Source: Limnohabitans sp. Rim8
Lineage (GTDB): Bacteria; Pseudomonadota; Gammaproteobacteria; Burkholderiales; Burkholderiaceae_C
Length of the DNA: 64,000 bases
Reading direction: 5' to 3'
Assembly (NCBI RefSeq): GCF_945901735.1
Contig: NZ_CAMDLM010000001.1
Location: 124,001-188,000, forward strand
In this document: piece after piece, positions 1 through 64,000 of the stretch
Position numbering within the stretch: the first letter of the stretch is position 1
Layout of the letters: each line of letters begins with the position of its first letter
Position numbers and translations under genes: made by a program
Notes under the pieces: generated by a model
Told to the model about the DNA's origin: nothing
The model's input: the letters and a program-made list of their open reading frames with translations, nothing else
Database searches by the model: none

Positions 1-135
1 CGCCAGCTGGCGCGCCAGTGTGGGGGTGTCGGTGTCCACGGCTTGGGCCGCGCCACCACCACCGGGCTCCATCAGATGGGGGCTGACAGGGGAAGGAACA
101 TGACCTTGCACAAGGTCTTTGAGCCACTGGATCAT
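1..135 (-). CDS. N-terminus of protein downstream of molybdopterin oxidoreductase (partial)
   Basis: This frame runs open from an ATG at 135 down to the left edge, giving 45 codons (MIQWLKDLVQGH...). It is absent from the ORF track because it is cut. Its ATG overlaps the TGA of the upstream gene as ATGA, which indicates translational coupling. The partner of such a molybdoenzyme is normally an iron-sulfur electron-transfer subunit (SoeB/PhsB type), but no cysteine motif falls inside the visible part, so the function is inferred from position only. Confidence 0.6.
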   Translation of the reverse strand, partial: MIQWLKDLVQGHVPSPVSPHLMEPGGGGAAQAVDTDTPTLARQLA

Positions 136-3113
136 GGTTTGGATTTCCCTGCAAAAAAGCGCATGACTTGGGCCACACCACCGCGCACACCCGGCACGGG
201 CCGCATGGTGTCCACCTGCGGAAAACTCTGGGCCGCCTCTTCAGGCTCGGCCGGTCGAATGCGCACCCGCACGTCGTACCAGCCCGCCTGGCCGGTGATG
301 GGGTCGGAGTTGCTGACCTTCGCACCGGCTGGTGCGCCCGCACCTTGGGGAAGCGGCAATTCTTCCGAGATCAGGTGGTTGAGCAAAAAGCCTTTGCGCG
401 CTTCGTCTGAGCCGGGCGCCAGGTGCCAAGCACCGTCGCCTTTGCCAATTGCGTTCCAGGTCCAGACGGTGCCCGGCTCCACAGCTTCGCTGTAGCGCAG
501 CATGCAGCGCACCTGGCCCCAATGGCTTTCCACCCAGGCCCAACCGCCATCGGCCACGCCCGCCGCCTGCGCGGTGCTGGGGTGCACATGCAGGTAGTTG
601 TGGCTGTGGATTTGCCGCAACCAGGCGTTTTGCGAGTCCCACGAGTGGTACATGGCCATGGGCCGCTGGGTGATGGCGTTGAGCGGGAAGGCCTTCAGGT
701 CAATCGCTGCGTCTTCGAGCGGTGCATACCAAAAAGGCAAGGGGTCGAAATAGGTGTTGATGCGTTCGCGCAGATGCTCGGGCGGCTGACGCCCTTTTGT
801 TTTGCCTTGCGCGGCCAGGCGAAAGGACTGCAGGGTGTCGGAATAAATGGCCAATTGCACCGGGTCGTTGCGCTGACGCCAGCCTTTGTCTTTGGCAAAG
901 TCCAGGTAGTCGCGGTTCCAGTTGCGCATGTAGTGCATGTTCTCAGGCAGGGTGTACTGGAACACGCAGTTGTTTTGCGCATAGGCCTCCCATTGTTTGG
1001 GGTTGGGCGCGCCGCGCAGGTGCTGGTCGCCATTTTCGCCGCGCCAGCCCATCAAAAAGCCGATTCCCGGCTGGGCCTCGAAGTTCACGATGAAGTCGGT
1101 GTACCCCTTGAACTTGCGCCCACCCTCGGCCGTGGTGAAGGCCGGAAACTTCAGGCGCGAAGCCAGCTCCACCAGCACTTCCTGAAAGGGCTTGCATTCG
1201 CCCAGGGGCTGCAGCACCGGCACGCGCACCGAGTCCACCGGGCCGTCGAACTCGGAGATGGGCCGGTCCAGCATGCTCATGGTATCGTGCCGCTCCAGGT
1301 AGGTGGTGTCGGGCAGCACCAGATCGGCAAAGGCCACGGTCTCGCTCTGGAAGGCATCGCACACCACCAAAAACGGGATCATGTATTCACCCTGCGCGTC
1401 CTTGCGGTTGAGTGATTCGCGCACGGCCATGGTGTTCATACTGCTGTTCCAGGCCATGTTGGCCATGAACAGCATCAAGGTGTCGATGCGATAGGGGTCA
1501 CCCTTGACCGCGTTGGTGATGACGTTGTGCATCATGCCGTGGGCCGACAGCGGGTGTTCCCACGAAAACGCATGGTCGATGCGCATCGGCGTGCCATCGG
1601 GGTGGATGGCCAGCTCTTCGGGGCTTGCCGGAAAGCCCAGCGGCGCGGCGTTCAGCGGCGTGTTGGGTTTGACCATGTCGGGGTCGTTAAAGGCGCGGTA
1701 GTTGGGCACGATGTGGCGCGGGTAAGGTGCCTTGTGCCGAAAGCCCCCGGGCGCGTCGATGGTGCCCAACAGGCTCATGAGCACCGCCAGCGAACGAACC
1801 GTTTGAAAGCCGTTGGAATGCGCCGCCAGACCGCGCATGGCGTGAAAAGCCAGCGGCCGCCCCTGGGTGGTGGGGTGTTTTTTGCCCCACGCGTCGGTCC
1901 AGGGTATGGGCAGCTCAAAGGCCTGCGTGAGGGCGGCGTGGCCCAACTCTTGCGCCAACAGGCGAATGCGATCTGCCCCAATGCCGGTGATGGCCTGCGC
2001 CCATTCAGGCGTGCAGCTGAGCACGCGCTGGCGCAACAGGGCAAAGGCAGGCACCACCCGCGTGCCATCGGCCAAGGTGTAGTGGCCTTCGGGCGGGGCG
2101 TCCAGCGCCGGGTCGCAACCGTCGGCAATGCCTTCAGGGTAGGCGTTCAAGATGCGGCCACTTGTGCGGTCAAACACCAGTTTGTTGTGTGGGTTGCGGC
2201 CATCGCCGGGCGGGCCTTTGGCCGGGTCGGGGTCAAAGGCAAACAGGCCTTCGCGCTCGCCCTCGTCCAGCACCACCAGTTGCGGCGCGTTGGTGAAGCG
2301 CTTGAGAAAGGCATGGTCCAGCGTGTCGGTGCGGACCAACTCGTGCAGCAAGGCCATGAGCAGCGCGCCGTCGGTGCCGGGCTTAATAGGAATCCACTCG
2401 TCGGCAATGGCCGAGTAGCCGGTGCGCACCGGGTTGATGGAGATGAAGCGACCGCCTGCGCGCTTGAATTTGGACAGCGCGGTTTTCATGGGGTTACTGT
2501 GGTGGTCTTCAGCCGTGCCCAGCATCACAAAAAGTTTGGAGCGCTCCAGGTCCGGCCCGCCAAACTCCCAAAAGCTGCCGCCCACGCTGTAGATCATGCC
2601 GGCAGCCATGTTGACCGAGCAAAAGCCGCCGTGCGCGGCGTAATTGGGCGTGCCGAACTGGCGGGCAAACAAGCCAGTGAGCGCCTGCATCTGGTCGCGT
2701 CCGGTGAACAGCGCAAATTTCTTGGGGTCGGTGTTTCGGATGTGCGCCAGACGTTCACTCAGGATGTCAAAGGCCCGCTCCCACGAAATCGGCTCAAACT
2801 CACCCGCCCCGCGTTCGCTGCCCGGTTTGCGCAGCAGCGGCTGGGTCAGGCGGGCGGGCGAGTACTGCTTCATGATGCCGGCCGAGCCTTTGGCGCAGAT
2901 CACCCCTTGGTTGAGCGGATGGTCCGGGTTGCCGTCGATGTAGCGCACCTCGGGGCCTTTGTCGCCTTCCACCAAATGCACCCGAATGCCGCAACGGCAG
3001 GCGCACATGTAGCAGGTGGTGCACTTGACGGTGGTCTGCGCCGTGGGGTTGGGCTCGGACAAGGGGTCCTGCAAGGGCGTCTGTTCAGGGGTCTTAGAAA
3101 ACAGTTTCAGCAT
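132..3113 (-). CDS. Molybdopterin-dependent oxidoreductase, large catalytic subunit (SoeA/PhsA-like)
   Basis: This 993-aa protein belongs to the DMSO-reductase superfamily. Near residues 31-41 it carries a cysteine cluster, CTTCYMCACRC, followed by GVICAKG. Together these form the usual N-terminal [4Fe-4S] site. The segment HGGFCSVN probably supplies the cysteine ligand to molybdenum. The C-terminus has the expected molybdopterin-dinucleotide-binding region. There is no twin-arginine signal, so the enzyme should be cytoplasmic, as for the sulfite dehydrogenase SoeA; the thiosulfate/polysulfide reductase PhsA/PsrA type is normally exported. The start is supported by an AGGAG ribosome site a few bases upstream. 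It overlaps the next gene by 4 bp, so it leads an operon running off the left edge. Oxidation of an inorganic sulfur compound is the best guess; the substrate is not proven by sequence. Confidence 0.75.
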   Translation of the reverse strand: MLKLFSKTPEQTPLQDPLSEPNPTAQTTVKCTTCYMCACRCGIRVHLVEGDKGPEVRYIDGNPDHPLNQGVICAKGSAGIMKQYSPARLTQPLLRKPGSERGAGEFEPISWERAFDILSERLAHIRNTDPKKFALFTGRDQMQALTGLFARQFGTPNYAAHGGFCSVNMAAGMIYSVGGSFWEFGGPDLERSKLFVMLGTAEDHHSNPMKTALSKFKRAGGRFISINPVRTGYSAIADEWIPIKPGTDGALLMALLHELVRTDTLDHAFLKRFTNAPQLVVLDEGEREGLFAFDPDPAKGPPGDGRNPHNKLVFDRTSGRILNAYPEGIADGCDPALDAPPEGHYTLADGTRVVPAFALLRQRVLSCTPEWAQAITGIGADRIRLLAQELGHAALTQAFELPIPWTDAWGKKHPTTQGRPLAFHAMRGLAAHSNGFQTVRSLAVLMSLLGTIDAPGGFRHKAPYPRHIVPNYRAFNDPDMVKPNTPLNAAPLGFPASPEELAIHPDGTPMRIDHAFSWEHPLSAHGMMHNVITNAVKGDPYRIDTLMLFMANMAWNSSMNTMAVRESLNRKDAQGEYMIPFLVVCDAFQSETVAFADLVLPDTTYLERHDTMSMLDRPISEFDGPVDSVRVPVLQPLGECKPFQEVLVELASRLKFPAFTTAEGGRKFKGYTDFIVNFEAQPGIGFLMGWRGENGDQHLRGAPNPKQWEAYAQNNCVFQYTLPENMHYMRNWNRDYLDFAKDKGWRQRNDPVQLAIYSDTLQSFRLAAQGKTKGRQPPEHLRERINTYFDPLPFWYAPLEDAAIDLKAFPLNAITQRPMAMYHSWDSQNAWLRQIHSHNYLHVHPSTAQAAGVADGGWAWVESHWGQVRCMLRYSEAVEPGTVWTWNAIGKGDGAWHLAPGSDEARKGFLLNHLISEELPLPQGAGAPAGAKVSNSDPITGQAGWYDVRVRIRPAEPEEAAQSFPQVDTMRPVPGVRGGVAQVMRFFAGKSKP

Positions 3114-3992
3114 CTTGTGTCTCCTGTCGCGAACGCCATGCGCGAAGTGTGGCGTGCAATCATAACTTCTTCGTTGGTGCCCAACACATACACCGGCACA
3201 CAGTTGCCATGCGCGCTGTTAAGGTGCCGGCCGGGCCATAGACGCCAATGGTCAACAATTTAGCTTTGACGGTCAGTTGCAATCTTTGCCAATTGATGCA
3301 CTCATTGTCTACTCGGCTGAACTTGGACATGAGTTGGCAAAACGACGAGTCAATTAACTTAATGCAGCGATGCTTCAGATAGAAATTAGAGATGCTGCAT
3401 TGAGGGGCGGTTGGCTCCAATTTAAGCAATTACTCAACAGGCTTGAAACAATCGGACGCCATGAACCCTGGTCGGCAGCTTCGATTGCATTTACGAGGCA
3501 ACTGATGAGCGAGCGCGATGAACGCAGTATGTCTAAAGAGGTGCTCTACAAGTCGAGAAAAGTAAACAGCCGTTTCTCCAGTACCGATGATATTCATCAT
3601 GAAAGACGATGTTGAACAGCTTGCATTTTTGCGCAGAAAATCGACTGCGGGACGCCGGTCGGAGACTTGAAAATGAAAGTTACCACCTTCTATCTGAACA
3701 ATAGGCGGTTTAACGCCCTCCTGCCGCTGATTGTCATCTTGCTGATGGCAGTAGCGTTGGCTTTGGGGCCCTTCTTTAGCGATACATCCCCTCCCCAAAA
3801 GTTAGTGATACCCCATGACAAAAAGAGCGCGCATAGAAAAGAGTGTTTTAGTTTTGCATCCCGTATGAATTCATCGTTATAACTTTATTGCGGCCTGCCT
3901 GAAAGAAAAAAAGTATAAACAATGTTCAGGCTTGACTTCACCCTGCTTACCGCTAAGCTGAAACCTTTTTGGCTGACTTCCGGAGCACCGCC
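3114..3992. other. AT-richer intergenic tract with only weak small ORFs
   Basis: About 880 bases separate two leftward and rightward genes. Composition is visibly less GC-rich than the neighbours. The 81-aa ORF at 3370-3615 (+) and the 89- and 122-aa ORFs on the minus strand resemble nothing I know. A 7-bp inverted repeat, GCCTGAA (3897-3903) and TTCAGGC (3925-3931), lies upstream of the aldolase gene and could be an operator; a TTGACT at 3932 is a possible -35 box with a poor -10. The tract may be a remnant of transferred or decayed DNA. Confidence 0.4.
3673..3882 (+). CDS. Possible small single-pass membrane peptide
   Basis: A 69-codon ORF begins at an ATG eight bases after a GGAG ribosome site; the ORF track starts it two codons earlier at a TTG. 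Residues about 15-36 (NALLPLIVILLMAVALALGP) form one convincing hydrophobic segment, followed by a short polar tail. It lies alone in the AT-richer tract and I recognise no family. The good ribosome site and membrane span are the only support, so it may be spurious. Confidence 0.3.
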   Translation: MKVTTFYLNNRRFNALLPLIVILLMAVALALGPFFSDTSPPQKLVIPHDKKSAHRKECFSFASRMNSSL

Positions 3993-4778
3993 ATGGCGTT
4001 AGAAATTTCTACTTTGAAAGACAGCGTTCACCCCGACGAATGGCAGCTGCGCCTGGACCTGGCCGCGTGCTACCGGCTGGTGGCGCTGTATGGGTGGAGC
4101 GATCTGGTGTTCACCCACATCAGCGCCAAACTGCCCGAGTCGGTGGCAGGCCAAGACCATCAGTTTCTGATCAACCCCTACGGCCTGATGTTTGACGAGA
4201 TCACCGCGTCCAGCCTGGTGAAGGTGGACATGCAGTGCAACAAGCTGCACGACAGCCCTTTCCCGGTGAACCCGGCCGGCTTTGTGATTCACAGCGCGGT
4301 GCACGAGGCGCGGCCCGATGCCGGCTGCGTGTTGCACACCCACACCCGGGCCGGGGTGGCTGTCAGCGCGCAAGCGCACGGCGTGCTGCCCATCAGCCAG
4401 CAAAGCACGTTTGTGCTGGCCTCGCTGGCCTACCACGGCTACGAAGGCGTGGCCATCCGCGATGACGAAAAGCTGCGTTTGCAGGCCGACTTGGGCGAAG
4501 CCAATTTCCTGATGCTGCGCAACCACGGCTTGCTCACCGTGGGCAAAACCATTGCCGATGCGTTTTTGTCGATGTACACGTTTGAAAACACCTGCCGCAT
4601 CCAGGTCGATGCGCTGGCCGGGCAAGCGGGCCCCAAAGACCTGACGGCGGTGGACCCCCAAATCCTGACCGGCGTGGCCACCGCCATGCGCGTGCAAACG
4701 GGCGGCCTGGGCGGTGCGTTTGTCTGGCCTTCGCTGCTGCGCAAACTGCAGCGCGAAAGCCCGGATTACGCGCTTTGA
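3993..4778 (+). CDS. Class II aldolase/adducin family protein
   Basis: The 261-aa product has the class II aldolase fold: YGWSDLVFTHISAK near the N-terminus, the zinc-ligand motif HTHTRAGVAVSAQ in the middle and RNHGLLTVG further on. Family members cleave or epimerise sugar phosphates or act on hydroxy-ketones using a divalent metal. This subgroup, common in Burkholderiales, has no assigned substrate. The ORF track begins at a TTG at 3969, but the ATG at 3993 has a CGGAG ribosome site seven bases upstream and gives the normal family N-terminus. It stands alone downstream of the AT-rich gap, so neighbours do not help. Confidence 0.8.
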   Translation: MALEISTLKDSVHPDEWQLRLDLAACYRLVALYGWSDLVFTHISAKLPESVAGQDHQFLINPYGLMFDEITASSLVKVDMQCNKLHDSPFPVNPAGFVIHSAVHEARPDAGCVLHTHTRAGVAVSAQAHGVLPISQQSTFVLASLAYHGYEGVAIRDDEKLRLQADLGEANFLMLRNHGLLTVGKTIADAFLSMYTFENTCRIQVDALAGQAGPKDLTAVDPQILTGVATAMRVQTGGLGGAFVWPSLLRKLQRESPDYAL

Positions 4779-4847
4779 TTCCAACGCAAGCTATTCCTGC
4801 GCTGCAACCCACGCAAATGATTCAGCCTCGTTTTATCATCGTCACCC

Positions 4848-5507
4848 ATGATCACCCTTTCTAAAACACACCCACGCAAAGCCCTGTTTTTATTGCTGGG
4901 CTGGGGCTTCCTGTTCAACGTCCACGCCGGTCGACCTTTGACCGTGGACGATGCCAATGTGAACGACGTGGGTGAAGGCCATGTGGAAGGCTGGTGGACA
5001 CGCGGCCCGAGCGGCGCGCGAAGCTGGACTGTTGCGCCGGCCTATTCGCCCATCCAAAATGTGGAGCTGGGTGCAGGCATGGCGCGTGATCCCAAAACAA
5101 GGCTTGAGACCCAAAATATTCAGGCCAAGTTCCGCCTCACCCCGTCACAAGACAACGGCTGCAATGTGGGCGCTGTGGTAGGCGCTGCCCGCACCACGGG
5201 TGAGGCATCCAAAGCCTATGTGAACGCGCTGTTCACCTGCAACCATGCCAAGCTGGGCAGCCTGCACACCAATTTGGGGGCGCTGGATGTTTCCAGCAGC
5301 CAACGCGTTGGCGCTTGGGGCTTGGCCTGGGAGCGTGCTTATGGCAATGTCACCGCCCACATGGAGGTTTATGGCCAACAACACGACAAACCCACTTGGG
5401 CCACGGGCTTGCGCACCCACATCCTGCCCAAGTTACAGCTCGATGGCAGCGTGGGCCGGCAGGCCGGTCAAAACCTGGTGACGATCGGGACCAAGTGGAT
5501 GTTCTGA
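4848..5507 (+). CDS. Exported hypothetical protein, probable outer-membrane beta-barrel
   Basis: A 219-aa protein starts with a basic n-region and a hydrophobic stretch (ALFLLLGWGFLFNVHA), read as a signal peptide with cleavage after VHA. The mature part alternates polar and hydrophobic residues, is rich in glycine and aromatic residues, and ends in phenylalanine (GTKWMF), a usual outer-membrane insertion signal. I do not recognise a named family. It lies tail-to-tail with the hemerythrin gene. Transport or a structural role is possible; nothing in the sequence decides this. Confidence 0.6.
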   Translation: MITLSKTHPRKALFLLLGWGFLFNVHAGRPLTVDDANVNDVGEGHVEGWWTRGPSGARSWTVAPAYSPIQNVELGAGMARDPKTRLETQNIQAKFRLTPSQDNGCNVGAVVGAARTTGEASKAYVNALFTCNHAKLGSLHTNLGALDVSSSQRVGAWGLAWERAYGNVTAHMEVYGQQHDKPTWATGLRTHILPKLQLDGSVGRQAGQNLVTIGTKWMF

Positions 5508-5521
5508 GCTCCGCGCACCCC

Positions 5522-6103
5522 TCATCCCAAGCCAATGGGTGAAGGCGCTCGCGTGACAATCAGGGTGAAGAGTCTTTCATAGGTCTCTGCAGGCCGGTAT
5601 TGGCCCGTGAGCGGGTCGGCGTTTTCGGCAAACGCCGCGTCCAGCAGCCGCCAATCTTCTTCAGAAAAGCAGCGTTCGGCTTCGGGCAGGATGACGTTTT
5701 CTTCCAGGTTCATGTGCTCCAGATAAGCGTCGATGTATTGGCCCATGGCCTCTTCAAACGCAGCGCGTCTGCCCGGACCCAACAACTCCCAAGCCAGCAG
5801 CAGGTGTTGCAGGTCGCGTGCGGCTTTTTCGCTGCGCATGTGGTCGCGTTCGAGCTTGTCCACAGCTCCCATGGTTTTGGGTGCGCGCTTCACGACTTTG
5901 GGAAACAGCAGGTTCGACTCTTTGGGGTGGTGCAGCCGCTCTGGAAACTCGTCGATGTAGAACAACATGGCACGCAGCACATTGAAAAATTGACGATGGT
6001 CATCGTACGGCCCTTTTTCCACCATGAGCCGCATGGATTGCAGCATGGCGGCCAAACTTGCGTGCTCGTCACGAATGGTCTGAAGGGCGCTGTGGCGGTA
6101 CAT
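5522..6103 (-). CDS. Hemerythrin HHE cation-binding domain protein
   Basis: The 193-aa protein carries the histidine/glutamate pattern of hemerythrin-like helical bundles: RDEHASL near the N-terminus, LHHPKES, LERDHMRSE and YLEHMNLEENVILP. These residues would bind a di-iron centre. Family members sense or carry oxygen or nitric oxide, or protect iron-sulfur clusters. The track ORF extends to 6166, but the ATG at 6103 follows a GGGGAG ribosome site by seven bases and gives the expected start. It lies 82 bp downstream of the copper ATPase on the same strand and may be cotranscribed with it, which suggests a metal or redox stress role. Confidence 0.8.
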   Translation of the reverse strand: MYRHSALQTIRDEHASLAAMLQSMRLMVEKGPYDDHRQFFNVLRAMLFYIDEFPERLHHPKESNLLFPKVVKRAPKTMGAVDKLERDHMRSEKAARDLQHLLLAWELLGPGRRAAFEEAMGQYIDAYLEHMNLEENVILPEAERCFSEEDWRLLDAAFAENADPLTGQYRPAETYERLFTLIVTRAPSPIGLG

Positions 6104-6185
6104 GAAAACTCCCCGGGAAGTGAATCCATTCACTTTGCGCGTTTGTCCCACGCTCCGACATGACACACATCAAGAAAATGCGCCT

Positions 6186-8393
6186 TCAGGGTTTCCAGCG
6201 TTTGAGCAACAAGGCATTGGCCATGACACTGACCGAGCTGAGCGCCATGGCGGCGCCCGCCGTCATGGGGTTAAGGTAACCCAAAGCGGCCAGAGGAATG
6301 CCCGCCACGTTGTAGGCGAAGGCCCAAAACAGGTTTTGCCGGATCTTGGCCACCGTGCGGGCCGAGATGTCGAGCGCTGCACCCACCAAAGCCACATCAC
6401 CGCGCATGAGGGTGATGCCCGCCGCGTGCATGGCCACATCGGTGCCGTTGCCCATGGCCATGCCCACATCGGCGGCGGCCAAAGCGGGCGCATCGTTCAC
6501 CCCATCGCCCACCATGGCCACCACGTGGCCGTTGGCACGCAATTTTTGCACCTGCGCCGACTTGTCGCCGGGCAACACCTCGGCCAGCACCTCTCCCGCT
6601 TCGGGGCGTAGCCCCAAGCGGCGCGCCATGGCTTCGGCGGCGGCTTGGTTGTCGCCCGAAATCATCACCAACTTCAGGCCACGATCGCGCAGCGCAGTCA
6701 AAGCTTGCGCCGCGCCCACCTTGGGTTCGTCGCCAAAACCCATGAGCAGCAGGGCGTGCAAACCGGCATCGGTGCGCTCGGCCAAAGCCGACAGGCTGGC
6801 GCCTTGTGCCTGCAAGGCGTCGATGTCTGGCTGCCATACGCTAATGTCCACACCCTCATCTTGCAACCAGCGCAAACTGCCCAGCATCAGCTGCCGACCG
6901 TCCACATTGGCCAGCACGCCCTTGCCGGGCACCGCCTGCAAGTCATCGGCGATTGGGCCTGCCAGACCCTGCTTTTCAGCCGCGCTCACCACCGCACGCG
7001 CCAAGGGGTGTTCACTGCCGCCTTGCACGCGGGCGGCCAAGGCCAACGCCGTTTGCGCATCGTGCCCGGGCGCGGGCACATGGGCCAACAAGCGTGGTTG
7101 CCCCACGGTGAGCGTGCCAGTCTTGTCAAAGGCCACGGTTTGCACGCGGTGGGCCAACTCCAGCGCCTGCACGTCTTTGATCAGGATGCCATGCTTGGCC
7201 GCCACACCCGTGCCCGCCATGATGGCCACGGGCGTGGCCAGGCCCAGGGCGCAAGGGCAGGCAATGACCAGCACCGCCACGGCGTGGATAAGTGCCGTTT
7301 CAAAATTAGCCCCCGCCACCATCCACGCACCCAAGGTGAGCAGGGCCACCAGCAGCACCACGGGCACAAACACTTCGGCCACTTTGTCCACCAGTCGCTG
7401 AATCGGCGCTTTGGCCGCTTGCGCGTCTTCCACCAAACGGATGATGTGTGAGAGCACGGTTTCGTGACCCACCGCCGTAACGCGCATGAGCACACGCCCT
7501 TCGCCATTGATCGACCCACCGGTGAGTGCTGCACCCGGTGCCTTGGCCACGGGCAGGGGTTCTCCGGTCAGCATGGATTCGTCCACCTGGGTTTGCCCTT
7601 CAACCAATTCGCCGTCCAACGGAAAACGCTCGCCGGGCCGCACCACGATCCGGTCACCCACCAGAATTTCGTCCACAGGCACATCGACTTCGCCGTCTTC
7701 GCCCAACCAATGGGCTTTGTCCGGGCGTAAGGCGTGCAAAGCGCGAATCGCCTCGGTGGTCTGCTGCTTGGCACGCGTCTCCAACCATTTGCCCAGCATC
7801 ACCAGCGTGATCACCACGGCCGATCCTTCGAAGTACAGGTGCGGCGCGTGCCCAGCGTTTGCCGTGAGCCACAACCAGACCGACAAGGCCCAACCTGCGG
7901 TGGTGCCCAAGGACACCAGCAAATCCATGTTGCCCGTGAACGCCTTTAACGCGTGCCAACCGGCTTTGTAAAAACGTGCGCCCAACACGAACTGCACAGG
8001 CGTGGCCAGCGCAAATTGCAGCCAAGCGGGCAGCATCCAGTGCAGCCCCCATAACTCGGCCAACATGGGCAAAACCAAAGGCGTGGTCAGCAGCAGGCCC
8101 ACACCCACCGGCATGAACCCCGCCCAAGGTGAGCCATGGCCCACATCGGCTTGTGCTTCGGGGGTGCGGGGCTCGTAGCCTGCATCGCGCACAGCGCGGC
8201 GCAGGCGTGCGTCGGTCACGTCACCCGATGCCACTTCGATGCGGGCCGATTCGGTGGCGAGGTTGACCGTGGCACTGAGCACACCGGGCATTTTTTTCAG
8301 GGCTTTTTCGACCCGCACCACGCACGATGCGCAGGTCATGCCGCCAATGCCGATGTCGTAGGTGATGGGGGGTTCGTTCTTGATCTGCGTCAT
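6186..8393 (-). CDS. copA: Copper-translocating P1B-type ATPase
   Basis: The 735-aa protein has one N-terminal heavy-metal-associated domain (GMTCASC, residues 18-24), transmembrane helices, the metal-channel motif CPC within [14 protein letters not shown], the phosphorylation site DKTGTLTVG, and the hinge motif [13 protein letters not shown] with a GMTCxxC domain places it with Cu(I)-exporting ATPases in the inner membrane. The length is typical. It is divergent from a CopZ-type chaperone, with only 76 bp between the starts, and is followed by the hemerythrin gene. Copper rather than silver or cadmium is inferred from the motifs. Confidence 0.9.
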
Positions 8394-8409
8394 GGCATGA
8401 AGTCCTTGA

Positions 8410-8427
8410 TGGTCTATGCTCAGACCA
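8410..8427. promoter_or_regulatory. Candidate operator dyad between copA and copper chaperone
   Basis: A perfect 6-bp inverted repeat with a 6-bp spacer, TGGTCT-N6-AGACCA, lies in the 76-bp divergent promoter region. Metal-responsive regulators often bind such dyads, but it does not match the CueR consensus I know, and no regulator gene is adjacent. Confidence 0.35.
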
Positions 8428-8469
8428 GACCCCAGCGGGTCGTGTTCAGTTCATTGGAGAGGATGCATC

Positions 8470-8667
8470 ATGAACCAAATTTTCACTGTTGAGGGCATGA
8501 CCTGTGGCCATTGCGAAAAAGCAGTCACCCGAGCTTTGCTGGCTTTGGATGCACAGGCCAACGTTGTGATCGACCGCACACACAACACAGTGCAAGTGGA
8601 TTCTGAAAAAAACCGCGAAGCTTTGGCCCAAGCCATTGCCGACGAAGGTTACCGCGTCAGCGCTTAA
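8470..8667 (+). CDS. copZ: Heavy-metal-associated domain copper chaperone
   Basis: This 65-aa protein is a single HMA domain with the metal site GMTCGHC at residues 9-15 and the usual beta-alpha-beta-beta-alpha-beta length. Such proteins carry Cu(I) in the cytoplasm and deliver it to CopA. The ATG at 8470 is chosen over the upstream ATG of the track because it gives the exact family N-terminus (MNQIFTVEGMTC) and has a GGAGAGG ribosome site upstream. It is divergent from copA. Confidence 0.9.
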   Translation: MNQIFTVEGMTCGHCEKAVTRALLALDAQANVVIDRTHNTVQVDSEKNREALAQAIADEGYRVSA

Positions 8668-8779
8668 ATTTTTTGTACAACAAAAACAGCTGTTCTTTAC
8701 AAATCAGCAGCATCCGGGCACAGCCCAGATACATGGGCAGATCACACTGCAGGCATCCCATCAACCAAAGGATGTTTTC

Positions 8780-9277
8780 ATGAAATCGATTCGCACCACC
8801 TTGATCGCCACAGCCTTGATGGCCGGCTTAACCGGTTTGGCCTTGGCCCAAAACACCACGGCACCTGCCGACAACACCCGTGTTGGCCGCATGGAAAAAA
8901 TGCGCGAGCACAAGAGTGAGCACAAAGGCGAGCGCCACACTAAAGATTTGGGCGAACTCAAGTCCAAATTGAACTTGCAAGCGGCTCAAGAACCTGCGTG
9001 GAACACATTCACCCAGTCCATGCAGCACCCTGCCCGCATGGCGCGGCCCGAACGTGCTAGCTTGGAAAAAATGACCACGCCCGAGCGCTTGGACATGATG
9101 CAAGCCATGAAAGCCCAACGCGACGCGCACATGCAACAACGCGCCGATGCGACTAAGGCTTTTTATGCCACTCTGAACGCTGAACAAAAGCAGGTGTTTG
9201 ACAAGGAAACCGCCCGCTGGATGAAGGGGTCTGGCATGCACGCCATGAAGCACCAAGGCGGTCACGGTCATCATTGA
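8780..9277 (+). CDS. Spy/CpxP-like periplasmic LTxxQ-type protein
   Basis: The 165-aa product begins with a signal peptide (MKSIRTTLIATALMAGLTGLALAQ) and has a highly charged helical mature part rich in Met, Lys and His. The sequence LNAEQKQVFDKE matches the LTxxQ-type repeat of Spy/CpxP proteins, and the histidine-rich tail (HQGGHGHH) could bind metal. Family members are periplasmic chaperones or repressors of envelope and metal stress responses. Proximity to copA/copZ supports a link to copper. The start is set by AAAGGA seven bases upstream; the track's longer N-terminus is unsupported. Confidence 0.7.
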   Translation: MKSIRTTLIATALMAGLTGLALAQNTTAPADNTRVGRMEKMREHKSEHKGERHTKDLGELKSKLNLQAAQEPAWNTFTQSMQHPARMARPERASLEKMTTPERLDMMQAMKAQRDAHMQQRADATKAFYATLNAEQKQVFDKETARWMKGSGMHAMKHQGGHGHH

Positions 9278-9313
9278 GCATGATTGATTGAAGAGACAGT
9301 GTCATATCCAAAA

Positions 9314-9456
9314 TGTCGGACCTGAAGGTGCCGACCTACGAATTCCCTTCCCTCGTAGGTCGGGCCTTTATGGTCCAACCGCCATCTCTTCGCGAAGCGA
9401 ATTTTTCAAGAGGCGATGGCGAACGCAAGATGTCGGACCCAAAGGCACCGACCTAC
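9314..9456. repeat. Intergenic palindromic repeat family A, three half-units
   Basis: Three copies of a ~26-bp unit (TGTCGGACCTGAAGGTGCCG-like) occur at 9314-9339 (+), 9355-9378 (inverted) and 9431-9456 (+). The first two form a long hairpin with an 11-bp perfect stem (CCGACCTACGA/TCGTAGGTCGG). A second imperfect hairpin (GCCATCTCTT/AAGAGGCGATGGC) lies between copies two and three. The same unit recurs near 18.5 and 55.1 kb. Confidence 0.8.
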
Positions 9457-9516
9457 AAATTGCCTAGTGTTATTGCTAACGCTACGAAAAATGTTTTGAC
9501 TACTTGGCTTGAATCC

Positions 9517-9540
9517 AAAAGGCTGCTTGGCAGCCTTTTG
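9517..9540 (+). terminator. Rho-independent terminator
   Basis: A perfect 10-bp stem, AAAAGGCTGC with a TTG loop and GCAGCCTTTT, ends in a short T run. It lies between the Spy-like gene and the DUF2189 gene and would end transcription of the former and of the repeat tract. Confidence 0.65.
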
Positions 9541-9592
9541 CCATTTGATGCAGGTCAAATTCACAATTCGCCCAGTGGATAAGCTGGATGGC

Positions 9593-10477
9593 ATGACACA
9601 AGCTTCCCCTCCCCCCCACCGATCCCCCAACCCGCGACCCGAACACCCCCCGAGGGGGCGCGGTCGTTTGAACTTGCCTGGCGTTTTGCCCATCCATGGC
9701 AGGCAACCCTTGCATTGGCTCTATTTGGGATTGAAAGACATCTGCCATTCACCCTGGTTGAGCCTGGCCCACGGCCTGATCATGGCCATGGGTGGTGGGC
9801 TGATGACTTGGCTGGCACACGACCGATTCTGGTTACTGACCGGTGCGGTGTCTGGGTTTTTGGTTGTCGCTCCGGTTTTGGCCACCAGCTTGTACGCCAT
9901 GAGCCGCGCTGTTGAAAGAAACGAAGCTGTGAACCTGCGGCTTTTGTTCAACACCTGGACACAATGGCAAACCCTCCAGAACAACGAACCTGTGAGTTAC
10001 TGGTGCCTGGTGCGTTTTGGTTTGTTGCTGGGCTTGGCGGGAACAGGTTGGGTGATGACTTCGTCGGCCTTGATCTTTTTGCTGGCCCCAGTGCCTGTCC
10101 ATACCCCCATGGATTTCATTCACCACGTGGTCCTCAACCCCGACAGCGACTTGTTTGAACTGTGGCTGATGTTGGGTGGCTTTATGGCTGCACCCGTTTT
10201 TGCCTCCAGTGTGGTGGCGATGCCTTTGCTGCTGGACCGCCAACTCAACACCTTGCAAGCCGTTCTGACCAGCTGGAAGGTGGTCCTGACCCATCCCATG
10301 CCCATGGTGCTGTGGGCGTTTTTGATCATGGGCCTGAGCATGGTGGGCATTTTGAGTTTGTTCATTGGTTTGATCGTGATCGTGCCCATGCTGGGCCACG
10401 CCTCCTGGCATGCCTACCGCGATCTGGTAGACACCCGCGATGTGCCCGAACGCATGCCCCGTCTGGAAACAACGTGA
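9593..10477 (+). CDS. DUF2189 domain-containing inner-membrane protein
   Basis: The 294-aa protein has six or so hydrophobic segments and the DUF2189 signature around LAHGLIMAMGGGLMTWLAHDRFWLL and SGFLVVAPVLATSLYAMSR. A proline-rich cytoplasmic-looking N-terminus precedes them. The function of the family is unknown; it is widespread in proteobacteria. The start at 9593 is chosen because it follows the terminator and gives a family-like length; the track start at 9509 would place coding sequence in the terminator stem. Its stop overlaps the next ATG (TGATG), so the two are coupled. Confidence 0.75.
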   Translation: MTQASPPPHRSPNPRPEHPPRGRGRLNLPGVLPIHGRQPLHWLYLGLKDICHSPWLSLAHGLIMAMGGGLMTWLAHDRFWLLTGAVSGFLVVAPVLATSLYAMSRAVERNEAVNLRLLFNTWTQWQTLQNNEPVSYWCLVRFGLLLGLAGTGWVMTSSALIFLLAPVPVHTPMDFIHHVVLNPDSDLFELWLMLGGFMAAPVFASSVVAMPLLLDRQLNTLQAVLTSWKVVLTHPMPMVLWAFLIMGLSMVGILSLFIGLIVIVPMLGHASWHAYRDLVDTRDVPERMPRLETT

Positions 10478-10686
10478 TGTGGGATTTCACAGAAGCGCAG
10501 TTCGCCTGGTTTGGCTTGACCTTTGGCGTGAGCGCTTTCATGCTCTACATGTTGTTCATCGTCTTGCAGCTGGCCTGGGAATCTAAAGCAGGCAAATTTG
10601 GCACCTTTGTCATTTTTCTGGGCTTGGCTTTCGGCATGCTGGGTTTTGTGACCAAAGGGGTCATTCAATGGGTGATTGACAACTGA
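10477..10686 (+). CDS. DUF2788 domain-containing small membrane protein
   Basis: A 69-aa protein with two predicted membrane helices (FGVSAFMLYMLFIVLQLAW and FGTFVIFLGLAFGMLGFVTKGVI). It fits the DUF2788 family of uncharacterised proteobacterial membrane proteins. The ATG overlaps the TGA of the DUF2189 gene by one base. The track hides it inside a longer ORF in the same frame. Confidence 0.75.
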   Translation: MWDFTEAQFAWFGLTFGVSAFMLYMLFIVLQLAWESKAGKFGTFVIFLGLAFGMLGFVTKGVIQWVIDN

Positions 10687-10706
10687 AAAGCAACTCGGGA
10701 TAAACC

Positions 10707-10862
10707 TGTGGATAAAAATTTCGCAACCAATGACTTATCCACAGCTTGATCCCGTTTTGAAAAGTTGTTCATTTTGGCGTGACAGCACCAAAGCAAGGTC
10801 ACGCACATGCTTGAAAAACAGCCAAGTCCTTGTCCGAGTTAAAAAAAACCGCCTTGTCCACA
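10707..10862. promoter_or_regulatory. Cluster of DnaA boxes upstream of minC
   Basis: Two perfect 9-mer DnaA boxes occur: TGTGGATAA at 10707-10715 (inverted) and TTATCCACA at 10735-10743. A near match, TTGTCCACA, is at 10854-10862, followed by an AT-rich run (ATTTAAAGATATAAAACG, about 10891-10908). The tract is non-coding. It could be a DnaA-controlled minC promoter, a DnaA-titration site or part of an origin; three boxes are few for an oriC. Confidence 0.6.
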
Positions 10863-10972
10863 ACGCAACCCCGCCCCTACTGCTACGACTATTTAAAGAT
10901 ATAAAACGATAGAGAGATAACAACCAACAAGTGCGCTGTTAAGATTTGTGTCTTTTGCACCCTGACGGCAAC

Positions 10973-11737
10973 ATGGCGATCGCTTCAGAAGACCCTTCCA
11001 ACCCCTGTTACGAGATCAAAAGCGCCGATTTGTCCTCGGTGGCTTTGTTGCTCAAAACCACCGATATCGCAGAGGTTTCAGGGGCTTTGAAGCAACAATT
11101 GGCCGAAAGTCCTGGTTTTTTTAACCAAGATCCCGTGGTGATTGACGTCAGTGCTTTGGCCTTGTTGGACAATGAAACCATTGACCTTGCGCGCTTGATG
11201 GCTGTTTTGCGCGAACACGCACTGGTGCCTTTGGCCATCAAAGGGGCTCCACCTGCACTTTTATACTTGGCCAAGGGGGCGGGCTTGGTTGACGCATCCG
11301 ATGCCCGTATTCGGCGTTCTGTCCCCCTTGCTGAGGCACCAACAGCCCAAGCCCCCCCTGTTGAACAGCTTGCACCACAGCCCACACCCGCTGGCGCCAT
11401 GCGCATTGACAGGCCTCTGCGCTCAGGTCAACAGGTGTATGCCAAAGGGCGCGATCTGATTGTGATGGGCATGGTCAATGCCGGTGCTGAGGTGATTGCC
11501 GATGGCCACATCCATGTTTACGGCACTTTGCGTGGCAAAGCCATTGCGGGTGCCAGAGGCGATGGGGATGCCCAAATTTTTGCCATGGTGATGGAGCCCG
11601 AACTCATTTCCATCGCCGGGGTCTACCGCACCAGCGAAAATCCATTGTCCAAAGATGTTTTGGGCAAACCCGCACAAGTTTCTTTGCAGTCAGGTCCAGA
11701 TGGGGACAAACTGCTGATCACTCCTTTGAAAATATAA
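10973..11737 (+). CDS. minC: Septum site-determining protein MinC
   Basis: The 254-aa inhibitor of FtsZ assembly has an N-terminal MinC domain (IDVSALALLDNETIDLARL region), a proline-rich linker (TAQAPPVEQLAPQPTPAG) and a C-terminal beta-helix domain with the motif VNAGAEVIADGHIHVYGTLRGKAIAG, which binds MinD and dimerises. The ATG at 10973 gives the normal N-terminus; the track begins nine codons upstream without support. It is first in minCDE, 30 bp before minD, and is preceded by DnaA boxes. Confidence 0.95.
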   Translation: MAIASEDPSNPCYEIKSADLSSVALLLKTTDIAEVSGALKQQLAESPGFFNQDPVVIDVSALALLDNETIDLARLMAVLREHALVPLAIKGAPPALLYLAKGAGLVDASDARIRRSVPLAEAPTAQAPPVEQLAPQPTPAGAMRIDRPLRSGQQVYAKGRDLIVMGMVNAGAEVIADGHIHVYGTLRGKAIAGARGDGDAQIFAMVMEPELISIAGVYRTSENPLSKDVLGKPAQVSLQSGPDGDKLLITPLKI

Positions 11738-11767
11738 TTTTTTTATTTTGTCCAAGAAAGTTCATCC

Positions 11768-12583
11768 ATGGCAAAAATCGTTGTTGTGACCTCTGGCAAA
11801 GGCGGTGTGGGTAAAACCACGACCAGCGCCAGTTTCGCCACAGGCTTGGCCCTCAAAGGTTTCAAGACCGCTGTCATTGACTTTGATGTGGGCCTGCGCA
11901 ATCTGGACCTGATCATGGGTTGTGAGCGCCGCGTGGTGTATGACCTGATCAACGTGATCCAGGGCGAAGCCAACTTGAACCAAGCCCTCATCAAAGACAA
12001 ACAATGTGACAACTTGTTTGTGTTGGCGGCCTCTCAAACCCGTGACAAAGATGCCTTGTCTCAAGAAGGCGTTGAAAAGGTTTTGAACGACCTGAGTGGC
12101 ATGGGTTTCGAGTACATCGTGTGCGACTCACCTGCAGGAATTGAGACTGGTGCCTTGATGGCCATGCATTTTGCTGACGAGGCCTTGGTGGTGACCAATC
12201 CCGAGGTGTCTTCGGTACGCGATTCAGACCGCATTTTGGGCATGTTGGGGAGTAAAACCAAACGCGCCATTGAAGGCGCTGACCCCATCAAAGAACATTT
12301 GCTGATCACTCGCTACAACCCCAACCGGGTCGAAGAGGGGCAGATGCTGTCGCTGCAAGATATCCAGGACATCTTGCGCATCAAGTTGTTGGGCGTGATT
12401 CCCGAAAGCGAAAACGTGTTGCAAGCCTCCAACCAAGGCACACCCGCGATCCATATGGCCAACAGCGATGTGTCTGAGGCTTACAAAGACGTGATCGATC
12501 GTTTTTTGGGCGAAGACAAGCCTATGCGTTTCACCGAAGCTGAAAAACCCGGTTTTTTCAAACGTTTGTTTGGAGGCAAGTGA
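11768..12583 (+). CDS. minD: Septum site-determining ATPase MinD
   Basis: This 271-aa ParA/MinD-family ATPase has the deviant Walker A motif SGKGGVGKTT at residues 9-18, the AVIDFDVGLRNLD switch region and a C-terminal amphipathic membrane-targeting helix (PGFFKRLFGGK). It binds membrane as an ATP dimer, recruits MinC and is released by MinE, which keeps Z-rings at midcell. Length and order match minCDE of other proteobacteria. Confidence 0.97.
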   Translation: MAKIVVVTSGKGGVGKTTTSASFATGLALKGFKTAVIDFDVGLRNLDLIMGCERRVVYDLINVIQGEANLNQALIKDKQCDNLFVLAASQTRDKDALSQEGVEKVLNDLSGMGFEYIVCDSPAGIETGALMAMHFADEALVVTNPEVSSVRDSDRILGMLGSKTKRAIEGADPIKEHLLITRYNPNRVEEGQMLSLQDIQDILRIKLLGVIPESENVLQASNQGTPAIHMANSDVSEAYKDVIDRFLGEDKPMRFTEAEKPGFFKRLFGGK

Positions 12584-12586
12584 ACC

Positions 12587-12847
12587 ATGTCGTTTCTTTC
12601 CTTCCTCTTGGGCGAAAAGAAGAAAACTGCCAGTGTGGCCAAAGAGCGCCTGCAAATCATCCTGGCACACGAGCGCAGTGGCCGCAATGCAGCCGAGCCC
12701 GATTACCTGCCTGATTTGCAGCGTGAACTGGTGGCGGTGATCAGCAAGTACATCAAGATCAACCCCAACGACATCAAAGTCAATTTGGAGCGTCAGGACA
12801 ACCTTGAAGTGCTGGAAGTCAAAATCGAATTGCCCGATTCACGTTAA
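12587..12847 (+). CDS. minE: Cell division topological specificity factor MinE
   Basis: The 86-aa protein starts with the hydrophobic membrane-binding segment [15 protein letters not shown], then the MinD-contacting helix ([15 protein letters not shown]) and the C-terminal dimerisation domain ending LEVKIELPD. It stimulates MinD ATPase activity. It begins three bases after the minD stop and is followed by a strong terminator, so it closes the operon. Confidence 0.96.
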
Positions 12848-12907
12848 GCTTTTTTTGCCGTCTTTTGAGACATTATTCGCATGTCTCCGATGCGGTGTCT
12901 TCAGATG

Positions 12908-12940
12908 CCATGGCCCCTTGATTGGGGCCATGGTTTTTTT
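12908..12940. terminator. Terminator after minE
   Basis: A perfect 10-bp stem CCATGGCCCC / GGGGCCATGG with a six-base loop is followed by seven T residues. It ends minCDE transcription. The last bases overlap the stop codon of the convergent indolepyruvate oxidoreductase gene. Confidence 0.9.
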
Positions 12941-15900
12941 ATGGCTGGTCTAAAGACACCCACAAGGAACGTGCTGCGCGGATATTGCGTTCTTTGACGT
13001 GTCCGTAGCCTTTGATGTTTTCTGGCACTTGGGCCACTTTGACCGCATGTGCATGGGTTTGTTCTGACAGCTGCGTCAAGTGGCGCTCGATGTGCGCCAT
13101 GTACTCGCGAATCAGGGCACGCTCTGTCTGACGTTCTTCGGTTTTGCCAAAGAAGTCCAGTTTGGTGCCGCGCAAACCCTTGAGTTTGGCCAGTACCTTG
13201 AACCCCGTGAGCATGATGGGGCCGAACTTTCTTTTGACCAATTCACCTTGGCTGTTGCGCTTGGACCAAAGCGGCGGGGCCAAGTGGTAGTGCACTTTGA
13301 AGTCGCCCTCAAAACTGTTTTGAATGCGTTCCATGAATCCCGTTTGCGTGTGCAAACGGGCCACTTCGTATTCGTCTTTGTAGGCCATCAAACGGTACAG
13401 TTGACGCGCTACGGTTTCGCTCAACAGTGTTTTACCCAAAGGCGCTTCGGTGGTTTGCACGCGGCCCACGATGCTTTGGTAAAGCTGGGCATAAGCCGCG
13501 TCTTGGTAATCGGTCAATCGGGCCATGCGGTCGGCGATGAGGTCGTTCAAAGACTCGCGCTTTTTGAACTGGATCACTTGCACGGGCTGCAAGGTTTTCA
13601 TCAACGCGTCGAGTTGGTGCGCCGCGTGACGGCCCCACTCGAAAGCGGCCAAGTTGTTTTTGACCTGCACATCGTTGAGCTCAATGGCCCGCACCAAAGA
13701 CTCGCGATGCAAGGGCACCCAGCCTTTTTGCCAAGCGTAGCCCAGCAGCATGGGGTTCACATAAATGGTGTCGCCCATGAGTTGTTTGGCCAGGGTATCG
13801 GCATCAAAAGCGCCAACGCCCGACACGCCAACTTGCGCCGAAATTTCGGCCACACATTGATCAGCTGGGTTTTGCCAATTGCCATTTTTCACAAAAGCAG
13901 CGGTGGGTGTGCTGTTGCTGTTCAGGGCCACATGGGTGCGGCCTGCACGCATGCGTACCGTGGTTTCTTTGGAAGCACTGACGATGGGGTCGCAGCCGAT
14001 GATCAGGTCGGCAGCGGCCATGCTGACGCGAGTGGTGCGGATTTCGTCTTGGGTGTTAGCAACCAAAATGTGGCTCCAAGTGGCTCCGCCTTTTTGGGCC
14101 AGACCGGCGGAGTCTTGTGTGACGATGCCTTTGCCCTCCATGTGCGCGGCCATACCGAGCAGCTGGCCAATGGTGATGACGCCTGTGCCCCCAACACCGG
14201 CCACGACCATGCCCCAGGGTTGGTTGATGAGGGGCAGTTCGGGCTCGGGCAACGCACCCAACGTGGCAGGGTTTGGGGCTGAGCTGGTGGACGTGGCTTT
14301 CTTTTTGAAGGTGCCGCCCTCCACCGTGACAAAGCTCGGGCAAAAGCCCTTGAGGCAACTGGTGTCCTTGTTGCAGGTGCTTTGGTTGATGGCGCGTTTG
14401 CGTCCCAAAGGGGTTTCAAGTGGTTCGACCGACAAGCAGTTGGACTGCACGCTGCAATCGCCGCAGCCTTCGCAGACTTCTTCGTTGATCATCACGCGCA
14501 CAGCCGGGTCGACCAGGGTGCCTCGCTTGCGGCGGCGGCGTTTTTCGGTGGCGCAGGTCTGGTCGTAAATGATGACGGATGTGCCTTTGATTTCTCGCAT
14601 TTCACGTTGAATGCGGTCGAGCTCGTCGCGGTGGAATACACGCACGCCTTCGACCAAAGCCACGCCCTCGTATTTCTCGGGTTCGTCCGTCACGACCACG
14701 ATGCGTTGCGCACCTTCGGCCTTCATGCTCATGGCGATCTGCACCACGCTGTGGCCTTCAGACCGTTCGCCCACGGGTTGGCCGCCTGTCATGGCGACGG
14801 CGTCGTTGTACAAAATCTTGTAGGTGATGTTCACACCCGAAGCCACGCTCTGGCGCACGGCCAAAATGCCGCTGTGAAAATAAGTGCCATCGCCGATGTT
14901 GGCAAAAATATGCTGGTCAGTGCAAAAGGGCTGTTGGCCGCTCCAGGGCACGCCTTCGCCACCCATTTGGGTGAAGCCCGTGGTGCTGCGGTCCATCCAG
15001 AGGCTCATGAAATGGCAACCAATCCCGGCCATGGCGCGTGAGCCTTCGGGCACCTTGGTGGAGGTGTTGTGTGGACAGCCTGAGCAGAACCAGGGGGTGC
15101 GTTCGGCAGCCGCACCCAAGGTCAGCGTTTGCAAGGATTTTTCTTTGGCGTCCAACACGGCCAGGTGCGCGTCGAGGCGGGCGGTGGTGTCGGCATCCAC
15201 GCCCAGCTTTTTCAACCGCTTGGCAATGGCCCGTGCAATCAACGCGGGTGTCAGGTCGGCATTGGCCCGCAGCAAGGTGCGCTGTGTCGGATTGGGTGTC
15301 GACCATTCGCCGCCCGAGGTGTCGCCATCGGCTTCGTCGAATTTGCCCACGATGGTGGGGCGCACATCGTCGCGCCAGTTGTACAGCTCTTCCTTGAGTT
15401 GGTATTCGATGACTTGGCGTTTTTCTTCGACCACCAAAATCTCGCGCAGACCAGTGGCAAATTCGCGGGTGGTGTGCGCTTCGAGCGGCCAGACCACGCC
15501 CACTTTGTGCACCCGTATGCCCAGGCGTTGGCAGGTGGCGTCATCCAGTCCCAGATCGAGCAGGGCCTGGCGCGTGTCGTTGAAGGCCTTGCCGCTGGCG
15601 ATCAGGCCAAAGCGATCGTTGGGGCCCTGGATGACGTTGTGGTTGAGCTTGTTGGCGCGGATGTAGGCCAGTGCGGCGTACCACTTGTAGTCAAACAAAC
15701 GAGCCTCTTGTTCCAGCGCAGTATCGGGCCAGCGGATGTGCACGCCGCCGGGCGGCATCACAAATTCTGGCAAGACGATCTGCACGCGCTCGGGGTCGAT
15801 GTGGGCCGTCGCACTGGACTCGACGATCTCTTGAATCGTCTTCATGCCCGACCAGATGCCGGCAAAGCGGCTGAGCGCGAGGGCGTGCAGGCCTTGGTCG

Positions 15901-16475
15901 AGGATGTCTTGTACGCTGGCCGGGAAAAACACGGGCAGGCCGCAGGCCTTGAAGATGTGGTCGCTTTGGTGCGCGGCGGTGGAACTTTTGGCCACATGGT
16001 CATCGCCCGCTACCGCCAGCACGCCGCCCCAAGGCGTGGTGCCGGCCATGTTGGCGTGTTTGAACACGTCTGAGCAGCGGTCCACGCCGGGGCCTTTGCC
16101 GTACCAGATGCCGAACACGCCATCAAATTTGTTGGTGCCCGGCGGTGCAAAACCCAGTTGCTGCGTGCCCCACAACGCGGTGGCGGCCAGCTCTTCGTTC
16201 ACGCCGGGTTGGAACACGATGTGCTGAGCTTTCAGGTGGTCTTTGGCCTTCCACAGTGACTGGTCGTAGCTGCCCAGTGGCGAGCCCCGGTAACCGCTGA
16301 TGAAGCCCGCCGTGTTTTTGCCTTGCAGTGCGTCGCGCTGGCGCTGCAGCATGGGCAGTTTGACCAAGGCCTGCACACCGCTCATGAAGGCGCGACCCAC
16401 ATCCAAGCTGTATTTGTCGTCCAGCGTCACGGTCTCCAGCGCTTGGCGAATCGATTCGGGCAAAGGGGCGTTCAT
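12939..16475 (-). CDS. Indolepyruvate ferredoxin oxidoreductase, fused alpha-beta protein
   Basis: The 1178-aa enzyme joins in one chain the parts that are separate in archaeal IorA and IorB: pyrimidine- and TPP-binding domains (GYRGSPLGSYDQ; GCPHNTSTKVPEGSR), a ferredoxin-like cluster (EEVCEGCGDCSVQSNC) and a C-terminal gamma-type domain (VAGVGGTGVITIGQLLG). It decarboxylates aryl-2-oxo acids such as indolepyruvate to aryl-acetyl-CoA, reducing ferredoxin or another carrier. The ATG at 16475 follows AGGAC and gives MNAPLPESIRQ; the track start is 36 codons too early. An Lrp-type regulator is divergent 119 bp away and likely controls it in response to an amino acid. Confidence 0.88.
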   Translation of the reverse strand: MNAPLPESIRQALETVTLDDKYSLDVGRAFMSGVQALVKLPMLQRQRDALQGKNTAGFISGYRGSPLGSYDQSLWKAKDHLKAQHIVFQPGVNEELAATALWGTQQLGFAPPGTNKFDGVFGIWYGKGPGVDRCSDVFKHANMAGTTPWGGVLAVAGDDHVAKSSTAAHQSDHIFKACGLPVFFPASVQDILDQGLHALALSRFAGIWSGMKTIQEIVESSATAHIDPERVQIVLPEFVMPPGGVHIRWPDTALEQEARLFDYKWYAALAYIRANKLNHNVIQGPNDRFGLIASGKAFNDTRQALLDLGLDDATCQRLGIRVHKVGVVWPLEAHTTREFATGLREILVVEEKRQVIEYQLKEELYNWRDDVRPTIVGKFDEADGDTSGGEWSTPNPTQRTLLRANADLTPALIARAIAKRLKKLGVDADTTARLDAHLAVLDAKEKSLQTLTLGAAAERTPWFCSGCPHNTSTKVPEGSRAMAGIGCHFMSLWMDRSTTGFTQMGGEGVPWSGQQPFCTDQHIFANIGDGTYFHSGILAVRQSVASGVNITYKILYNDAVAMTGGQPVGERSEGHSVVQIAMSMKAEGAQRIVVVTDEPEKYEGVALVEGVRVFHRDELDRIQREMREIKGTSVIIYDQTCATEKRRRRKRGTLVDPAVRVMINEEVCEGCGDCSVQSNCLSVEPLETPLGRKRAINQSTCNKDTSCLKGFCPSFVTVEGGTFKKKATSTSSAPNPATLGALPEPELPLINQPWGMVVAGVGGTGVITIGQLLGMAAHMEGKGIVTQDSAGLAQKGGATWSHILVANTQDEIRTTRVSMAAADLIIGCDPIVSASKETTVRMRAGRTHVALNSNSTPTAAFVKNGNWQNPADQCVAEISAQVGVSGVGAFDADTLAKQLMGDTIYVNPMLLGYAWQKGWVPLHRESLVRAIELNDVQVKNNLAAFEWGRHAAHQLDALMKTLQPVQVIQFKKRESLNDLIADRMARLTDYQDAAYAQLYQSIVGRVQTTEAPLGKTLLSETVARQLYRLMAYKDEYEVARLHTQTGFMERIQNSFEGDFKVHYHLAPPLWSKRNSQGELVKRKFGPIMLTGFKVLAKLKGLRGTKLDFFGKTEERQTERALIREYMAHIERHLTQLSEQTHAHAVKVAQVPENIKGYGHVKERNIRAARSLWVSLDQP

Positions 16476-16594
16476 GGTCTGTCCTGCGACTGATATGGAA
16501 AGCACAGTGTAGAGCGGGCTTGCCGACAAGTGCTTGCTTTCGGCGACAGGATTTGCCCTATGATTTGAAAGGATCTTGCGCAAAGAGGCTTATT

Positions 16595-17071
16595 TTGGAA
16601 ACACTGGACAAATTTGATTGGGCGATATTGAATGAACTGCAAACCAATGGCCGCCTGACCAATGCCGAACTTGCGCAGCGCGTGGGCTTGTCTGCTGCGC
16701 CGTGCTGGCGACGGGTGCGGGCGCTCGAAGAGTCTGGGGTCATCCAAGGCTACCGCGCCGAGATCGACCGGCAGAAGGTGGGCTTGGATGTGTTGGCCTT
16801 TGTGCGGCTGGACGCGGAGCGCAACCGGGGCGATGTGACGCGTCAATTGGAAGATGCGATCCTCAAAATCCCCGAAGTGGTGTCTTGCCATTACATCAGC
16901 GGCACCGGCACCTTTGAGTTGCAGGTGGTCAGCAAGGACCTGAACACCTTCAGCCAGTTTGCGCGGGATGTGTTGCTCAATCTCCCCAATGTGAAAGACC
17001 TGCACACCAGTTTTTCACTGGGCGAGGTCAAGGCCGCGGGGGCCTTGCCTTTGCAGGGGTACAAAGGATGA
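16595..17071 (+). CDS. Lrp/AsnC family transcriptional regulator
   Basis: The 158-aa protein has an N-terminal winged helix-turn-helix (FDWAILNELQTNGRLTNAELAQRVGLS) and a C-terminal RAM ligand-binding domain (VSCHYISGTGTFELQVV). The start is taken as the TTG at 16595, six bases after AAAGAGG, because it gives the usual Lrp beginning; the track ORF starts 25 codons earlier. It is divergent from the indolepyruvate oxidoreductase gene, its probable target. Its stop codon abuts the stop of the convergent glutamate dehydrogenase gene with no spacer. Confidence 0.85.
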   Translation: METLDKFDWAILNELQTNGRLTNAELAQRVGLSAAPCWRRVRALEESGVIQGYRAEIDRQKVGLDVLAFVRLDAERNRGDVTRQLEDAILKIPEVVSCHYISGTGTFELQVVSKDLNTFSQFARDVLLNLPNVKDLHTSFSLGEVKAAGALPLQGYKG

Positions 17072-18382
17072 TCAGGGGTACAAACCCCGCAATTCCCGCG
17101 CTTGCAAGATGCGCGTGCAAGCCACAATGAAAGTGGCCGTGCGCAGACTCACCTGGTTTTCGTCAGCGACCTGCCAGATGGCCGCAAAAGCTTCGCGCAT
17201 GATGCGCACCAGGCGGGCGTTGATGTCGTCTTCGCTCCAAAAGAAGCTTGAGAAATCCTGCACCCATTCGAAGTAACTCACCGTCACACCGCCAGCGTTG
17301 GCGATCACATCGGGCACGACCAGAATGCCCCGCTCGTGCAGGATGTCGTCTGCCTCGGGTGTGGTGGGGCCGTTGGCCCCTTCGATCACCATGCGGGCCC
17401 GAATTTGATGGGCGTTTTCTGCGGTGATTTGTTGCTCCAGCGCGGCCGGGATCAGGATGTCGCAATCCACGCCCCAGAACTGCTCATCGGGCAGGACCTC
17501 TGCATTTTCAAAACCCTGGACGCTGCCATGCTCGTCGACATGTTTCAGAAGGTTGGGCACATCGAGTCCAGATGCGTTGTAAACCGTGCCGCCATGGTCT
17601 TGCACCGCGACCACTGTGGCTCCGGCTTGGGCCAACAGCTTGGCTGCGATACCGCCCACATTGCCAAAGCCTTGCACGGCGATTTTGGCTTTTGTGATGT
17701 CCAGTCCGATGTGCTGAGCGGCTTCTTGGCCCACGGTGTAAACGCCACGCCCGGTGGCTTCACGTCGGCCCAATGAGCCGCCCAGAGCAATCGGCTTGCC
17801 GGTGACTACGCCTGAGGCCGTGGCGCCTTCGTTCATCGAGTAGGTGTCCATCATCCAAGCCATGATTTGCTCGTTGGTGTTCACGTCTGGGGCCGGGATG
17901 TCTTTGGTGGGGCCAATGATGATGCCGATCTCGCTGGTGTAGCGGCGTGTCAGGCGTTCCAGCTCGCCGCGAGACAAGGTTTTGGGGTCGACGCGAATGC
18001 CGCCTTTGGCTCCGCCAAAAGGCAGGTTGACGGCGGCGTTTTTGACCGACATCCATGCCGACAGCGCCATGACTTCCGACAGCGTCACACCCTGGTGAAA
18101 GCGCACGCCGCCTTTGCCAGGTCCACGGCTCGTGTTGTGTTGCACGCGGTAGCCCTCAAAGTGGGCCATGGTGCCGTTGTCCAACTCAATGGGCACGTCC
18201 ACGATCAGGGCACGCTTGGGGCGTTTGAGGGTTTCAACCCAGCGCGACAAGCTGCCCAGATAGGGCGTGACCCGGTCGACTTGCTGAAGATAAATGCCCC
18301 AGGGGCCGTGATGCTCGGGATTCAGGTAAGAGGGCAGAGCGTGCTGGCTTGTGGCCTTGGCGCTTGCGGCAGGGATGGACAT
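17072..18382 (-). CDS. Glutamate dehydrogenase (Glu/Leu/Phe/Val dehydrogenase family)
   Basis: The 436-aa enzyme has the conserved [14 protein letters not shown] and catalytic-lysine segments ([15 protein letters not shown]), the [17 protein letters not shown] stretch and the Rossmann motif VQGFGNVGG. It interconverts glutamate and 2-oxoglutarate with NAD(P). The ATG at 18382 is chosen over 18496 because it gives a normal family N-terminus and follows an AAAGG site. It is convergent with the Lrp gene. Cofactor choice cannot be read safely. Confidence 0.92.
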
Positions 18383-18544
18383 GTGATGTTGCCTTTCTTG
18401 AAACTGACGGTTTGTCAGCGGTCCAAATGGTAGGAGGACACGGCTTTGCTGTCCAAGGCCGCTTGGCTGTTGATCCATGCATTTGGCGCATAACATGGTC
18501 TGTGAGGCGCAGATTCATCCATGTCGCTTTACGAAACGATGGTC

Positions 18545-18608
18545 GTCGGACCCCAAAGGCCCGACCGACGAGGGATTGGTCTTTGTTGGTCGTGCCTTTA
18601 GGTCCGAC
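18545..18608. repeat. Intergenic palindromic repeat family A, full hairpin
   Basis: Outer arms GTCGGACCCCAAAGGC and GCCTTTAGGTCCGAC are near-perfect complements enclosing a second, looser stem (CCGACCGACGA / TTGGTCGTG). It lies in the 341-bp gap between the starts of the glutamate dehydrogenase and mnmG genes. The rest of that gap holds only a small hairpin (CTGACGGTTTGTCAG, near 18402) and no gene; the ORF extending mnmG upstream through it is not credible. Confidence 0.8.
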
Positions 18609-18723
18609 AGGTGGGGTGGTTGACCCTACCTGTAAAATCAGCAACTTCAGCCGACCCCGTGGCAGGGTGGCTCCATGGCGCTGGTGGCGTTCATTTATGG
18701 GCCTCGATGCGAGGCAGACCAAC

Positions 18724-20706
18724 ATGCTTTACCCTCAAGAATTCGATGTGATCGTGGTCGGTGGCGGCCATGCCGGAACCGAAGCCGCCTTGGCCTCGGC
18801 CCGCATGGGCTGCAAAACCTTGCTTTTGACGCACAACATCGAGACGATGGGCCAGATGAGTTGCAACCCGTCGATTGGCGGTATTGGCAAAGGCCATTTG
18901 GTCAAAGAGGTGGACGCGATGGGCGGTGCCATGGCGCTGGCCACCGACGAAGGCGGTATCCAGTTCCGCATCCTCAACAGCTCCAAAGGCCCGGCCGTGC
19001 GCGCCACCCGCGCCCAGGCCGACCGGATTTTGTACAAAGCCGCCATCCGCCGCATGCTCGAAAACCAGCCCAACTTGTGGCTGTTCCAGCAAGCCGTAGA
19101 CGACCTGATGGTGGAAGGTGACCGGGTGGTGGGGGCTGTCACGCAGGTGGGCATCCGCTTCCGTTCGCGCACGGTGGTGTTGACCGCCGGCACGTTTTTG
19201 GATGGCAAGATCCATGTGGGTTTGCAAAACTATGCGGCGGGTCGTGCGGGCGATCCCCCGGCCGTCAGCCTGTCGGCGCGCCTGAAAGAACTGAAGCTAC
19301 CACAAGGGCGTTTGAAGACCGGCACGCCCCCGCGCCTGGATGGCCGCACCATCGACTTTGCCAAGTGCGCCGAGCAACCTGGCGATGGTGTGCCTGGTGG
19401 CATGAACCCCGAGGGGGGAGTGCCGGTGTTCAGCTTCATGGGTCAGGCCGACATGCACCCGCAGCAAATGCCGTGCTGGATCACGCACACCAACGAGCGC
19501 ACGCACGAGATCATCCGCTCCGGCTTTGACCGCAGCCCCATGTTCACCGGCAAGATCGAGGGCGTGGGCCCGCGCTATTGCCCGAGTGTGGAAGACAAGG
19601 TCAACCGCTTTGCAGACAAAGACAGCCACCAGATTTTTCTGGAACCCGAAGGCCTGACCACCCATGAGTACTACCCCAATGGTATCTCGACCAGTTTGCC
19701 GTTTGACATCCAGTACGAGCTGGTGCGCTCGATGAAGGGGCTGGAGAATTGCCACATTCTTCGGCCCGGCTACGCCATCGAATACGACTTTTTTGACCCC
19801 CGCTCACTGAAGAACAGCTTCGAGACGCGGCAGATCAACGGTTTGTTTTTTGCGGGGCAGATCAACGGCACCACAGGTTACGAAGAAGCTGCTGCTCAGG
19901 GTTTGTTTGCCGGCATCAACGCGGCGCTTCAATGCCGGGGCGAAGCCGCCTGGTTGCCCGCGCGCGACCAAGCTTACTTGGGTGTGTTGGTGGACGACTT
20001 GGTCACACAAGGCGTGACCGAGCCTTACCGCATGTTCACCAGCCGGGCTGAGTTCCGCCTGCAGCTGCGCGAAGACAATGCCGACGCGCGCTTGACCGAA
20101 GTGGGGCGACAAATGGGCTTGGTCGATGACGCCCGCTGGGACGCGTTCAGCCGCAAGCGCGATGCTGTTTCACGTGAAACAGAGCGCCTGAAATCGGTTT
20201 GGGTGAACCCGCGCAACTTGCCGGCCGCCGAGTCAGAGCGGGTGTTGGGCAAGGCCATTGAGCACGAGCACAACTTGTTCGATTTGTTGCGGCGACCCAA
20301 TGTGACCTACCCTGCCCTCATGACTTTGGACAATGGCCGCATGGCCAGCGCCGATGTTTCACGTGAAACGCTGGGTGACTTGAGCGCCCCGGTGATCGAG
20401 CAGGTAGAGATTGCAGCCAAGTACTCGGGTTATATTGACCGCCAAAAGGGCGAGGTGGAGCGGGCTGCTTTTTACGAACACCTGCGTTTGCCCGAAGCCC
20501 TTGACTACCTGCAGGTCTCGGCCTTGTCGATCGAAGCCCGGCAAAAGCTGGCCAAACACCGGCCTGAAACTTTGGGTCAAGCCTCGCGCATTTCGGGCAT
20601 CACGCCTGCCAGCGTGTCTCTGCTGTTGATCCACTTGAAAAAGGGTGGTTTCAAGGGCTTCATGCAAACCGCCGATGATCGCGCTGAGGTGGGCGCGCAG
20701 GCATGA
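18724..20706 (+). CDS. mnmG: tRNA uridine-5-carboxymethylaminomethyl modification enzyme MnmG (GidA)
   Basis: This 660-aa FAD protein works with MnmE to modify the wobble uridine of several tRNAs. The N-terminal dinucleotide-binding motif is [19 protein letters not shown], followed by [36 protein letters not shown]-like sequence ([16 protein letters not shown]) and the C-terminal helical domain are present. The ATG at 18724 gives the family start; the track ORF extends 125 codons upstream through a repeat. It overlaps rsmG by 4 bp (ATGA). Two parS-like sequences lie inside its reading frame. Confidence 0.96.
20166..20181. other. parS site 1 (within mnmG)
   Basis: TGTTTCACGTGAAACA is a perfect 16-bp match to the bacterial chromosomal parS palindrome bound by ParB. 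It is embedded in mnmG codons. parB is encoded 3.5 kb downstream. Confidence 0.93.
20355..20370. other. parS site 2 (within mnmG)
   Basis: TGTTTCACGTGAAACG differs from the palindromic parS consensus only at the last base. It is 189 bp from site 1, also within mnmG. Confidence 0.88.
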
Positions 20707-21353
20707 GCTTGAACCTGGAGGCGGGCCTGCGATCGGGTGCCCAAGCACTGGATCTGAGCTTGTCAGAAGAGCAGGTTCAGCGGCTGCTGGACTACTTGGT
20801 CTTGATCCAGAAATGGAACAAGGTCTACAACCTGACCGCCTTGCGCGACCCGGCGGACATGCTGACCCACCACCTGCTGGACAGCCTGACGGCCGTTCTT
20901 CCGTTGACCCGGCACACCCAAGGCCAGTCTGCCAAGGTGCTGGATGTGGGCTCAGGCGGCGGCTTGCCAGGCGTGGTGCTGGCCATTTGCATGCCCGAGC
21001 TGCAGGTGACCTGTGTCGACACCGTAGCCAAAAAAGCCGCCTTTGTGCAACAAGTGGCGGTGAGCTTGAAGCTGCCCAACTTGCGCGGTTTGCATGCTCG
21101 GGTTGAATCCCTCACCGATCCTTACCAAGTCATTTGCTCCCGCGCTTTTGCTTCATTGCCCGATTTTGTGACCTGGACCCGTTCGGCCCTGGCCGAGGGC
21201 GGGGTGTGGATGGCCATGAAGGGCAAACACCCGCAGGGCGAAATCGACGCATTGCCTGACGATTTAAAAGTGTTTCACGTGGAACTCTTGACCGTGCCAG
21301 GCCTGGATGTGGAGCGTTGCATGGTGTGGATGAGGTTAGTCCAGCCGGTCTAA
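20703..21353 (+). CDS. rsmG: 16S rRNA (guanine-527-N7)-methyltransferase RsmG (GidB)
   Basis: The 216-aa enzyme has the SAM-binding motif [17 protein letters not shown] and the preceding [24 protein letters not shown] stretch typical of GidB. It methylates G527 of 16S rRNA in the 30S subunit. The start overlaps the mnmG stop as ATGA. A weaker parS-like sequence lies near its 3' end. Confidence 0.95.
21271..21286. other. Degenerate parS-like site (within rsmG)
   Basis: TGTTTCACGTGGAACT matches parS at 14 of 16 positions and keeps the CACGTG core. It may be a weak ParB site. Confidence 0.6.
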
Positions 21354-21447
21354 TCCTGAACCCAGAAGGAGAGACTGTGTCGTGCTTGCCGCTCAAAAAG
21401 CCGTCAAGCCAGGGAAATACAGCAGGGGTCGTGTGCGATGGATGGCT

Positions 21448-21463
21448 TGTTTCACGTGAAACA
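21448..21463. other. parS site 4 (intergenic, rsmG-lysE)
   Basis: TGTTTCACGTGAAACA, a perfect parS palindrome, lies in the 283-bp gap between rsmG and the LysE-type gene. The rest of that gap holds no convincing gene. Confidence 0.93.
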
Positions 21464-21636
21464 TGGATGGACAGCGCCTGTTGTACTGGGGGTCGATCAC
21501 TTACACTCAGGTCCATAACCGCTTTTTGGGCGGTATCCAATATTTGGCGTGCTTGTGTTTGGTGGGGTGCAGTCTCAAGATGGTGATGGCCAAATACGGC
21601 CTGCTTCAAACTCTGCCTTGTTTTTGAAAGGTTTGC

Positions 21637-22254
21637 ATGTTCTTTGGCATCTCCGACTATGGCGCTTTTGTGGCCGCGATTGTGTTGTTTCTGGCCATTC
21701 CCGGACCCGGCAACCTGGCCCTTATCACGTCCACCAGCAAAGGGGGGGTGGCAGGCGGACTCATGGCCACGTTGGGGGTGATCGCTGGGGACCAGGTGCT
21801 CATGTGGTTGGCGGTGGCGGGTGTGGCCGCGGTGTTGACCACCTACCCCGCGGCATTTGCGGCCATCCAGTGGCTGGGCGCTGTGTACCTGGCTTGGTTG
21901 GGTTGGAAGCTGTTGTCGGCCAAACCGGGTGATGCGCCGGTCCTGAACATCCGGCCCCGACAGTATTTCCAGCAGGCCTTGGCCATCACCTTGCTCAACC
22001 CCAAGGCGATTGTTTTTTACATGGCGTTCTTCCCCTTGTTCGTAGACCCCAAAACCCACATGGGCTTGATCAGCTTTGGCATCATGGCGGCCACGATTGC
22101 GGGGTTGACCTTTTTGTATGGTTTGGGCATGACCTTGCTCACGCACCACCTGGCCGAGCGCATGCGGGCCAACCCTAGGGTGGGTCAAGTGCTGGAAAAG
22201 GTGGCGGGTGTTTTTCTCATTGGCTTTGGCATCAAGCTGGCCATTTCCAAATAA
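21637..22254 (+). CDS. LysE/RhtB family amino-acid exporter
   Basis: The 205-aa inner-membrane protein has about six hydrophobic segments and the LysE/RhtB signature IPGPGNLALITSTSKGGVAGG. Such proteins export amino acids or derivatives by proton exchange; the substrate cannot be told. It sits between rsmG and parA on the same strand, 15 bp before parA, so it is probably cotranscribed with the partition genes although functionally unrelated. Confidence 0.85.
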   Translation: MFFGISDYGAFVAAIVLFLAIPGPGNLALITSTSKGGVAGGLMATLGVIAGDQVLMWLAVAGVAAVLTTYPAAFAAIQWLGAVYLAWLGWKLLSAKPGDAPVLNIRPRQYFQQALAITLLNPKAIVFYMAFFPLFVDPKTHMGLISFGIMAATIAGLTFLYGLGMTLLTHHLAERMRANPRVGQVLEKVAGVFLIGFGIKLAISK

Positions 22255-22269
22255 AACCGGGAGCACATC

Positions 22270-23040
22270 ATGGCCAAAATTTTCTGCATCGCCAACCAAA
22301 AGGGTGGGGTGGGCAAAACCACCACCACGGTCAACCTGGCTGCAGGCTTGGCCAAAGCCGGGCAGCGCGTGTTGCTGGTCGACTTGGACCCGCAAGGCAA
22401 CGCCACCATGGGCTCCGGCATCGACAAGCGGCAGCTGGAATTGAGCGTTTACGACGTGCTGCTGGAGTCGGCTTCGATTGCCGAAGCGGTCGTCAAGGCC
22501 GAAAAGTGTGGTTACGACGTGCTCAGCGCCAACCGCGAGCTGGCGGGTGCCGAAGTGGAATTGGTGCAACTGGAGCACCGTGACCAGCGGTTGAAAACCG
22601 CCTTGGCCGCTGTGGATGGAGATTACGATTTCGTGCTGATCGACTGCCCACCGTCTTTGTCCATGCTCACCCTCAATGGCTTGTGCTCGGCCCATGGCGT
22701 GATTGTGCCCATGCAGTGTGAATACTTTGCCTTGGAGGGCTTGACGGATCTGGTCAACACCATCAAACAGGTGCACGCCAACCTGAACAAGGACTTGAAA
22801 ATCATCGGCCTGTTGCGGGTCATGTTCGATCCACGCGTCACATTGCAGATGCAGGTCAGCGACCAGCTCAAGGCCCACTTTGGCGACAAGGTGTTTGACA
22901 CCGTGATTCCGCGCAACGTGCGCTTGGCCGAGGCACCCAGTTATGGCTTGCCGGGCGTGGTGTTTGACCCGTCGGCCAAGGGCAGCCAAGCCTATGTGGA
23001 GTTTGCCTGCGAAATGGTCAAACGTGCCCCTACGCTTTGA
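22270..23040 (+). CDS. parA: Chromosome-partitioning ATPase ParA (Soj)
   Basis: The 256-aa ATPase has the deviant Walker A motif NQKGGVGKTTT (residues 9-19), a VDLDPQGN Walker A-prime region and LIDCPPSL as Walker B. It lacks the N-terminal HTH of plasmid ParA and so is the chromosomal type. It binds the nucleoid and moves ParB-parS complexes. It lies downstream of the parS cluster and upstream of parB, with one gene between. Confidence 0.95.
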   Translation: MAKIFCIANQKGGVGKTTTTVNLAAGLAKAGQRVLLVDLDPQGNATMGSGIDKRQLELSVYDVLLESASIAEAVVKAEKCGYDVLSANRELAGAEVELVQLEHRDQRLKTALAAVDGDYDFVLIDCPPSLSMLTLNGLCSAHGVIVPMQCEYFALEGLTDLVNTIKQVHANLNKDLKIIGLLRVMFDPRVTLQMQVSDQLKAHFGDKVFDTVIPRNVRLAEAPSYGLPGVVFDPSAKGSQAYVEFACEMVKRAPTL

Positions 23041-23060
23041 GCCAAGAGACCCTTCGCGCC

Positions 23061-23651
23061 ATGACCGATTTGACCCATGACACCGGCGCAGGCTCAGGCC
23101 CAAGCGCGAAAGGGGTCGCGGTCAGCGTTTTGATCTTGCCCGGCTGGCAAGGCAGCGGACCTGGTCATTGGCAAATGCACTGGGCGCGTGTTCATGGGTA
23201 CACCGTGGTCGAGCAGAACGACTGGTTGCACCCCCTGCGCGGTGACTGGCTGGCCCGGTTGGACGAGGTGGTCATCGATGCACCCGGTTCGGTGGTGTTG
23301 GTGGCGCACAGTTTGGGGTGCATTCTGGCGGCGGCCTGGGCTTCGTTTTCACGCCACACCGCCCGCGTACGAGGGGCCCTTCTGGTGGCGCCCGGCGACG
23401 TGGAAGCGCCAGAGATGCGCGACCGCTTTTCCGGCTGGACGCCCATCGTGCGCCAGCCCTTGCCTTTCAAAAGCATTTTGGTGGGCAGCCAAGACGACCC
23501 CTATTGCCGCGCAGACCGTGCCCAGGACCTGGCGCACGACTGGGGCGCTCAATGGCTCGACCTGGGGCTGGCCGGGCACATCAACGCCGATTCATCTTTA
23601 GGTGCCTGGCCTCAAGGCCATGCGCTCTTGCAAACCCTCTTGAAGGAATGA
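23061..23651 (+). CDS. RBBP9/YdeN-type alpha/beta hydrolase
   Basis: The 196-aa protein has the short alpha/beta hydrolase pattern: VLILPGWQGSGPGHWQMHW, the nucleophile elbow VAHSLGC with its serine, a later acidic residue in SQDDPYC, and GHINADSSLGAWPQG containing the catalytic histidine. RBBP9/YdeN members are serine hydrolases of unclear bacterial function. The ATG at 23061 is preferred to the TTG at 23037. It lies between parA and parB, 2 bp before parB, and is probably transcribed with them. Confidence 0.8.
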   Translation: MTDLTHDTGAGSGPSAKGVAVSVLILPGWQGSGPGHWQMHWARVHGYTVVEQNDWLHPLRGDWLARLDEVVIDAPGSVVLVAHSLGCILAAAWASFSRHTARVRGALLVAPGDVEAPEMRDRFSGWTPIVRQPLPFKSILVGSQDDPYCRADRAQDLAHDWGAQWLDLGLAGHINADSSLGAWPQGHALLQTLLKE

Positions 23652-23653
23652 CC

Positions 23654-24562
23654 ATGGTCACCAAAAAACCGAAAGGCCTTGGCCGCGGACTCGAAGCCCT
23701 GTTGGGCCCCAAAGTGGAAGACGCGCCGGTTGTGGCCAACAGCGGCCAGCCCAGTCAGCTCAAGCTGGACCAGATGGTGCCCGGCATGTACCAGCCGCGC
23801 ACCCGCATGGACGAGGGTGCCCTGTACGAGCTGGCCGAGTCGATCAAGGCGCAGGGCATCATGCAGCCGATCCTGGTGCGTCAACTCACCAATGGCCCCA
23901 ACGCCGGCAAGTACGAGATCATTGCTGGCGAGCGGCGTTTCAGGGCCTCTCGTTTGGCGGGTTTGGATGCTGTTCCCGTTTTGGTGCGCGATGTGCCCAA
24001 CGAGGCGGCTGCCGCGATGGCCCTCATCGAGAACATTCAGCGTGAAGACCTCAATCCGCTGGAAGAAGCCCAAGGTTTGCAAAGGCTGATCAAAGAGTTT
24101 GGGCTCACTCACGAAACTGCCGCGAAGGCGGTAGGCCGCTCGCGCAGTGCAGCCAGCAATTTGCTGCGTTTGCTCAATCTGGCCGACCCGGTGCAGACCA
24201 TGCTCATGGCGGGTGACCTGGACATGGGCCACGCCCGCGCCCTGTTGCCCCTGGACAAAGCGGCACAAATCACGGCGGCCAATCAAATTGCGGCCAAAAA
24301 ACTGTCGGTACGCGAGGCGGAAAGTCTGGCCAAAAAACTGGGTGCCGAATTCAATTTGGTCACGCAAAAGCCCAAGAAGGAGAAGTCTCGCGACGTGCGC
24401 CGGGTCGAAGAGGAGCTGTCAGACTTGTTGATGGCCCAGGTCGAGGTGCGCGTCAAAAAACGCGTCAAGCGCATGGGCAAAATGGAAGAAATGGGTGAGT
24501 TGAGCATCCAGTTTGGTTCGCTCGACGAACTCAATGGGCTGATCGACAAACTGCGAGGATGA
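23654..24562 (+). CDS. parB: Chromosome-partitioning protein ParB (Spo0J)
   Basis: The 302-aa protein has the N-terminal ParA-contact motif GLGRGLEALLG, the CTP-binding N-domain with GERRFRAS, the helix-turn-helix that reads parS (THETAAKAVGRSRSAASNLLRL) and a C-terminal dimerisation domain. The ATG at 23654 follows GAAGGA by six bases; the track ORF continues much further upstream in error. It should bind the parS sites found in mnmG, rsmG and their downstream gap. Confidence 0.96.
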   Translation: MVTKKPKGLGRGLEALLGPKVEDAPVVANSGQPSQLKLDQMVPGMYQPRTRMDEGALYELAESIKAQGIMQPILVRQLTNGPNAGKYEIIAGERRFRASRLAGLDAVPVLVRDVPNEAAAAMALIENIQREDLNPLEEAQGLQRLIKEFGLTHETAAKAVGRSRSAASNLLRLLNLADPVQTMLMAGDLDMGHARALLPLDKAAQITAANQIAAKKLSVREAESLAKKLGAEFNLVTQKPKKEKSRDVRRVEEELSDLLMAQVEVRVKKRVKRMGKMEEMGELSIQFGSLDELNGLIDKLRG

Positions 24563-24659
24563 GCGTGCGTTGAAACAGGCTCAAAATTGGTCCCAGACCG
24601 TGTGGCGAAGTCTGTTTCGCCCCGATGGGTTTCCGCGTCAGGGCGTGACTCTGCAGCAG

Positions 24660-25049
24660 GCGACGGGGGCCTTCTTCGTACTCGTGCAGATTGGTTCTGC
24701 CTGCGATCAGGGCACCGGCTTGCAACAGAGCGTCCACGACCGCCGCGTTGCGCTTGGGCTTGGTGGCCAGCAAGGCCCATGTACCGCCACTGGTGGGCAG
24801 ATCCGTGGTGTCGATGTTGTCTTTGATCGCTATGGGAATGCCTGCCAAAGTCTTGTGGTACTTAGGGCGCACCTGATCCAGCGCTTTGGCTTGCGCGATC
24901 AATCGCTCAGGATCGCGGCGGATCCAGGCATTCAGAGTGCTCAGTCGATCGGTTTGCGCAAGCAAGGCCTGGACGTACTCTAGGTGTCCGAGTTGTCGCG
25001 TGCGCAGCGCTGCGGCTGCTTCTATCAGCGTGAGTTCGAGGGGGACCAT
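24660..25049 (-). pseudogene. Amidase-signature family fragment (N-terminal only)
   Basis: The minus-strand frame from 25049 encodes the first ~130 residues of an amidase: LAGIPIAIKDNIDTTDLPTSGG contains the catalytic lysine (IKDN), then ALIAGRTNLHEY. Homology stops there, before the GSSGG serine motif, and the frame runs on into unrelated sequence overlapping parB. An intact amidase has about 450-500 residues, so two thirds are missing and the product cannot be active. Confidence 0.8.
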
Positions 25050-25104
25050 GGGGCATCAAGCATCAAAAACATCTGACTCTAGGGTGCGTTTGAAAACGTG
25101 AACA

Positions 25105-25185
25105 CCCCCATCAATGACGGTGTGAAAAAATCCATCGTGTGCAGGCCTATACCGTGCTCGCCGTTGCGGGTGGCCATTTGACACA
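25105..25185 (-). pseudogene. Remnant of FAD-linked oxidase C-terminus
   Basis: On the minus strand, GEHGIGLHTMDFF can be read; it matches GEHGIGLHKMGFL of the intact oxidase at 26618-28045, with about 80% base identity over roughly 60 bp and a one-base deletion. No upstream part of such a gene is present. The rest of the tract to 25404 shows no recognisable gene; the 222-aa minus ORF there is not credible. Confidence 0.65.
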
Positions 25186-25404
25186 TTGGGCACCTGTCTA
25201 TTTCTCACCGACCCTGGAACCAACGCCGGCACTGTTCGCCTGTCGATCCCAGCAGCGGCTTCGGCGGGCCCGTTCAAACGGCATACCGCGCAGTGCCATA
25301 CTTCACCGATGCCCGTCTTGCTGCAGAACCCTGCGCCTGGCGGTGAGGCGCACGAGGACCAAAAATCCGCGTGCTTGGTACTGGGCTTCTGTGAGAAAAC
25401 ACCC

Positions 25405-26574
25405 ATGCTGAAAAAATGGCTGAGTGATGCGTCGCTGTCCACGGTCGTTGCCGGCTTTGTGGCCGTGCTGGTGGGGTTCACCAGTTCGGCGGTCATTGTT
25501 TTTGCGGCTGCACAGGCCCTGGGTGCCAACGAAGCGCAAACCGCTTCCTGGATGTGGGCGCTGGGTTTGGGCATGGGCGGCACCAGTTTGGTGTTGAGTC
25601 TTTGGTACCGCCAACCGGTGTTGACGGCTTGGTCAACGCCCGGTGCGGCGGTGCTGGCGGTGACGCAGGGCGTGACCCTGCCGGAAGCCACGGGGGCCTT
25701 CATTGTGAGCGCTTTGCTCATCATGGGGGCGGGTTACAGCGGTCTGTTTGAGCGGTGGATGGCACGCATTCCCTTGGCTTTGGCCAGCGCCTTGTTGGCG
25801 GGGGTTCTGGCCCGCTTTGCTATGGATGCGGTGGGGGCTGTCGGTGATGCCCCGATCTTGGTGCTCACCATGGCGGGCGCGTACCTCTTGGGGCGTCGCC
25901 TCTTTCCCCGATGGGCTGTGCCTGGTGTGCTGGCCGTTGGCGTGGCGGTGGCGGCCTTGCAGGGCCAATTGAATGCGGCTCAGATTGTTTGGGCATGGGC
26001 CACGCCGGTGTGGGTGACGCCTGAGTGGCGTTGGGGTGCCATGGTCAGTGTTGCCTTGCCGCTTTTCATCGTGACCATGGCATCGCAAAACTTGCCCGGC
26101 GTGGCAGCGCAGCGCAGCGCGGGTTACAACACGCCGATTTCGCCCGTGATCGGGGCCACCGGATGCGTGACCTTGTTGTTGGCCCCGTTTGGCGGGTATG
26201 CGCTCAATTTGGCCGCCATCACAGCGGCCATTTGCATGGGCCGTGAAGCGCATGCCGATCCCGCGCGCCGTTACACGGCCTCGGCGGCGGCCGGACTTTT
26301 TTACATTCTTTTGGGCTTGGCCGGCGCCTCGATTGTCAGTTTGCTGGCCGCCTTCCCCAAGGCGCTGGTGTTGGCCGTTGCCGGATTGGCTTTGGTCAGC
26401 ACCATCGCGTCAAGCCTGTTCACGGCCATGCAAGACGAGCGCCACCGTGATGCGGCTTTGCTGACTTTTCTGGTGACCCTTTCGGGCCTGAGCATTGCCG
26501 GGGTAGGGGCAGCTTTTTGGGGCCTGCTGGTGGGAATCGTGGCACTGTGGGCCTTGACTGCGCGCAAAGCCTGA
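25405..26574 (+). CDS. BenE family benzoate/H+ symporter-like transporter
   Basis: The 389-aa inner-membrane protein has 11-12 hydrophobic segments. BenE-type motifs seen are WYRQPVLTAWSTPGAA near residues 70-85 and SQNLPGVAAQRSAGYNTP in the second half. Known members carry benzoate with protons; the substrate here is inferred. The ATG at 25405 gives the family N-terminus (MLKKWLSDASLS); the track ORF extends back into the remnant tract. It is convergent with the FAD-linked oxidase gene. Confidence 0.82.
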   Translation: MLKKWLSDASLSTVVAGFVAVLVGFTSSAVIVFAAAQALGANEAQTASWMWALGLGMGGTSLVLSLWYRQPVLTAWSTPGAAVLAVTQGVTLPEATGAFIVSALLIMGAGYSGLFERWMARIPLALASALLAGVLARFAMDAVGAVGDAPILVLTMAGAYLLGRRLFPRWAVPGVLAVGVAVAALQGQLNAAQIVWAWATPVWVTPEWRWGAMVSVALPLFIVTMASQNLPGVAAQRSAGYNTPISPVIGATGCVTLLLAPFGGYALNLAAITAAICMGREAHADPARRYTASAAAGLFYILLGLAGASIVSLLAAFPKALVLAVAGLALVSTIASSLFTAMQDERHRDAALLTFLVTLSGLSIAGVGAAFWGLLVGIVALWALTARKA

Positions 26575-26617
26575 AGCGGCTCGCTGCGCGCAAAGGTCCG
26601 TGAAATGCCCGAGGGCC

Positions 26618-28045
26618 TCACATCGAAAAAATCTTCCCCGGGTTCATGATGTTGTGCGGGTCCAGTGCCCGCTTGATGGTGCGCATCATGTCAACGGCGC
26701 CTTCACCGGTTTCGGTGCGCAAAAAACCCATCTTGTGCAGGCCGATGCCATGCTCGCCGGTGCAGGTGCCGCCCAAGCGCAGCGCCCTGTTGACCAGTTG
26801 CTGGTTCAGCGCTTCGGCGGTTTCGCACTCTTGCGGGTTGTTGGGGTCGATCAAATAGCCGAAGTGGAAGTTGCCGTCGCCCACATGGCCGACCAAAAAG
26901 TAAGGAATGCCGCTGGCATCGGTTTCGGTGATGGAGTCGAGCAGGCAATCGGCCAGGCGGCTGATGGGCACGCAGGTGTCGGTGCTGATGGCGCGGCAGC
27001 CGGGTTTGCTCTGGATGGCCGCAAAGTAGGCGTTGTGACGCGCCGTCCACAGGCGGGTGCGCTCTTCTGGGGTGGTCGCCCATTCAAAAGAATTGCCGCC
27101 AAACTCGCTGGCGATCTCTTGCACCGTCTCGGCTTGCTCTTTCACGCCTGCGGGTGAGCCGTGAAACTCCATCAATAACATGGGCTCTTCGCGCAAGCCC
27201 AGCTTGGCGTAGGCATTGACCATGCGCACGCTGTTGTGGTCCAGCAACTCTACCCGTGCGATCGGCACGCCCAGCTGGATGGTCTGGATCACGGTGCGCA
27301 CTGCTGCTTCGATGCTGGGGAAGGAGCAAATGGCGGCCGAGATGGCCTCGGGCAAAGGGTACAAGCGCACGGTGACCTCGGTGATCACGCCCAGCGTGCC
27401 TTCGCTGCCCACCATCAGGCGCGTCAGGTCATAACCCGCGCTCGACTTCTTGGCGCGGGTGCCGGTGCGGATGACTTCGCCCGCTGCGGTGACCACTTCC
27501 ATGGCCAGCACGTTTTCGCGCATGGTGCCGTAGCGCACGGCGTTGGTGCCGCTGGCGCGGGTGGCGCTCATGCCGCCAAGGGTGGCGTCGGCACCCGGGT
27601 CGATCGGGAAGAACAGGCCGGTGGATTTGATCTCTTCGTTCAGTTGCTTGCGCGTCACGCCCGGCTGCACGGTCACCGTGAGGTCTTCGGCGTTGATGGC
27701 CAGCACCTTGTTCATGCGCATCAGGTCGATGCTGATGCCGCCTTGCACCGCCAACAAATGGCCTTCGAGCGAAGAGCCCACACCAAACGGAATGACGGGT
27801 ACTTTGAATTCGGCGCACAGCTTGACCGCGTCGGCCACGTCTTGTGTGCTCTCGGCAAACACCACCGCAGCCGGTGGCGGCACATGGGTGAAGGCCGATT
27901 CGTCGCGTCCGTGTTGTTCGCGCACGATCATGGCCGTAGAGCAGTTGCCGCCAAAGCGGGCCTTCAGGGCGGCCAAAAAGGCTTCGGGCACGGCGCGTTG
28001 CGTAATTTCGGGGGCCAGGTGGGCGGCGGGGGTGGGGGCGTTCAT
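26618..28045 (-). CDS. FAD-linked oxidase, D-lactate dehydrogenase (cytochrome)/GlcD type
   Basis: The 475-aa protein has the PCMH-type FAD domain (VIPFGVGSSLEGHLLA and GADATLGGMSATRASGTNAVRYG) and the FAD_oxidase_C domain ending GEHGIGLHKMGFL and HNIMNPGKIF. Members oxidise 2-hydroxy acids such as D-lactate or glycolate and pass electrons to the respiratory chain. No GlcE/GlcF genes are adjacent, which favours a single-subunit D-lactate dehydrogenase. The ATG at 28045 follows GGAGAC; the track start is 177 codons too early. Confidence 0.88.
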   Translation of the reverse strand: MNAPTPAAHLAPEITQRAVPEAFLAALKARFGGNCSTAMIVREQHGRDESAFTHVPPPAAVVFAESTQDVADAVKLCAEFKVPVIPFGVGSSLEGHLLAVQGGISIDLMRMNKVLAINAEDLTVTVQPGVTRKQLNEEIKSTGLFFPIDPGADATLGGMSATRASGTNAVRYGTMRENVLAMEVVTAAGEVIRTGTRAKKSSAGYDLTRLMVGSEGTLGVITEVTVRLYPLPEAISAAICSFPSIEAAVRTVIQTIQLGVPIARVELLDHNSVRMVNAYAKLGLREEPMLLMEFHGSPAGVKEQAETVQEIASEFGGNSFEWATTPEERTRLWTARHNAYFAAIQSKPGCRAISTDTCVPISRLADCLLDSITETDASGIPYFLVGHVGDGNFHFGYLIDPNNPQECETAEALNQQLVNRALRLGGTCTGEHGIGLHKMGFLRTETGEGAVDMMRTIKRALDPHNIMNPGKIFSM

Positions 28046-28178
28046 GGGGTGTCTCCAGTGGTGGCGGGGCATGGCCGCCAGACGTGTGAATGCGCAGTTT
28101 ACGCCGCAAACAATGGCCTTGCTGTCCTTTGTCAGACAAGGTCCAGCCAGTTGGCCGACAATGGTCTTTCTTTGCAAG

Positions 28179-28235
28179 AGCGGTCTCTGACAGCGAAAGT
28201 ATTCGCTGGGCTCACCAGCGCGGCCTGAGACCGCT
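28179..28235. repeat. Intergenic palindromic repeat family B, copy 1
   Basis: Arms AGCGGTCTC and GAGACCGCT bracket an inner perfect hairpin AGCGAA-AGTA-TTCGCT. The outer arm sequence is shared with the hairpin at 44111-44174. It lies in the 277-bp gap between the FAD-linked oxidase and the adenosyltransferase, which holds no gene. Confidence 0.7.
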
Positions 28236-28322
28236 GCTTCCGGGGGCCTGTGCGAAACCACCCGGTTGGCCCGTTCAACCCGACCGCACACGCGACCGCA
28301 TACAAAAACAAGGACATTTTTC

Positions 28323-28889
28323 ATGGGCAACCGACTCACACAAATCGCCACCCGCACCGGCGACAACGGCACCACGGGCCTGGGCAACAACCAGCGCGTG
28401 TCGAAAAACAGCTTGCGCGTGCATGCCATGGGCGAGGTGGACGAGCTGAACTCACACATCGGCCTGCTGCTGTGCGAAGACATGCCCGCCGACGTGCGCG
28501 AGGTGCTGGTGGAGGTGCAGCACCAGCTGTTTAACCTGGGCGGTGAGCTGTCGATTCCCGGCTTTGAGCTGCTCAAGGAAGAAGCCGTGGCCGCGTTGGA
28601 CGCAGCCCTTGAGCTTTACAACGCCCAACTGCCCAAACTGGAAGAGTTCATCTTGCCTGCCGGCACACGGGGCGCCTCGCAGGCCCATGTGTGCCGCACC
28701 GTGGCGCGCCGGGCCGAGCGCGCTTGCGTGGCGCTGGGCAACGAAGAGGCCCTGAACGACACGCCGCGCCAATACCTCAACCGCCTGTCGGATTTGATGT
28801 TCGTGCTGGCCCGCGTGCTCAACCGCATGCATGGCGGCGACGACGTGTATTGGAAGAGTGCCCGCATGCAAAAAGACCCGGCAGCCTGA
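28323..28889 (+). CDS. Cob(I)alamin adenosyltransferase, PduO type
   Basis: The 188-aa enzyme has the PduO signature TRTGDNGTTGLGNNQRVSK, the VDELNSHIGL segment and, towards the C-terminus, FILPAGTRGASQAHVCRTVARRAER plus YLNRLSDLMFVLAR. It transfers the adenosyl group of ATP to cob(I)alamin in the cytoplasm. The ATG at 28323 follows AAGGA. No other cobalamin gene is in the window, so it probably serves an adenosylcobalamin-dependent mutase encoded elsewhere. Confidence 0.92.
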   Translation: MGNRLTQIATRTGDNGTTGLGNNQRVSKNSLRVHAMGEVDELNSHIGLLLCEDMPADVREVLVEVQHQLFNLGGELSIPGFELLKEEAVAALDAALELYNAQLPKLEEFILPAGTRGASQAHVCRTVARRAERACVALGNEEALNDTPRQYLNRLSDLMFVLARVLNRMHGGDDVYWKSARMQKDPAA

Positions 28890-28972
28890 AGGTTCTGGGG
28901 CTGTCACCTAGGTGCACTTTTCAGGGTTGATGCGCGTGACAGCGGGGCATGGCCGCTGATACGCTGCAATGC

Positions 28973-31069
28973 ATGAACACCGTGTCACGACCCTCCGATT
29001 CTGCCCCCTATCTGCCCCAGATCAGGCTGTACCAAAACTGGCTGCGCGACGAGCGCGGCCTGAGTTTTGCCACCTACAACGAGCTCTGGCGATGGTCGGT
29101 TACCGAGCTGGACGCGTTTTGGCAAAGCATCTGGGATTACTTTGATTTTCAGTCCCCCACGCCGCACACGGCGGTGCTGGCGGGCAATGTCATGCCGGGG
29201 GCCAAGTGGTTTCCGGGGGCCCAGACCAATTACGCGCACCAGGTGTTTCGCCATGTGCAGCCCGCGCAAGCGGCTGGTTTTTTGGCGGTCATCAGCCACA
29301 ACGAAAAAGGCTTGCGCCGCGAAATGAGCTGGCCCGAGCTGCGCCGCCAGGTCGCCGCCATGGCGCTGCACCTGCAGGCCCAGGGTGTGCAGCCGGGGGA
29401 CAGGGTGGCGGCGTACCTGCCCAACATCCCCGAAGCCATGGTGGCGTTTTTGGCCACCGCCAGCGTGGGCGGCGTGTGGAGCATTTGCGCGCCGGACATG
29501 GGTACCCACGCCGTGCTGGACCGCTTCAAGCAGATCGAGCCCAAGGTGCTGATCGCGGTGGACGGCGTGAGCTACGGCGGGCGCGACTTTGACCGCATGG
29601 GTGTGGTGCAGGAGCTGCGCGACGCCTTGCCCAGCGTGCAGCACGTCATCGTGCACGACAACCTGGGCACGCTGGATCTGGCCCATTGCGCCGTGGGTGC
29701 CAGCGTGCAAATGTCGACCATCACGGCGCGTAACGATGCCGCTGTGCAGGCCTTTGAGCCGATGTGGTTGCCCTTTGATCACCCGCTGTGGATTGTCTAT
29801 TCGAGCGGCACCACCGGCCTGCCCAAACCCATCGTGCATGGCCACGGCGGCACCGTGATCGTGGCGCTGGCCAACAAGATTTTGCACAACGACATCGGCT
29901 GCAGTTACCACCCCAACAGCTGGGGCGAGCGCTTCCATTGGTACAGCTCCACCGGCTGGGTCATGTGGAACGCGCAGGTGGCGGGCTTGCTGAACGGCGT
30001 GACCTGTGTGATCTATGACGGCAACCCTGGCGGCAGCAAGGAGAACCCGGACTGGGGCATTTTGTGGCGCTTGGCGGCGCAAGAGAAGGTGAGCTTCTTC
30101 GGCGCGGGCGCGGCCTTTTTTGCCAACTGCCAAAAGGCGGGCGTGGACATTTCGCGTTGCGGCGACTTGACGGGGGTACGCGCCCTGGGCACCACCGGAT
30201 CGCCCTTGTCGCCCGAGACCCAAAGCTGGGGTACGGCGCAATTTCAGGCCATCGGCACCGACATCTGGTGGTGCAACATCTCGGGCGGCACCGATTTTGC
30301 GGGGGCCTTTTTGGGCGGCCACCGCGAGCTGCCGCAGGAACCTGGCGTGATGCAGTGCCGTGAACTGGGTTGCGCGGTCGAGGCCTGGAACGAAGCGGGC
30401 GAGCCCGTGTTGGGCGAAGTGGGCGAGCTGATCTGTGCGCAGCCCATTCCGTCCATGCCGCTGTACTTCTGGAACGACAAGGACAACGCCCGTTATTTGG
30501 CCAGCTATTTTGAGATGTACCCCGCAGGCCACGGCCGAAAACCCGGCGGCGGCAACGGCCCGGCCAGCATGGGCGGCGTGTGGCGGCATGGCGACTGGCT
30601 GCGCATTGGCGATACCCAAGGCGTGGGCGAAGGCTGCGTGATCTTTGGCCGCAGCGACGCCACCATCAACCGCTACGGCCTGCGCATGGGCACCAGCGAG
30701 CTGTACAGCGCGGTGGAAGCCCTGCCCGAAGTCATGGACTCGATGGTGGTGGACCTGGAGTATCTGGGCAAAGAAAGCTACATGCCGCTGTTTGTGGTGC
30801 TGCGCCCGGGTACGGTGTTTGACGACGCGATCAAGGCCAAACTCAACAACGCCATCAAAGTGGCGCTCAGCCCGCGATTCATTCCGAATGAAATCTTCCA
30901 GGTGGCTGAGATCCCGCGCACCTTGTCTGGCAAAAAGCAGGAGTTGCCGATCAAGAAACTCATGCTCGGTCAGCCGCTGGAAAAGGTGGTCAACCGGGAC
31001 GCCATGGCCAATCCGGGGTGCCTGGATTGGTACGTGGAACTGGCCAAGCAGCACTTGGCCAAGGCCTAA
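28973..31069 (+). CDS. Acetoacetate-CoA ligase
   Basis: This 698-aa ANL-superfamily enzyme has the N-terminal AacS-type region (NVMPGAKWFPGAQTNYAHQVF), the AMP-binding loop YSSGTTGLPKPIVHGHGG, WWCNISGGTDFAGAFLGG and the C-terminal catalytic-lysine motif TLSGKKQELPIKKL. It activates acetoacetate, linking ketone bodies or polyhydroxybutyrate breakdown to acetyl-CoA. The start is uncertain: ATGs at 28949 and 28973 are in frame and neither has a clear ribosome site; the shorter form is chosen. It stands alone downstream of the adenosyltransferase. Confidence 0.9.
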   Translation: MNTVSRPSDSAPYLPQIRLYQNWLRDERGLSFATYNELWRWSVTELDAFWQSIWDYFDFQSPTPHTAVLAGNVMPGAKWFPGAQTNYAHQVFRHVQPAQAAGFLAVISHNEKGLRREMSWPELRRQVAAMALHLQAQGVQPGDRVAAYLPNIPEAMVAFLATASVGGVWSICAPDMGTHAVLDRFKQIEPKVLIAVDGVSYGGRDFDRMGVVQELRDALPSVQHVIVHDNLGTLDLAHCAVGASVQMSTITARNDAAVQAFEPMWLPFDHPLWIVYSSGTTGLPKPIVHGHGGTVIVALANKILHNDIGCSYHPNSWGERFHWYSSTGWVMWNAQVAGLLNGVTCVIYDGNPGGSKENPDWGILWRLAAQEKVSFFGAGAAFFANCQKAGVDISRCGDLTGVRALGTTGSPLSPETQSWGTAQFQAIGTDIWWCNISGGTDFAGAFLGGHRELPQEPGVMQCRELGCAVEAWNEAGEPVLGEVGELICAQPIPSMPLYFWNDKDNARYLASYFEMYPAGHGRKPGGGNGPASMGGVWRHGDWLRIGDTQGVGEGCVIFGRSDATINRYGLRMGTSELYSAVEALPEVMDSMVVDLEYLGKESYMPLFVVLRPGTVFDDAIKAKLNNAIKVALSPRFIPNEIFQVAEIPRTLSGKKQELPIKKLMLGQPLEKVVNRDAMANPGCLDWYVELAKQHLAKA

Positions 31070-31198
31070 GCTGGCCCCCCTTGCGCCAGACACCGTAGCG
31101 AACGAGGGCTTGGTGTTTTCGCAGGAGCCCACCCCTGTGGGCGAAACGATGCTCGCGCACCACCAAGATCGTATTCAGACCTGTCACAAGCACTTTTA

Positions 31199-31264
31199 GC
31201 GACTTTTATTCAGTACTTTAAAATAAAGTCGCGACTAAATCACAAACTACTTTGAAAAAGTCGC
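31199..31264. promoter_or_regulatory. Repeated AAAGTCGC elements upstream of DUF4143 ATPase
   Basis: An AT-rich stretch before the ATPase gene holds GCGACTTTTATT (31199-31210), its near-complement AATAAAGTCGC (31222-31232), a perfect palindrome AGTCGCGACT (31227-31236) and a third AAAAGTCGC (31256-31264). The last ends 12 bases before the ATG. The arrangement looks like an operator array or a mobile-element end. No regulator is adjacent. Confidence 0.45.
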
Positions 31265-31276
31265 AAAATAACGGTT

Positions 31277-32407
31277 ATGAAACGCTACCTTGATGACCGT
31301 GTGCAGGCCGATCTGGCCCACAAAATGGTATTCCTCACCGGCCCGCGCCAGGTGGGCAAAACCACGCTCAGCCGCCAACTGATGGCGCAGCAAGGCGGCC
31401 AATACCTGAACTGCGACGTGCCAGCCGACCGGGCCCTCATCCTGAAACAGCGTTGGAGCCCCCAAGCGCCTTTGCTGGTGCTGGATGAAATTCACAAAAT
31501 GCCCGACTGGAAAGCCTGGCTCAAAGGTGTTTACGACGGCAAACCCGCCACCCAGCAACTGCTGGTCACGGGCAGCGCCAGCATGGACACCTTCAGGCAA
31601 AGTGGAGAATCGCTGGCGGGGCGTTTTTTCGGTCTGCGACTGCATCCCCTGTCGGTACGCGAATGGTGCGAGCAAACCGGGGCCATACCCGATGCTGCGC
31701 TGACCCATCTGCTGGAGCGCGGCGGCTTTCCTGAGCCCTGCCTGGCCCCAGACAACGAACAAGCCGAGCGCTGGCGCAGGCAGTACTTTGATGGCCTGGT
31801 GCGCAACGACGTGCTGGAGTTTTCGCGCATCCAGGAGGTCAACGCCATTCGCCTCTTTGCCCAAATGCTGCGCTCGCGAGTGGGCTCGCCCCTGTCGCTG
31901 GCCAGCATGGCGCGCGACTTGGCCGTGTCACCCGTCACGCTCAAGAAATACCTCGACATATTGGAAGCGCTTTTCATAATCTTTGTGGTGCGACCTTGGC
32001 ATGACAACATCGCCCGCTCGGTGTTGCAAAGCCCCAAGGTCTACTTTTATGACACTGGCCTGGTCGAAGGTGACGAAGGCCTGCGCTTTGAAAACCTGGT
32101 GGCCACTGCTTTGCTCAAGCATGTGCAATGGCAGCAAGATGTGCAGGGCAAAGAGGCCGGACTGCACTACATCCGCACCAAAGACGGGGCCGAGGTGGAC
32201 TTTGTTTTGAGCGAAAAAAACCAGCTCACGCAGCTGGTGGAATGCAAGTTGTCTGATGAAAAACCGCACCGCGCATTGCAACGCTTTGCGCTGGAAAAAG
32301 CGCCGGTTCAGGCTGTGCAGGTGGTTCGCAATGCGCGGCACAGCTACATGCTGGGGGACATTCAAATTGCTGTGGCTGCTGAATATTTGTCTGAACTCGT
32401 TGCCTGA
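31277..32407 (+). CDS. AAA ATPase with DUF4143 domain
   Basis: The 376-aa protein has a Walker A motif in FLTGPRQVGKTTLSRQ, Walker B in LLVLDEIHK, a sensor-like LLVTGSASMDTF, and the C-terminal DUF4143 region that contains a nuclease-like pattern (AEVDFVLSEKN, QLVECKLSDEKPH). Such AAA_14/DUF4143 proteins are common accessory genes of unknown role, often near toxin-antitoxin loci. A second, broken C-terminus of the same family lies 0.8 kb downstream. It opens the accessory islet between the acetoacetate ligase and dapD. Confidence 0.85.
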   Translation: MKRYLDDRVQADLAHKMVFLTGPRQVGKTTLSRQLMAQQGGQYLNCDVPADRALILKQRWSPQAPLLVLDEIHKMPDWKAWLKGVYDGKPATQQLLVTGSASMDTFRQSGESLAGRFFGLRLHPLSVREWCEQTGAIPDAALTHLLERGGFPEPCLAPDNEQAERWRRQYFDGLVRNDVLEFSRIQEVNAIRLFAQMLRSRVGSPLSLASMARDLAVSPVTLKKYLDILEALFIIFVVRPWHDNIARSVLQSPKVYFYDTGLVEGDEGLRFENLVATALLKHVQWQQDVQGKEAGLHYIRTKDGAEVDFVLSEKNQLTQLVECKLSDEKPHRALQRFALEKAPVQAVQVVRNARHSYMLGDIQIAVAAEYLSELVA

Positions 32408-32420
32408 CTGAAAAGAGCCG

Positions 32421-32450
32421 AACTCAGTTCTTGTGCAACTCCGCATTCAA
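32421..32450. repeat. Left copy of dapD 3'-end direct repeat
   Basis: Thirty bases match the 3' end of dapD (34445-34474) at 28 positions. On the minus strand the copy reads RKLNAELHKN-stop, as dapD ends ELNAELHKN-stop. It marks the left boundary of a ~2-kb segment. Confidence 0.8.
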
Positions 32451-32584
32451 CTTGCGCGCAGTTCGTGTTTAAAAAGTGGCTATACCTATGCCGCAACCCA
32501 GGGCGAATTGCCACCACGCCAAAGTTGTATTACGATGTCATACAAAGCTTGTTGTGGCCAGTTCGCGCCATCTAAAGGAGTGAC

Positions 32585-32812
32585 ATGAGTACATTGACCG
32601 TGCGTTTGACCGATCAGGAAGATCGCGACTTGCAACTGGCCTGCGAGCAGACCGGCAAAACCAAAAGCGAGGTGGTGCGTGATTTGCTGGCAGAGTCCTT
32701 GCGGGGTTATCGGTTGCGCCAGTCTTTGCAGGCAGCACATGCTGAGTTGGGCGGCGCAGCCCGACAAGCAGGTTGGCTGACCGAGGACGACATCTTGCAG
32801 GACGTCTCTTGA
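32585..32812 (+). CDS. Ribbon-helix-helix antitoxin
   Basis: The 75-aa protein begins with an RHH strand-helix-helix pattern, MSTLTVRLTDQEDRDLQLACEQTGKTKSEVVRDLL, which would bind its own promoter as a dimer. The C-terminal part, ending in a short acidic segment (LTEDDILQDVS), probably wraps the toxin. A good AAAGGAG ribosome site precedes it. Its stop overlaps the start of the PIN toxin (TTGA), the usual coupled arrangement. Family assignment is strong; the pair's regulation is inferred. Confidence 0.85.
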   Translation: MSTLTVRLTDQEDRDLQLACEQTGKTKSEVVRDLLAESLRGYRLRQSLQAAHAELGGAARQAGWLTEDDILQDVS

Positions 32813-33207
32813 AGGGCTTTCTCGACACCAACGTCTGGTTGTCCGCCACCGTGTTTGCTGGCTTGTGTGAGGCGATCTTGATTGAGTGCCATCAGCGCGA
32901 CTGGCTATTGACCACCCCATTGGTGCAGGCTGAGGCCCACGAAGTGCTGAAGCGTAAATTTCCTCACTTGCCACAATCACAGGCACTGTTTGACGCCATC
33001 TGGTCAGAAGCCACCTGCGTGCAAGACCTGGACGAGCCCGCAGATGACAACGACGTCAGGCTGGTCAGAGCCGCCAGCTTGGCAGGTGCCGAGGTGTTTG
33101 TCACAGGCGACAAGCGCGTGTTGTCCTGGGGCCGTGAAGGCAACATGCAAATTTTGAGCCCCAGGGATGCGTGGATGCTGCTGTTTGCGGGCATTAATGG
33201 CGCTTGA
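32809..33207 (+). CDS. PIN domain toxin (predicted ribonuclease)
   Basis: The 132-aa protein reads (L)KGFLDTNVWLSA at its start, giving the first PIN-domain aspartate, then acidic residues in DEPADDNDVRLVRAA and AEVFVTGDKRVL, which together form the Mg-binding site. PIN toxins of RHH/PIN pairs cut RNA. The start is taken as the TTG at 32809, seven bases after AGGA and overlapping the antitoxin stop by four bases; the track start at 32773 lies inside the antitoxin gene. Confidence 0.85.
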   Translation: MKGFLDTNVWLSATVFAGLCEAILIECHQRDWLLTTPLVQAEAHEVLKRKFPHLPQSQALFDAIWSEATCVQDLDEPADDNDVRLVRAASLAGAEVFVTGDKRVLSWGREGNMQILSPRDAWMLLFAGINGA

Positions 33208-33211
33208 ATAA

Positions 33212-33297
33212 GCGCCGATGTGGACCGTGCAGGTGGTGCGCCATGTGCGGCACAGCTATACCTTTGGCGATGTCCAGGTTGAGGTGGCGCGCGACAC
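33212..33297 (+). pseudogene. Remnant of a second DUF4143 ATPase C-terminus
   Basis: The frame reads TVQVVRHVRHSYTFGDVQVEVA, matching AVQVVRNARHSYMLGDIQIAVA of the intact ATPase at 31277-32407; base identity is roughly 70%. Nothing upstream of this segment is left. It is too divergent to be a recent duplication, so a homologous gene probably stood here. Confidence 0.75.
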
Positions 33298-33438
33298 TCG
33301 ATGCCAGCAGCGCCAACGTAATAATGAACTTATTGGGTTTATTTTCTCTTTGTTTTGAGCCTATAGTAAATACTTCGAGCCGGCTCAGGAACTTGATCGA
33401 GTGAGCGGGCGGACTGCAAAGAAGGAGCACCGGATTTC

Positions 33439-33579
33439 ATGAGAAATTTAGTCCTGTACGAAAAAGCAGTACAGGGCTGTCAAAGCCATGCTCTAAGAGG
33501 GTTGCAGCCATTTCAACAACAAGATGTATCGACTATGCCCGGATGTATCCACCGGGTTCTGCGGTCTACATCACGTTAG
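33439..33579 (+). CDS. Possible 46-aa ORF of an upstream cassette
   Basis: An ATG ten bases after a strong GAAGGAG site opens a 46-codon frame (MRNLVLYEKAVQGCQSHALRG...) that runs through the first attC-like site and stops at the TAG inside the GTTAGAC core. Small ORFs ending in attC are typical of gene cassettes. I know no homolog, and a perfect hairpin (CCTGTAC/GTACAGG, 33453-33475) lies in it. The remaining bases from 33298 to 33438 show nothing recognisable. Confidence 0.3.
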   Translation: MRNLVLYEKAVQGCQSHALRGLQPFQQQDVSTMPGCIHRVLRSTSR

Positions 33580-33581
33580 AC
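33511..33581. other. Degenerate integron attC-like site 1
   Basis: Order of elements: R''-like TTTCAAC (33511-33517), L'' GATGTATCGAC (33523-33533), a central stem CCCGG/CCGGG (33538-33556), L' GTCTACATC (33564-33572) and a consensus core GTTAGAC (33575-33581). L'' pairs with L' apart from two unpaired bases (TC), as in known attC sites. R'' has a T where a purine is expected. Confidence 0.55.
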
Positions 33582-33603
33582 ACGAGTTGAGGAAGTCACG
33601 CTG

Positions 33604-34224
33604 ATGCACGACAAGAAAATCGAGTGGGGGAAGGAGATCGTTCAAGCCGGTAGCGATATAGCTACTCTAGCCAAGGATGTAGGCATTCCTGGTATCGGGT
33701 TGCTGGCCAAATTCGCCCAGCGCTTCTACGAAAAGCACCTTCAGCAGCGTTTTGCAAAGTTTCTGGCCGACGCAGAAGTTGACGAAGAAATAATCAACAA
33801 AATTTCAGCGGATGCAAACTATTCAAACTACTTCTACGCAGCACTGGAGACTGTTCGCCAAACTCATTCGCAAATCGGTGTTGTTGCGCTGGCTCTTATC
33901 TATAAAGATCACTGGAACGATGAGGCCTATTTGATTGCGGCGATGCGAGCATTCTCTCAAGTCAGTGACAGAACGCTAAATGCGTTTATGTCGTTGTACG
34001 AAGAGATTCCGTCTGGCCAGAACTATCTGGTCTTAACCACTAAAAAAAATGATGAAGGTCACTTCCACGAGATCTACAACGAGGCCGTCGAGCTTATTGG
34101 CCGCAACTTCTTTGTAATGAGTACTGGGGCCAGCATGCATGCAAATGGACCGGTACAGGGGATGAAATGGGATCACACGGATTCTTATTATGCTTACTGC
34201 CGAGCAGCTAAGGCCCGTGTCTAA
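33604..34224 (+). CDS. Uncharacterised protein of an integron-type gene cassette
   Basis: The 206-aa protein is acidic-basic mixed and mostly helical, with no signal peptide or clear membrane span. I recognise no family. Notable stretches are an alanine/glycine-rich N-terminal segment (AKDVGIPGIGLLAKFAQRFY) and a conserved-looking C-terminus (GPVQGMKWDHTDSYYAYC). The ATG is nine bases after GAGGAA and 22 bases after a GTTAGAC core site. The TAA stop lies inside GTCTAAC of the second attC. Its codons look AT-richer than those of neighbours. This is a classic cassette layout, with the gene likely acquired by transfer. Defence or stress roles are common for such cassettes but unproven here. Confidence 0.75.
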   Translation: MHDKKIEWGKEIVQAGSDIATLAKDVGIPGIGLLAKFAQRFYEKHLQQRFAKFLADAEVDEEIINKISADANYSNYFYAALETVRQTHSQIGVVALALIYKDHWNDEAYLIAAMRAFSQVSDRTLNAFMSLYEEIPSGQNYLVLTTKKNDEGHFHEIYNEAVELIGRNFFVMSTGASMHANGPVQGMKWDHTDSYYAYCRAAKARV

Positions 34225-34296
34225 CAAGCCATTCGAGACGGACCTTCGCAAGCGGGCTTCGCCCGCTTGCTCGGCCGCTCATGGGCGACGTTCGGC
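34219..34296. other. Integron attC-like recombination site 2
   Basis: R'' GTCTAAC (34219-34225) fits RYYYAAC and is the exact complement of the GTTAGAC core 5' of the cassette. L'' GCCATTCGAGACGG (34228-34241) pairs with L' CCGCTCATGGGC (34275-34286) apart from a few extrahelical bases. Between them is a perfect 10-bp hairpin GCAAGCGGGC-TTC-GCCCGCTTGC (34248-34270). The terminal core is GTTCGGC, with one departure from GTTRRRY. Confidence 0.75.
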
Positions 34297-34392
34297 CTTG
34301 CGCCAATACATCGCAGAGCACCCGATCACCCACTGACTGCTGTCGCTGGCTCTTTACGAATTGGCCTTGCCGGGCGGTGATCGGAAAAGACG

Positions 34393-34430
34393 AACGGCGT
34401 GCCCACTTGCGCAGGCACGCCGTTTTGTTT
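34393..34430. terminator. Terminator between cassette and dapD
   Basis: An 11-bp stem AACGGCGTGCC/GGCACGCCGTT with a ten-base loop is followed by TTGTTTT on the plus strand. It probably ends cassette transcription and may also serve dapD from the other side, where the T run is weaker. Confidence 0.75.
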
Positions 34431-34444
34431 TGAAAGAACGAGAA

Positions 34445-34474
34445 AACTCAGTTCTTGTGCAACTCAGCGTTCAA
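34445..34474. repeat. Right copy of dapD 3'-end direct repeat
   Basis: These thirty bases include the dapD stop codon and last codons and match 32421-32450 at 28 of 30 positions, including CAGTTCTTGTGCAACTC. The two copies are 2,024 bp apart. Confidence 0.8.
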
Positions 34475-35425
34475 TTCGCCCCAGCTCTTGTTGCGCGGGA
34501 TGGCGTGCAGCGCGCCGGACTGTGAATCGCGGCGGAACAGGATGCCGTTTTTGCCGGACAGCTCCTTGGCTTTCATGACCGAGCCGTCGGGCATTTGCAC
34601 GCGGCTGCCGCCGGTGATGTAGCAACCGGCTTCCACAATGCAGTCGTCGCCCAGCGAGATGCCGATGCCGGCGTTGGCGCCCAATAGGCAGCGCTTGCCG
34701 ACCTTGATGACTTCTTTGCCGCCACCCGACAGCGTGCCCATGATGGAAGCGCTGCCGCCGATGTCGCTGGCGTCGTCCACCACCACGCCCGCGCTGATGC
34801 GGCCTTCGACCATGCTGGCGCCCAGGGTGCCGGCGTTGAAGTTGCAAAAACCTTCGTGCATGACGGTGGTGCCGCTGGCCAGGTGCGCGCCCAGGCGCAC
34901 CCGGTCGGCGTTGGCAATGCGCACGCCCGACGGGATCACGTAGTCGGTCATCTGCGGGAATTTGTCCAGGCCCTTGATCTCGAGCACGCGGCCGGTGCCA
35001 CGGGCTTTCAGGCGGGCAGCGGGCACATCGGCCAGCGCGCAAGGGCCAAAGTTGGTCCAGGCCACGTTGGGCAGCAGACCAAAGATGCCGGTCACGTTGG
35101 CGCCGTGCGGCGCTACCTGCCGGTGGCTCAGCAGGTGCAGGCGCAGGTAGGCGTCGTGCGTGTCGGTGGGCGCGTCGGCCAAGGACTTGATTTCGGTGCG
35201 AACCGCCACCACGGTGGCGTTGCGCACGCTGCAGGCGACCAAGGCCTGGGCCACCTCTGCGCCCAAAGCGGCGACGGCTTCGGCCTGGGTCAGGCGGGTG
35301 CTGCCGCTGGCGGTCACGTCGGCCGCCAGTTCGGGGGCCGGGAACCAGGTGTCCAGCACGGTGCCGTCAGCGGCGATGGTGGCCAGGCCTGTGGCGCGTG
35401 CGCCGGTGGTTTGGAGTGTGCTCAT
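34448..35425 (-). CDS. dapD: 2,3,4,5-tetrahydropyridine-2,6-dicarboxylate N-succinyltransferase, long form
   Basis: The 325-aa enzyme acts in the succinylase branch of lysine and diaminopimelate synthesis. The C-terminal half is a left-handed beta-helix of hexapeptide repeats (VRLGAHLASGTTVMHEGFCNFNAGTLG). The N-terminal domain and total length match the longer DapD of actinobacteria and Pseudomonas rather than the ~275-aa type usual in beta- and gammaproteobacteria. No other lysine gene is adjacent. Its 3' end borders the accessory islet and is duplicated on the far side of it. Confidence 0.88.
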   Translation of the reverse strand: MSTLQTTGARATGLATIAADGTVLDTWFPAPELAADVTASGSTRLTQAEAVAALGAEVAQALVACSVRNATVVAVRTEIKSLADAPTDTHDAYLRLHLLSHRQVAPHGANVTGIFGLLPNVAWTNFGPCALADVPAARLKARGTGRVLEIKGLDKFPQMTDYVIPSGVRIANADRVRLGAHLASGTTVMHEGFCNFNAGTLGASMVEGRISAGVVVDDASDIGGSASIMGTLSGGGKEVIKVGKRCLLGANAGIGISLGDDCIVEAGCYITGGSRVQMPDGSVMKAKELSGKNGILFRRDSQSGALHAIPRNKSWGELNAELHKN

Positions 35426-35649
35426 GTTTTGGTTCCGAAAAAATGGCCCGCCAAGTGTGTGGGCCGTTGCGTCAAGGGGAGCCAGATTATCGCGGAAGGC
35501 GGCGTGTCACAAATTATTCATGGGCCTTACATAGACTGGACAATTTGCAAACTTCACGATTTTCGGCGCAGGCGCTGGTATCCCCCACCACGCACAACGC
35601 AGACGCTGCCAAAACCATGCCTGCTCGACTTTTCACCAACGCTGCTGCC

Positions 35650-36570
35650 ATGATGTTCACCAGAACCTCGACAGAATCTCCTGACCTATTCAGGGGACTT
35701 TGGCCGCTGTTGGGCATGCTTTTGATGGCCAGCTTGCTGGGCGCCTGCATGCCGCGCCAATTGTTGGTCAACAGCGCCGCGGATGCACTGACGGCACAAG
35801 GCCAAGCGGCGGAAGAGGACCTGGGTTTGGCCCGTGAGGCCAGTGCTTTTTATCTCAAATTGTCCGAATCTTTGTTGCGACAGTCGCCCGGTCACTTGCC
35901 CTTGGCCGAGTCGGTGGCTTCGGGCTTCACGCAATATGCCTACGCTTTTGTGGGTTTCGAAGCCGAACGCCTGGTCAGCACCGATGCCAAGGCCGCGCAC
36001 CTGCTGAACCAGCGAGCGCAGCGCATGTATTGGCGTGCACACCGCCACGCCATGGCCGCGTTGAACCAGACGAGCCCCGGGTTTTCTGCTGCCCTGGCGC
36101 AGCCACAAGCCTCGCGCTGGCCAGTGCTGCGACCCGATCAAGTGGGCGTGGCCTATTGGGCCGCGGCTTCCTGGGGGGCTTACATCGCGCTGTCCAAAGA
36201 CGACCCCGATGCGGTGGCCGATTTGCCCTTGGTCGGTCGCTTGGCCGAACTGGCGTGGCGCACCTCACCGGAGCATGGCCAAGGCGCTTTGGCCAGCTTG
36301 ATGGGCAACATCGAGGCCGCACGTCCCGGCGGCTCTGCTGTCAAAGCGGCAGCGTTTTTTGACCAAGCCATTGCGGTCAGTGGGGGTCAAAACGCAGGGC
36401 CTTTTGTGGCCAAAGCCGAGGCGATTGCCCAAGCGGCGGGCGATCGGCCAGCCTTTGAAGTTTTGTTGCAACAGGCGCTGACGGTGAGCGCCAAGCACGC
36501 CGACTTGTCGAGCCAAATCATGCGCCAGCGTGCGCAGTGGTTGCTTGACAACGCAGATGATCTTTTTTAA
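35650..36570 (+). CDS. TRAP transporter TatT component family lipoprotein
   Basis: This ~306-aa protein has a lipoprotein signal (PLLGMLLMASLLGAC, lipobox cysteine at residue 33), then a helical TPR-like body with alanine-rich repeats typical of TatT. In TPAT-type TRAP systems TatT forms oligomers that dock the substrate-binding protein. The start is uncertain: ATGs at 35617, 35650 and 35653 lack clear ribosome sites; 35650 gives the more usual signal length. Its TAA overlaps the next ATG (TAATG). The 224 bp upstream to dapD hold no gene. Confidence 0.8.
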   Translation: MMFTRTSTESPDLFRGLWPLLGMLLMASLLGACMPRQLLVNSAADALTAQGQAAEEDLGLAREASAFYLKLSESLLRQSPGHLPLAESVASGFTQYAYAFVGFEAERLVSTDAKAAHLLNQRAQRMYWRAHRHAMAALNQTSPGFSAALAQPQASRWPVLRPDQVGVAYWAAASWGAYIALSKDDPDAVADLPLVGRLAELAWRTSPEHGQGALASLMGNIEAARPGGSAVKAAAFFDQAIAVSGGQNAGPFVAKAEAIAQAAGDRPAFEVLLQQALTVSAKHADLSSQIMRQRAQWLLDNADDLF

Positions 36571-37616
36571 TGGGTCTGAAAATGGTTTTGACGTTTGCAA
36601 AGTGGTGGCCAAAAGGGCTGAGTGCAGCGCTGGTGGTGTTGGGCATGTCGTGGCTGCCCACCACGCAGGCACATGCCCAGCAACTGCGCATCGGTTCTTT
36701 GGTGCCCAAAAATTCTCTCTACCACCGCCAGCTGCTGGACGTGGCCGAGAGCTGGCGAACAGCGCAGGGTGCGGGCGCGAAGTTTCTGGTGTACCCCGAT
36801 GGCTCCCAAGGGGGCGAGGCCGAAATGGCGCGACGCATGCGCATCGGGCAACTCCAAGGCGCGTTGTTGTCGGTGGTGGGTTTGCGCGAAATCGAGCCCT
36901 CGATCGCGGCGCTGCAATCGATGCCACTGCTGTTTCGCAATTGGGAAGAGCTCGACTACGTGCGCGAGAAAATGCGCCCGACCATGGAAAAGAAGTTCCT
37001 GGACAAAGGCTTTGTGGTGCTGGCATGGGGCGATGCGGGTTGGGTGCGTTTCTTTTCCAAAGAAGCCGCGCTGCGGCCTGATGACTACAAGCGCATGAAA
37101 TTTTTTGCTTGGGGCTCGGAGCCCGACCAGCAAAACATCATGAAAAGCTTGGGCTACACGCCCGTGCCGTTGGAGACCACCGACATCCTGCCCGCCATTC
37201 AGACGGGCATGATCAATGTGGTGCCGTCCACGCCCTACTTTGCCTTGGCCACCCAGGTCTACAACACCGCGCCGCACATGCTGGACATCAACTGGGCCCC
37301 GATTGTGGGGGCCTTGGTCGTGACCCGCAAAGCATGGGACGGCATGTCGCCCGATGTCCAAACCGCGGTGCGATCTGCCAGCGACAAAGCAGGTGCGCAA
37401 ATTCGGACCAAAGCCCGGCAAGAGGTCGAAGAAGCGGTGGACGCGATGAAAAAACGAGGCCTCACGGTGAACAAACCCAATGCAGTGCAAATGAAAGAGT
37501 GGAACGATTTGGCGGAAAAGCTGTACCCGCGCATTCGCGGCACCATGGTGCCCACCGAAACTTTTGATGAGGTCATGGCCCACCTGAAAACCTACCGTGC
37601 AGGCCAAGCCAAGTGA
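36570..37616 (+). CDS. TRAP transporter substrate-binding protein, DctP family
   Basis: The 348-aa protein has a signal peptide with cleavage near QAHA, then the DctP fold (LRIGSLVPKNSLYHRQLLDVAE and GSQGGEAEMARRMRIGQLQGAL). The conserved ligand-binding arginine region is present, but the substrate, usually an organic acid, cannot be told. It overlaps TatT by one base and the permease gene by four bases, so all three are coupled. Confidence 0.88.
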   Translation: MGLKMVLTFAKWWPKGLSAALVVLGMSWLPTTQAHAQQLRIGSLVPKNSLYHRQLLDVAESWRTAQGAGAKFLVYPDGSQGGEAEMARRMRIGQLQGALLSVVGLREIEPSIAALQSMPLLFRNWEELDYVREKMRPTMEKKFLDKGFVVLAWGDAGWVRFFSKEAALRPDDYKRMKFFAWGSEPDQQNIMKSLGYTPVPLETTDILPAIQTGMINVVPSTPYFALATQVYNTAPHMLDINWAPIVGALVVTRKAWDGMSPDVQTAVRSASDKAGAQIRTKARQEVEEAVDAMKKRGLTVNKPNAVQMKEWNDLAEKLYPRIRGTMVPTETFDEVMAHLKTYRAGQAK

Positions 37617-39496
37617 GCCCCACTTCCGAGACCCAGCCTGAAACGCCACGCCAAAGCACTTGGGCGATCGACGAGTGGCTGTCGTCGGCAGCGCTGGCGC
37701 TGATGGTGCTGATCCCGGTCATTGAAATAGCCATGCGCCCTTGGATGGGCCAAGGCATCGAAAACGCCTCTGTCTTGGTGCAGCACCTGGGTTTGGTGCT
37801 GACGATGTGGGGTGCGTTGGCGGCCGAGCGGCATGGCCACCTGACCACGATGGGCGGCGGCATGCGCCGAAACGGCGAGCTGCCCAGCAGCGGGGCCAAC
37901 TCCTGGCCGCAGCGCCTGGCCCACGGCTTGGCTGCCTTGGTTTGCGGCATGTTGGCCATGAGCAGCTGGCGCTTGGTGGACAGTGAGCGCGAGGCCGCCC
38001 AGGTGCTGGCCTATGGCATACCGGTTTGGTGGGTCCAGGCCAGCATGCCTTTGGGCTTTGCTTTGCTGGGGGTCAAGCTGGGTGCGCGCTGCGCACTTTT
38101 TGCGCGTGCATGGCCGGGTCGGTGGCTGACCGGTTTGGCGCTGGCGCTGTGCGGAGCCGCTTTGGTCGCGCAATTTGACGGCACGGCCTTTGCTGCCTGG
38201 CCTGCGTTCATGCTTTTGTGTGTTGCTTTGTTTGCCGGTGCGCCGATATTTGCGGTGCTGGGGGGTTTGGCGCTGGCTTTGTTTTGGCAAGACGGCATGC
38301 CTTTGGCTTCGGTGTCCCTGTCGCACTACCAAATCACGGTGAACCCGTCCTTGCCCGCGCTGCCCTTGTTCACTTTGGCGGGCTTGGTGTTTGCGCGCAC
38401 CGGGGCTGCGCAGCGACTGGGCACTTTGTTTGTGGCTTTGTTGGGGCACGGTGCCAAGGGCACGGTGCTGGCGACCGCATTGTTGTGCTCTTGTTTCACC
38501 GCGTTTACGGGCGGCAGCGGGGTGACCATTTTGGCTCTGGGCGGCTTGTTGTTGCCTTTGCTGCTCAAGGTGGGTTACCCCGAAAATCGGGGCATCAGTT
38601 TGGTCACCAGTGCCAGTGCTTTAGGTGTCCTGTTGGCACCGTCGGTGCCGCTCATCATGTACGCCATCATTGCCCGCGTGCCCATCAACACCATGTTTTT
38701 GGCGGGCCTGTTGCCGGCGTTGGTCATGGTGGCTTTTCTACTGGTGTTTGGCGGGTACTTGCGCCGATCCCGTGGTGAGTTGCCTTCAGACGCGGTCCCA
38801 AATCCGCCCTTGTCTCTGACGCCGCGCCCCTTGCTTTGGCCCTCTGTTTGGGCCGCCAAATGGGAAATTTTGGCCCCCGTGGTGGCCATTGGTTCCTTGG
38901 TCAGTGGCTTGGCCACGCCCACCGAAAGCGCGGCCGTCACTGCGCTCTATGCCATCTTGACCCAAGCTTGGGGCCACCGCGAATTGGGTTGGCGCTTGTT
39001 GTTCAAGTGTCTGAGCGAATCGGCCCAGATCATTGGTGGCGTGTTGTTGATTTTGGGCATGGCTTTGGCATTGACCAATTTCTTGATCGACGCGGGCATC
39101 CCGGATGCGGCCATTGAAGCTGTGCAAGGCGCCATTCCGGACAAGTTCTTGTTCTTGTTGGCTTTGACGGTGTTTTTGCTGCTGGCTGGTGCGCTCATGG
39201 AAATTTATGCGGCCATCGTCGTCTTGGTGCCCTTGCTGTTGCCGGTGGCCATGAGCTATGGCATTGACCCGGTTCACTTTGGCATCATTTTCCTGGCCGC
39301 CATGGAGATGGGCTTTTTGTGCCCGCCGGCGGGCATGAACATATATTTTTCATCGGCCATGTTCAAAAAGCCGGTGAGTGAAGTGGCCGTGGCGGTGTTG
39401 CCCGCTTTGTTCGCGATCTTTTTGGGCACACTGGCCATCGCTTCAGTGCCATGGCTTGCCACGGGTTTGCCAAGGCTGCTTGGCGCGTCTGTGTGA
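37613..39496 (+). CDS. TRAP transporter permease, fused DctQ-DctM
   Basis: The 627-aa membrane protein joins a DctQ-like domain (first ~180 residues, with four helices and a WGALAAERHGHLT segment) to a DctM domain with about 12 helices (ITVNPSLPALPLFTLAGLVFA; AMEMGFLCPPAGMNIYFSS). It is the sodium- or proton-driven translocation unit of the transporter. The GTG start at 37613 overlaps the DctP stop (GTGA). Confidence 0.9.
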   Translation: MSPTSETQPETPRQSTWAIDEWLSSAALALMVLIPVIEIAMRPWMGQGIENASVLVQHLGLVLTMWGALAAERHGHLTTMGGGMRRNGELPSSGANSWPQRLAHGLAALVCGMLAMSSWRLVDSEREAAQVLAYGIPVWWVQASMPLGFALLGVKLGARCALFARAWPGRWLTGLALALCGAALVAQFDGTAFAAWPAFMLLCVALFAGAPIFAVLGGLALALFWQDGMPLASVSLSHYQITVNPSLPALPLFTLAGLVFARTGAAQRLGTLFVALLGHGAKGTVLATALLCSCFTAFTGGSGVTILALGGLLLPLLLKVGYPENRGISLVTSASALGVLLAPSVPLIMYAIIARVPINTMFLAGLLPALVMVAFLLVFGGYLRRSRGELPSDAVPNPPLSLTPRPLLWPSVWAAKWEILAPVVAIGSLVSGLATPTESAAVTALYAILTQAWGHRELGWRLLFKCLSESAQIIGGVLLILGMALALTNFLIDAGIPDAAIEAVQGAIPDKFLFLLALTVFLLLAGALMEIYAAIVVLVPLLLPVAMSYGIDPVHFGIIFLAAMEMGFLCPPAGMNIYFSSAMFKKPVSEVAVAVLPALFAIFLGTLAIASVPWLATGLPRLLGASV

Positions 39497-39504
39497 CGGT
39501 GACA

Positions 39505-39738
39505 TCAAGCCGGTGATTTTTTGGGCTGCGCTGTGCACGCTTGGCACACAAATGTGCGTTGGTTCAAAAAGCGGGTGAATGAACCCAGCGCGCGCGGCTT
39601 GTGCAGCCCACACCGGTAGCAACTCATGGTGCCCATGTTGGCCGAATCCTTGAAAGGCGAGCCGCCGCCTTTGAAGGTGTAGCGCAGGCCATCGGAAGCC
39701 ATGATGGAGTCGGCTTCAAGTTTGAGTGCTGGGGTCAT
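39505..39738 (-). CDS. Small protein with two CxxC zinc-ribbon-like motifs
   Basis: A 77-aa ORF holds CYRCGLHKP and, 25 residues later, CQACTAQ: two CxxC pairs that could bind zinc. The mid-part (YTFKGGGSPFKDSANMGTM) looks conserved-type rather than random, and codon use fits a real gene. I know no named family. Starts at 39738 or the internal ATG at 39702 are both possible. It is convergent with the TRAP permease. Confidence 0.5.
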   Translation of the reverse strand: MTPALKLEADSIMASDGLRYTFKGGGSPFKDSANMGTMSCYRCGLHKPRALGSFTRFLNQRTFVCQACTAQPKKSPA

Positions 39739-39786
39739 GGTGTGCTGGAGGTGTTGGAAGACGATGTGAACGTGTGTGGGCTCAAG

Positions 39787-40641
39787 TCAGCGCGAAGCCT
39801 CAACGGGTGCGGTGGCCAACCACAGCGCATCAATGTCACGCAACTTTTGGCCGTCAAACCTGTCGTGTTCTTCCCAGTAGCGCCCAGACGCGACCCAGTA
39901 GCCTAAATCGGCCTCGGCGCGCAAGGCGGTTTGAACAGCCGACGGCGGCTGCGCCTCAAAGCTCGGGTGCTCGGTCATGACTTCAAGGGCCGTAAAAGCC
40001 AAGCGTGGAAAGCAAAGCCGAGAGTTTTCAAGCTCCGACAGATTGACCACGGCACAGCCGTTTTGATGAGCCAAAGCCTGAAAGCGCAGAGATTTGGCTT
40101 CCAGGCTTTGCAAGGTCACATCGCAGCGCAGGGGGTCGGCTGTGCCTGCGCCATAAAAATGGGTCGCCTGACCGGGCTTGGCGTCGTACACCATGTCGCA
40201 GCCGATGTAGGCGATGACATCGGGTTTGAGTGCGCCAAGAACCCAATAACCAGCGGTGAAAGACATGGTGCCGCCCGCATACACAAAGCCGCCAAATTCA
40301 TTTTGAACCGGTACAAACTCTTCGGCCGTGACAATGCGTTTGCCGTTCAGATCTTCTGCACGGGGGTGCCTGTCGATGGGAAAGTCTTCAGGGTAAATCA
40401 AGCAATTCCAGGACGGGCAGGCTTTCCAAGCGTTGTTGATCACCACGGTGTGGGAAAAACAAGACGTATCCCAATCTGCGGTTTTCACCGCATCGGGTGC
40501 GCTCCCAACGATCAGTACTTTGTTCAATGCCGTGCTCACGAAGGATATGGAATGCCACTGACCCAAGATGCTGAACGCCGAAGATGTCACCTTGATGAAC
40601 TTAAAAAAAGGGCCGCTTTGCGGGCTAAAAAAATGTTTCAT
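39787..40641 (-). CDS. Conserved hypothetical protein with Rossmann-like start
   Basis: The 284-aa protein has a Rossmann-like beginning (NKVLIVGSAPDAVKTADW), INNAWKACPSWNCLIYPEDFP, then FGGFVYAGGTMSFTAGYW and YIGCDMVYDAKPGQATHFYG. The overall pattern recalls DUF115/MAF-type or surface-polysaccharide-linked proteins, but I cannot place it firmly. The start is taken as the ATG at 40641; a GTG at 40539 would give a shorter form beginning at the Rossmann strand. No functional neighbours. Confidence 0.6.
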   Translation of the reverse strand: MKHFFSPQSGPFFKFIKVTSSAFSILGQWHSISFVSTALNKVLIVGSAPDAVKTADWDTSCFSHTVVINNAWKACPSWNCLIYPEDFPIDRHPRAEDLNGKRIVTAEEFVPVQNEFGGFVYAGGTMSFTAGYWVLGALKPDVIAYIGCDMVYDAKPGQATHFYGAGTADPLRCDVTLQSLEAKSLRFQALAHQNGCAVVNLSELENSRLCFPRLAFTALEVMTEHPSFEAQPPSAVQTALRAEADLGYWVASGRYWEEHDRFDGQKLRDIDALWLATAPVEASR

Positions 40642-40777
40642 GGATGCCTGTGGCCGGTGCCCTGTCACTTTCTGCCAATCCCTTTGAGTCTTGCAGCGAT
40701 TGCAGCCGACCCGCCAGCGCGTTGCAATCACCCCATGGCGACGGCCGCAACCAGGCCGCGCCGATGGAGACACAAGC

Positions 40778-41768
40778 ATGTACCTCATCGCTGGTTTGCA
40801 CCGCTCATTGCAAAGGCACCCCGACAAGATCGCCACCGTCACAGGCCGCCGCCGCCAGACTTACCGGCAGCTGGTGGACCGGGTGGCCCGCACCGCGTCA
40901 GCACTGCGTGCGCTGGGTCTGCAGCCGGGCGAGCGCTTGTCTGTGCTGTCCCTCAACAGCGACCGCATGATCGAGTTGCTGCTGGCCGGAGCTTGGGCCG
41001 GGCTGGTCATCAACCCGATCAACACGCGTTGGACGCCGGCCGAAGTGGCCTACGCGCTGAACGACTGCGGCGCCGATCACGTTGCCACTTCTCAGGCGGG
41101 CCCTGCAGGCCTTCCCTGATGTGGAATTCATCCATTTCTACGGCATGACCGAAACCTCGGCCGCCGTCTCAAACTTGCCGATTTCCCGCGACCCGGCCTT
41201 TCTGGACAGCCAGCGCATCCGCTCGGCGGGGCAGGCCGGGGTGTCGGCCGAGATCCGTATCGCAGACGCCGAGGGCAAAGAGCTGCCCGCGGGCATGCAT
41301 GGCGAGATCTTGGTGCGCGGCCCGGCGGTGATGCAAGGCTACTGGGGCCGCGAAGAAGACACCCGCCAGGCTTTGGCCGGCGGCTGGCTGCACACCGGCG
41401 ACGGCGGCACCATGGACCCACACGGCTACCTGTATGTGATCGACCGCATCAAAGACCTGGTCATCACCGGCGGCGAAAACGTCTACCCGGCCGAAGTCGA
41501 AAGCACCCTCACCAGCCACCCGGCGGTGTCGATGTACGCCGTGATCGGTTTGCCCCACGAGAAATGGGGCGAGGCCGTGCACGCCATCGTCGTGCTCAAG
41601 CCCGGCGCGCAGGCCAGCGCCGAAGAACTCTCGACGCACTGCCACTTGCTGATCAGCGGCTTCAAGTGCCCAAAGAGCTACGAATTTCGCGACAAGCTGC
41701 CGCTCACGGCCGCTGGAAAAGTGCAAAAGACCGAACTGCGCAAGAGCGCAGCAGGGGCACGCGCATGA
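40778..41768 (+). pseudogene. Acyl-CoA synthetase with internal deletion
   Basis: From the ATG at 40778 (GGAGA upstream) about 100 residues of an AMP-binding ligase can be read, up to ALNDCGADHVATS. The frame then shifts and sequence resumes in ALQAFPDVEFIHFYGMTETS and continues to the normal C-terminus (YVIDRIKDLVITGGENVYPAEVES; LPLTAAGKVQKTEL). Roughly 200 central residues, including the TSGTTGxPKG ATP loop, are missing. The product is not a working ligase. Confidence 0.88.
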
Positions 41769-42948
41769 ACAGCACAACAGCGAACCCAAAGCCAAACCGC
41801 CCGCCGCTGCAAGGCGTGCGCGTGCTCGACCTTACCCGCCTGCTGCCCGGCCCCATGTGCACGCTGCACCTGGCCGACCTGGGCGCCGACGTCATCAAGA
41901 TCGAAGACCTGGGCGCGGGCGACTACGCCTCGCCTGCGGTGCGCGAAATGCTCAACCGCAACAAGCGTGGCATGCGCCTGGACCTCAAACACCCCGAAGG
42001 CGTGCAGCTTTTGCTCAAGCTGTGCAAGAGCGCCGACGTGCTGGTCGAGGGCTTTCGCCCCGGCGTGATGGCCCGGCTGGGTTTGGGTTATGACGTGGTG
42101 CGTGCACGCAACCCGCGCCTGGTGTGCTGCAGCATCAGCGGCTACGGCCAGACCGGGCCGCTCAGTCAAAAGGCCGGGCACGATCTGAACTACTGCGGCT
42201 ATGCCGGGGTGGCCGACCAGGTGGGCACGCCGTCTGGCGAGCTGGCGCTGTCCAACCTGCCCATGGGCGACTTGCTGGGCGGCAGCATGCCCGCCGTCAT
42301 GGGCATTCTGGCCGCGCTGTTCGACGCGCAGCGCACCGGCCAGGGGCATGTTGACGTGGCCATTGCCGACGGCGTGCTGGCCCACGCGGTGATCCCGCTG
42401 GCGGGCCTGCACAGCCGGGGCCGCGTGCCCGCGCCCGGTGGCGACAAGCTGACCGGGGCGCTGCCCTGCTACGGCCTGTACCCCACACAAGACGGCCGCT
42501 ATTTGGCCGTGGGCGCGTTCGAGCACAAGTTCTGGGACAGCTTTTGTACTTTGCTGGGCCGCCCCGACTTGGCCGAACACCACATCCCCCAAACCCAAGC
42601 CTTGAACGACTGGGCGCGCCGCGAAGTGGCCCAGGCGGTGCAAGCCCACCCCTGGCCCACTGGGCGCAGCTGCTGGAAGGTGCCGACTGCTGCGTGACCC
42701 CCGTGCTCAAACTCGACGAGGCGCAACAACTGCCGCACTTCCAAGACCGGGGCATGTGGGTGCAGGTGCAGACCGCGCAGGGCGAGACCATGACACAACT
42801 GGCCATGCCGGTGCAGATGAGCGGCTACACCTTCGCGGTGCACAATCCCGCGCCCCTGCAGGGCCAACACACCCGCGAGCTGCTGGCCGCTGCGGGACTC
42901 GACGCCGCCGCCATTGATGTTTTGTGCCAATGCAAAGTCGTAGGATAG
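41765..42948 (+). pseudogene. CaiB/BaiF family CoA-transferase with frameshift
   Basis: Residues from VRVLDLTRLLPGPMCTLHLADLGADVIKIED onwards match class III CoA-transferases, and the likely catalytic aspartate is in LPMGDLLGGSMPA. Near 42652 the frame breaks in a C-run (CCCACCCCTGG): the ORF ends at 42697, whereas the family C-terminus continues in another frame (LLEGADCCVTPVLKLDEAQ) to 42948. One missing base explains it. It overlaps the preceding ligase remnant by 4 bp. It may be real decay or a sequencing error in the C-run. Confidence 0.82.
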
Positions 42949-42985
42949 AGGCCTTGCCCCCTAGTCCTTCAGGCCCGACTGCCTC

Positions 42986-44089
42986 ATGAACCGTTCCCAG
43001 AACGCCACGCCCATTCCGCAGAGCATTCAGCACACCATCGCCGTTTACCAGGTGTTGCAGATGCTGCTCGCGGTCGAGGGCGAAGACGCCCGGGCCGCGG
43101 TGCTGCGCCGTGCGGGCATCTTGCCCGCCCTGCTGGAATCGCCTCTGGCGCGGGTCACCCAAACCCAGTTTGCCCGCCTGATGACCACGCTGGTGCGCCA
43201 CCACCGCGACGAGTTCTGGGGCCTGAGCACCACCGCGCTGCCCTTGGGCTCGTTTGCCATGGGCTGCCGCATGCTGGTGGGCCACCGCAAGCTGGGCGAC
43301 GCTCTGCGCGCCGGGCTGCGTTATTACCACGCACTGCTGGTCGACTTTGTGCCCCGCCTGCAGGTCAGCGGTGGCGTGGCCTACCTGCGCATGGGCTCGC
43401 GCCACACTCTGGCGGCCCGGCAGGTCTATGCCGTGCGCGTTTTCATGTTTTTCAGCTACGGCGTCATGTGCTGGCTGGCGGCGCGGCGCATTCCGGTGGA
43501 TGACGTCGTCTACCAAGGCAGCGACGTGGCCCGCCGCAGCGATGCGTCCAAACTGTTCCAAGCACCCATCCGCCTCATGGAGGGCAAATGGGGTTACCGC
43601 TTTGACGCCAAATGGCTCGACCTGCCCGTGGTGCAAAGCCACGAAAGCGTCGAGACCTTTTTGGTCATGCCGCGCGCCTGGTTCAACATGTCCTTCCTCA
43701 AGGTCGGCCTGGTGCCCGACGTGGGTGCGCTCTACACCTTGCCCCGCGTGGTGGGCGTGCAGCGCGCCAAAGAAATCATGCTCTCGGCACGCGACATCGA
43801 CGCGCATGAGGCCGTGCGTCTGGGCATCGCGATGGAGCTGCACGAGCCGGACCAGCTGCTGCCCCGTGCGCAGGCCTTGTCCCGCAGCTTTGTGGGCGCA
43901 TCGCCTGCGGCGGTGGCCTCGATCAAGCGCAACCTGAACAATGCCTTGGGCGGTGGCCTGCAAGACATGCTGAGCGCCGAAGCGCAGGCCCAGTCCCTGG
44001 CCGCAGGCACCGCCGAGCACCGCGAAGCCGTGGGGCGGTTTTTGAACAAGCAGGCGCCTTTTTTTGCTTGGCCTGTCCGAAAAGACTGA
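42986..44089 (+). CDS. Chimeric ORF: AraC-type N-terminal domain fused to enoyl-CoA hydratase C-terminus
   Basis: Residues 1 to ~228 match the arabinose-binding-type N-terminal domain of AraC regulators (IAVYQVLQMLLAVEG, FWGLSTTALPLGSFAMGCRML, RFDAKWLDLPVVQ). The HTH domain that should follow is absent. From about residue 230 (FNMSFLKVGLVPDVGALYTLPRVVG) to the end it is the C-terminal half of an enoyl-CoA hydratase, lacking the first ~125 residues with the oxyanion-hole segment. The join is in frame. Neither parent function is likely to remain; a deletion between two neighbouring genes explains it. Confidence 0.8.
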   Translation: MNRSQNATPIPQSIQHTIAVYQVLQMLLAVEGEDARAAVLRRAGILPALLESPLARVTQTQFARLMTTLVRHHRDEFWGLSTTALPLGSFAMGCRMLVGHRKLGDALRAGLRYYHALLVDFVPRLQVSGGVAYLRMGSRHTLAARQVYAVRVFMFFSYGVMCWLAARRIPVDDVVYQGSDVARRSDASKLFQAPIRLMEGKWGYRFDAKWLDLPVVQSHESVETFLVMPRAWFNMSFLKVGLVPDVGALYTLPRVVGVQRAKEIMLSARDIDAHEAVRLGIAMELHEPDQLLPRAQALSRSFVGASPAAVASIKRNLNNALGGGLQDMLSAEAQAQSLAAGTAEHREAVGRFLNKQAPFFAWPVRKD

Positions 44090-44110
44090 AGTGAACTGCG
44101 GTTTTTGGTG

Positions 44111-44174
44111 GGAGCGGTCTGTGACCGCGATCAATGCGCCGATGTGTTTCGCCATCGCGGTCAGAGACCGCTCC
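44111..44174. repeat. Intergenic palindromic repeat family B, copy 2
   Basis: Arms of 21 bp, GGAGCGGTCTGTGACCGCGA(T) and its complement with one mismatch, flank a 22-base loop. The hairpin is not followed by a T run, so it is not a standard terminator. It separates the decayed gene set from the intact cluster starting at 44344. Confidence 0.8.
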
Positions 44175-44343
44175 TGCTGCAAGCTGCCCCAAACCAAGGG
44201 CAATCCCTGAGTTCGGCAATCCGAAAGACCTGGTTCAGCATTCGAAGATTGTTCAGAATCACTGAACGCCGCAAGATACAACAACCCCCAGTGGGGTGAC
44301 GCTGGCTCACCAGACGTTCGCCGCGTGACCTGAAGGAGAAAAA

Positions 44344-45264
44344 ATGAGCAAAACAGGATTGGTTCAAGACAAAGTCGTGGTGGTCACGGGCGCAGGTGGC
44401 GGCATTGGCCGCGACATCGCGCTGGCCATGGCGCGTGAAGGCGCCAAGGTGGTGGTCAACGACATCGGCGCTTCGGTCTCAGGCGAAGGCCAGGACGCCG
44501 GCCCCGCACAAAAAGTGGTGGACGAAATCAAAGCCATGGGCGGTCAGGCCGCGGCCAACACCGACAGCGTGGCCGACCCCGCCGGCGCAGCCCGCATCGT
44601 CCAAACAGCCATCGACAGCTTTGGCCGCATCGACGTGGTGGTCAACAACGCCGGCATTTTGCGCGACCGCTTCTTCCACAAGATGAGCATGGACGAATGG
44701 GACGCGGTGCTCAAGGTGCACCTGTATGGCGCTTTTTATGTCAGCCGCGCCGCCGCCCCGCACTTCAAGGAGCAAGAAAGCGGCAACTACATCCACATGA
44801 CCTCCACCTCGGGGTTGGTGGGCAACTTTGGTCAGGCCAACTACTCGGCGGCCAAGCTGGGCCTGACGGCGCTGTCCAAGTCGATTGCGCTCGACATGCA
44901 AAAGTTCAAGGTGCGCTCCAACTGCATCTCGCCTTTTGCCTGGAGCCGCATGATCGGCTCGATCCCGACCGAGACGCCCGAAGAGCAGGCCCGCGTCGAG
45001 CGCATCAAGCAGATGACGCCCGCCAAGATCGCGCCCATGGCCGTGGCCCTGGCCAGCGACGCCTCGGCCCATGTGAACGGCCAGGTCTTTGCCGTGCGCA
45101 ACAACGAGATTTTCTTGATGAGCCAGCCGCGTCCGATCCGCTCGGTGCACCGCAGCGAGGGCTGGACGCCGCAATCGGTGCTCGACCAAGCCATGCCCGC
45201 GCTCCAATCCAGCTTTTTTGACCTGGAGCGTTCGGGCGATGTGTTCAGCTGGGACCCCATTTAA
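44344..45264 (+). CDS. SDR family 3-hydroxyacyl-CoA dehydrogenase-like enzyme
   Basis: This 306-aa short-chain dehydrogenase has the cofactor motif VTGAGGGIGRDIALAMA, NNAGILRD, an active-site serine in MTSTSGLVG and the YSAAKLG Tyr-Lys pair. The extended C-terminus resembles the dehydrogenase unit of multifunctional enzyme type 2, which oxidises (3R)-hydroxyacyl-CoA. A GAAGGAG site precedes the ATG. It leads the catabolic cluster and is 9 bp from the next gene. Confidence 0.85.
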   Translation: MSKTGLVQDKVVVVTGAGGGIGRDIALAMAREGAKVVVNDIGASVSGEGQDAGPAQKVVDEIKAMGGQAAANTDSVADPAGAARIVQTAIDSFGRIDVVVNNAGILRDRFFHKMSMDEWDAVLKVHLYGAFYVSRAAAPHFKEQESGNYIHMTSTSGLVGNFGQANYSAAKLGLTALSKSIALDMQKFKVRSNCISPFAWSRMIGSIPTETPEEQARVERIKQMTPAKIAPMAVALASDASAHVNGQVFAVRNNEIFLMSQPRPIRSVHRSEGWTPQSVLDQAMPALQSSFFDLERSGDVFSWDPI

Positions 45265-45273
45265 GGAGCCGCG

Positions 45274-46887
45274 ATGAGCGACCACCCACAAGGCCTGCAG
45301 GCCCAACACCAGGCGGCCCTGGCCGAAGGCCGCTTCCTGATCCAGCAATGCAAGGCCTGCGACCAACACATTTATTTCCCGCGTGAAGTCTGTCCGCATT
45401 GCGGCAGCCACGACCTGGCCTGGGTGGCCCCCACAGGCTTGGGCTCGGTGTATTCCGTGACCACCGTGCGCCGCAAGCCGGATGCGGGCGGTGACTACAA
45501 CGTTTGCCTGATCGATCTGGACGAAGGCGTGCGCCTGATGGGCCGTGTCGAGATCAGCCCGGTTGATGCCGTGCAGGTGGGCCAGCGGGTGCAGGCCCGT
45601 GTGGTGGTCGAAAAAGGCCAGAGCATGGTGGTGTTTGACCCGGTCAGCACAGCGGCAAGCGCTGTCAAGCCCGTGCCCCGTGGACCGGCCGCATCGGCGG
45701 CGGTGCACACCTCCACAGGTCTCAAGGCTTTGCGCGGCAGCGCTGCCATCGCGGGCGTGGCCACTTTCGGTTGTGGCGAAGCCACGGGCTTTAGCGAAAT
45801 GGAAGTGCTGGCCCGCGCGGCGCACGCCGCCGTGGCCGATGCTGGCCTGAAGATGAGCGACATCGACGGGCTGTGCACCGCCAGTGTGCTGTCCACCATG
45901 TGGCCCATGCCCGTGACCGAGTATTTGGGCATCAACCCGCGTTACATCAACGGCACCATGCTCGGCGGCTCCAGCTTTGTGGCGCACATCTTGCCCGCCA
46001 TGATGGCTTTGCAGTCGGGCCAGTGCAATGCGGTGCTGGTCTGCTATGGCAGCACGCAGCGCACCTCGACCTTTGGCCGGGCCGAGATCGCGCAGGCGCG
46101 CCGCGTCATGGACCCGCAGCCTTACGAAACCCCCTACGCACCGATGCAGCCGCTGAGCGCTTACGCGCTGGCCACGCGCCGGCACATGCACCAATACGGC
46201 ACCACCCGCCGCCAGTTGGCCGAAGTGGCGGTGGCCGCCCGCGCCTGGGCGCAGCGCAACCCCGAAGCCTTCATGCGCGACCCCTTGTCGATCGACGATG
46301 TGCTGGCTGCCCGCATGGTGTCCGACCCCTTGTCCGTGCGCGACTGCTGCCTGGTCACGGACGGTGGCGGTGCTTTTGTGCTGGTGCGCGCCGACCGTGC
46401 GCGTGACCTGCCCCAAAAGCCGGTCTACGTGCTGGGCAACGCCACCGCCAACTGGAACCGCCAAATTTCGGCCATGCACGACCTCACGGTGACCGCCGCC
46501 AGCCAGTCCGGCCGCGAAGCCTTTGCCATGGCGGGCCTCGCGCCTGCCGACATGGGCGTGGTGCAGCTGTATGACGCTTTCACCATCAACACCTTGCTGT
46601 TTCTGGAGGACCTGGGCTTTTGCAAAAAAGGCGAAGCCGGTGCCTTTGTGGAGGGCGGCGGCATCGCACCCGGTGGCCACCTGCCGGTCAACACCAACGG
46701 CGGCGGCCTGTCGTGCACGCACCCGGGCATGTACGGCATCTTCACCGTGATCGAAGCCGTGCGCCAGTTGCGCGGCGAAGGCGGCGAGCGCCAAGTGCCC
46801 GGCGTGCAGACTGCGCTGGCCCACGGCAACGGCGGCACGCTGTCCAGCCAATCGACGGCCATCCTCGGCACTTCTGAAACTTTGTAA
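45274..46887 (+). CDS. DUF35 OB-fold protein fused to thiolase-like domain
   Basis: The 537-aa protein begins with a DUF35 zinc ribbon (CKACDQHIYFPREVCPHCG) and OB fold (to ~130), followed by a thiolase-superfamily domain of SCP2/Ltp2 type (GVATFGCGEATGFSEMEVLARAAHAAVADAGL; GGGLSCTHPGMYGIFTVIEAVRQL). At the usual nucleophile position the sequence reads TMLGGSSFVAH with no cysteine. DUF35 partners act with BbsB-type thiolases and with Ltp2-type retro-aldolases; here both halves are one chain. It probably cleaves a carbon-carbon bond of a CoA ester, by thiolysis or retro-aldol reaction. Confidence 0.8.
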   Translation: MSDHPQGLQAQHQAALAEGRFLIQQCKACDQHIYFPREVCPHCGSHDLAWVAPTGLGSVYSVTTVRRKPDAGGDYNVCLIDLDEGVRLMGRVEISPVDAVQVGQRVQARVVVEKGQSMVVFDPVSTAASAVKPVPRGPAASAAVHTSTGLKALRGSAAIAGVATFGCGEATGFSEMEVLARAAHAAVADAGLKMSDIDGLCTASVLSTMWPMPVTEYLGINPRYINGTMLGGSSFVAHILPAMMALQSGQCNAVLVCYGSTQRTSTFGRAEIAQARRVMDPQPYETPYAPMQPLSAYALATRRHMHQYGTTRRQLAEVAVAARAWAQRNPEAFMRDPLSIDDVLAARMVSDPLSVRDCCLVTDGGGAFVLVRADRARDLPQKPVYVLGNATANWNRQISAMHDLTVTAASQSGREAFAMAGLAPADMGVVQLYDAFTINTLLFLEDLGFCKKGEAGAFVEGGGIAPGGHLPVNTNGGGLSCTHPGMYGIFTVIEAVRQLRGEGGERQVPGVQTALAHGNGGTLSSQSTAILGTSETL

Positions 46888-46905
46888 ATACGCCGAGCAT
46901 TCACC

Positions 46906-49063
<2,158 letters not shown>

Positions 49064-49122
49064 GCGCCGCCCCAACTGATCACCCCCAAGCCAGCAACCC
49101 TAAAAAACCCAGGAGACAAACC

Positions 49123-50106
49123 ATGAAAAAACCCCCATCTACCCAGCGCCGCTTGCTGATCGCCCTTTTCGGGGCGGTGTGCACCACATCCGCCATGCCC
49201 CTGTGGGCCCAGTCCACAGGCAACAACACCGTCAAGCTCATAGTGGGTTATGCCCCGGGCGGGCCCGTGGATTCATCGGCGCGCGTGTTTGCGCCGGTGC
49301 TCAGCCGCGAACTGGGCCAGCCCGTGATCGTCGAAAACCGGCCTGGCGCGGGTGGTGCAGTGGCGGGCAACACCGTGGTCAGGGCCGCGCCCAATAGCCT
49401 GGAAATTTTTTATGCCGCCAGCCCCACCATGACCATCAGCCCCCATGTGCTCAAAGCCATGGCCTTTGACCCGCTCAAGGACATGACCCCGCTGGCCACC
49501 ATCCTCAGTTATGCCAACGTGCTGGTCATCAACCAGAACCAGCCCTTCAAGACCTTGCCCGAGTTGGTGGCCTTTGGCAAAGCCAACCCCGGCAAGCTGG
49601 CCTACGGCTCGGCCGGCATGGGCGCATCCAACCACCTGAGCGGCGAGTTGTTTGCACGGCGTGCAGGCATCACCATGACGCATGTGCCCTACAAGGGCAA
49701 CGCCCCGGCCATGACCGACGTGATGGGTGGGCAGATCCAGATGATGTTTGACATCGTGGGCGGTGCCAAGGCCCACATCGACGGCGGCAAGGTGCGCCCC
49801 CTGGCCGTGACCTCCAAAGAGCGCAACCCGGCGCTGCCGCAGCTGCCCAGCATGAGCGAGTTGGGCGTCCGTGATTACGACGTTGGCGGTTGGTACGGCC
49901 TGTATGGCCCGCTGGGCATGAGCGCCGAACTCAGCCAGAAGATCACGGCCGCCACCGCGCGCGCCCTGCAAGACCCCGAGCTGAACAAGCGCTGGGTGGA
50001 CCAGGGCTACGTAATTTGGAATGCCAAACCTGCTGAACTGGCCGAGCGCATGCGCCGCGAACATGCGCTGTGGGCCGAAGTGACCAAGGGCATGACGTTT
50101 GAATAA
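49123..50106 (+). CDS. Tripartite tricarboxylate transporter substrate-binding protein (Bug/TctC)
   Basis: The 327-aa protein has a signal peptide ending near MPLWAQ and the TctC fold (VKLIVGYAPGGPVDSSARVFAPVLS; VIVENRPGAGGAVAGNTVV; LAYGSAGMGASNHLSGELFA). Such periplasmic proteins bind carboxylates; many in Burkholderiales lack adjacent TctAB, as here. The ATG at 49123 follows AGGAGA; the track start is 21 codons early. It lies inside the catabolic cluster and probably binds its substrate for uptake. Confidence 0.9.
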   Translation: MKKPPSTQRRLLIALFGAVCTTSAMPLWAQSTGNNTVKLIVGYAPGGPVDSSARVFAPVLSRELGQPVIVENRPGAGGAVAGNTVVRAAPNSLEIFYAASPTMTISPHVLKAMAFDPLKDMTPLATILSYANVLVINQNQPFKTLPELVAFGKANPGKLAYGSAGMGASNHLSGELFARRAGITMTHVPYKGNAPAMTDVMGGQIQMMFDIVGGAKAHIDGGKVRPLAVTSKERNPALPQLPSMSELGVRDYDVGGWYGLYGPLGMSAELSQKITAATARALQDPELNKRWVDQGYVIWNAKPAELAERMRREHALWAEVTKGMTFE

Positions 50107-50109
50107 AGC

Positions 50110-51645
50110 ATGTCGTTGCAATTGACCCCCCACACCCGCATTCACCATCTGTTTGACGAACGCGTTGCGCAGGCGCCGGACCATCCTTTTTTGTTTCTGA
50201 CGCAGGGGGTGATGACGCTGGGGCAGTTGGCGCAGCAGGTGGACCTGTTGGAGGCCGAACTGCGCCAAGCGGGTGTGCGCGTGGGCGACCGTGTGCTGGT
50301 GGCTGCAGAAAACTGCCCCGAGCATGTGGCCCTGGTGCTGGCCTGCAGCCGTGTCGGAGCCTGGGCCTGCGGGGTCAATGCCCGCGTGACGGCGTCTGAG
50401 TTGGCGGGCTTTGCCGACAAGGCCGATGCCCGCGTGCTGTATTTCACGGTGGGCGTGTCCGAGGCGGCGCGCCAGCATGCGGCGCAGCACAACACGCAAG
50501 CCAGCGTGCTGCCCGGCTTGCAGCGCGCAGCCGTCAGGCCGAAGGCCACCGCGCAGACCGGCGATCTGGCGGAGCAGGTGGCCGCGATCATCTTCACCTC
50601 GGGCACCACCGGCCAGCCCAAGGGCGTGATGCTCACGCACGCGGGGTTGCTGCAGTTTGCGCGGGTTTCAGCGCAGTCGCGCCAGTTGGGGCCGTCGGAC
50701 CGGTCGTACGCGTATTTGCCCATGACGCACATCTTTGGTTTGGGCACGGTGCTCATGGCCTCGCTGCACGCGGGCTCGGGCCTGCTCATGCGCAGCCAGT
50801 TTGACCCGGCCGATGTGTTCGATGCGCTGGCCCACCAAGGCATGACGCAGCTGCAAGGCCCGCCCGCCATGTTCACCCGCTTGCTGGCCTGGCTCGACAC
50901 TCAGGCGATCGATCACCCTGCTGCGCCTGATTTGCGCTACGTCTACACCGGCGCTGCACCGCTGGACCGGAGCGTCAAGCAGGCCATTGAGGCGCGCTTT
51001 GGTAAACCTATGCACCACGGCTATGGCCTGTCGGAATACGCAGGCGCTTTGACGCTGTGCCGCTTGAACGAATGGCGCGCAGACACCAGTGCTGGTTATT
51101 TGGTCGAAGGGGCCGAGCTGCGCATCATGAGCCCGCAGGGACAAGACTTGCCAGCAGGTGAGACGGGCGAGATCTGGATGCGCGGCGTGGGCCTGATGCC
51201 GGGCTATTTCCGTGACCCCGACATCACCGCGAAAGTCATCCAACCCGGCGGCTGGTACGCCAGCGGTGACCTGGGCCGACAAGACGCCGATGGCGCTTTG
51301 CAGGTGGTGGGGCGTCTGAAAGAGATGATCATCCGCTCGGGCTTCAATGTGTACCCCGGCGAGGTCGAGGCGGTTTTGCTGGGCTGGCCCGGTGTGCAAA
51401 AAGCGGCGGTGGTCGGGCGCAAAGCGTCCGATGGCAACGAGGACATTCTGGCCTTCATCGAAGCCAAACCCGGCGTGCAGCTGGACCTCCAGGCCCTGAA
51501 GGCCCATGCCCATGAACATTTGTCGCCTTACAAGCGGCCCTCGGTCATGGCCTTGGTGCCCGACATGCCCATGACACTCAGCGGCAAAGTGCTCAAGCGC
51601 GAACTGCTTGAACAATGGGCCGTAGCCCAGGCACGCCAGGCATGA
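50110..51645 (+). CDS. AMP-binding acyl-CoA synthetase
   Basis: The 511-aa ligase has the ATP loop IIFTSGTTGQPKGVMLTHAG, the YGLSE motif, LKEMIIRSGFNVYPGEVEAVL hinge and the C-terminal lysine motif MTLSGKVLKRELLE. It activates a carboxylic acid to a CoA thioester, probably the first intracellular step of the cluster. Unlike the remnant at 40.8 kb it is intact. It starts 3 bp after the TctC gene. Confidence 0.9.
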   Translation: MSLQLTPHTRIHHLFDERVAQAPDHPFLFLTQGVMTLGQLAQQVDLLEAELRQAGVRVGDRVLVAAENCPEHVALVLACSRVGAWACGVNARVTASELAGFADKADARVLYFTVGVSEAARQHAAQHNTQASVLPGLQRAAVRPKATAQTGDLAEQVAAIIFTSGTTGQPKGVMLTHAGLLQFARVSAQSRQLGPSDRSYAYLPMTHIFGLGTVLMASLHAGSGLLMRSQFDPADVFDALAHQGMTQLQGPPAMFTRLLAWLDTQAIDHPAAPDLRYVYTGAAPLDRSVKQAIEARFGKPMHHGYGLSEYAGALTLCRLNEWRADTSAGYLVEGAELRIMSPQGQDLPAGETGEIWMRGVGLMPGYFRDPDITAKVIQPGGWYASGDLGRQDADGALQVVGRLKEMIIRSGFNVYPGEVEAVLLGWPGVQKAAVVGRKASDGNEDILAFIEAKPGVQLDLQALKAHAHEHLSPYKRPSVMALVPDMPMTLSGKVLKRELLEQWAVAQARQA

Positions 51646-51724
51646 CCCCGCTTCTTGACTTGTAAAGGCGGACTTTCACAAAGACAGACGGCCCTTCGGC
51701 CCCAACTGCGCGAAGATCGACCCT

Positions 51725-52606
51725 ATGACAACCTCATCAAATTTAGACGACGAACAAGTGGCTCACCTGCGCAGCTGGGAAGGCCGCAGCGAAACGCTGA
51801 CCGACGAGATCGTGGCCGCCCCGCTGCGTTGCCAAAGCGCGTTGCTCGACCGCGATGACACCCGCCAAGACGCAGGCAGCGAAGTGCCGCCGCTGTGGCA
51901 CTGGCTGTACTTTTTGCCTCAGGCACGGCAAAGCCAGATCGGGCCCGACGGCCACCCCTTTCGTGGTGGCTTTTTGCCCCCCGTGCCGCTGCCCCGGCGC
52001 ATGTGGGCTGGCGGCCGTCTGCAGTGGCAAACCAACAACCCGCTGCGCGTGGGCGATGCTGCGCAAAAGCATTCGCGCATCGCCTCGGTCAAGCACAAGG
52101 TGGGCCGCACGGGCGACCTGCTGTTTGTCGAAGTCGAGCATGCTTTCAGCAACGCCCAAGGCCTGTGTCTGACCGAAACGTACGACATCGTGTACCGCGC
52201 TGCGGCCGTGCCCGGTGCCCCTGAAGTGCCGCCCACTTCGGCCGAGACCGATGCCCCCTGGCAGTGCGAGTTTGTGCCCGATCCGGTGTCGCTGTTTCGC
52301 TATTCGGCGCTCACCTTCAACGGCCACCGCATCCATTACGACCGCAGTTACGTCACGCAAGTAGAGGGCTACCCCGGCCTGATCGTGCACGGCCCGCTCA
52401 TTGCCACTTTGTTGGTGGACTTGGTGCGCAGACAAGTGCCTGGTGCGAACTTGACCTCGTTCCAGTTTCGTGCCGTGCGACCCACCTTTGACCTGCACCC
52501 CTTCCGCCTGAACGGACGCCCGTCTGCCGACGGCAAGACGATTGAGCTGTGGGCCAGCGACCCCGAAGGCTGGCTCACCATGCAAGCGCAAGCCACCTTG
52601 GCCTGA
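51725..52606 (+). CDS. FAS1/MaoC-like acyl-CoA hydratase (mesaconyl-C4-CoA/itaconyl-CoA hydratase type)
   Basis: The 293-aa protein has an N-terminal FAS1-type dehydratase hot-dog domain (VPPLWHWLYFLPQARQSQIGPDGHP; PLPRRMWAGGRLQ) and a C-terminal MaoC-like half (LFRYSALTFNGHRIHYDRSYV, with the catalytic His/Asp region, then YPGLIVHGPLIATLL). This two-part layout matches mesaconyl-C4-CoA hydratase and itaconyl-CoA hydratase. It would hydrate an unsaturated dicarboxylyl- or acyl-CoA. Substrate is inferred. Confidence 0.82.
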   Translation: MTTSSNLDDEQVAHLRSWEGRSETLTDEIVAAPLRCQSALLDRDDTRQDAGSEVPPLWHWLYFLPQARQSQIGPDGHPFRGGFLPPVPLPRRMWAGGRLQWQTNNPLRVGDAAQKHSRIASVKHKVGRTGDLLFVEVEHAFSNAQGLCLTETYDIVYRAAAVPGAPEVPPTSAETDAPWQCEFVPDPVSLFRYSALTFNGHRIHYDRSYVTQVEGYPGLIVHGPLIATLLVDLVRRQVPGANLTSFQFRAVRPTFDLHPFRLNGRPSADGKTIELWASDPEGWLTMQAQATLA

Positions 52607-52628
52607 AATTTTTACCATCACCACCACC

Positions 52629-53789
52629 ATGCAAACCACACCCGACCCACACCAAGATATCCGCGATGCCGTGCGCGCCCTGTGCGCCCAGTTCCCTGAC
52701 GAATACCACCGCAAAGTGGATGAAAAACGCGGTTACCCCGAAGAATTTGTCGACGCGCTCACCAAAGCCGGCTGGATGGCCGCGCTGATTCCGCAGGAAT
52801 ACGGCGGCTCGGGCCTGACCATGGCCGAGGCCTCGGTCATCATGGAAGAGATCAACCGCTCGGGCGGTAACTCGGGCGCGTGCCACGGCCAGATGTACGT
52901 GATGAATTCCATTGTGCGCAGCGGCTCTGACGCACAAAAGAACACGCTCTTGCCCAAGATCGCTACCGGCGAGTTGCGCATCCAGTCCATGGGCGTGACC
53001 GAACCCACCACGGGCAGCGACACCACCCAACTCAAAACCACCGCTGTGCGCAAAGACGGCCGCTGGGTTATCAACGGCCAGAAGGTCTGGATCTCGCGCA
53101 TCCAGCACAGCGACCTGATGATTCTGCTGGCCCGCACCACGCCCGCCGACCAGGTCACCAAGCGCTCCGAGGGCCTGTCGTGCTTCCTGATTGATTTGAA
53201 GCAGGCCATCGGCAACGGCCTGACCGTGCGGCCGATTTTGAACATGGTCAACCACGAGACCAACGAGCTGTTTTTTGACAACCTCGAAATCCCCGAAGAC
53301 GCGCTCTTGGGCGAAGAAGGCAAGGGCTTCAAGACCCTGCTCGACGGCCTGAACGCCGAGCGCGTGCTGATTGCCGCCGAGTGCATTGGCGACGGTTACT
53401 GGTTCATCGACCGCGCCACGAAATACGCCAAGGACCGCGTGGTCTTTGGCCGCCCGATTGGCCAAAACCAGGGTGTGCAGTTTCCGATTGCCGACGCTTT
53501 CATTGAGCTGGAAGCGGCCAACCTGATGCGCTGGAAAGCCTGCGAAAAAATCGACGCCATGCAAAACGCCGGTGCCGAAGCCAACATGGCCAAGTACCTC
53601 GCGGCCAAGGCCAGTTGGGAAGCGGCCAACGTCTGTCTGCAAACCCACGGCGGCTTTGGCTTTGCTTGCGAATACGACATCGAACGCAAGTTCCGCGAAA
53701 CGCGTTTGTACCAAGTCGCGCCTGTCTCGACCAACATGATCTTCAGCTACGTGGCCGAGCACATCCTCGGTTTGCCCCGTTCGTTTTGA
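52629..53789 (+). CDS. Acyl-CoA dehydrogenase (second of the cluster)
   Basis: The 386-aa flavoprotein has IPQEYGGSGLTMAEASVIMEE, MGVTEPTTGSDTTQLKTTA and GRWVINGQKVWISRIQHS. At the C-terminus the usual YEGT segment is replaced by RLYQVAPVSTNMIFSYVAEHILGLPRSF, so the common catalytic glutamate is absent there and the base may lie elsewhere. The ATG at 52629 gives a normal N-terminus; the track ORF begins inside the previous gene. The next gene starts one base after its stop. Confidence 0.87.
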   Translation: MQTTPDPHQDIRDAVRALCAQFPDEYHRKVDEKRGYPEEFVDALTKAGWMAALIPQEYGGSGLTMAEASVIMEEINRSGGNSGACHGQMYVMNSIVRSGSDAQKNTLLPKIATGELRIQSMGVTEPTTGSDTTQLKTTAVRKDGRWVINGQKVWISRIQHSDLMILLARTTPADQVTKRSEGLSCFLIDLKQAIGNGLTVRPILNMVNHETNELFFDNLEIPEDALLGEEGKGFKTLLDGLNAERVLIAAECIGDGYWFIDRATKYAKDRVVFGRPIGQNQGVQFPIADAFIELEAANLMRWKACEKIDAMQNAGAEANMAKYLAAKASWEAANVCLQTHGGFGFACEYDIERKFRETRLYQVAPVSTNMIFSYVAEHILGLPRSF

Positions 53790-53790
53790 C

Positions 53791-54978
53791 ATGGCCTCGC
53801 TCAGACCGCTGGACGGCATCACCGTCGTCTCACTCGAACACGCGATTGCCGCGCCGTTTTGCACCCGGCAACTGGCCGACTTGGGCGCACGCGTCATCAA
53901 GGTTGAGCGGCCCGGCTTGGGCGACTTTGCCCGCGCCTACGACACGCGGGTGCGCGGCCAGGCCTCGCACTTTGTGTGGACCAACCGCTCCAAAGAAAGC
54001 CTGACGCTTGACCTGAAAAATCCTGACGCCATGGCCGTGCTGCGTGACCTGCTCAAGGACGCCGACGTGCTGGTGCAAAACCTGGCGCCCGACGCGGCCG
54101 CGCGCATGGGTTTGTCGTTTGAAGCCCTCAGCGCCACTCACCCCCAACTGATCGTTTGCGACATCTCGGGCTATGGCGAAGACGGCCCCTACCGCGACAA
54201 AAAAGCCTATGACCTTTTGATCCAGAGCGAAGCGGGCTTGCTGTCGATCACCGGCACGCCCGAGGCACCGTCCAAGGCCGGCAACTCGATGGCCGACATC
54301 GCGGCCGGCATGTACGCCTACACCAACATCCTCTCGGCCCTGCTGTTGCGCGGCAAGACTGGCCAAGGCAGCCACATCGACGTGTCCATGCTTGAAGCCT
54401 TGAGCGAGTGGATGGGCTACCCGCTGTACTACGCCTTTGAAGGCGCCGCGCCGCCACCACGCACGGCGGCCTCCCACGCCAGCATCTACCCCTATGGTCC
54501 GTTTGCAGCGGGCGACGGCGGCACCGTGATGCTGGGGTTGCAAAACGAGCGCGAATGGAAAGTGTTTTGCAACGTGGTGCTGGGCGATGCGGCCTGGGCC
54601 AGCGATGCGCGCTTTCACACCAACGCCCTGCGCAACACCCACCGCGCAGAGCTGCAGCAATTGATCCTGAGTGTGTTCGCGGCCATGAGCACCGCCGAGG
54701 TTGAAGCGCGTCTGGACCAAGCGCAAATCGCCAATGCCCGCATGAACGACATGGCGGGTGTGTGGGCGCACCCGCAGCTTAAGGCCCGCCAGCGCTGGCA
54801 ACAGGTGGGTTCGCCGGCGGGCGAGATCCCCGCCTTGCTGCCACCCGGGCGCAACAACCGATACGACTACCGCATGGACCCCGTGCCCGCCGTGGGCGAG
54901 CACACCGAGGCGATCTTGCGCGAGCTGGGCCTGGACGATGCGGCCGTGCAGGCCCTGCGCACAAACAAAGCCATCTGA
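53791..54978 (+). CDS. CaiB/BaiF family class III CoA-transferase
   Basis: The 395-aa enzyme has GITVVSLEHAIAAPFCTRQLADLGARVIKVE, VDISGYG-like segment VCDISGYGEDGPYRDKKAYDLL and the probable catalytic aspartate in SMADIAAGMYAYTNIL. It moves CoA between carboxylic acids without ATP. It is intact, unlike the frameshifted relative at 41.8 kb. Position beside the hydratase and acyl-CoA dehydrogenase supports a role in activating the same substrate. Confidence 0.9.
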   Translation: MASLRPLDGITVVSLEHAIAAPFCTRQLADLGARVIKVERPGLGDFARAYDTRVRGQASHFVWTNRSKESLTLDLKNPDAMAVLRDLLKDADVLVQNLAPDAAARMGLSFEALSATHPQLIVCDISGYGEDGPYRDKKAYDLLIQSEAGLLSITGTPEAPSKAGNSMADIAAGMYAYTNILSALLLRGKTGQGSHIDVSMLEALSEWMGYPLYYAFEGAAPPPRTAASHASIYPYGPFAAGDGGTVMLGLQNEREWKVFCNVVLGDAAWASDARFHTNALRNTHRAELQQLILSVFAAMSTAEVEARLDQAQIANARMNDMAGVWAHPQLKARQRWQQVGSPAGEIPALLPPGRNNRYDYRMDPVPAVGEHTEAILRELGLDDAAVQALRTNKAI

Positions 54979-55033
54979 GCCCAGTGACCTATGGCGCTTG
55001 CAAAACTCACAATGGTGGACAACAGGTCCCCTC

Positions 55034-55156
55034 GCAGGTCGGCGACTTTAGCCCCGACATGGACCAGTGCGGCACCCACCTTGTCGGACCTGAAGGCACC
55101 GACCTACAAGGCGAGGCCAGTGGTTTTCCGTAGGTCGGCGGCTTTAGCCCCGACAT
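55034..55156. repeat. Intergenic palindromic repeat family A, three half-units
   Basis: Units at 55034-55060 (inverted, GCAGGTCGGCGACTTTAGCC), 55082-55106 (direct, TGTCGGACCTGAAGGCACCG) and 55130-55156 (inverted, GTAGGTCGGCGGCTTTAGCC) fill the 220-bp gap between the CoA-transferase and MmgE/PrpD genes. Neighbouring inverted copies can pair into hairpins. No gene or T-run terminator is present in the gap. Confidence 0.8.
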
Positions 55157-55198
55157 GTATCGATCAAGCCATTTGAGACAGACCACAAGGAGACAGCC

Positions 55199-56563
55199 AT
55201 GACAAACAATATGACATCCAACACTGCCCAACTCGCCACCTTTGCAGCGCAGCTGCGCTTCGAAGACATCCCAGAGCCCGTGGTTCGCAAGACCGAAGAC
55301 TTGCTGGTCGACTGGTTTGGTGCCACGGTGGGTGGACATGGTTCGCGCCCTGTGGAGAACATCAACCGCTTTGCGCGAGCGATGGGTTCGGCCCAGGGTT
55401 CAGCCGAGGTGATCGTGGACGGTAACCAAAATTCCCCCTACCTGGCCGCCATGGTCAACGCCGCGGCGTCGCACGTGGCAGAGCAAGACGATGTGCACAA
55501 CGGTTCGGTGTTTCATCCGGCCACGGTGGTGTTTTCGCCTGCGGTGGCGGTGGCGCAGGCGCTGGGGGCCAGCGGCCAACAGTTGCTGGCCGCATCGGTG
55601 GTGGGCTACGAAGTGGGCATTCGCGTAGGCGAATTTCTGGGGCGATCGCACTACCGTGTGTTCCACACCACCGGCACGGCAGGCACGCTGGCCGCTGCTG
55701 CTGCTGTGGGGCATTTGTTGGGGCTCAATGCCCGTCAGATGCAGCACGCTTTGGGTTCGGCCGGCACGCAGTCTGCCGGTTTGTGGGAGTTTTTGCGCAC
55801 AGCCGCCGACAGCAAGATCCTGCACACCGCGCATGCGGCCGGCGCAGGCCTGATGTCGGCTTACCTGGCGCAGGATGGTTTTACCGGTGCCGCCGACATC
55901 TTCGAAGGCCCGCAAGGCATGGCCGCTGGCATGTCCAGCGACGCCGACCCGGCACGCTTGATCGACGGTCTGGGCACCCGTTGGGCCACGGCGGAAACCT
56001 CTTTCAAGTACCACGCCAGCTGCCGCCACACCCACCCGGCGGCCGACGCTTTGCTGCACGTCATGCAAACCCATGGGCTCAAACCAACGGATTTGGCCCA
56101 AGTCGTCACGCATGTGCACCAGGGGGCCATCGACGTGCTGGGCCCGGTGGTGAATCCCACCACGGTGCACCAGAGCAAATTCTCGATGGGCACGGTGCTG
56201 GCCATGGCGGCGCAGTTTGGCCACGCTGGCCTGAACGAATTTGAACAAGCCTTCCAGACCGAGGCCACCCAGGCTTTGCGCGACAAGGTGGTGATGGTGC
56301 TGGACCCGGAAGTGGACGGCGCCTACCCCAAGCGCTGGATCGGCAAAGTGAGTGTCACCACCACCGACGGCCGCGTGCTGCACGGCCGCGTCGACGAGCC
56401 CAAGGGCGACCCGGGCAACACCCTCTCGCGCCAAGAGATCACCGACAAGGCCTTGCGCCTGGCCGCCTTCAGCGGCGGCGCCACGCCCGAGGCCATGCGC
56501 AAAGCCCTGGACGCACTTTGGCAAGTGGCGACCTGGCCCAAAGTGGGCGTTCTTTTGACATGA
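55199..56563 (+). CDS. MmgE/PrpD family protein
   Basis: The 454-aa protein shows the MmgE/PrpD pattern: DWFGATVGGHGSRPVENI, HVAEQDDVHNGSVFHPATVV and FKYHASCRHTHPAADALL. The family includes 2-methylcitrate dehydratase, cis-aconitate decarboxylase and other hydro-lyases of branched tricarboxylates. It starts after an AAGGAGA site and is 7 bp before a CitE-like lyase, so the two probably share a pathway. The reaction cannot be fixed. Confidence 0.88.
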   Translation: MTNNMTSNTAQLATFAAQLRFEDIPEPVVRKTEDLLVDWFGATVGGHGSRPVENINRFARAMGSAQGSAEVIVDGNQNSPYLAAMVNAAASHVAEQDDVHNGSVFHPATVVFSPAVAVAQALGASGQQLLAASVVGYEVGIRVGEFLGRSHYRVFHTTGTAGTLAAAAAVGHLLGLNARQMQHALGSAGTQSAGLWEFLRTAADSKILHTAHAAGAGLMSAYLAQDGFTGAADIFEGPQGMAAGMSSDADPARLIDGLGTRWATAETSFKYHASCRHTHPAADALLHVMQTHGLKPTDLAQVVTHVHQGAIDVLGPVVNPTTVHQSKFSMGTVLAMAAQFGHAGLNEFEQAFQTEATQALRDKVVMVLDPEVDGAYPKRWIGKVSVTTTDGRVLHGRVDEPKGDPGNTLSRQEITDKALRLAAFSGGATPEAMRKALDALWQVATWPKVGVLLT

Positions 56564-56570
56564 GCTTGGC

Positions 56571-57407
56571 ATGAGCTTGTTACCGCTGGCGCAAGCGCGC
56601 AGTTTCCTGTTTGTGCCCGGCCACCGCCCCGAGCGCTTTGCCAAGGCCTTGGCCAGCGGCGCCGATGCGGTGATCGTGGACCTGGAAGACGCTGTTCCGC
56701 TGGACGCCAAAGACGCAGCACGCGCTGCCTTGGCAGCGGCTTGGCCGGGTTTTGAAGATGCCCAACGCGCCCGCCTTTTGGTGCGCGTGAACCCCGCAGC
56801 CACACCTTGGCACGAGGCCGACCTGTTGGCGCTTGGCCACTTGCCCGGCTTGGGTGCGGTCATGCTGCCCAAGGCTGAAAGCGCGCAGCAGATTGAGCGC
56901 GCCTTTCAGGCCTGCGGCGTGCCGGTGCTGCCTTTGATCGAAAGCGCCGAAGGCGTGGGGCAGATGGACGCCATGGCCCGTGCAGAGGGTGTGCTGCGTT
57001 TGGGTTTGGGGCACATCGACCTGCAGGCCGATCTGGGCATGCGCTGCGGACCCGACGAAGCAGAACTCGCGCCCATTCGGTTGGCGATGGTGCTGGCCTC
57101 GCGCCGTGCCGGTTTGCCCGCCCCGGTGGATGGCGTGACCACCGCCACAACCGATGCGCAGGTGTTGGCGCAAGACGCGCAGCGCAGCCGCCGCTTTGGC
57201 TTTGGTGCCAAGCTGTGCATCCATCCTGCACAAGTGGTGGGCGTGCACCGGGCCTTGGCCCCGACCGAGGCCGAATGTGTCTGGGCCGAGCGCGTGCTGG
57301 CTGCGGAAGTAGAGGCCCGTGGCGGTGCTTTCAGTGTGGACGGCAAGATGGTCGACCCGCCCGTGCTCTTGCTGGCACGCCAAATTCTCCAAGCGCCTCG
57401 CGCTTGA
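56571..57407 (+). CDS. CitE/HpcH-type CoA ester lyase
   Basis: The 278-aa TIM-barrel lyase has RSFLFVPGHRPERFAKAL, the metal-binding VIVDLEDAVP, VMLPKAESAQQIE and KLCIHPAQVVGVHRAL. It matches single-chain malyl-CoA/citramalyl-CoA lyases, which split a hydroxyacyl-CoA into acetyl-CoA and a 2-oxo acid using Mg. Its place after MmgE/PrpD, the CoA-transferase and the MaoC-type hydratase makes citramalyl-CoA a reasonable guess. Confidence 0.85.
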   Translation: MSLLPLAQARSFLFVPGHRPERFAKALASGADAVIVDLEDAVPLDAKDAARAALAAAWPGFEDAQRARLLVRVNPAATPWHEADLLALGHLPGLGAVMLPKAESAQQIERAFQACGVPVLPLIESAEGVGQMDAMARAEGVLRLGLGHIDLQADLGMRCGPDEAELAPIRLAMVLASRRAGLPAPVDGVTTATTDAQVLAQDAQRSRRFGFGAKLCIHPAQVVGVHRALAPTEAECVWAERVLAAEVEARGGAFSVDGKMVDPPVLLLARQILQAPRA

Positions 57408-57523
57408 AAAGGCCGTTATTCTGAATTCTGGCGGGTGCCTATTCGTTGGGACTTGGGGTGGGGCCTGTGGTGGGGCGTGGGCAGTCTGATCGGCGACAAT
57501 CGGCGTCCAGCACATCCAAAGCC

Positions 57524-58804
57524 ATGCACATCAAAACTTTCTCTCTTCTTTCCCTTTTCTTTGCCATCGCCGCAGGCACCTTTGGGCCCACGTCGGCTTC
57601 TTTGGCAGCCAAACACCCTGAGAGCAAGACCGCTGCGGCCAAAAAGGCGGTGTCCAGCAAAAAAGCGGCACCCGGCAAAAAAGCTGCAGCCGCCGCCAAC
57701 GCAATGCCGCCATTGGCGGCGCAGCTTGCTTTGGCCGACAACGCGCCAGCGCTGCCCACCAAGGCCTGGCTGTTGATGGACTACGACTCTGGCCAGGTGC
57801 TGGCCTCGGCCAACCAAGACGAAGCCCTGCCGCCCGCGTCGCTCACCAAAATGATGACCAGCTACATCGTCGAGCAGGCCTTGCGCTCGGGCAAGCTCAA
57901 ACCCACCGATCTGGTCAGCGTCAGTGAAAACGCCTGGTGCCGGGGCACCAGTGCCGAGTCGTGCATGTATTTGCCGCTGAACAGCCAAGCCACCGTCATC
58001 GACATCCTGCGCGGCATCATCGTGCAGTCGGGCAACGACGCATCCAAAGCGATTGCCGAGCACATGGCGGGTTCCGAAGCGGGATTTGCCAAACTGATGA
58101 ACGCCGAGGCCCAGCGCCTGAACATGACGAAGACGACCTTCGTCAACCCCACGGGCTTGCCCGACCCGGCGCACAAGTCGTCTGCGTTTGACCTCGCCAT
58201 CTTGGCGCGAGCCATCATCCAAGACGGCGCCGAGTACTACCCCCTCTACGCCGAGCGCGAGTTCAAGTACAACGGCATCAAGCAAGGCAACCGCAATGCC
58301 TTGCTTTACACCGACCCCACCGTGGATGGCCTGAAAACCGGCCACACCTCAGAGGCGGGCTTTTGCCTGGTCACCTCGGCCAAGCGCAACGAGATGCGCC
58401 TGATCTCGGTCATCCTCAACACCCACAGCGCCCAGGCGCGCGCGGACCAGACGCGCGAGCTGCTGGCCTGGGGTTACAGCCAGTTTGAAAAAGCCACACC
58501 CATCCCGCCGACGGCGGTCGTTGCCACGGCCAAAGTCGGCTTTGGCAAGGCCGACACGGTCCCTGCCGTTTTGGGCGCACCGTGGATGCTTACTGTGCCG
58601 CGTGGCCAGCAAGTGCAGACCACGGTCGAGCTCAAGCCAGGTCTTGAGGCGCCCATCGCCAAAGGCGCGGTGATTGGCAAAGTGGTGGCGACCGCCAACG
58701 GCAAACCGGTGGGCGAAACCCCGCTGGTGGCGCTAGCCGAGGTGGAACGCTCGGGCCTGCTGCTGCGCGCATGGCAGCACGTGGCCAATTTGTTCGGCCG
58801 CTGA
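57524..58804 (+). CDS. D-alanyl-D-alanine carboxypeptidase (PBP5/6 family)
   Basis: The 426-aa low-molecular-weight penicillin-binding protein has a signal peptide (MHIKTFSLLSLFFAIAAG), then SLTKMM (SxxK), SGND (SxN) and KTGHTS (KTG) active-site motifs, followed by the C-terminal PBP5 domain. It trims peptidoglycan side chains in the periplasm. An odd Lys/Ala-rich linker of ~45 residues (KKAVSSKKAAPGKKAAAA) separates signal and enzyme. The ATG at 57524 is chosen because it begins the signal peptide. Confidence 0.92.
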   Translation: MHIKTFSLLSLFFAIAAGTFGPTSASLAAKHPESKTAAAKKAVSSKKAAPGKKAAAAANAMPPLAAQLALADNAPALPTKAWLLMDYDSGQVLASANQDEALPPASLTKMMTSYIVEQALRSGKLKPTDLVSVSENAWCRGTSAESCMYLPLNSQATVIDILRGIIVQSGNDASKAIAEHMAGSEAGFAKLMNAEAQRLNMTKTTFVNPTGLPDPAHKSSAFDLAILARAIIQDGAEYYPLYAEREFKYNGIKQGNRNALLYTDPTVDGLKTGHTSEAGFCLVTSAKRNEMRLISVILNTHSAQARADQTRELLAWGYSQFEKATPIPPTAVVATAKVGFGKADTVPAVLGAPWMLTVPRGQQVQTTVELKPGLEAPIAKGAVIGKVVATANGKPVGETPLVALAEVERSGLLLRAWQHVANLFGR

Positions 58805-58832
58805 GCCTTGTTCGTTCAGCCAGCGACTGCCC

Positions 58833-59750
58833 ATGTCCGTGCACTTTGATCTGGTTGACCTGCGCCTGATGGTGCGGGTGGCCGAAGCCAACAGCCTCAC
58901 CAAAGGGGCCGAGGCCTCGCACATCTCGCTGCCTGCGGCCAGCACGCGCATCAAAAACCTCGAAGAAAGCATCGGCGCCAAGCTGCTCAACCGCCACAGC
59001 CAGGGCGTCACGCTCACGCCGCCGGGCCAGGCCTTTGTGCACCGCGCGCGTCTGGTGTTGGGCCAGATCGAGCACCTGCGCGGTGACCTGCAGGAATACG
59101 CCAGCGGCATCAAAGGCCACCTGCGCGTGTACGCCAACACCACGGCCCTGGGCGAGTTCTTGCCCGATGTGCTCAAGCTTTACCTGGCCACGCACCCCGA
59201 TGTGAACATCGACCTGCAGGAAAAGCTGTCGAATGAAATCGTGCGCGCCGTGATGGACGGCAAGACCGACATCGGCATCGTGGCCGGCTCGGTGCGCACC
59301 GAAAGCCTGCAGACCTTGCCCTACCGCTCGGACCGCCTGGTGCTGGTGGTGCCGCATCTGCACCCTGTGGCCGAGCTGCCCAGCATGCCACTCATTGACG
59401 CGCTGGAGTTTGACCATGTGGGCCTGCACGAAGCCAGCGCCTTGCACGCCTTCTTGAACCGCGAATGCGAGCAGTTGAACAAGCCGCTCAAGGTGCGCAT
59501 CCAGGTGAGCAGCTTCGAATCGGCCTGCCGCATGATCGAGGCGGGTGTGGGCGTGGGCGTGCTGCCCGAATCGGCCGCCCGCCGCCACGCCCGCAGCATG
59601 GCCATCCGCCTGGTGCCCCTGTCTGACGCGTGGGCCTTTCGGTCCATGCAAATTTGTGTGCGCAATCTGGATGAGCTGCCTGCTTTTGCGCGGGACTTGA
59701 TTGATTTGTTGGCAGAGGATGCGCGCTTGGCGATGGATCAAGCGCGTTGA
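58833..59750 (+). CDS. LysR family transcriptional regulator
   Basis: The 305-aa regulator has an N-terminal winged HTH (LMVRVAEANSLTKGAEASHISLPAASTRIKNLEE) and a LysR substrate-binding domain. It lies 28 bp after the carboxypeptidase on the same strand and converges with the hydroxyisobutyrate-dehydrogenase-like gene, overlapping its end by 13 bp. Targets may include the convergent gene and TctC next to it, or the upstream catabolic cluster; it is not divergent from any gene. Confidence 0.88.
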   Translation: MSVHFDLVDLRLMVRVAEANSLTKGAEASHISLPAASTRIKNLEESIGAKLLNRHSQGVTLTPPGQAFVHRARLVLGQIEHLRGDLQEYASGIKGHLRVYANTTALGEFLPDVLKLYLATHPDVNIDLQEKLSNEIVRAVMDGKTDIGIVAGSVRTESLQTLPYRSDRLVLVVPHLHPVAELPSMPLIDALEFDHVGLHEASALHAFLNRECEQLNKPLKVRIQVSSFESACRMIEAGVGVGVLPESAARRHARSMAIRLVPLSDAWAFRSMQICVRNLDELPAFARDLIDLLAEDARLAMDQAR

Positions 59751-60679
59751 GACGACATCCTCGACAGCACATCAAACACCGCTGCCGTGTCGTGCTCGGC
59801 GTGCCCCAGGGCCATGGCGGCGTTGTAAATGGGCACGGTGGCGGCAAACAGCGGCGCGGGTACTTGGGCCTCGGCCAATGCGGCGGCAATCAGCTGCATG
59901 TCTTTTTGCCAGATACCGACTTTCATGGTGGCGGTGTGCCAGCCTTCGTCCTGCATCAGGGGGCCACGCACTTGCAGCATGCGTGAGCCGCCTGCACCGT
60001 CGCTGAGCACCTTGACGGCGTCTTGCGGTCGGATGCCCCAACGCTGGCCCAGCAGCAAGGCTTCGGCAGTCGACACGTTGTGGATGGCCACCAGCAAATT
60101 GGCCATCAGCTTCATCTTCATGCCATTGCCAAAGGCACCCAGGTCAAAAGTGCTTTTTGAGAAACCTTCAAAGACGGGTGCCAGTTGCTGGATCGCCGCC
60201 TTGGGGCCGCTGGCATACACGGTGAGGTCTTTGTGCACGGCTTGCGCCCCGGTGCCTGACAAAGGGCAGTCGAGCATGACGATGCCTTGGGCTTTGAGCG
60301 TGTCGCGGGCGGCGGTTTTGTCGGCGATGGCGAGCGTGCTGGTTTCGACCACCAGCAAGTCGCGCTGGCCGACAGCGGCGATCTGTTGCGCCGCACCGTG
60401 CAAGGCCTCTGGCCTCGGCAGTGAGCAGATGATGACTTGGGCATCGGCTGCCAGATCGGCCGCCGATGGGCGTGCCGTGCCCCCGGCCGCTTTCAGGCGC
60501 TTCATGGCTTTCGGGTCGGGGTCGTAACCCGTGACCAGAAAGCCCGCCTTCATCAGGTTCACGGCCATGGCCTGGCCCATGATGCCTACGCCCAGCATGC
60601 CCACACGCTCAATCGGCGCCTTCAGTTTCACGGGCCTGGCCACTGGGGTGGCCCGGGATTTTTTGGCAGGACGGCTCAT
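59738..60679 (-). CDS. 3-hydroxyisobutyrate dehydrogenase family oxidoreductase
   Basis: The 313-aa beta-hydroxyacid dehydrogenase has, after a basic ~25-residue extension, the motif VGMLGVGIMGQAMAVNLMKAG, the substrate-binding DCPLSGTGAQAV and the catalytic lysine region GNGMKMKLMANLLVAIHN. It oxidises a 3-hydroxy acid or reduces a semialdehyde with NAD(P). It lies 36 bp downstream of a TctC protein on the same strand, which suggests uptake and oxidation of one hydroxy acid. Confidence 0.88.
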   Translation of the reverse strand: MSRPAKKSRATPVARPVKLKAPIERVGMLGVGIMGQAMAVNLMKAGFLVTGYDPDPKAMKRLKAAGGTARPSAADLAADAQVIICSLPRPEALHGAAQQIAAVGQRDLLVVETSTLAIADKTAARDTLKAQGIVMLDCPLSGTGAQAVHKDLTVYASGPKAAIQQLAPVFEGFSKSTFDLGAFGNGMKMKLMANLLVAIHNVSTAEALLLGQRWGIRPQDAVKVLSDGAGGSRMLQVRGPLMQDEGWHTATMKVGIWQKDMQLIAAALAEAQVPAPLFAATVPIYNAAMALGHAEHDTAAVFDVLSRMSSQRA

Positions 60680-60715
60680 GTGGGCTGCTGTATGGCCATG
60701 TCGATGTGGGTGTCC

Positions 60716-61699
60716 TCAGTCGGCCTTGATGCCCAGGTCGTTGATCACCTTGTTCCAGAAGGCGTAGTCGCCGTTGGCCACGGTGTCGAGCGCGGCGGCG
60801 CTGGTGCCCGTGGGTGTGAGGCCCAGCTCAATCAGGCGGGCTTGGATTTCGGGCAATTTCACGATCTTGACGATCTCGGTGTTGAGCTTGGCAATGATGT
60901 CGTTGGGCGTGCCCGTGGGCGCAAAGATGCCGTGCCACGAGCTGCCGATCACGCCGTTGACATCCAGGTTGGCGTCAAACTCGGTCATGGTGGGCACGTC
61001 GGGCAGGCCGGGGATGCGCTGCGCACCTGAGATGCCCAGGGCCTTGACTCGGCCTGACTTGATGAGCGGAATGGCGGTGGTCGAGGCCTCGACCGACAGG
61101 CTGATCAGGCCGCTCATCACATCGGGCGAGGGGTTGGTTTTGTAGGGTACGTGGTTGAGCTTGATGCCCAGCCGCTGCGACCACACCTCCAAAGCCACAT
61201 GGGGCTGCGAGCCGACGCCCAAAGAGGCAAAGTCGATCTTGCCCGGGTTCGCTTTGGCGTACGCCACCAGCTCCTTCATGTTGTTGTAAGGCGCTTTGGG
61301 CGTGGCGGTCAGCACATGGGGCACTTGCAAGATTTGGGTGACGGCCTTGAAATCACGCGGTGGGTTGAACTTGGCGTCTCGGTACACATTGGGGGCAATG
61401 GCGTGCGAAGCCTTGACGCTGAAAAACAGGGTGTAGCCATCGGCCGGTGAGGTGGCCGCAGCCACGGCGCCGATCATGCCGCCCGCGCCGGGCCGGTTGT
61501 CGACCAACACGGGTTGGCCCAGGGCCGTGCTCAGCTTGTCGCCAATCAGGCGGGCCACCACATCGGGCGAGATGCCGGCTGGGAAAGGCACCACCAGCTT
61601 GATCGGGCGATTGGGGTAACCCGCAGTTTGCGCAAAGGCTTGGGGCAGGGTGCTGAGCGTTGTGGCTGCAGCCAGGGCAATCAAATGGCGGCGTTTCAT
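60716..61699 (-). CDS. Tripartite tricarboxylate transporter substrate-binding protein (Bug/TctC), second
   Basis: The 327-aa protein has a signal peptide (MKRRHLIALAAATTLSTLPQAFAQ) and TctC motifs (IKLVVPFPAGISPDVVARLIGD; VLVDNRPGAGGMIGAVAAA). The ATG at 61699 follows AGGAGA closely; the track start is 18 codons early. No TctA or TctB gene is adjacent. It pairs with the downstream dehydrogenase gene. An imperfect hairpin GGATGG...CCATCC lies in its leader. Confidence 0.9.
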   Translation of the reverse strand: MKRRHLIALAAATTLSTLPQAFAQTAGYPNRPIKLVVPFPAGISPDVVARLIGDKLSTALGQPVLVDNRPGAGGMIGAVAAATSPADGYTLFFSVKASHAIAPNVYRDAKFNPPRDFKAVTQILQVPHVLTATPKAPYNNMKELVAYAKANPGKIDFASLGVGSQPHVALEVWSQRLGIKLNHVPYKTNPSPDVMSGLISLSVEASTTAIPLIKSGRVKALGISGAQRIPGLPDVPTMTEFDANLDVNGVIGSSWHGIFAPTGTPNDIIAKLNTEIVKIVKLPEIQARLIELGLTPTGTSAAALDTVANGDYAFWNKVINDLGIKAD

Positions 61700-61880
61700 G
61701 GGGTTGTCTCCTGAAGGGATGGTTGGATTCGAACCCATCCTAGGGAGGTACACCCCCGCAGAACATCACGTTAACCCCTAAGGGCAGACGCATGGGTTAC
61801 AGCGGGCGCTGTGGTTCCTCTGAGCGGTGCAGCCTGCCACCCCGGCCTTGACCGGATCAACTGCATTGACAGATGCAACT

Positions 61881-61990
61881 TCAGCGGTTGACGTTGACCA
61901 CCACCCGCCCGCGCACTGGGCCCGCCAGAATGTAGGCGACCAGACCGATGGCGTCCGCCAAGTCCATCTCGCGGCTCAAGCCACGTGAGA
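61881..61990 (-). pseudogene. C-terminal remnant of a zinc-type oxidoreductase
   Basis: On the minus strand, LADAIGLVAYILAGPVRGRVVVNVNR-stop can be read, which resembles the last strand and helix of medium-chain quinone/alcohol dehydrogenases (LAGxxRGRVVVxV). The upstream part is missing. The rest of the 446-bp gap (61700-62145), including the 123-aa ORF, shows nothing recognisable. Confidence 0.45.
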
Positions 61991-62145
61991 GGCCTGTTCG
62001 AAAAAGCCAAACCCATCAGCCGTTCCAGCCAGATAAAACCTATGAAGAACGTGACGGCATTGATGGTTCGCGGCGCATCGGATGAGCGTGCGGGCAAAGT
62101 GACCGTCAAAGACGAAGCTTTGACAGACACGATGCGGTTCATGCC

Positions 62146-63354
62146 TTAAACAGAAAACGACAGCGCTGAGACGTCATCGCGTCTGATTTCTTGACCACGC
62201 CATTGGTCGACCACTGTTTTGGTTTGCATCATCAAAGCTTCTGCGCCCAAATGGCGTTGAGCTTCCAAATGCTGCAACAAACGGCGTGGACCAAAGGCGC
62301 GGCTGTTGTCACCACCGGGTTGGTCCAGCACGCCATCGGAGGCCATGAAGAAGGTTTGGCAGTTCTCCAAAGGCAACTCGTACTCTTCCAGCGGTGTGTA
62401 AGGCACTTGTCCTGGGTAGCCTAGGGCTTGTTTTTCACCAAGCAAACGGATGATCGGCGTGTTGTCTTTGGGGACGATGAAGCAGTTGGTGCGCGCCCCA
62501 GAGAAAGACACGGTTTTTTTCTGGGTGTTGATTTTGCACAAGCCCGCATCAAAGCCGTCGTTGGACTGGCAGTCTTCGCGGTCTTGGTTGAGCGCGTTGC
62601 GAATCAAATTGCCCAATTTGGACAGGGCCTCGCCGGGTCCAATGTTGGGCTGTTCGGAGTAGATGCGGTTGAGCACACTGACGACCAACATGGACATGAG
62701 CGATCCTGGAACACCATGGCCCGTGCAATCGATCAGCGCCAAGGTGAAGCAACCTTCAAAGTCCTCTTCTGTGCGCCAGTAAACGTCACCACCCACCACA
62801 TCGCGTGGCTCCCACAAAACGCCCACCGAGCGCAAGCCATCTTGCAGCGCCACGCGATTGGGCAGCAAGCTGGACTGGATACGGCCCGCGTAGTTCACGC
62901 TGTCCATCATTTCGGTGTGCAACTCGGCCAAGGCTTCGGCGCGTGCATGGTTGGCTTCAACCAGGTAGTTGAGCATGTCGGTGTTGATGCCGATGCCGGC
63001 ATAAACGCCGTTTTCGGTGATCAGAAAACCGCCTGTGCTCAGCGACAAGCCCATGTCCAACATTTTTTGCGAAGCCAAATCAATGCTGGTTTCGATGTCA
63101 AAAGTCGGGAAAACCTCTTGAACCAACATTTTGGCGCTGCGGTTTTGATAGACCGAAAAGTGCAGCGGGTTGGAGGCGGTGGACAAAGCCGATTGGCGGT
63201 CAATCAGGCCAATCGCCTGTTTGTCGGCGTTAAAAACGGGCACGACCAAAAGGTCATCGTCTTTTCTGAAGTTGGCGATGACCACGCCGCATTTTTCAGT
63301 TTCTAAGATGCCTTCTTGATGACGCAAGATGGATCGGACTTTTTGCTCAATCAT
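62146..63354 (-). CDS. PP2C-type (RsbU/SpoIIE) serine phosphatase with N-terminal sensor
   Basis: The 402-aa protein has a C-terminal SpoIIE-type phosphatase with metal-binding aspartates in GGDVYW, LIDCTGHGVPGSLMS and MASDGVLDQPGG, ending RRDDVSALSFSV. The first ~150 residues look like a pair of CBS-like sensory repeats (VPVFNADKQAIGLIDR; GFLITENGVYAGIG). A short helix (IQSSLLPNRVAL) links them. It probably dephosphorylates an anti-sigma-antagonist-like partner. Its start overlaps the stop of the cyclase gene by 8 bp, so the two are coupled. Confidence 0.82.
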   Translation of the reverse strand: MIEQKVRSILRHQEGILETEKCGVVIANFRKDDDLLVVPVFNADKQAIGLIDRQSALSTASNPLHFSVYQNRSAKMLVQEVFPTFDIETSIDLASQKMLDMGLSLSTGGFLITENGVYAGIGINTDMLNYLVEANHARAEALAELHTEMMDSVNYAGRIQSSLLPNRVALQDGLRSVGVLWEPRDVVGGDVYWRTEEDFEGCFTLALIDCTGHGVPGSLMSMLVVSVLNRIYSEQPNIGPGEALSKLGNLIRNALNQDREDCQSNDGFDAGLCKINTQKKTVSFSGARTNCFIVPKDNTPIIRLLGEKQALGYPGQVPYTPLEEYELPLENCQTFFMASDGVLDQPGGDNSRAFGPRRLLQHLEAQRHLGAEALMMQTKTVVDQWRGQEIRRDDVSALSFSV

Positions 63355-64000
63355 GGGACTGGATTCCTTCTAAAGTGTTGGCCATATCACGAAGACGAGC
63401 CACAAGGCTCAAACGGTCAGGCATGGACAAGTTACCGGGTTTGACCACCATCTTGTCCAAGCCTTTTAAATCGAGCCGCAATTCAGAAGTGTGTGAACGG
63501 TTGGTGTCACTCACTTTGACGATGGCGTAAGTTTTGATTGGCATGGGAATGCCTTTGAGTTCCAACAAATCGCGCTCTGCAACTTCGACAAAATCTTTGA
63601 CCTGCGCATAGGTTTCATGCGAGATCAAAACCCCACCGGGTTCACATTTGCTTTCGATTCGAGCGGCCAAATTGACCTCGCCACCCAAGATGGTGTAAGC
63701 CATGCGGCTGTGGCTGCCGAAATTGCCCACGTTGCAATAACCCGTGTTGATGCCAATGCGCGTGATAAAGGGGTATTGCAACCCCTCGCGTTGCCACTGA
63801 ATGTGCAGTTCTGCCAAGCGCTCTTGCATTTCGTAAGCCATGCGGACACAGGCCAAGGCGTCTTCTTGAGGGCCACGGCTATCGGGATCGCCGAAAAAAA
63901 CCATCATCGCATCACCGATGTATTTGTCGATGGTGCCCCCGTATTTGGCGGCGATGTCGGACATTTCCGAGAAGTAAGCGTTGATGTAGTGGGTCAAGAC
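63347..64000 (-). CDS. Class III adenylate/guanylate cyclase domain protein (5' end outside window)
   Basis: About 217 C-terminal residues are visible. They hold the cyclase catalytic segments YGGTIDKYIGDAMMVFFGDP (a metal-binding aspartate), RIGINTGYCNVGNFGS and MAYTILGGEVNLAARIES. The frame is open to the right edge (reading LTHYINAYF), so the N-terminal part is missing. The first metal-binding aspartate lies outside the window. It makes cAMP or cGMP if complete, and is cotranscribed with the PP2C phosphatase. Confidence 0.85.
   Translation of the reverse strand, partial: VLTHYINAYFSEMSDIAAKYGGTIDKYIGDAMMVFFGDPDSRGPQEDALACVRMAYEMQERLAELHIQWQREGLQYPFITRIGINTGYCNVGNFGSHSRMAYTILGGEVNLAARIESKCEPGGVLISHETYAQVKDFVEVAERDLLELKGIPMPIKTYAIVKVSDTNRSHTSELRLDLKGLDKMVVKPGNLSMPDRLSLVARLRDMANTLEGIQSHD

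Follow-up and report, generated by a model that had tools for sequence, protein, structure and literature searches.

The window analysed here, a stretch of 64,000 nucleotides from Limnohabitans sp. Rim8, very probably carries, taking the anatomy as a whole, a decayed single-cassette integron made up of an eroded integrase gene (intI), an attI site and one cassette with its attC. A remnant of a sedentary chromosomal integron is also the best explanation for the window. The intI gene would have been eroded to about its first 45-55 codons, which run antisense, with the SOS operator, the outward promoter and the attI kept and one cassette, encoding a 206-aa protein and ending in an attC, seated at this attI. 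A sequence-only reading of the same DNA had proposed a gene cassette of the integron type, lacking an integrase and carrying a cargo of no known family, and this proved right on the evidence of an attC model, the lack of an intact intI and the lack of a family match. As for a complete functional integron, the window has an attI; an intact intI was found neither in the window nor elsewhere in its genome.

The integrated cassette is 715 bp long (33576..34290, plus strand) and is delimited by its core sites, by the attC model and by a homologous cassette with the same leader in another genome. As the sequence-only reading had noted, GTTAGAC (33575-33581) precedes the 206-aa ORF (33604..34224, plus strand), whose stop codon lies within GTCTAAC (34219-34225). 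The second of the two sites named in that reading is indeed an attC (34219..34296, plus strand), running from R'' GTCTAAC to R' G/TTCGGC (the slash marks the crossover) with complementary R and L boxes and a bottom-strand fold of -21.1 kcal/mol (z=-3.0). A covariance model was trained on 21 attCs, all from arrays next to an intact intI in the same family and none from the genus; in a search of 90 kb it scored this site at 20.9 bits (E=7e-4), against 9.8 bits (E=1.7) for the next match in the window; in a whole-genome search its E-value is 0.03, and the score alone is modest. The site is nevertheless accepted as a real attC because its position, orientation, fold and the homologous cassette concur. 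The 206-aa ORF is a true integron gene cassette ending in a true attC. A strict-motif attC finder, which missed the site with its R' core GTTCGGC, had gathered the training attCs and was then replaced by the covariance model. Elsewhere in the same genome there is a lone attC of 38 bits (G000:C40:18036-18106, L169), with neither attI nor integrase detected.

The cargo protein has no family in Pfam at cut-off and none in NCBIfam or PADLOC, and no match was found among PDB sequences, plasmids, phages or viral contigs. An AlphaFold model made with three homologs is mostly helical, but its pLDDT of 38 makes it unusable. The closest homolog (L014, 84% identity) sits in a Burkholderiaceae metagenome bin; it shares the opening core, GTTAGACACGAGT, and has a 51-bit attC directly past its stop and a second attC of 49 bits further on, so that the gene is seen as a cassette elsewhere. 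The other relatives come from an enterobacterium (L015, 71% identity), a cyanobacterium bin (L017, 58%, with stops inside the frame) and a Chlorobiaceae bin (L016, a fragment), a phylogenetic scatter typical of cassettes. Homologs beside attC sites, which the sequence-only reading had suggested looking for, are thereby represented by L014, and none of the others has a clear adjoining attC. The gene is rare: among 301 genomes of the family and 399 of the phylum it occurs once each, in both cases in the genome of the window, and the proposed comparison of core sites in close relatives with the same gene finds no close relative carrying it.

The first site of the sequence-only reading (33511-33582), taken there for another attC, is the 3' end of an attI. 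It has no match to the attC model and an unremarkable fold (z=-1.4), so that covariance modelling and bottom-strand folding, both recommended for the two sites, bore out the second but not the first. The attI (33502..33581, plus strand) ends in G/TTAGAC with the crossover at 33575/33576 and was delimited with an attI profile, adjacency to intI and oriented attCs. The profile (R2) scores 95.9 bits in the window (E=3e-27), the window being among its 20 training rows. The same attI lies directly upstream of a longer intI in three genomes of the genus (G766, G753 and G768; profile E about 1e-32), and a weak match lies beside an intact intI in G003. Located with the attC covariance model, 27 attCs lie downstream of such attI sites in the same orientation, one is in the opposite orientation and none lies upstream. 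The first site is identified as an attI because it matches intI-attI junctions, has the start of intI attached and has attCs downstream in the proper orientation.

The attached intI is a decayed 5' end on the minus strand, from 33440 to about 33300. The claim that the window lacks intI holds for a complete gene but overlooked this piece. Its start codon is the complement of 33438-33440, its N-terminal codons, MKSGAPSLQSARSLDQ..., are those of intI when set against the genus intI N-terminus, and the frame reads MKSGAPSLQSARSLDQVPEPARSIYYRLKTKRK, a stop, TQ, a second stop and V, and so on. On protein evidence alone the assignment would be weak, since residues 14-55 of a family IntI match the remnant with 38% identity and E=0.02 (tblastn, small database). 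At the nucleotide level, the intI-attI junction of G766 is 79% identical to window positions 33352-33579 over 230 bp that include the intI start (E=4e-51). A LexA-box-like motif, CTGTacgaaaaaGCAG (33454..33469), was recognised by comparison with genus copies and with a family integron (L117); it has the form CTGT-N8-ACAG in several other copies and is likely the SOS operator of the intI promoter. SOS control of intI has been described (PMC3108266), and the LexA-like motif common to the integrons of the family agrees with it. Within the dead intI lies TATAGT (33362..33367, plus strand), a putative -10 box for Pc, the cassette promoter, located from an alignment of 21 copies and from cluster alignments. 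It is conserved at the expected place and retained in nearly all copies, including those without intI coding sequence; a generic promoter scan made no call there. A promoter in this position, inside the dead intI, would still express the cassette.

A search of the host genome, as the sequence-only reading had advised, returned no intI above the cut-off, and neither the window nor the rest of the genome has a complete one; the best score against the IntI model is 83 bits, for a Xer-type recombinase, versus a cut-off of 265 bits. Among 90 genomes of the genus none has an intact intI, and the two that exceed the cut-off are both broken, G766 by a frameshift and G753 by a deletion; most of these genomes are draft assemblies, from which an unassembled or plasmid-borne intI could escape detection. 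IntI exceeds the cut-off in 132 of 301 family genomes, and possible donors are therefore common. Lacking an integrase, the unit in the window would be frozen unless IntI acts in trans.

Both junctions with the chromosome are visible. On the right, the cassette is followed by the 3' end of an antitoxin gene (...SALRQYIAEHPI..., 34291..34338, plus strand), called brnA from a reading of the sequence and not from a family search. G341 and G343 have this gene at full length, with a brnT-like gene before it, beside the same conserved flank gene. The window becomes homologous to their brnA precisely at TTCGGC, where the IntI crossover is predicted, and the upstream part of the gene is absent. The R' core GTTCGGC has a C at an R position of GTTRRRY because that half-site comes from the chromosomal brnA on the right; relatives carry A/TTCGGC at the corresponding chromosomal site, a poor fit to the core, and loci without the insertion are seen in relatives (L070, L072, L073 and L075). 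The right end would thus represent an IntI crossover between the cassette attC and a non-standard chromosomal site within brnA. Insertion by IntI at attG or other secondary sites has been described (PMC12444791, PMC12901181), and the window resembles it in having crossed over at a chromosomal site with poor core fit. Unlike such insertions, the locus is without the upstream half of the target gene, so that this was a deletion or rearrangement rather than a simple cassette insertion. At the left junction, near 33285-33300, the intI remnant abuts a piece of a neighbouring chromosomal gene. Positions 33200-33300 resemble the 3' end of the gene that in relatives lies directly beside the right-flank gene, and are apparently a duplicated or displaced piece.

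The part of the window at 33349-33580 recurs at many places in 60 genomes of the same genus. Alignment of 20 copies of this 240-bp element gives a conserved end close to GTTRRRY, with a mostly different gene after it; the first part of the element, on the reverse strand, encodes the beginning of an integron integrase. Such dispersal upstream of many different genes would also be expected if the element had nothing to do with integrons and were a cis-regulatory RNA or transposable repeat, and the idea of a regulatory RNA was dropped upon the match to intI. An origin of either kind has next to no probability, as the window has no Rfam match and the element comes with intI codons, a LexA-like box, adjacency to intI in three genomes and oriented attCs downstream. 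It is also very improbable that the window holds a CALIN, a cluster of attC sites with no integrase, as the sequence-only reading had concluded; in that case a cassette with a pair of attC sites would have come to lie away from any integron. The window does share with the CALINs of IntegronFinder an attC cassette with no integrase gene nearby, there being only the eroded 5' fragment; however, a CALIN has at least two attC sites, and here 34219-34296 is the sole scoring one. The other site, unmatched by the attC model, already has its identity as an attI from homology to intI-attI junctions and is attached to the 5' end of a dead intI. A decayed integron with a single cassette is thus preferred.

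Attachment sites of this kind form platforms at several conserved loci in the genus. The attI profile is present in at least 39 genus genomes, with up to 5 copies each, and grouping by left flank places 40 copies besides that of the window in about seven conserved loci plus singletons. Type-1 loci retain intI remnants of differing length. Type-2 loci (B, C and E) keep the promoter and attI and have no trace of intI within 1.5 kb upstream. Orthologous copies at these three loci usually have different first cassettes, the break lying exactly at G/TT. Five genomes at locus B have a common left flank, up to the G/TT of attI, and a common right flank beyond the array; these flanks are mostly 88-95% identical and enclose 2.0-4.6 kb of cassettes that for the most part are not homologous. 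At locus E, a cassette of ~535 bp is present in one genome and missing from another. Compared between loci, attI is 89% identical, the promoter part 82% and the flanks 36% (76-89% for the module); within loci the figures are 90% for attI and 74% for the adjoining flank. Because the module is more alike than its flanks, it predates the cassette differences and is better preserved than the sequence around it. The intI-less promoter-attI module has one and the same sharp 5' start, TTTTGTAGCTAATTTTT, at B, C and E (L093, L096, L132, L133, L134, L135-L138, L088, L092, L097), and for this reason the module itself seems to have been copied.

Since the intI-less orthologs at B, C and E mostly differ in the first cassettes joined at G/TT, cassette exchange seems to have gone on after the local loss of intI. 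At these loci intI was apparently lost before the present species split and the cassettes changed later; exchange at the orphan attI sites would most simply be due to IntI made elsewhere in the cell. We lean towards such action of IntI in trans on orphan attI sites, as judged from the comparison of loci. A broader proposal, about evenly balanced between holding and failing, is a distributed integron of genus-wide, intI-less attI platforms with their own promoters, reloaded by integrases acting in trans, the module spreading to new loci. It is rather unlikely that each locus kept its intI until recently and that independent losses followed in each species after the last exchange. The varying length of the intI remnants at type-1 loci and the frequency of intI inactivation in integrons (PMC2426708) would fit such late losses, but B, C and E have the same intI-less promoter-attI sequence across species and loci, and because of this the loss of intI looks older than the cassette differences. 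Less likely still is one large ancestral array that different lineages trimmed in different ways, through deletion or homologous recombination, without capturing anything new. It would account for the few cassettes that orthologs have in common at shifted positions (L097/L134; G324/G357; G341/G357), but the junctions begin at the G/TT of attI, so that site-specific recombination after the local loss of intI would be needed anyway.

Sedentary chromosomal integrons with an inactivated intI have been called pseudo-integrons (PMC2426708). These and the integrons of Xanthomonas (PMC12444791) resemble the window in that an intI, dead or truncated, lies beside attI and cassettes, and integrase loss is frequent and can be lineage-wide, as here. 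A difference is that attI and Pc persist here at multiple loci in a genome, some of which have lost intI altogether. Platform activity in Xanthomonas is there said to be progressively lost, for example with identical cassettes throughout pv. citri (PMC12444791, as far as drawn on here); in contrast, cassettes beside the orphan attI sites differ between close species. A limited search of the open-access literature found no title describing integrase-less or orphan attI sites or their service in trans, which does not imply absence elsewhere. Surveys look for intI or for attC clusters, and an attI without integrase followed by a single cassette is easily overlooked. Should orphan attI sites remain usable in trans, the loss of intI would not stop cassette capture, and cassette functions, such as the Thoeris-type TIR and Abi-alpha proteins of the genus, could go on changing at sites that have a promoter, while the cell is spared the cost of a resident recombinase. 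The orthologous attI loci offer a ready comparison set for measuring this turnover.

First cassettes in the genus encode a ThsB-type TIR protein (L096), an Abi-alpha protein (L085) and a YfbU-domain protein (L088), and several are without a family. The TIR cassette is in the window's own genome, where a second, intI-less orphan attI (G000:C1:36011-37104, L096 and L173) is followed by a ThsB_TIR (Thoeris-type) protein gene with an attC of 53.6 bits. The Abi_alpha (abortive infection) cassette is in G351, and its attI keeps an intI remnant. The window's genome also has a weak, decayed attI (G000:C10:101603-101655, L151 and L168) at cluster A, the most widely shared attI locus of the genus, and ~670 bp downstream of it lies sequence with a match to the first cassette in both G307 and G343. 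Two strong attI copies are present in a genome of another family (G830:C1:252508 and 3100556; L165 and L166), one of them with an intI pseudogene beside it.
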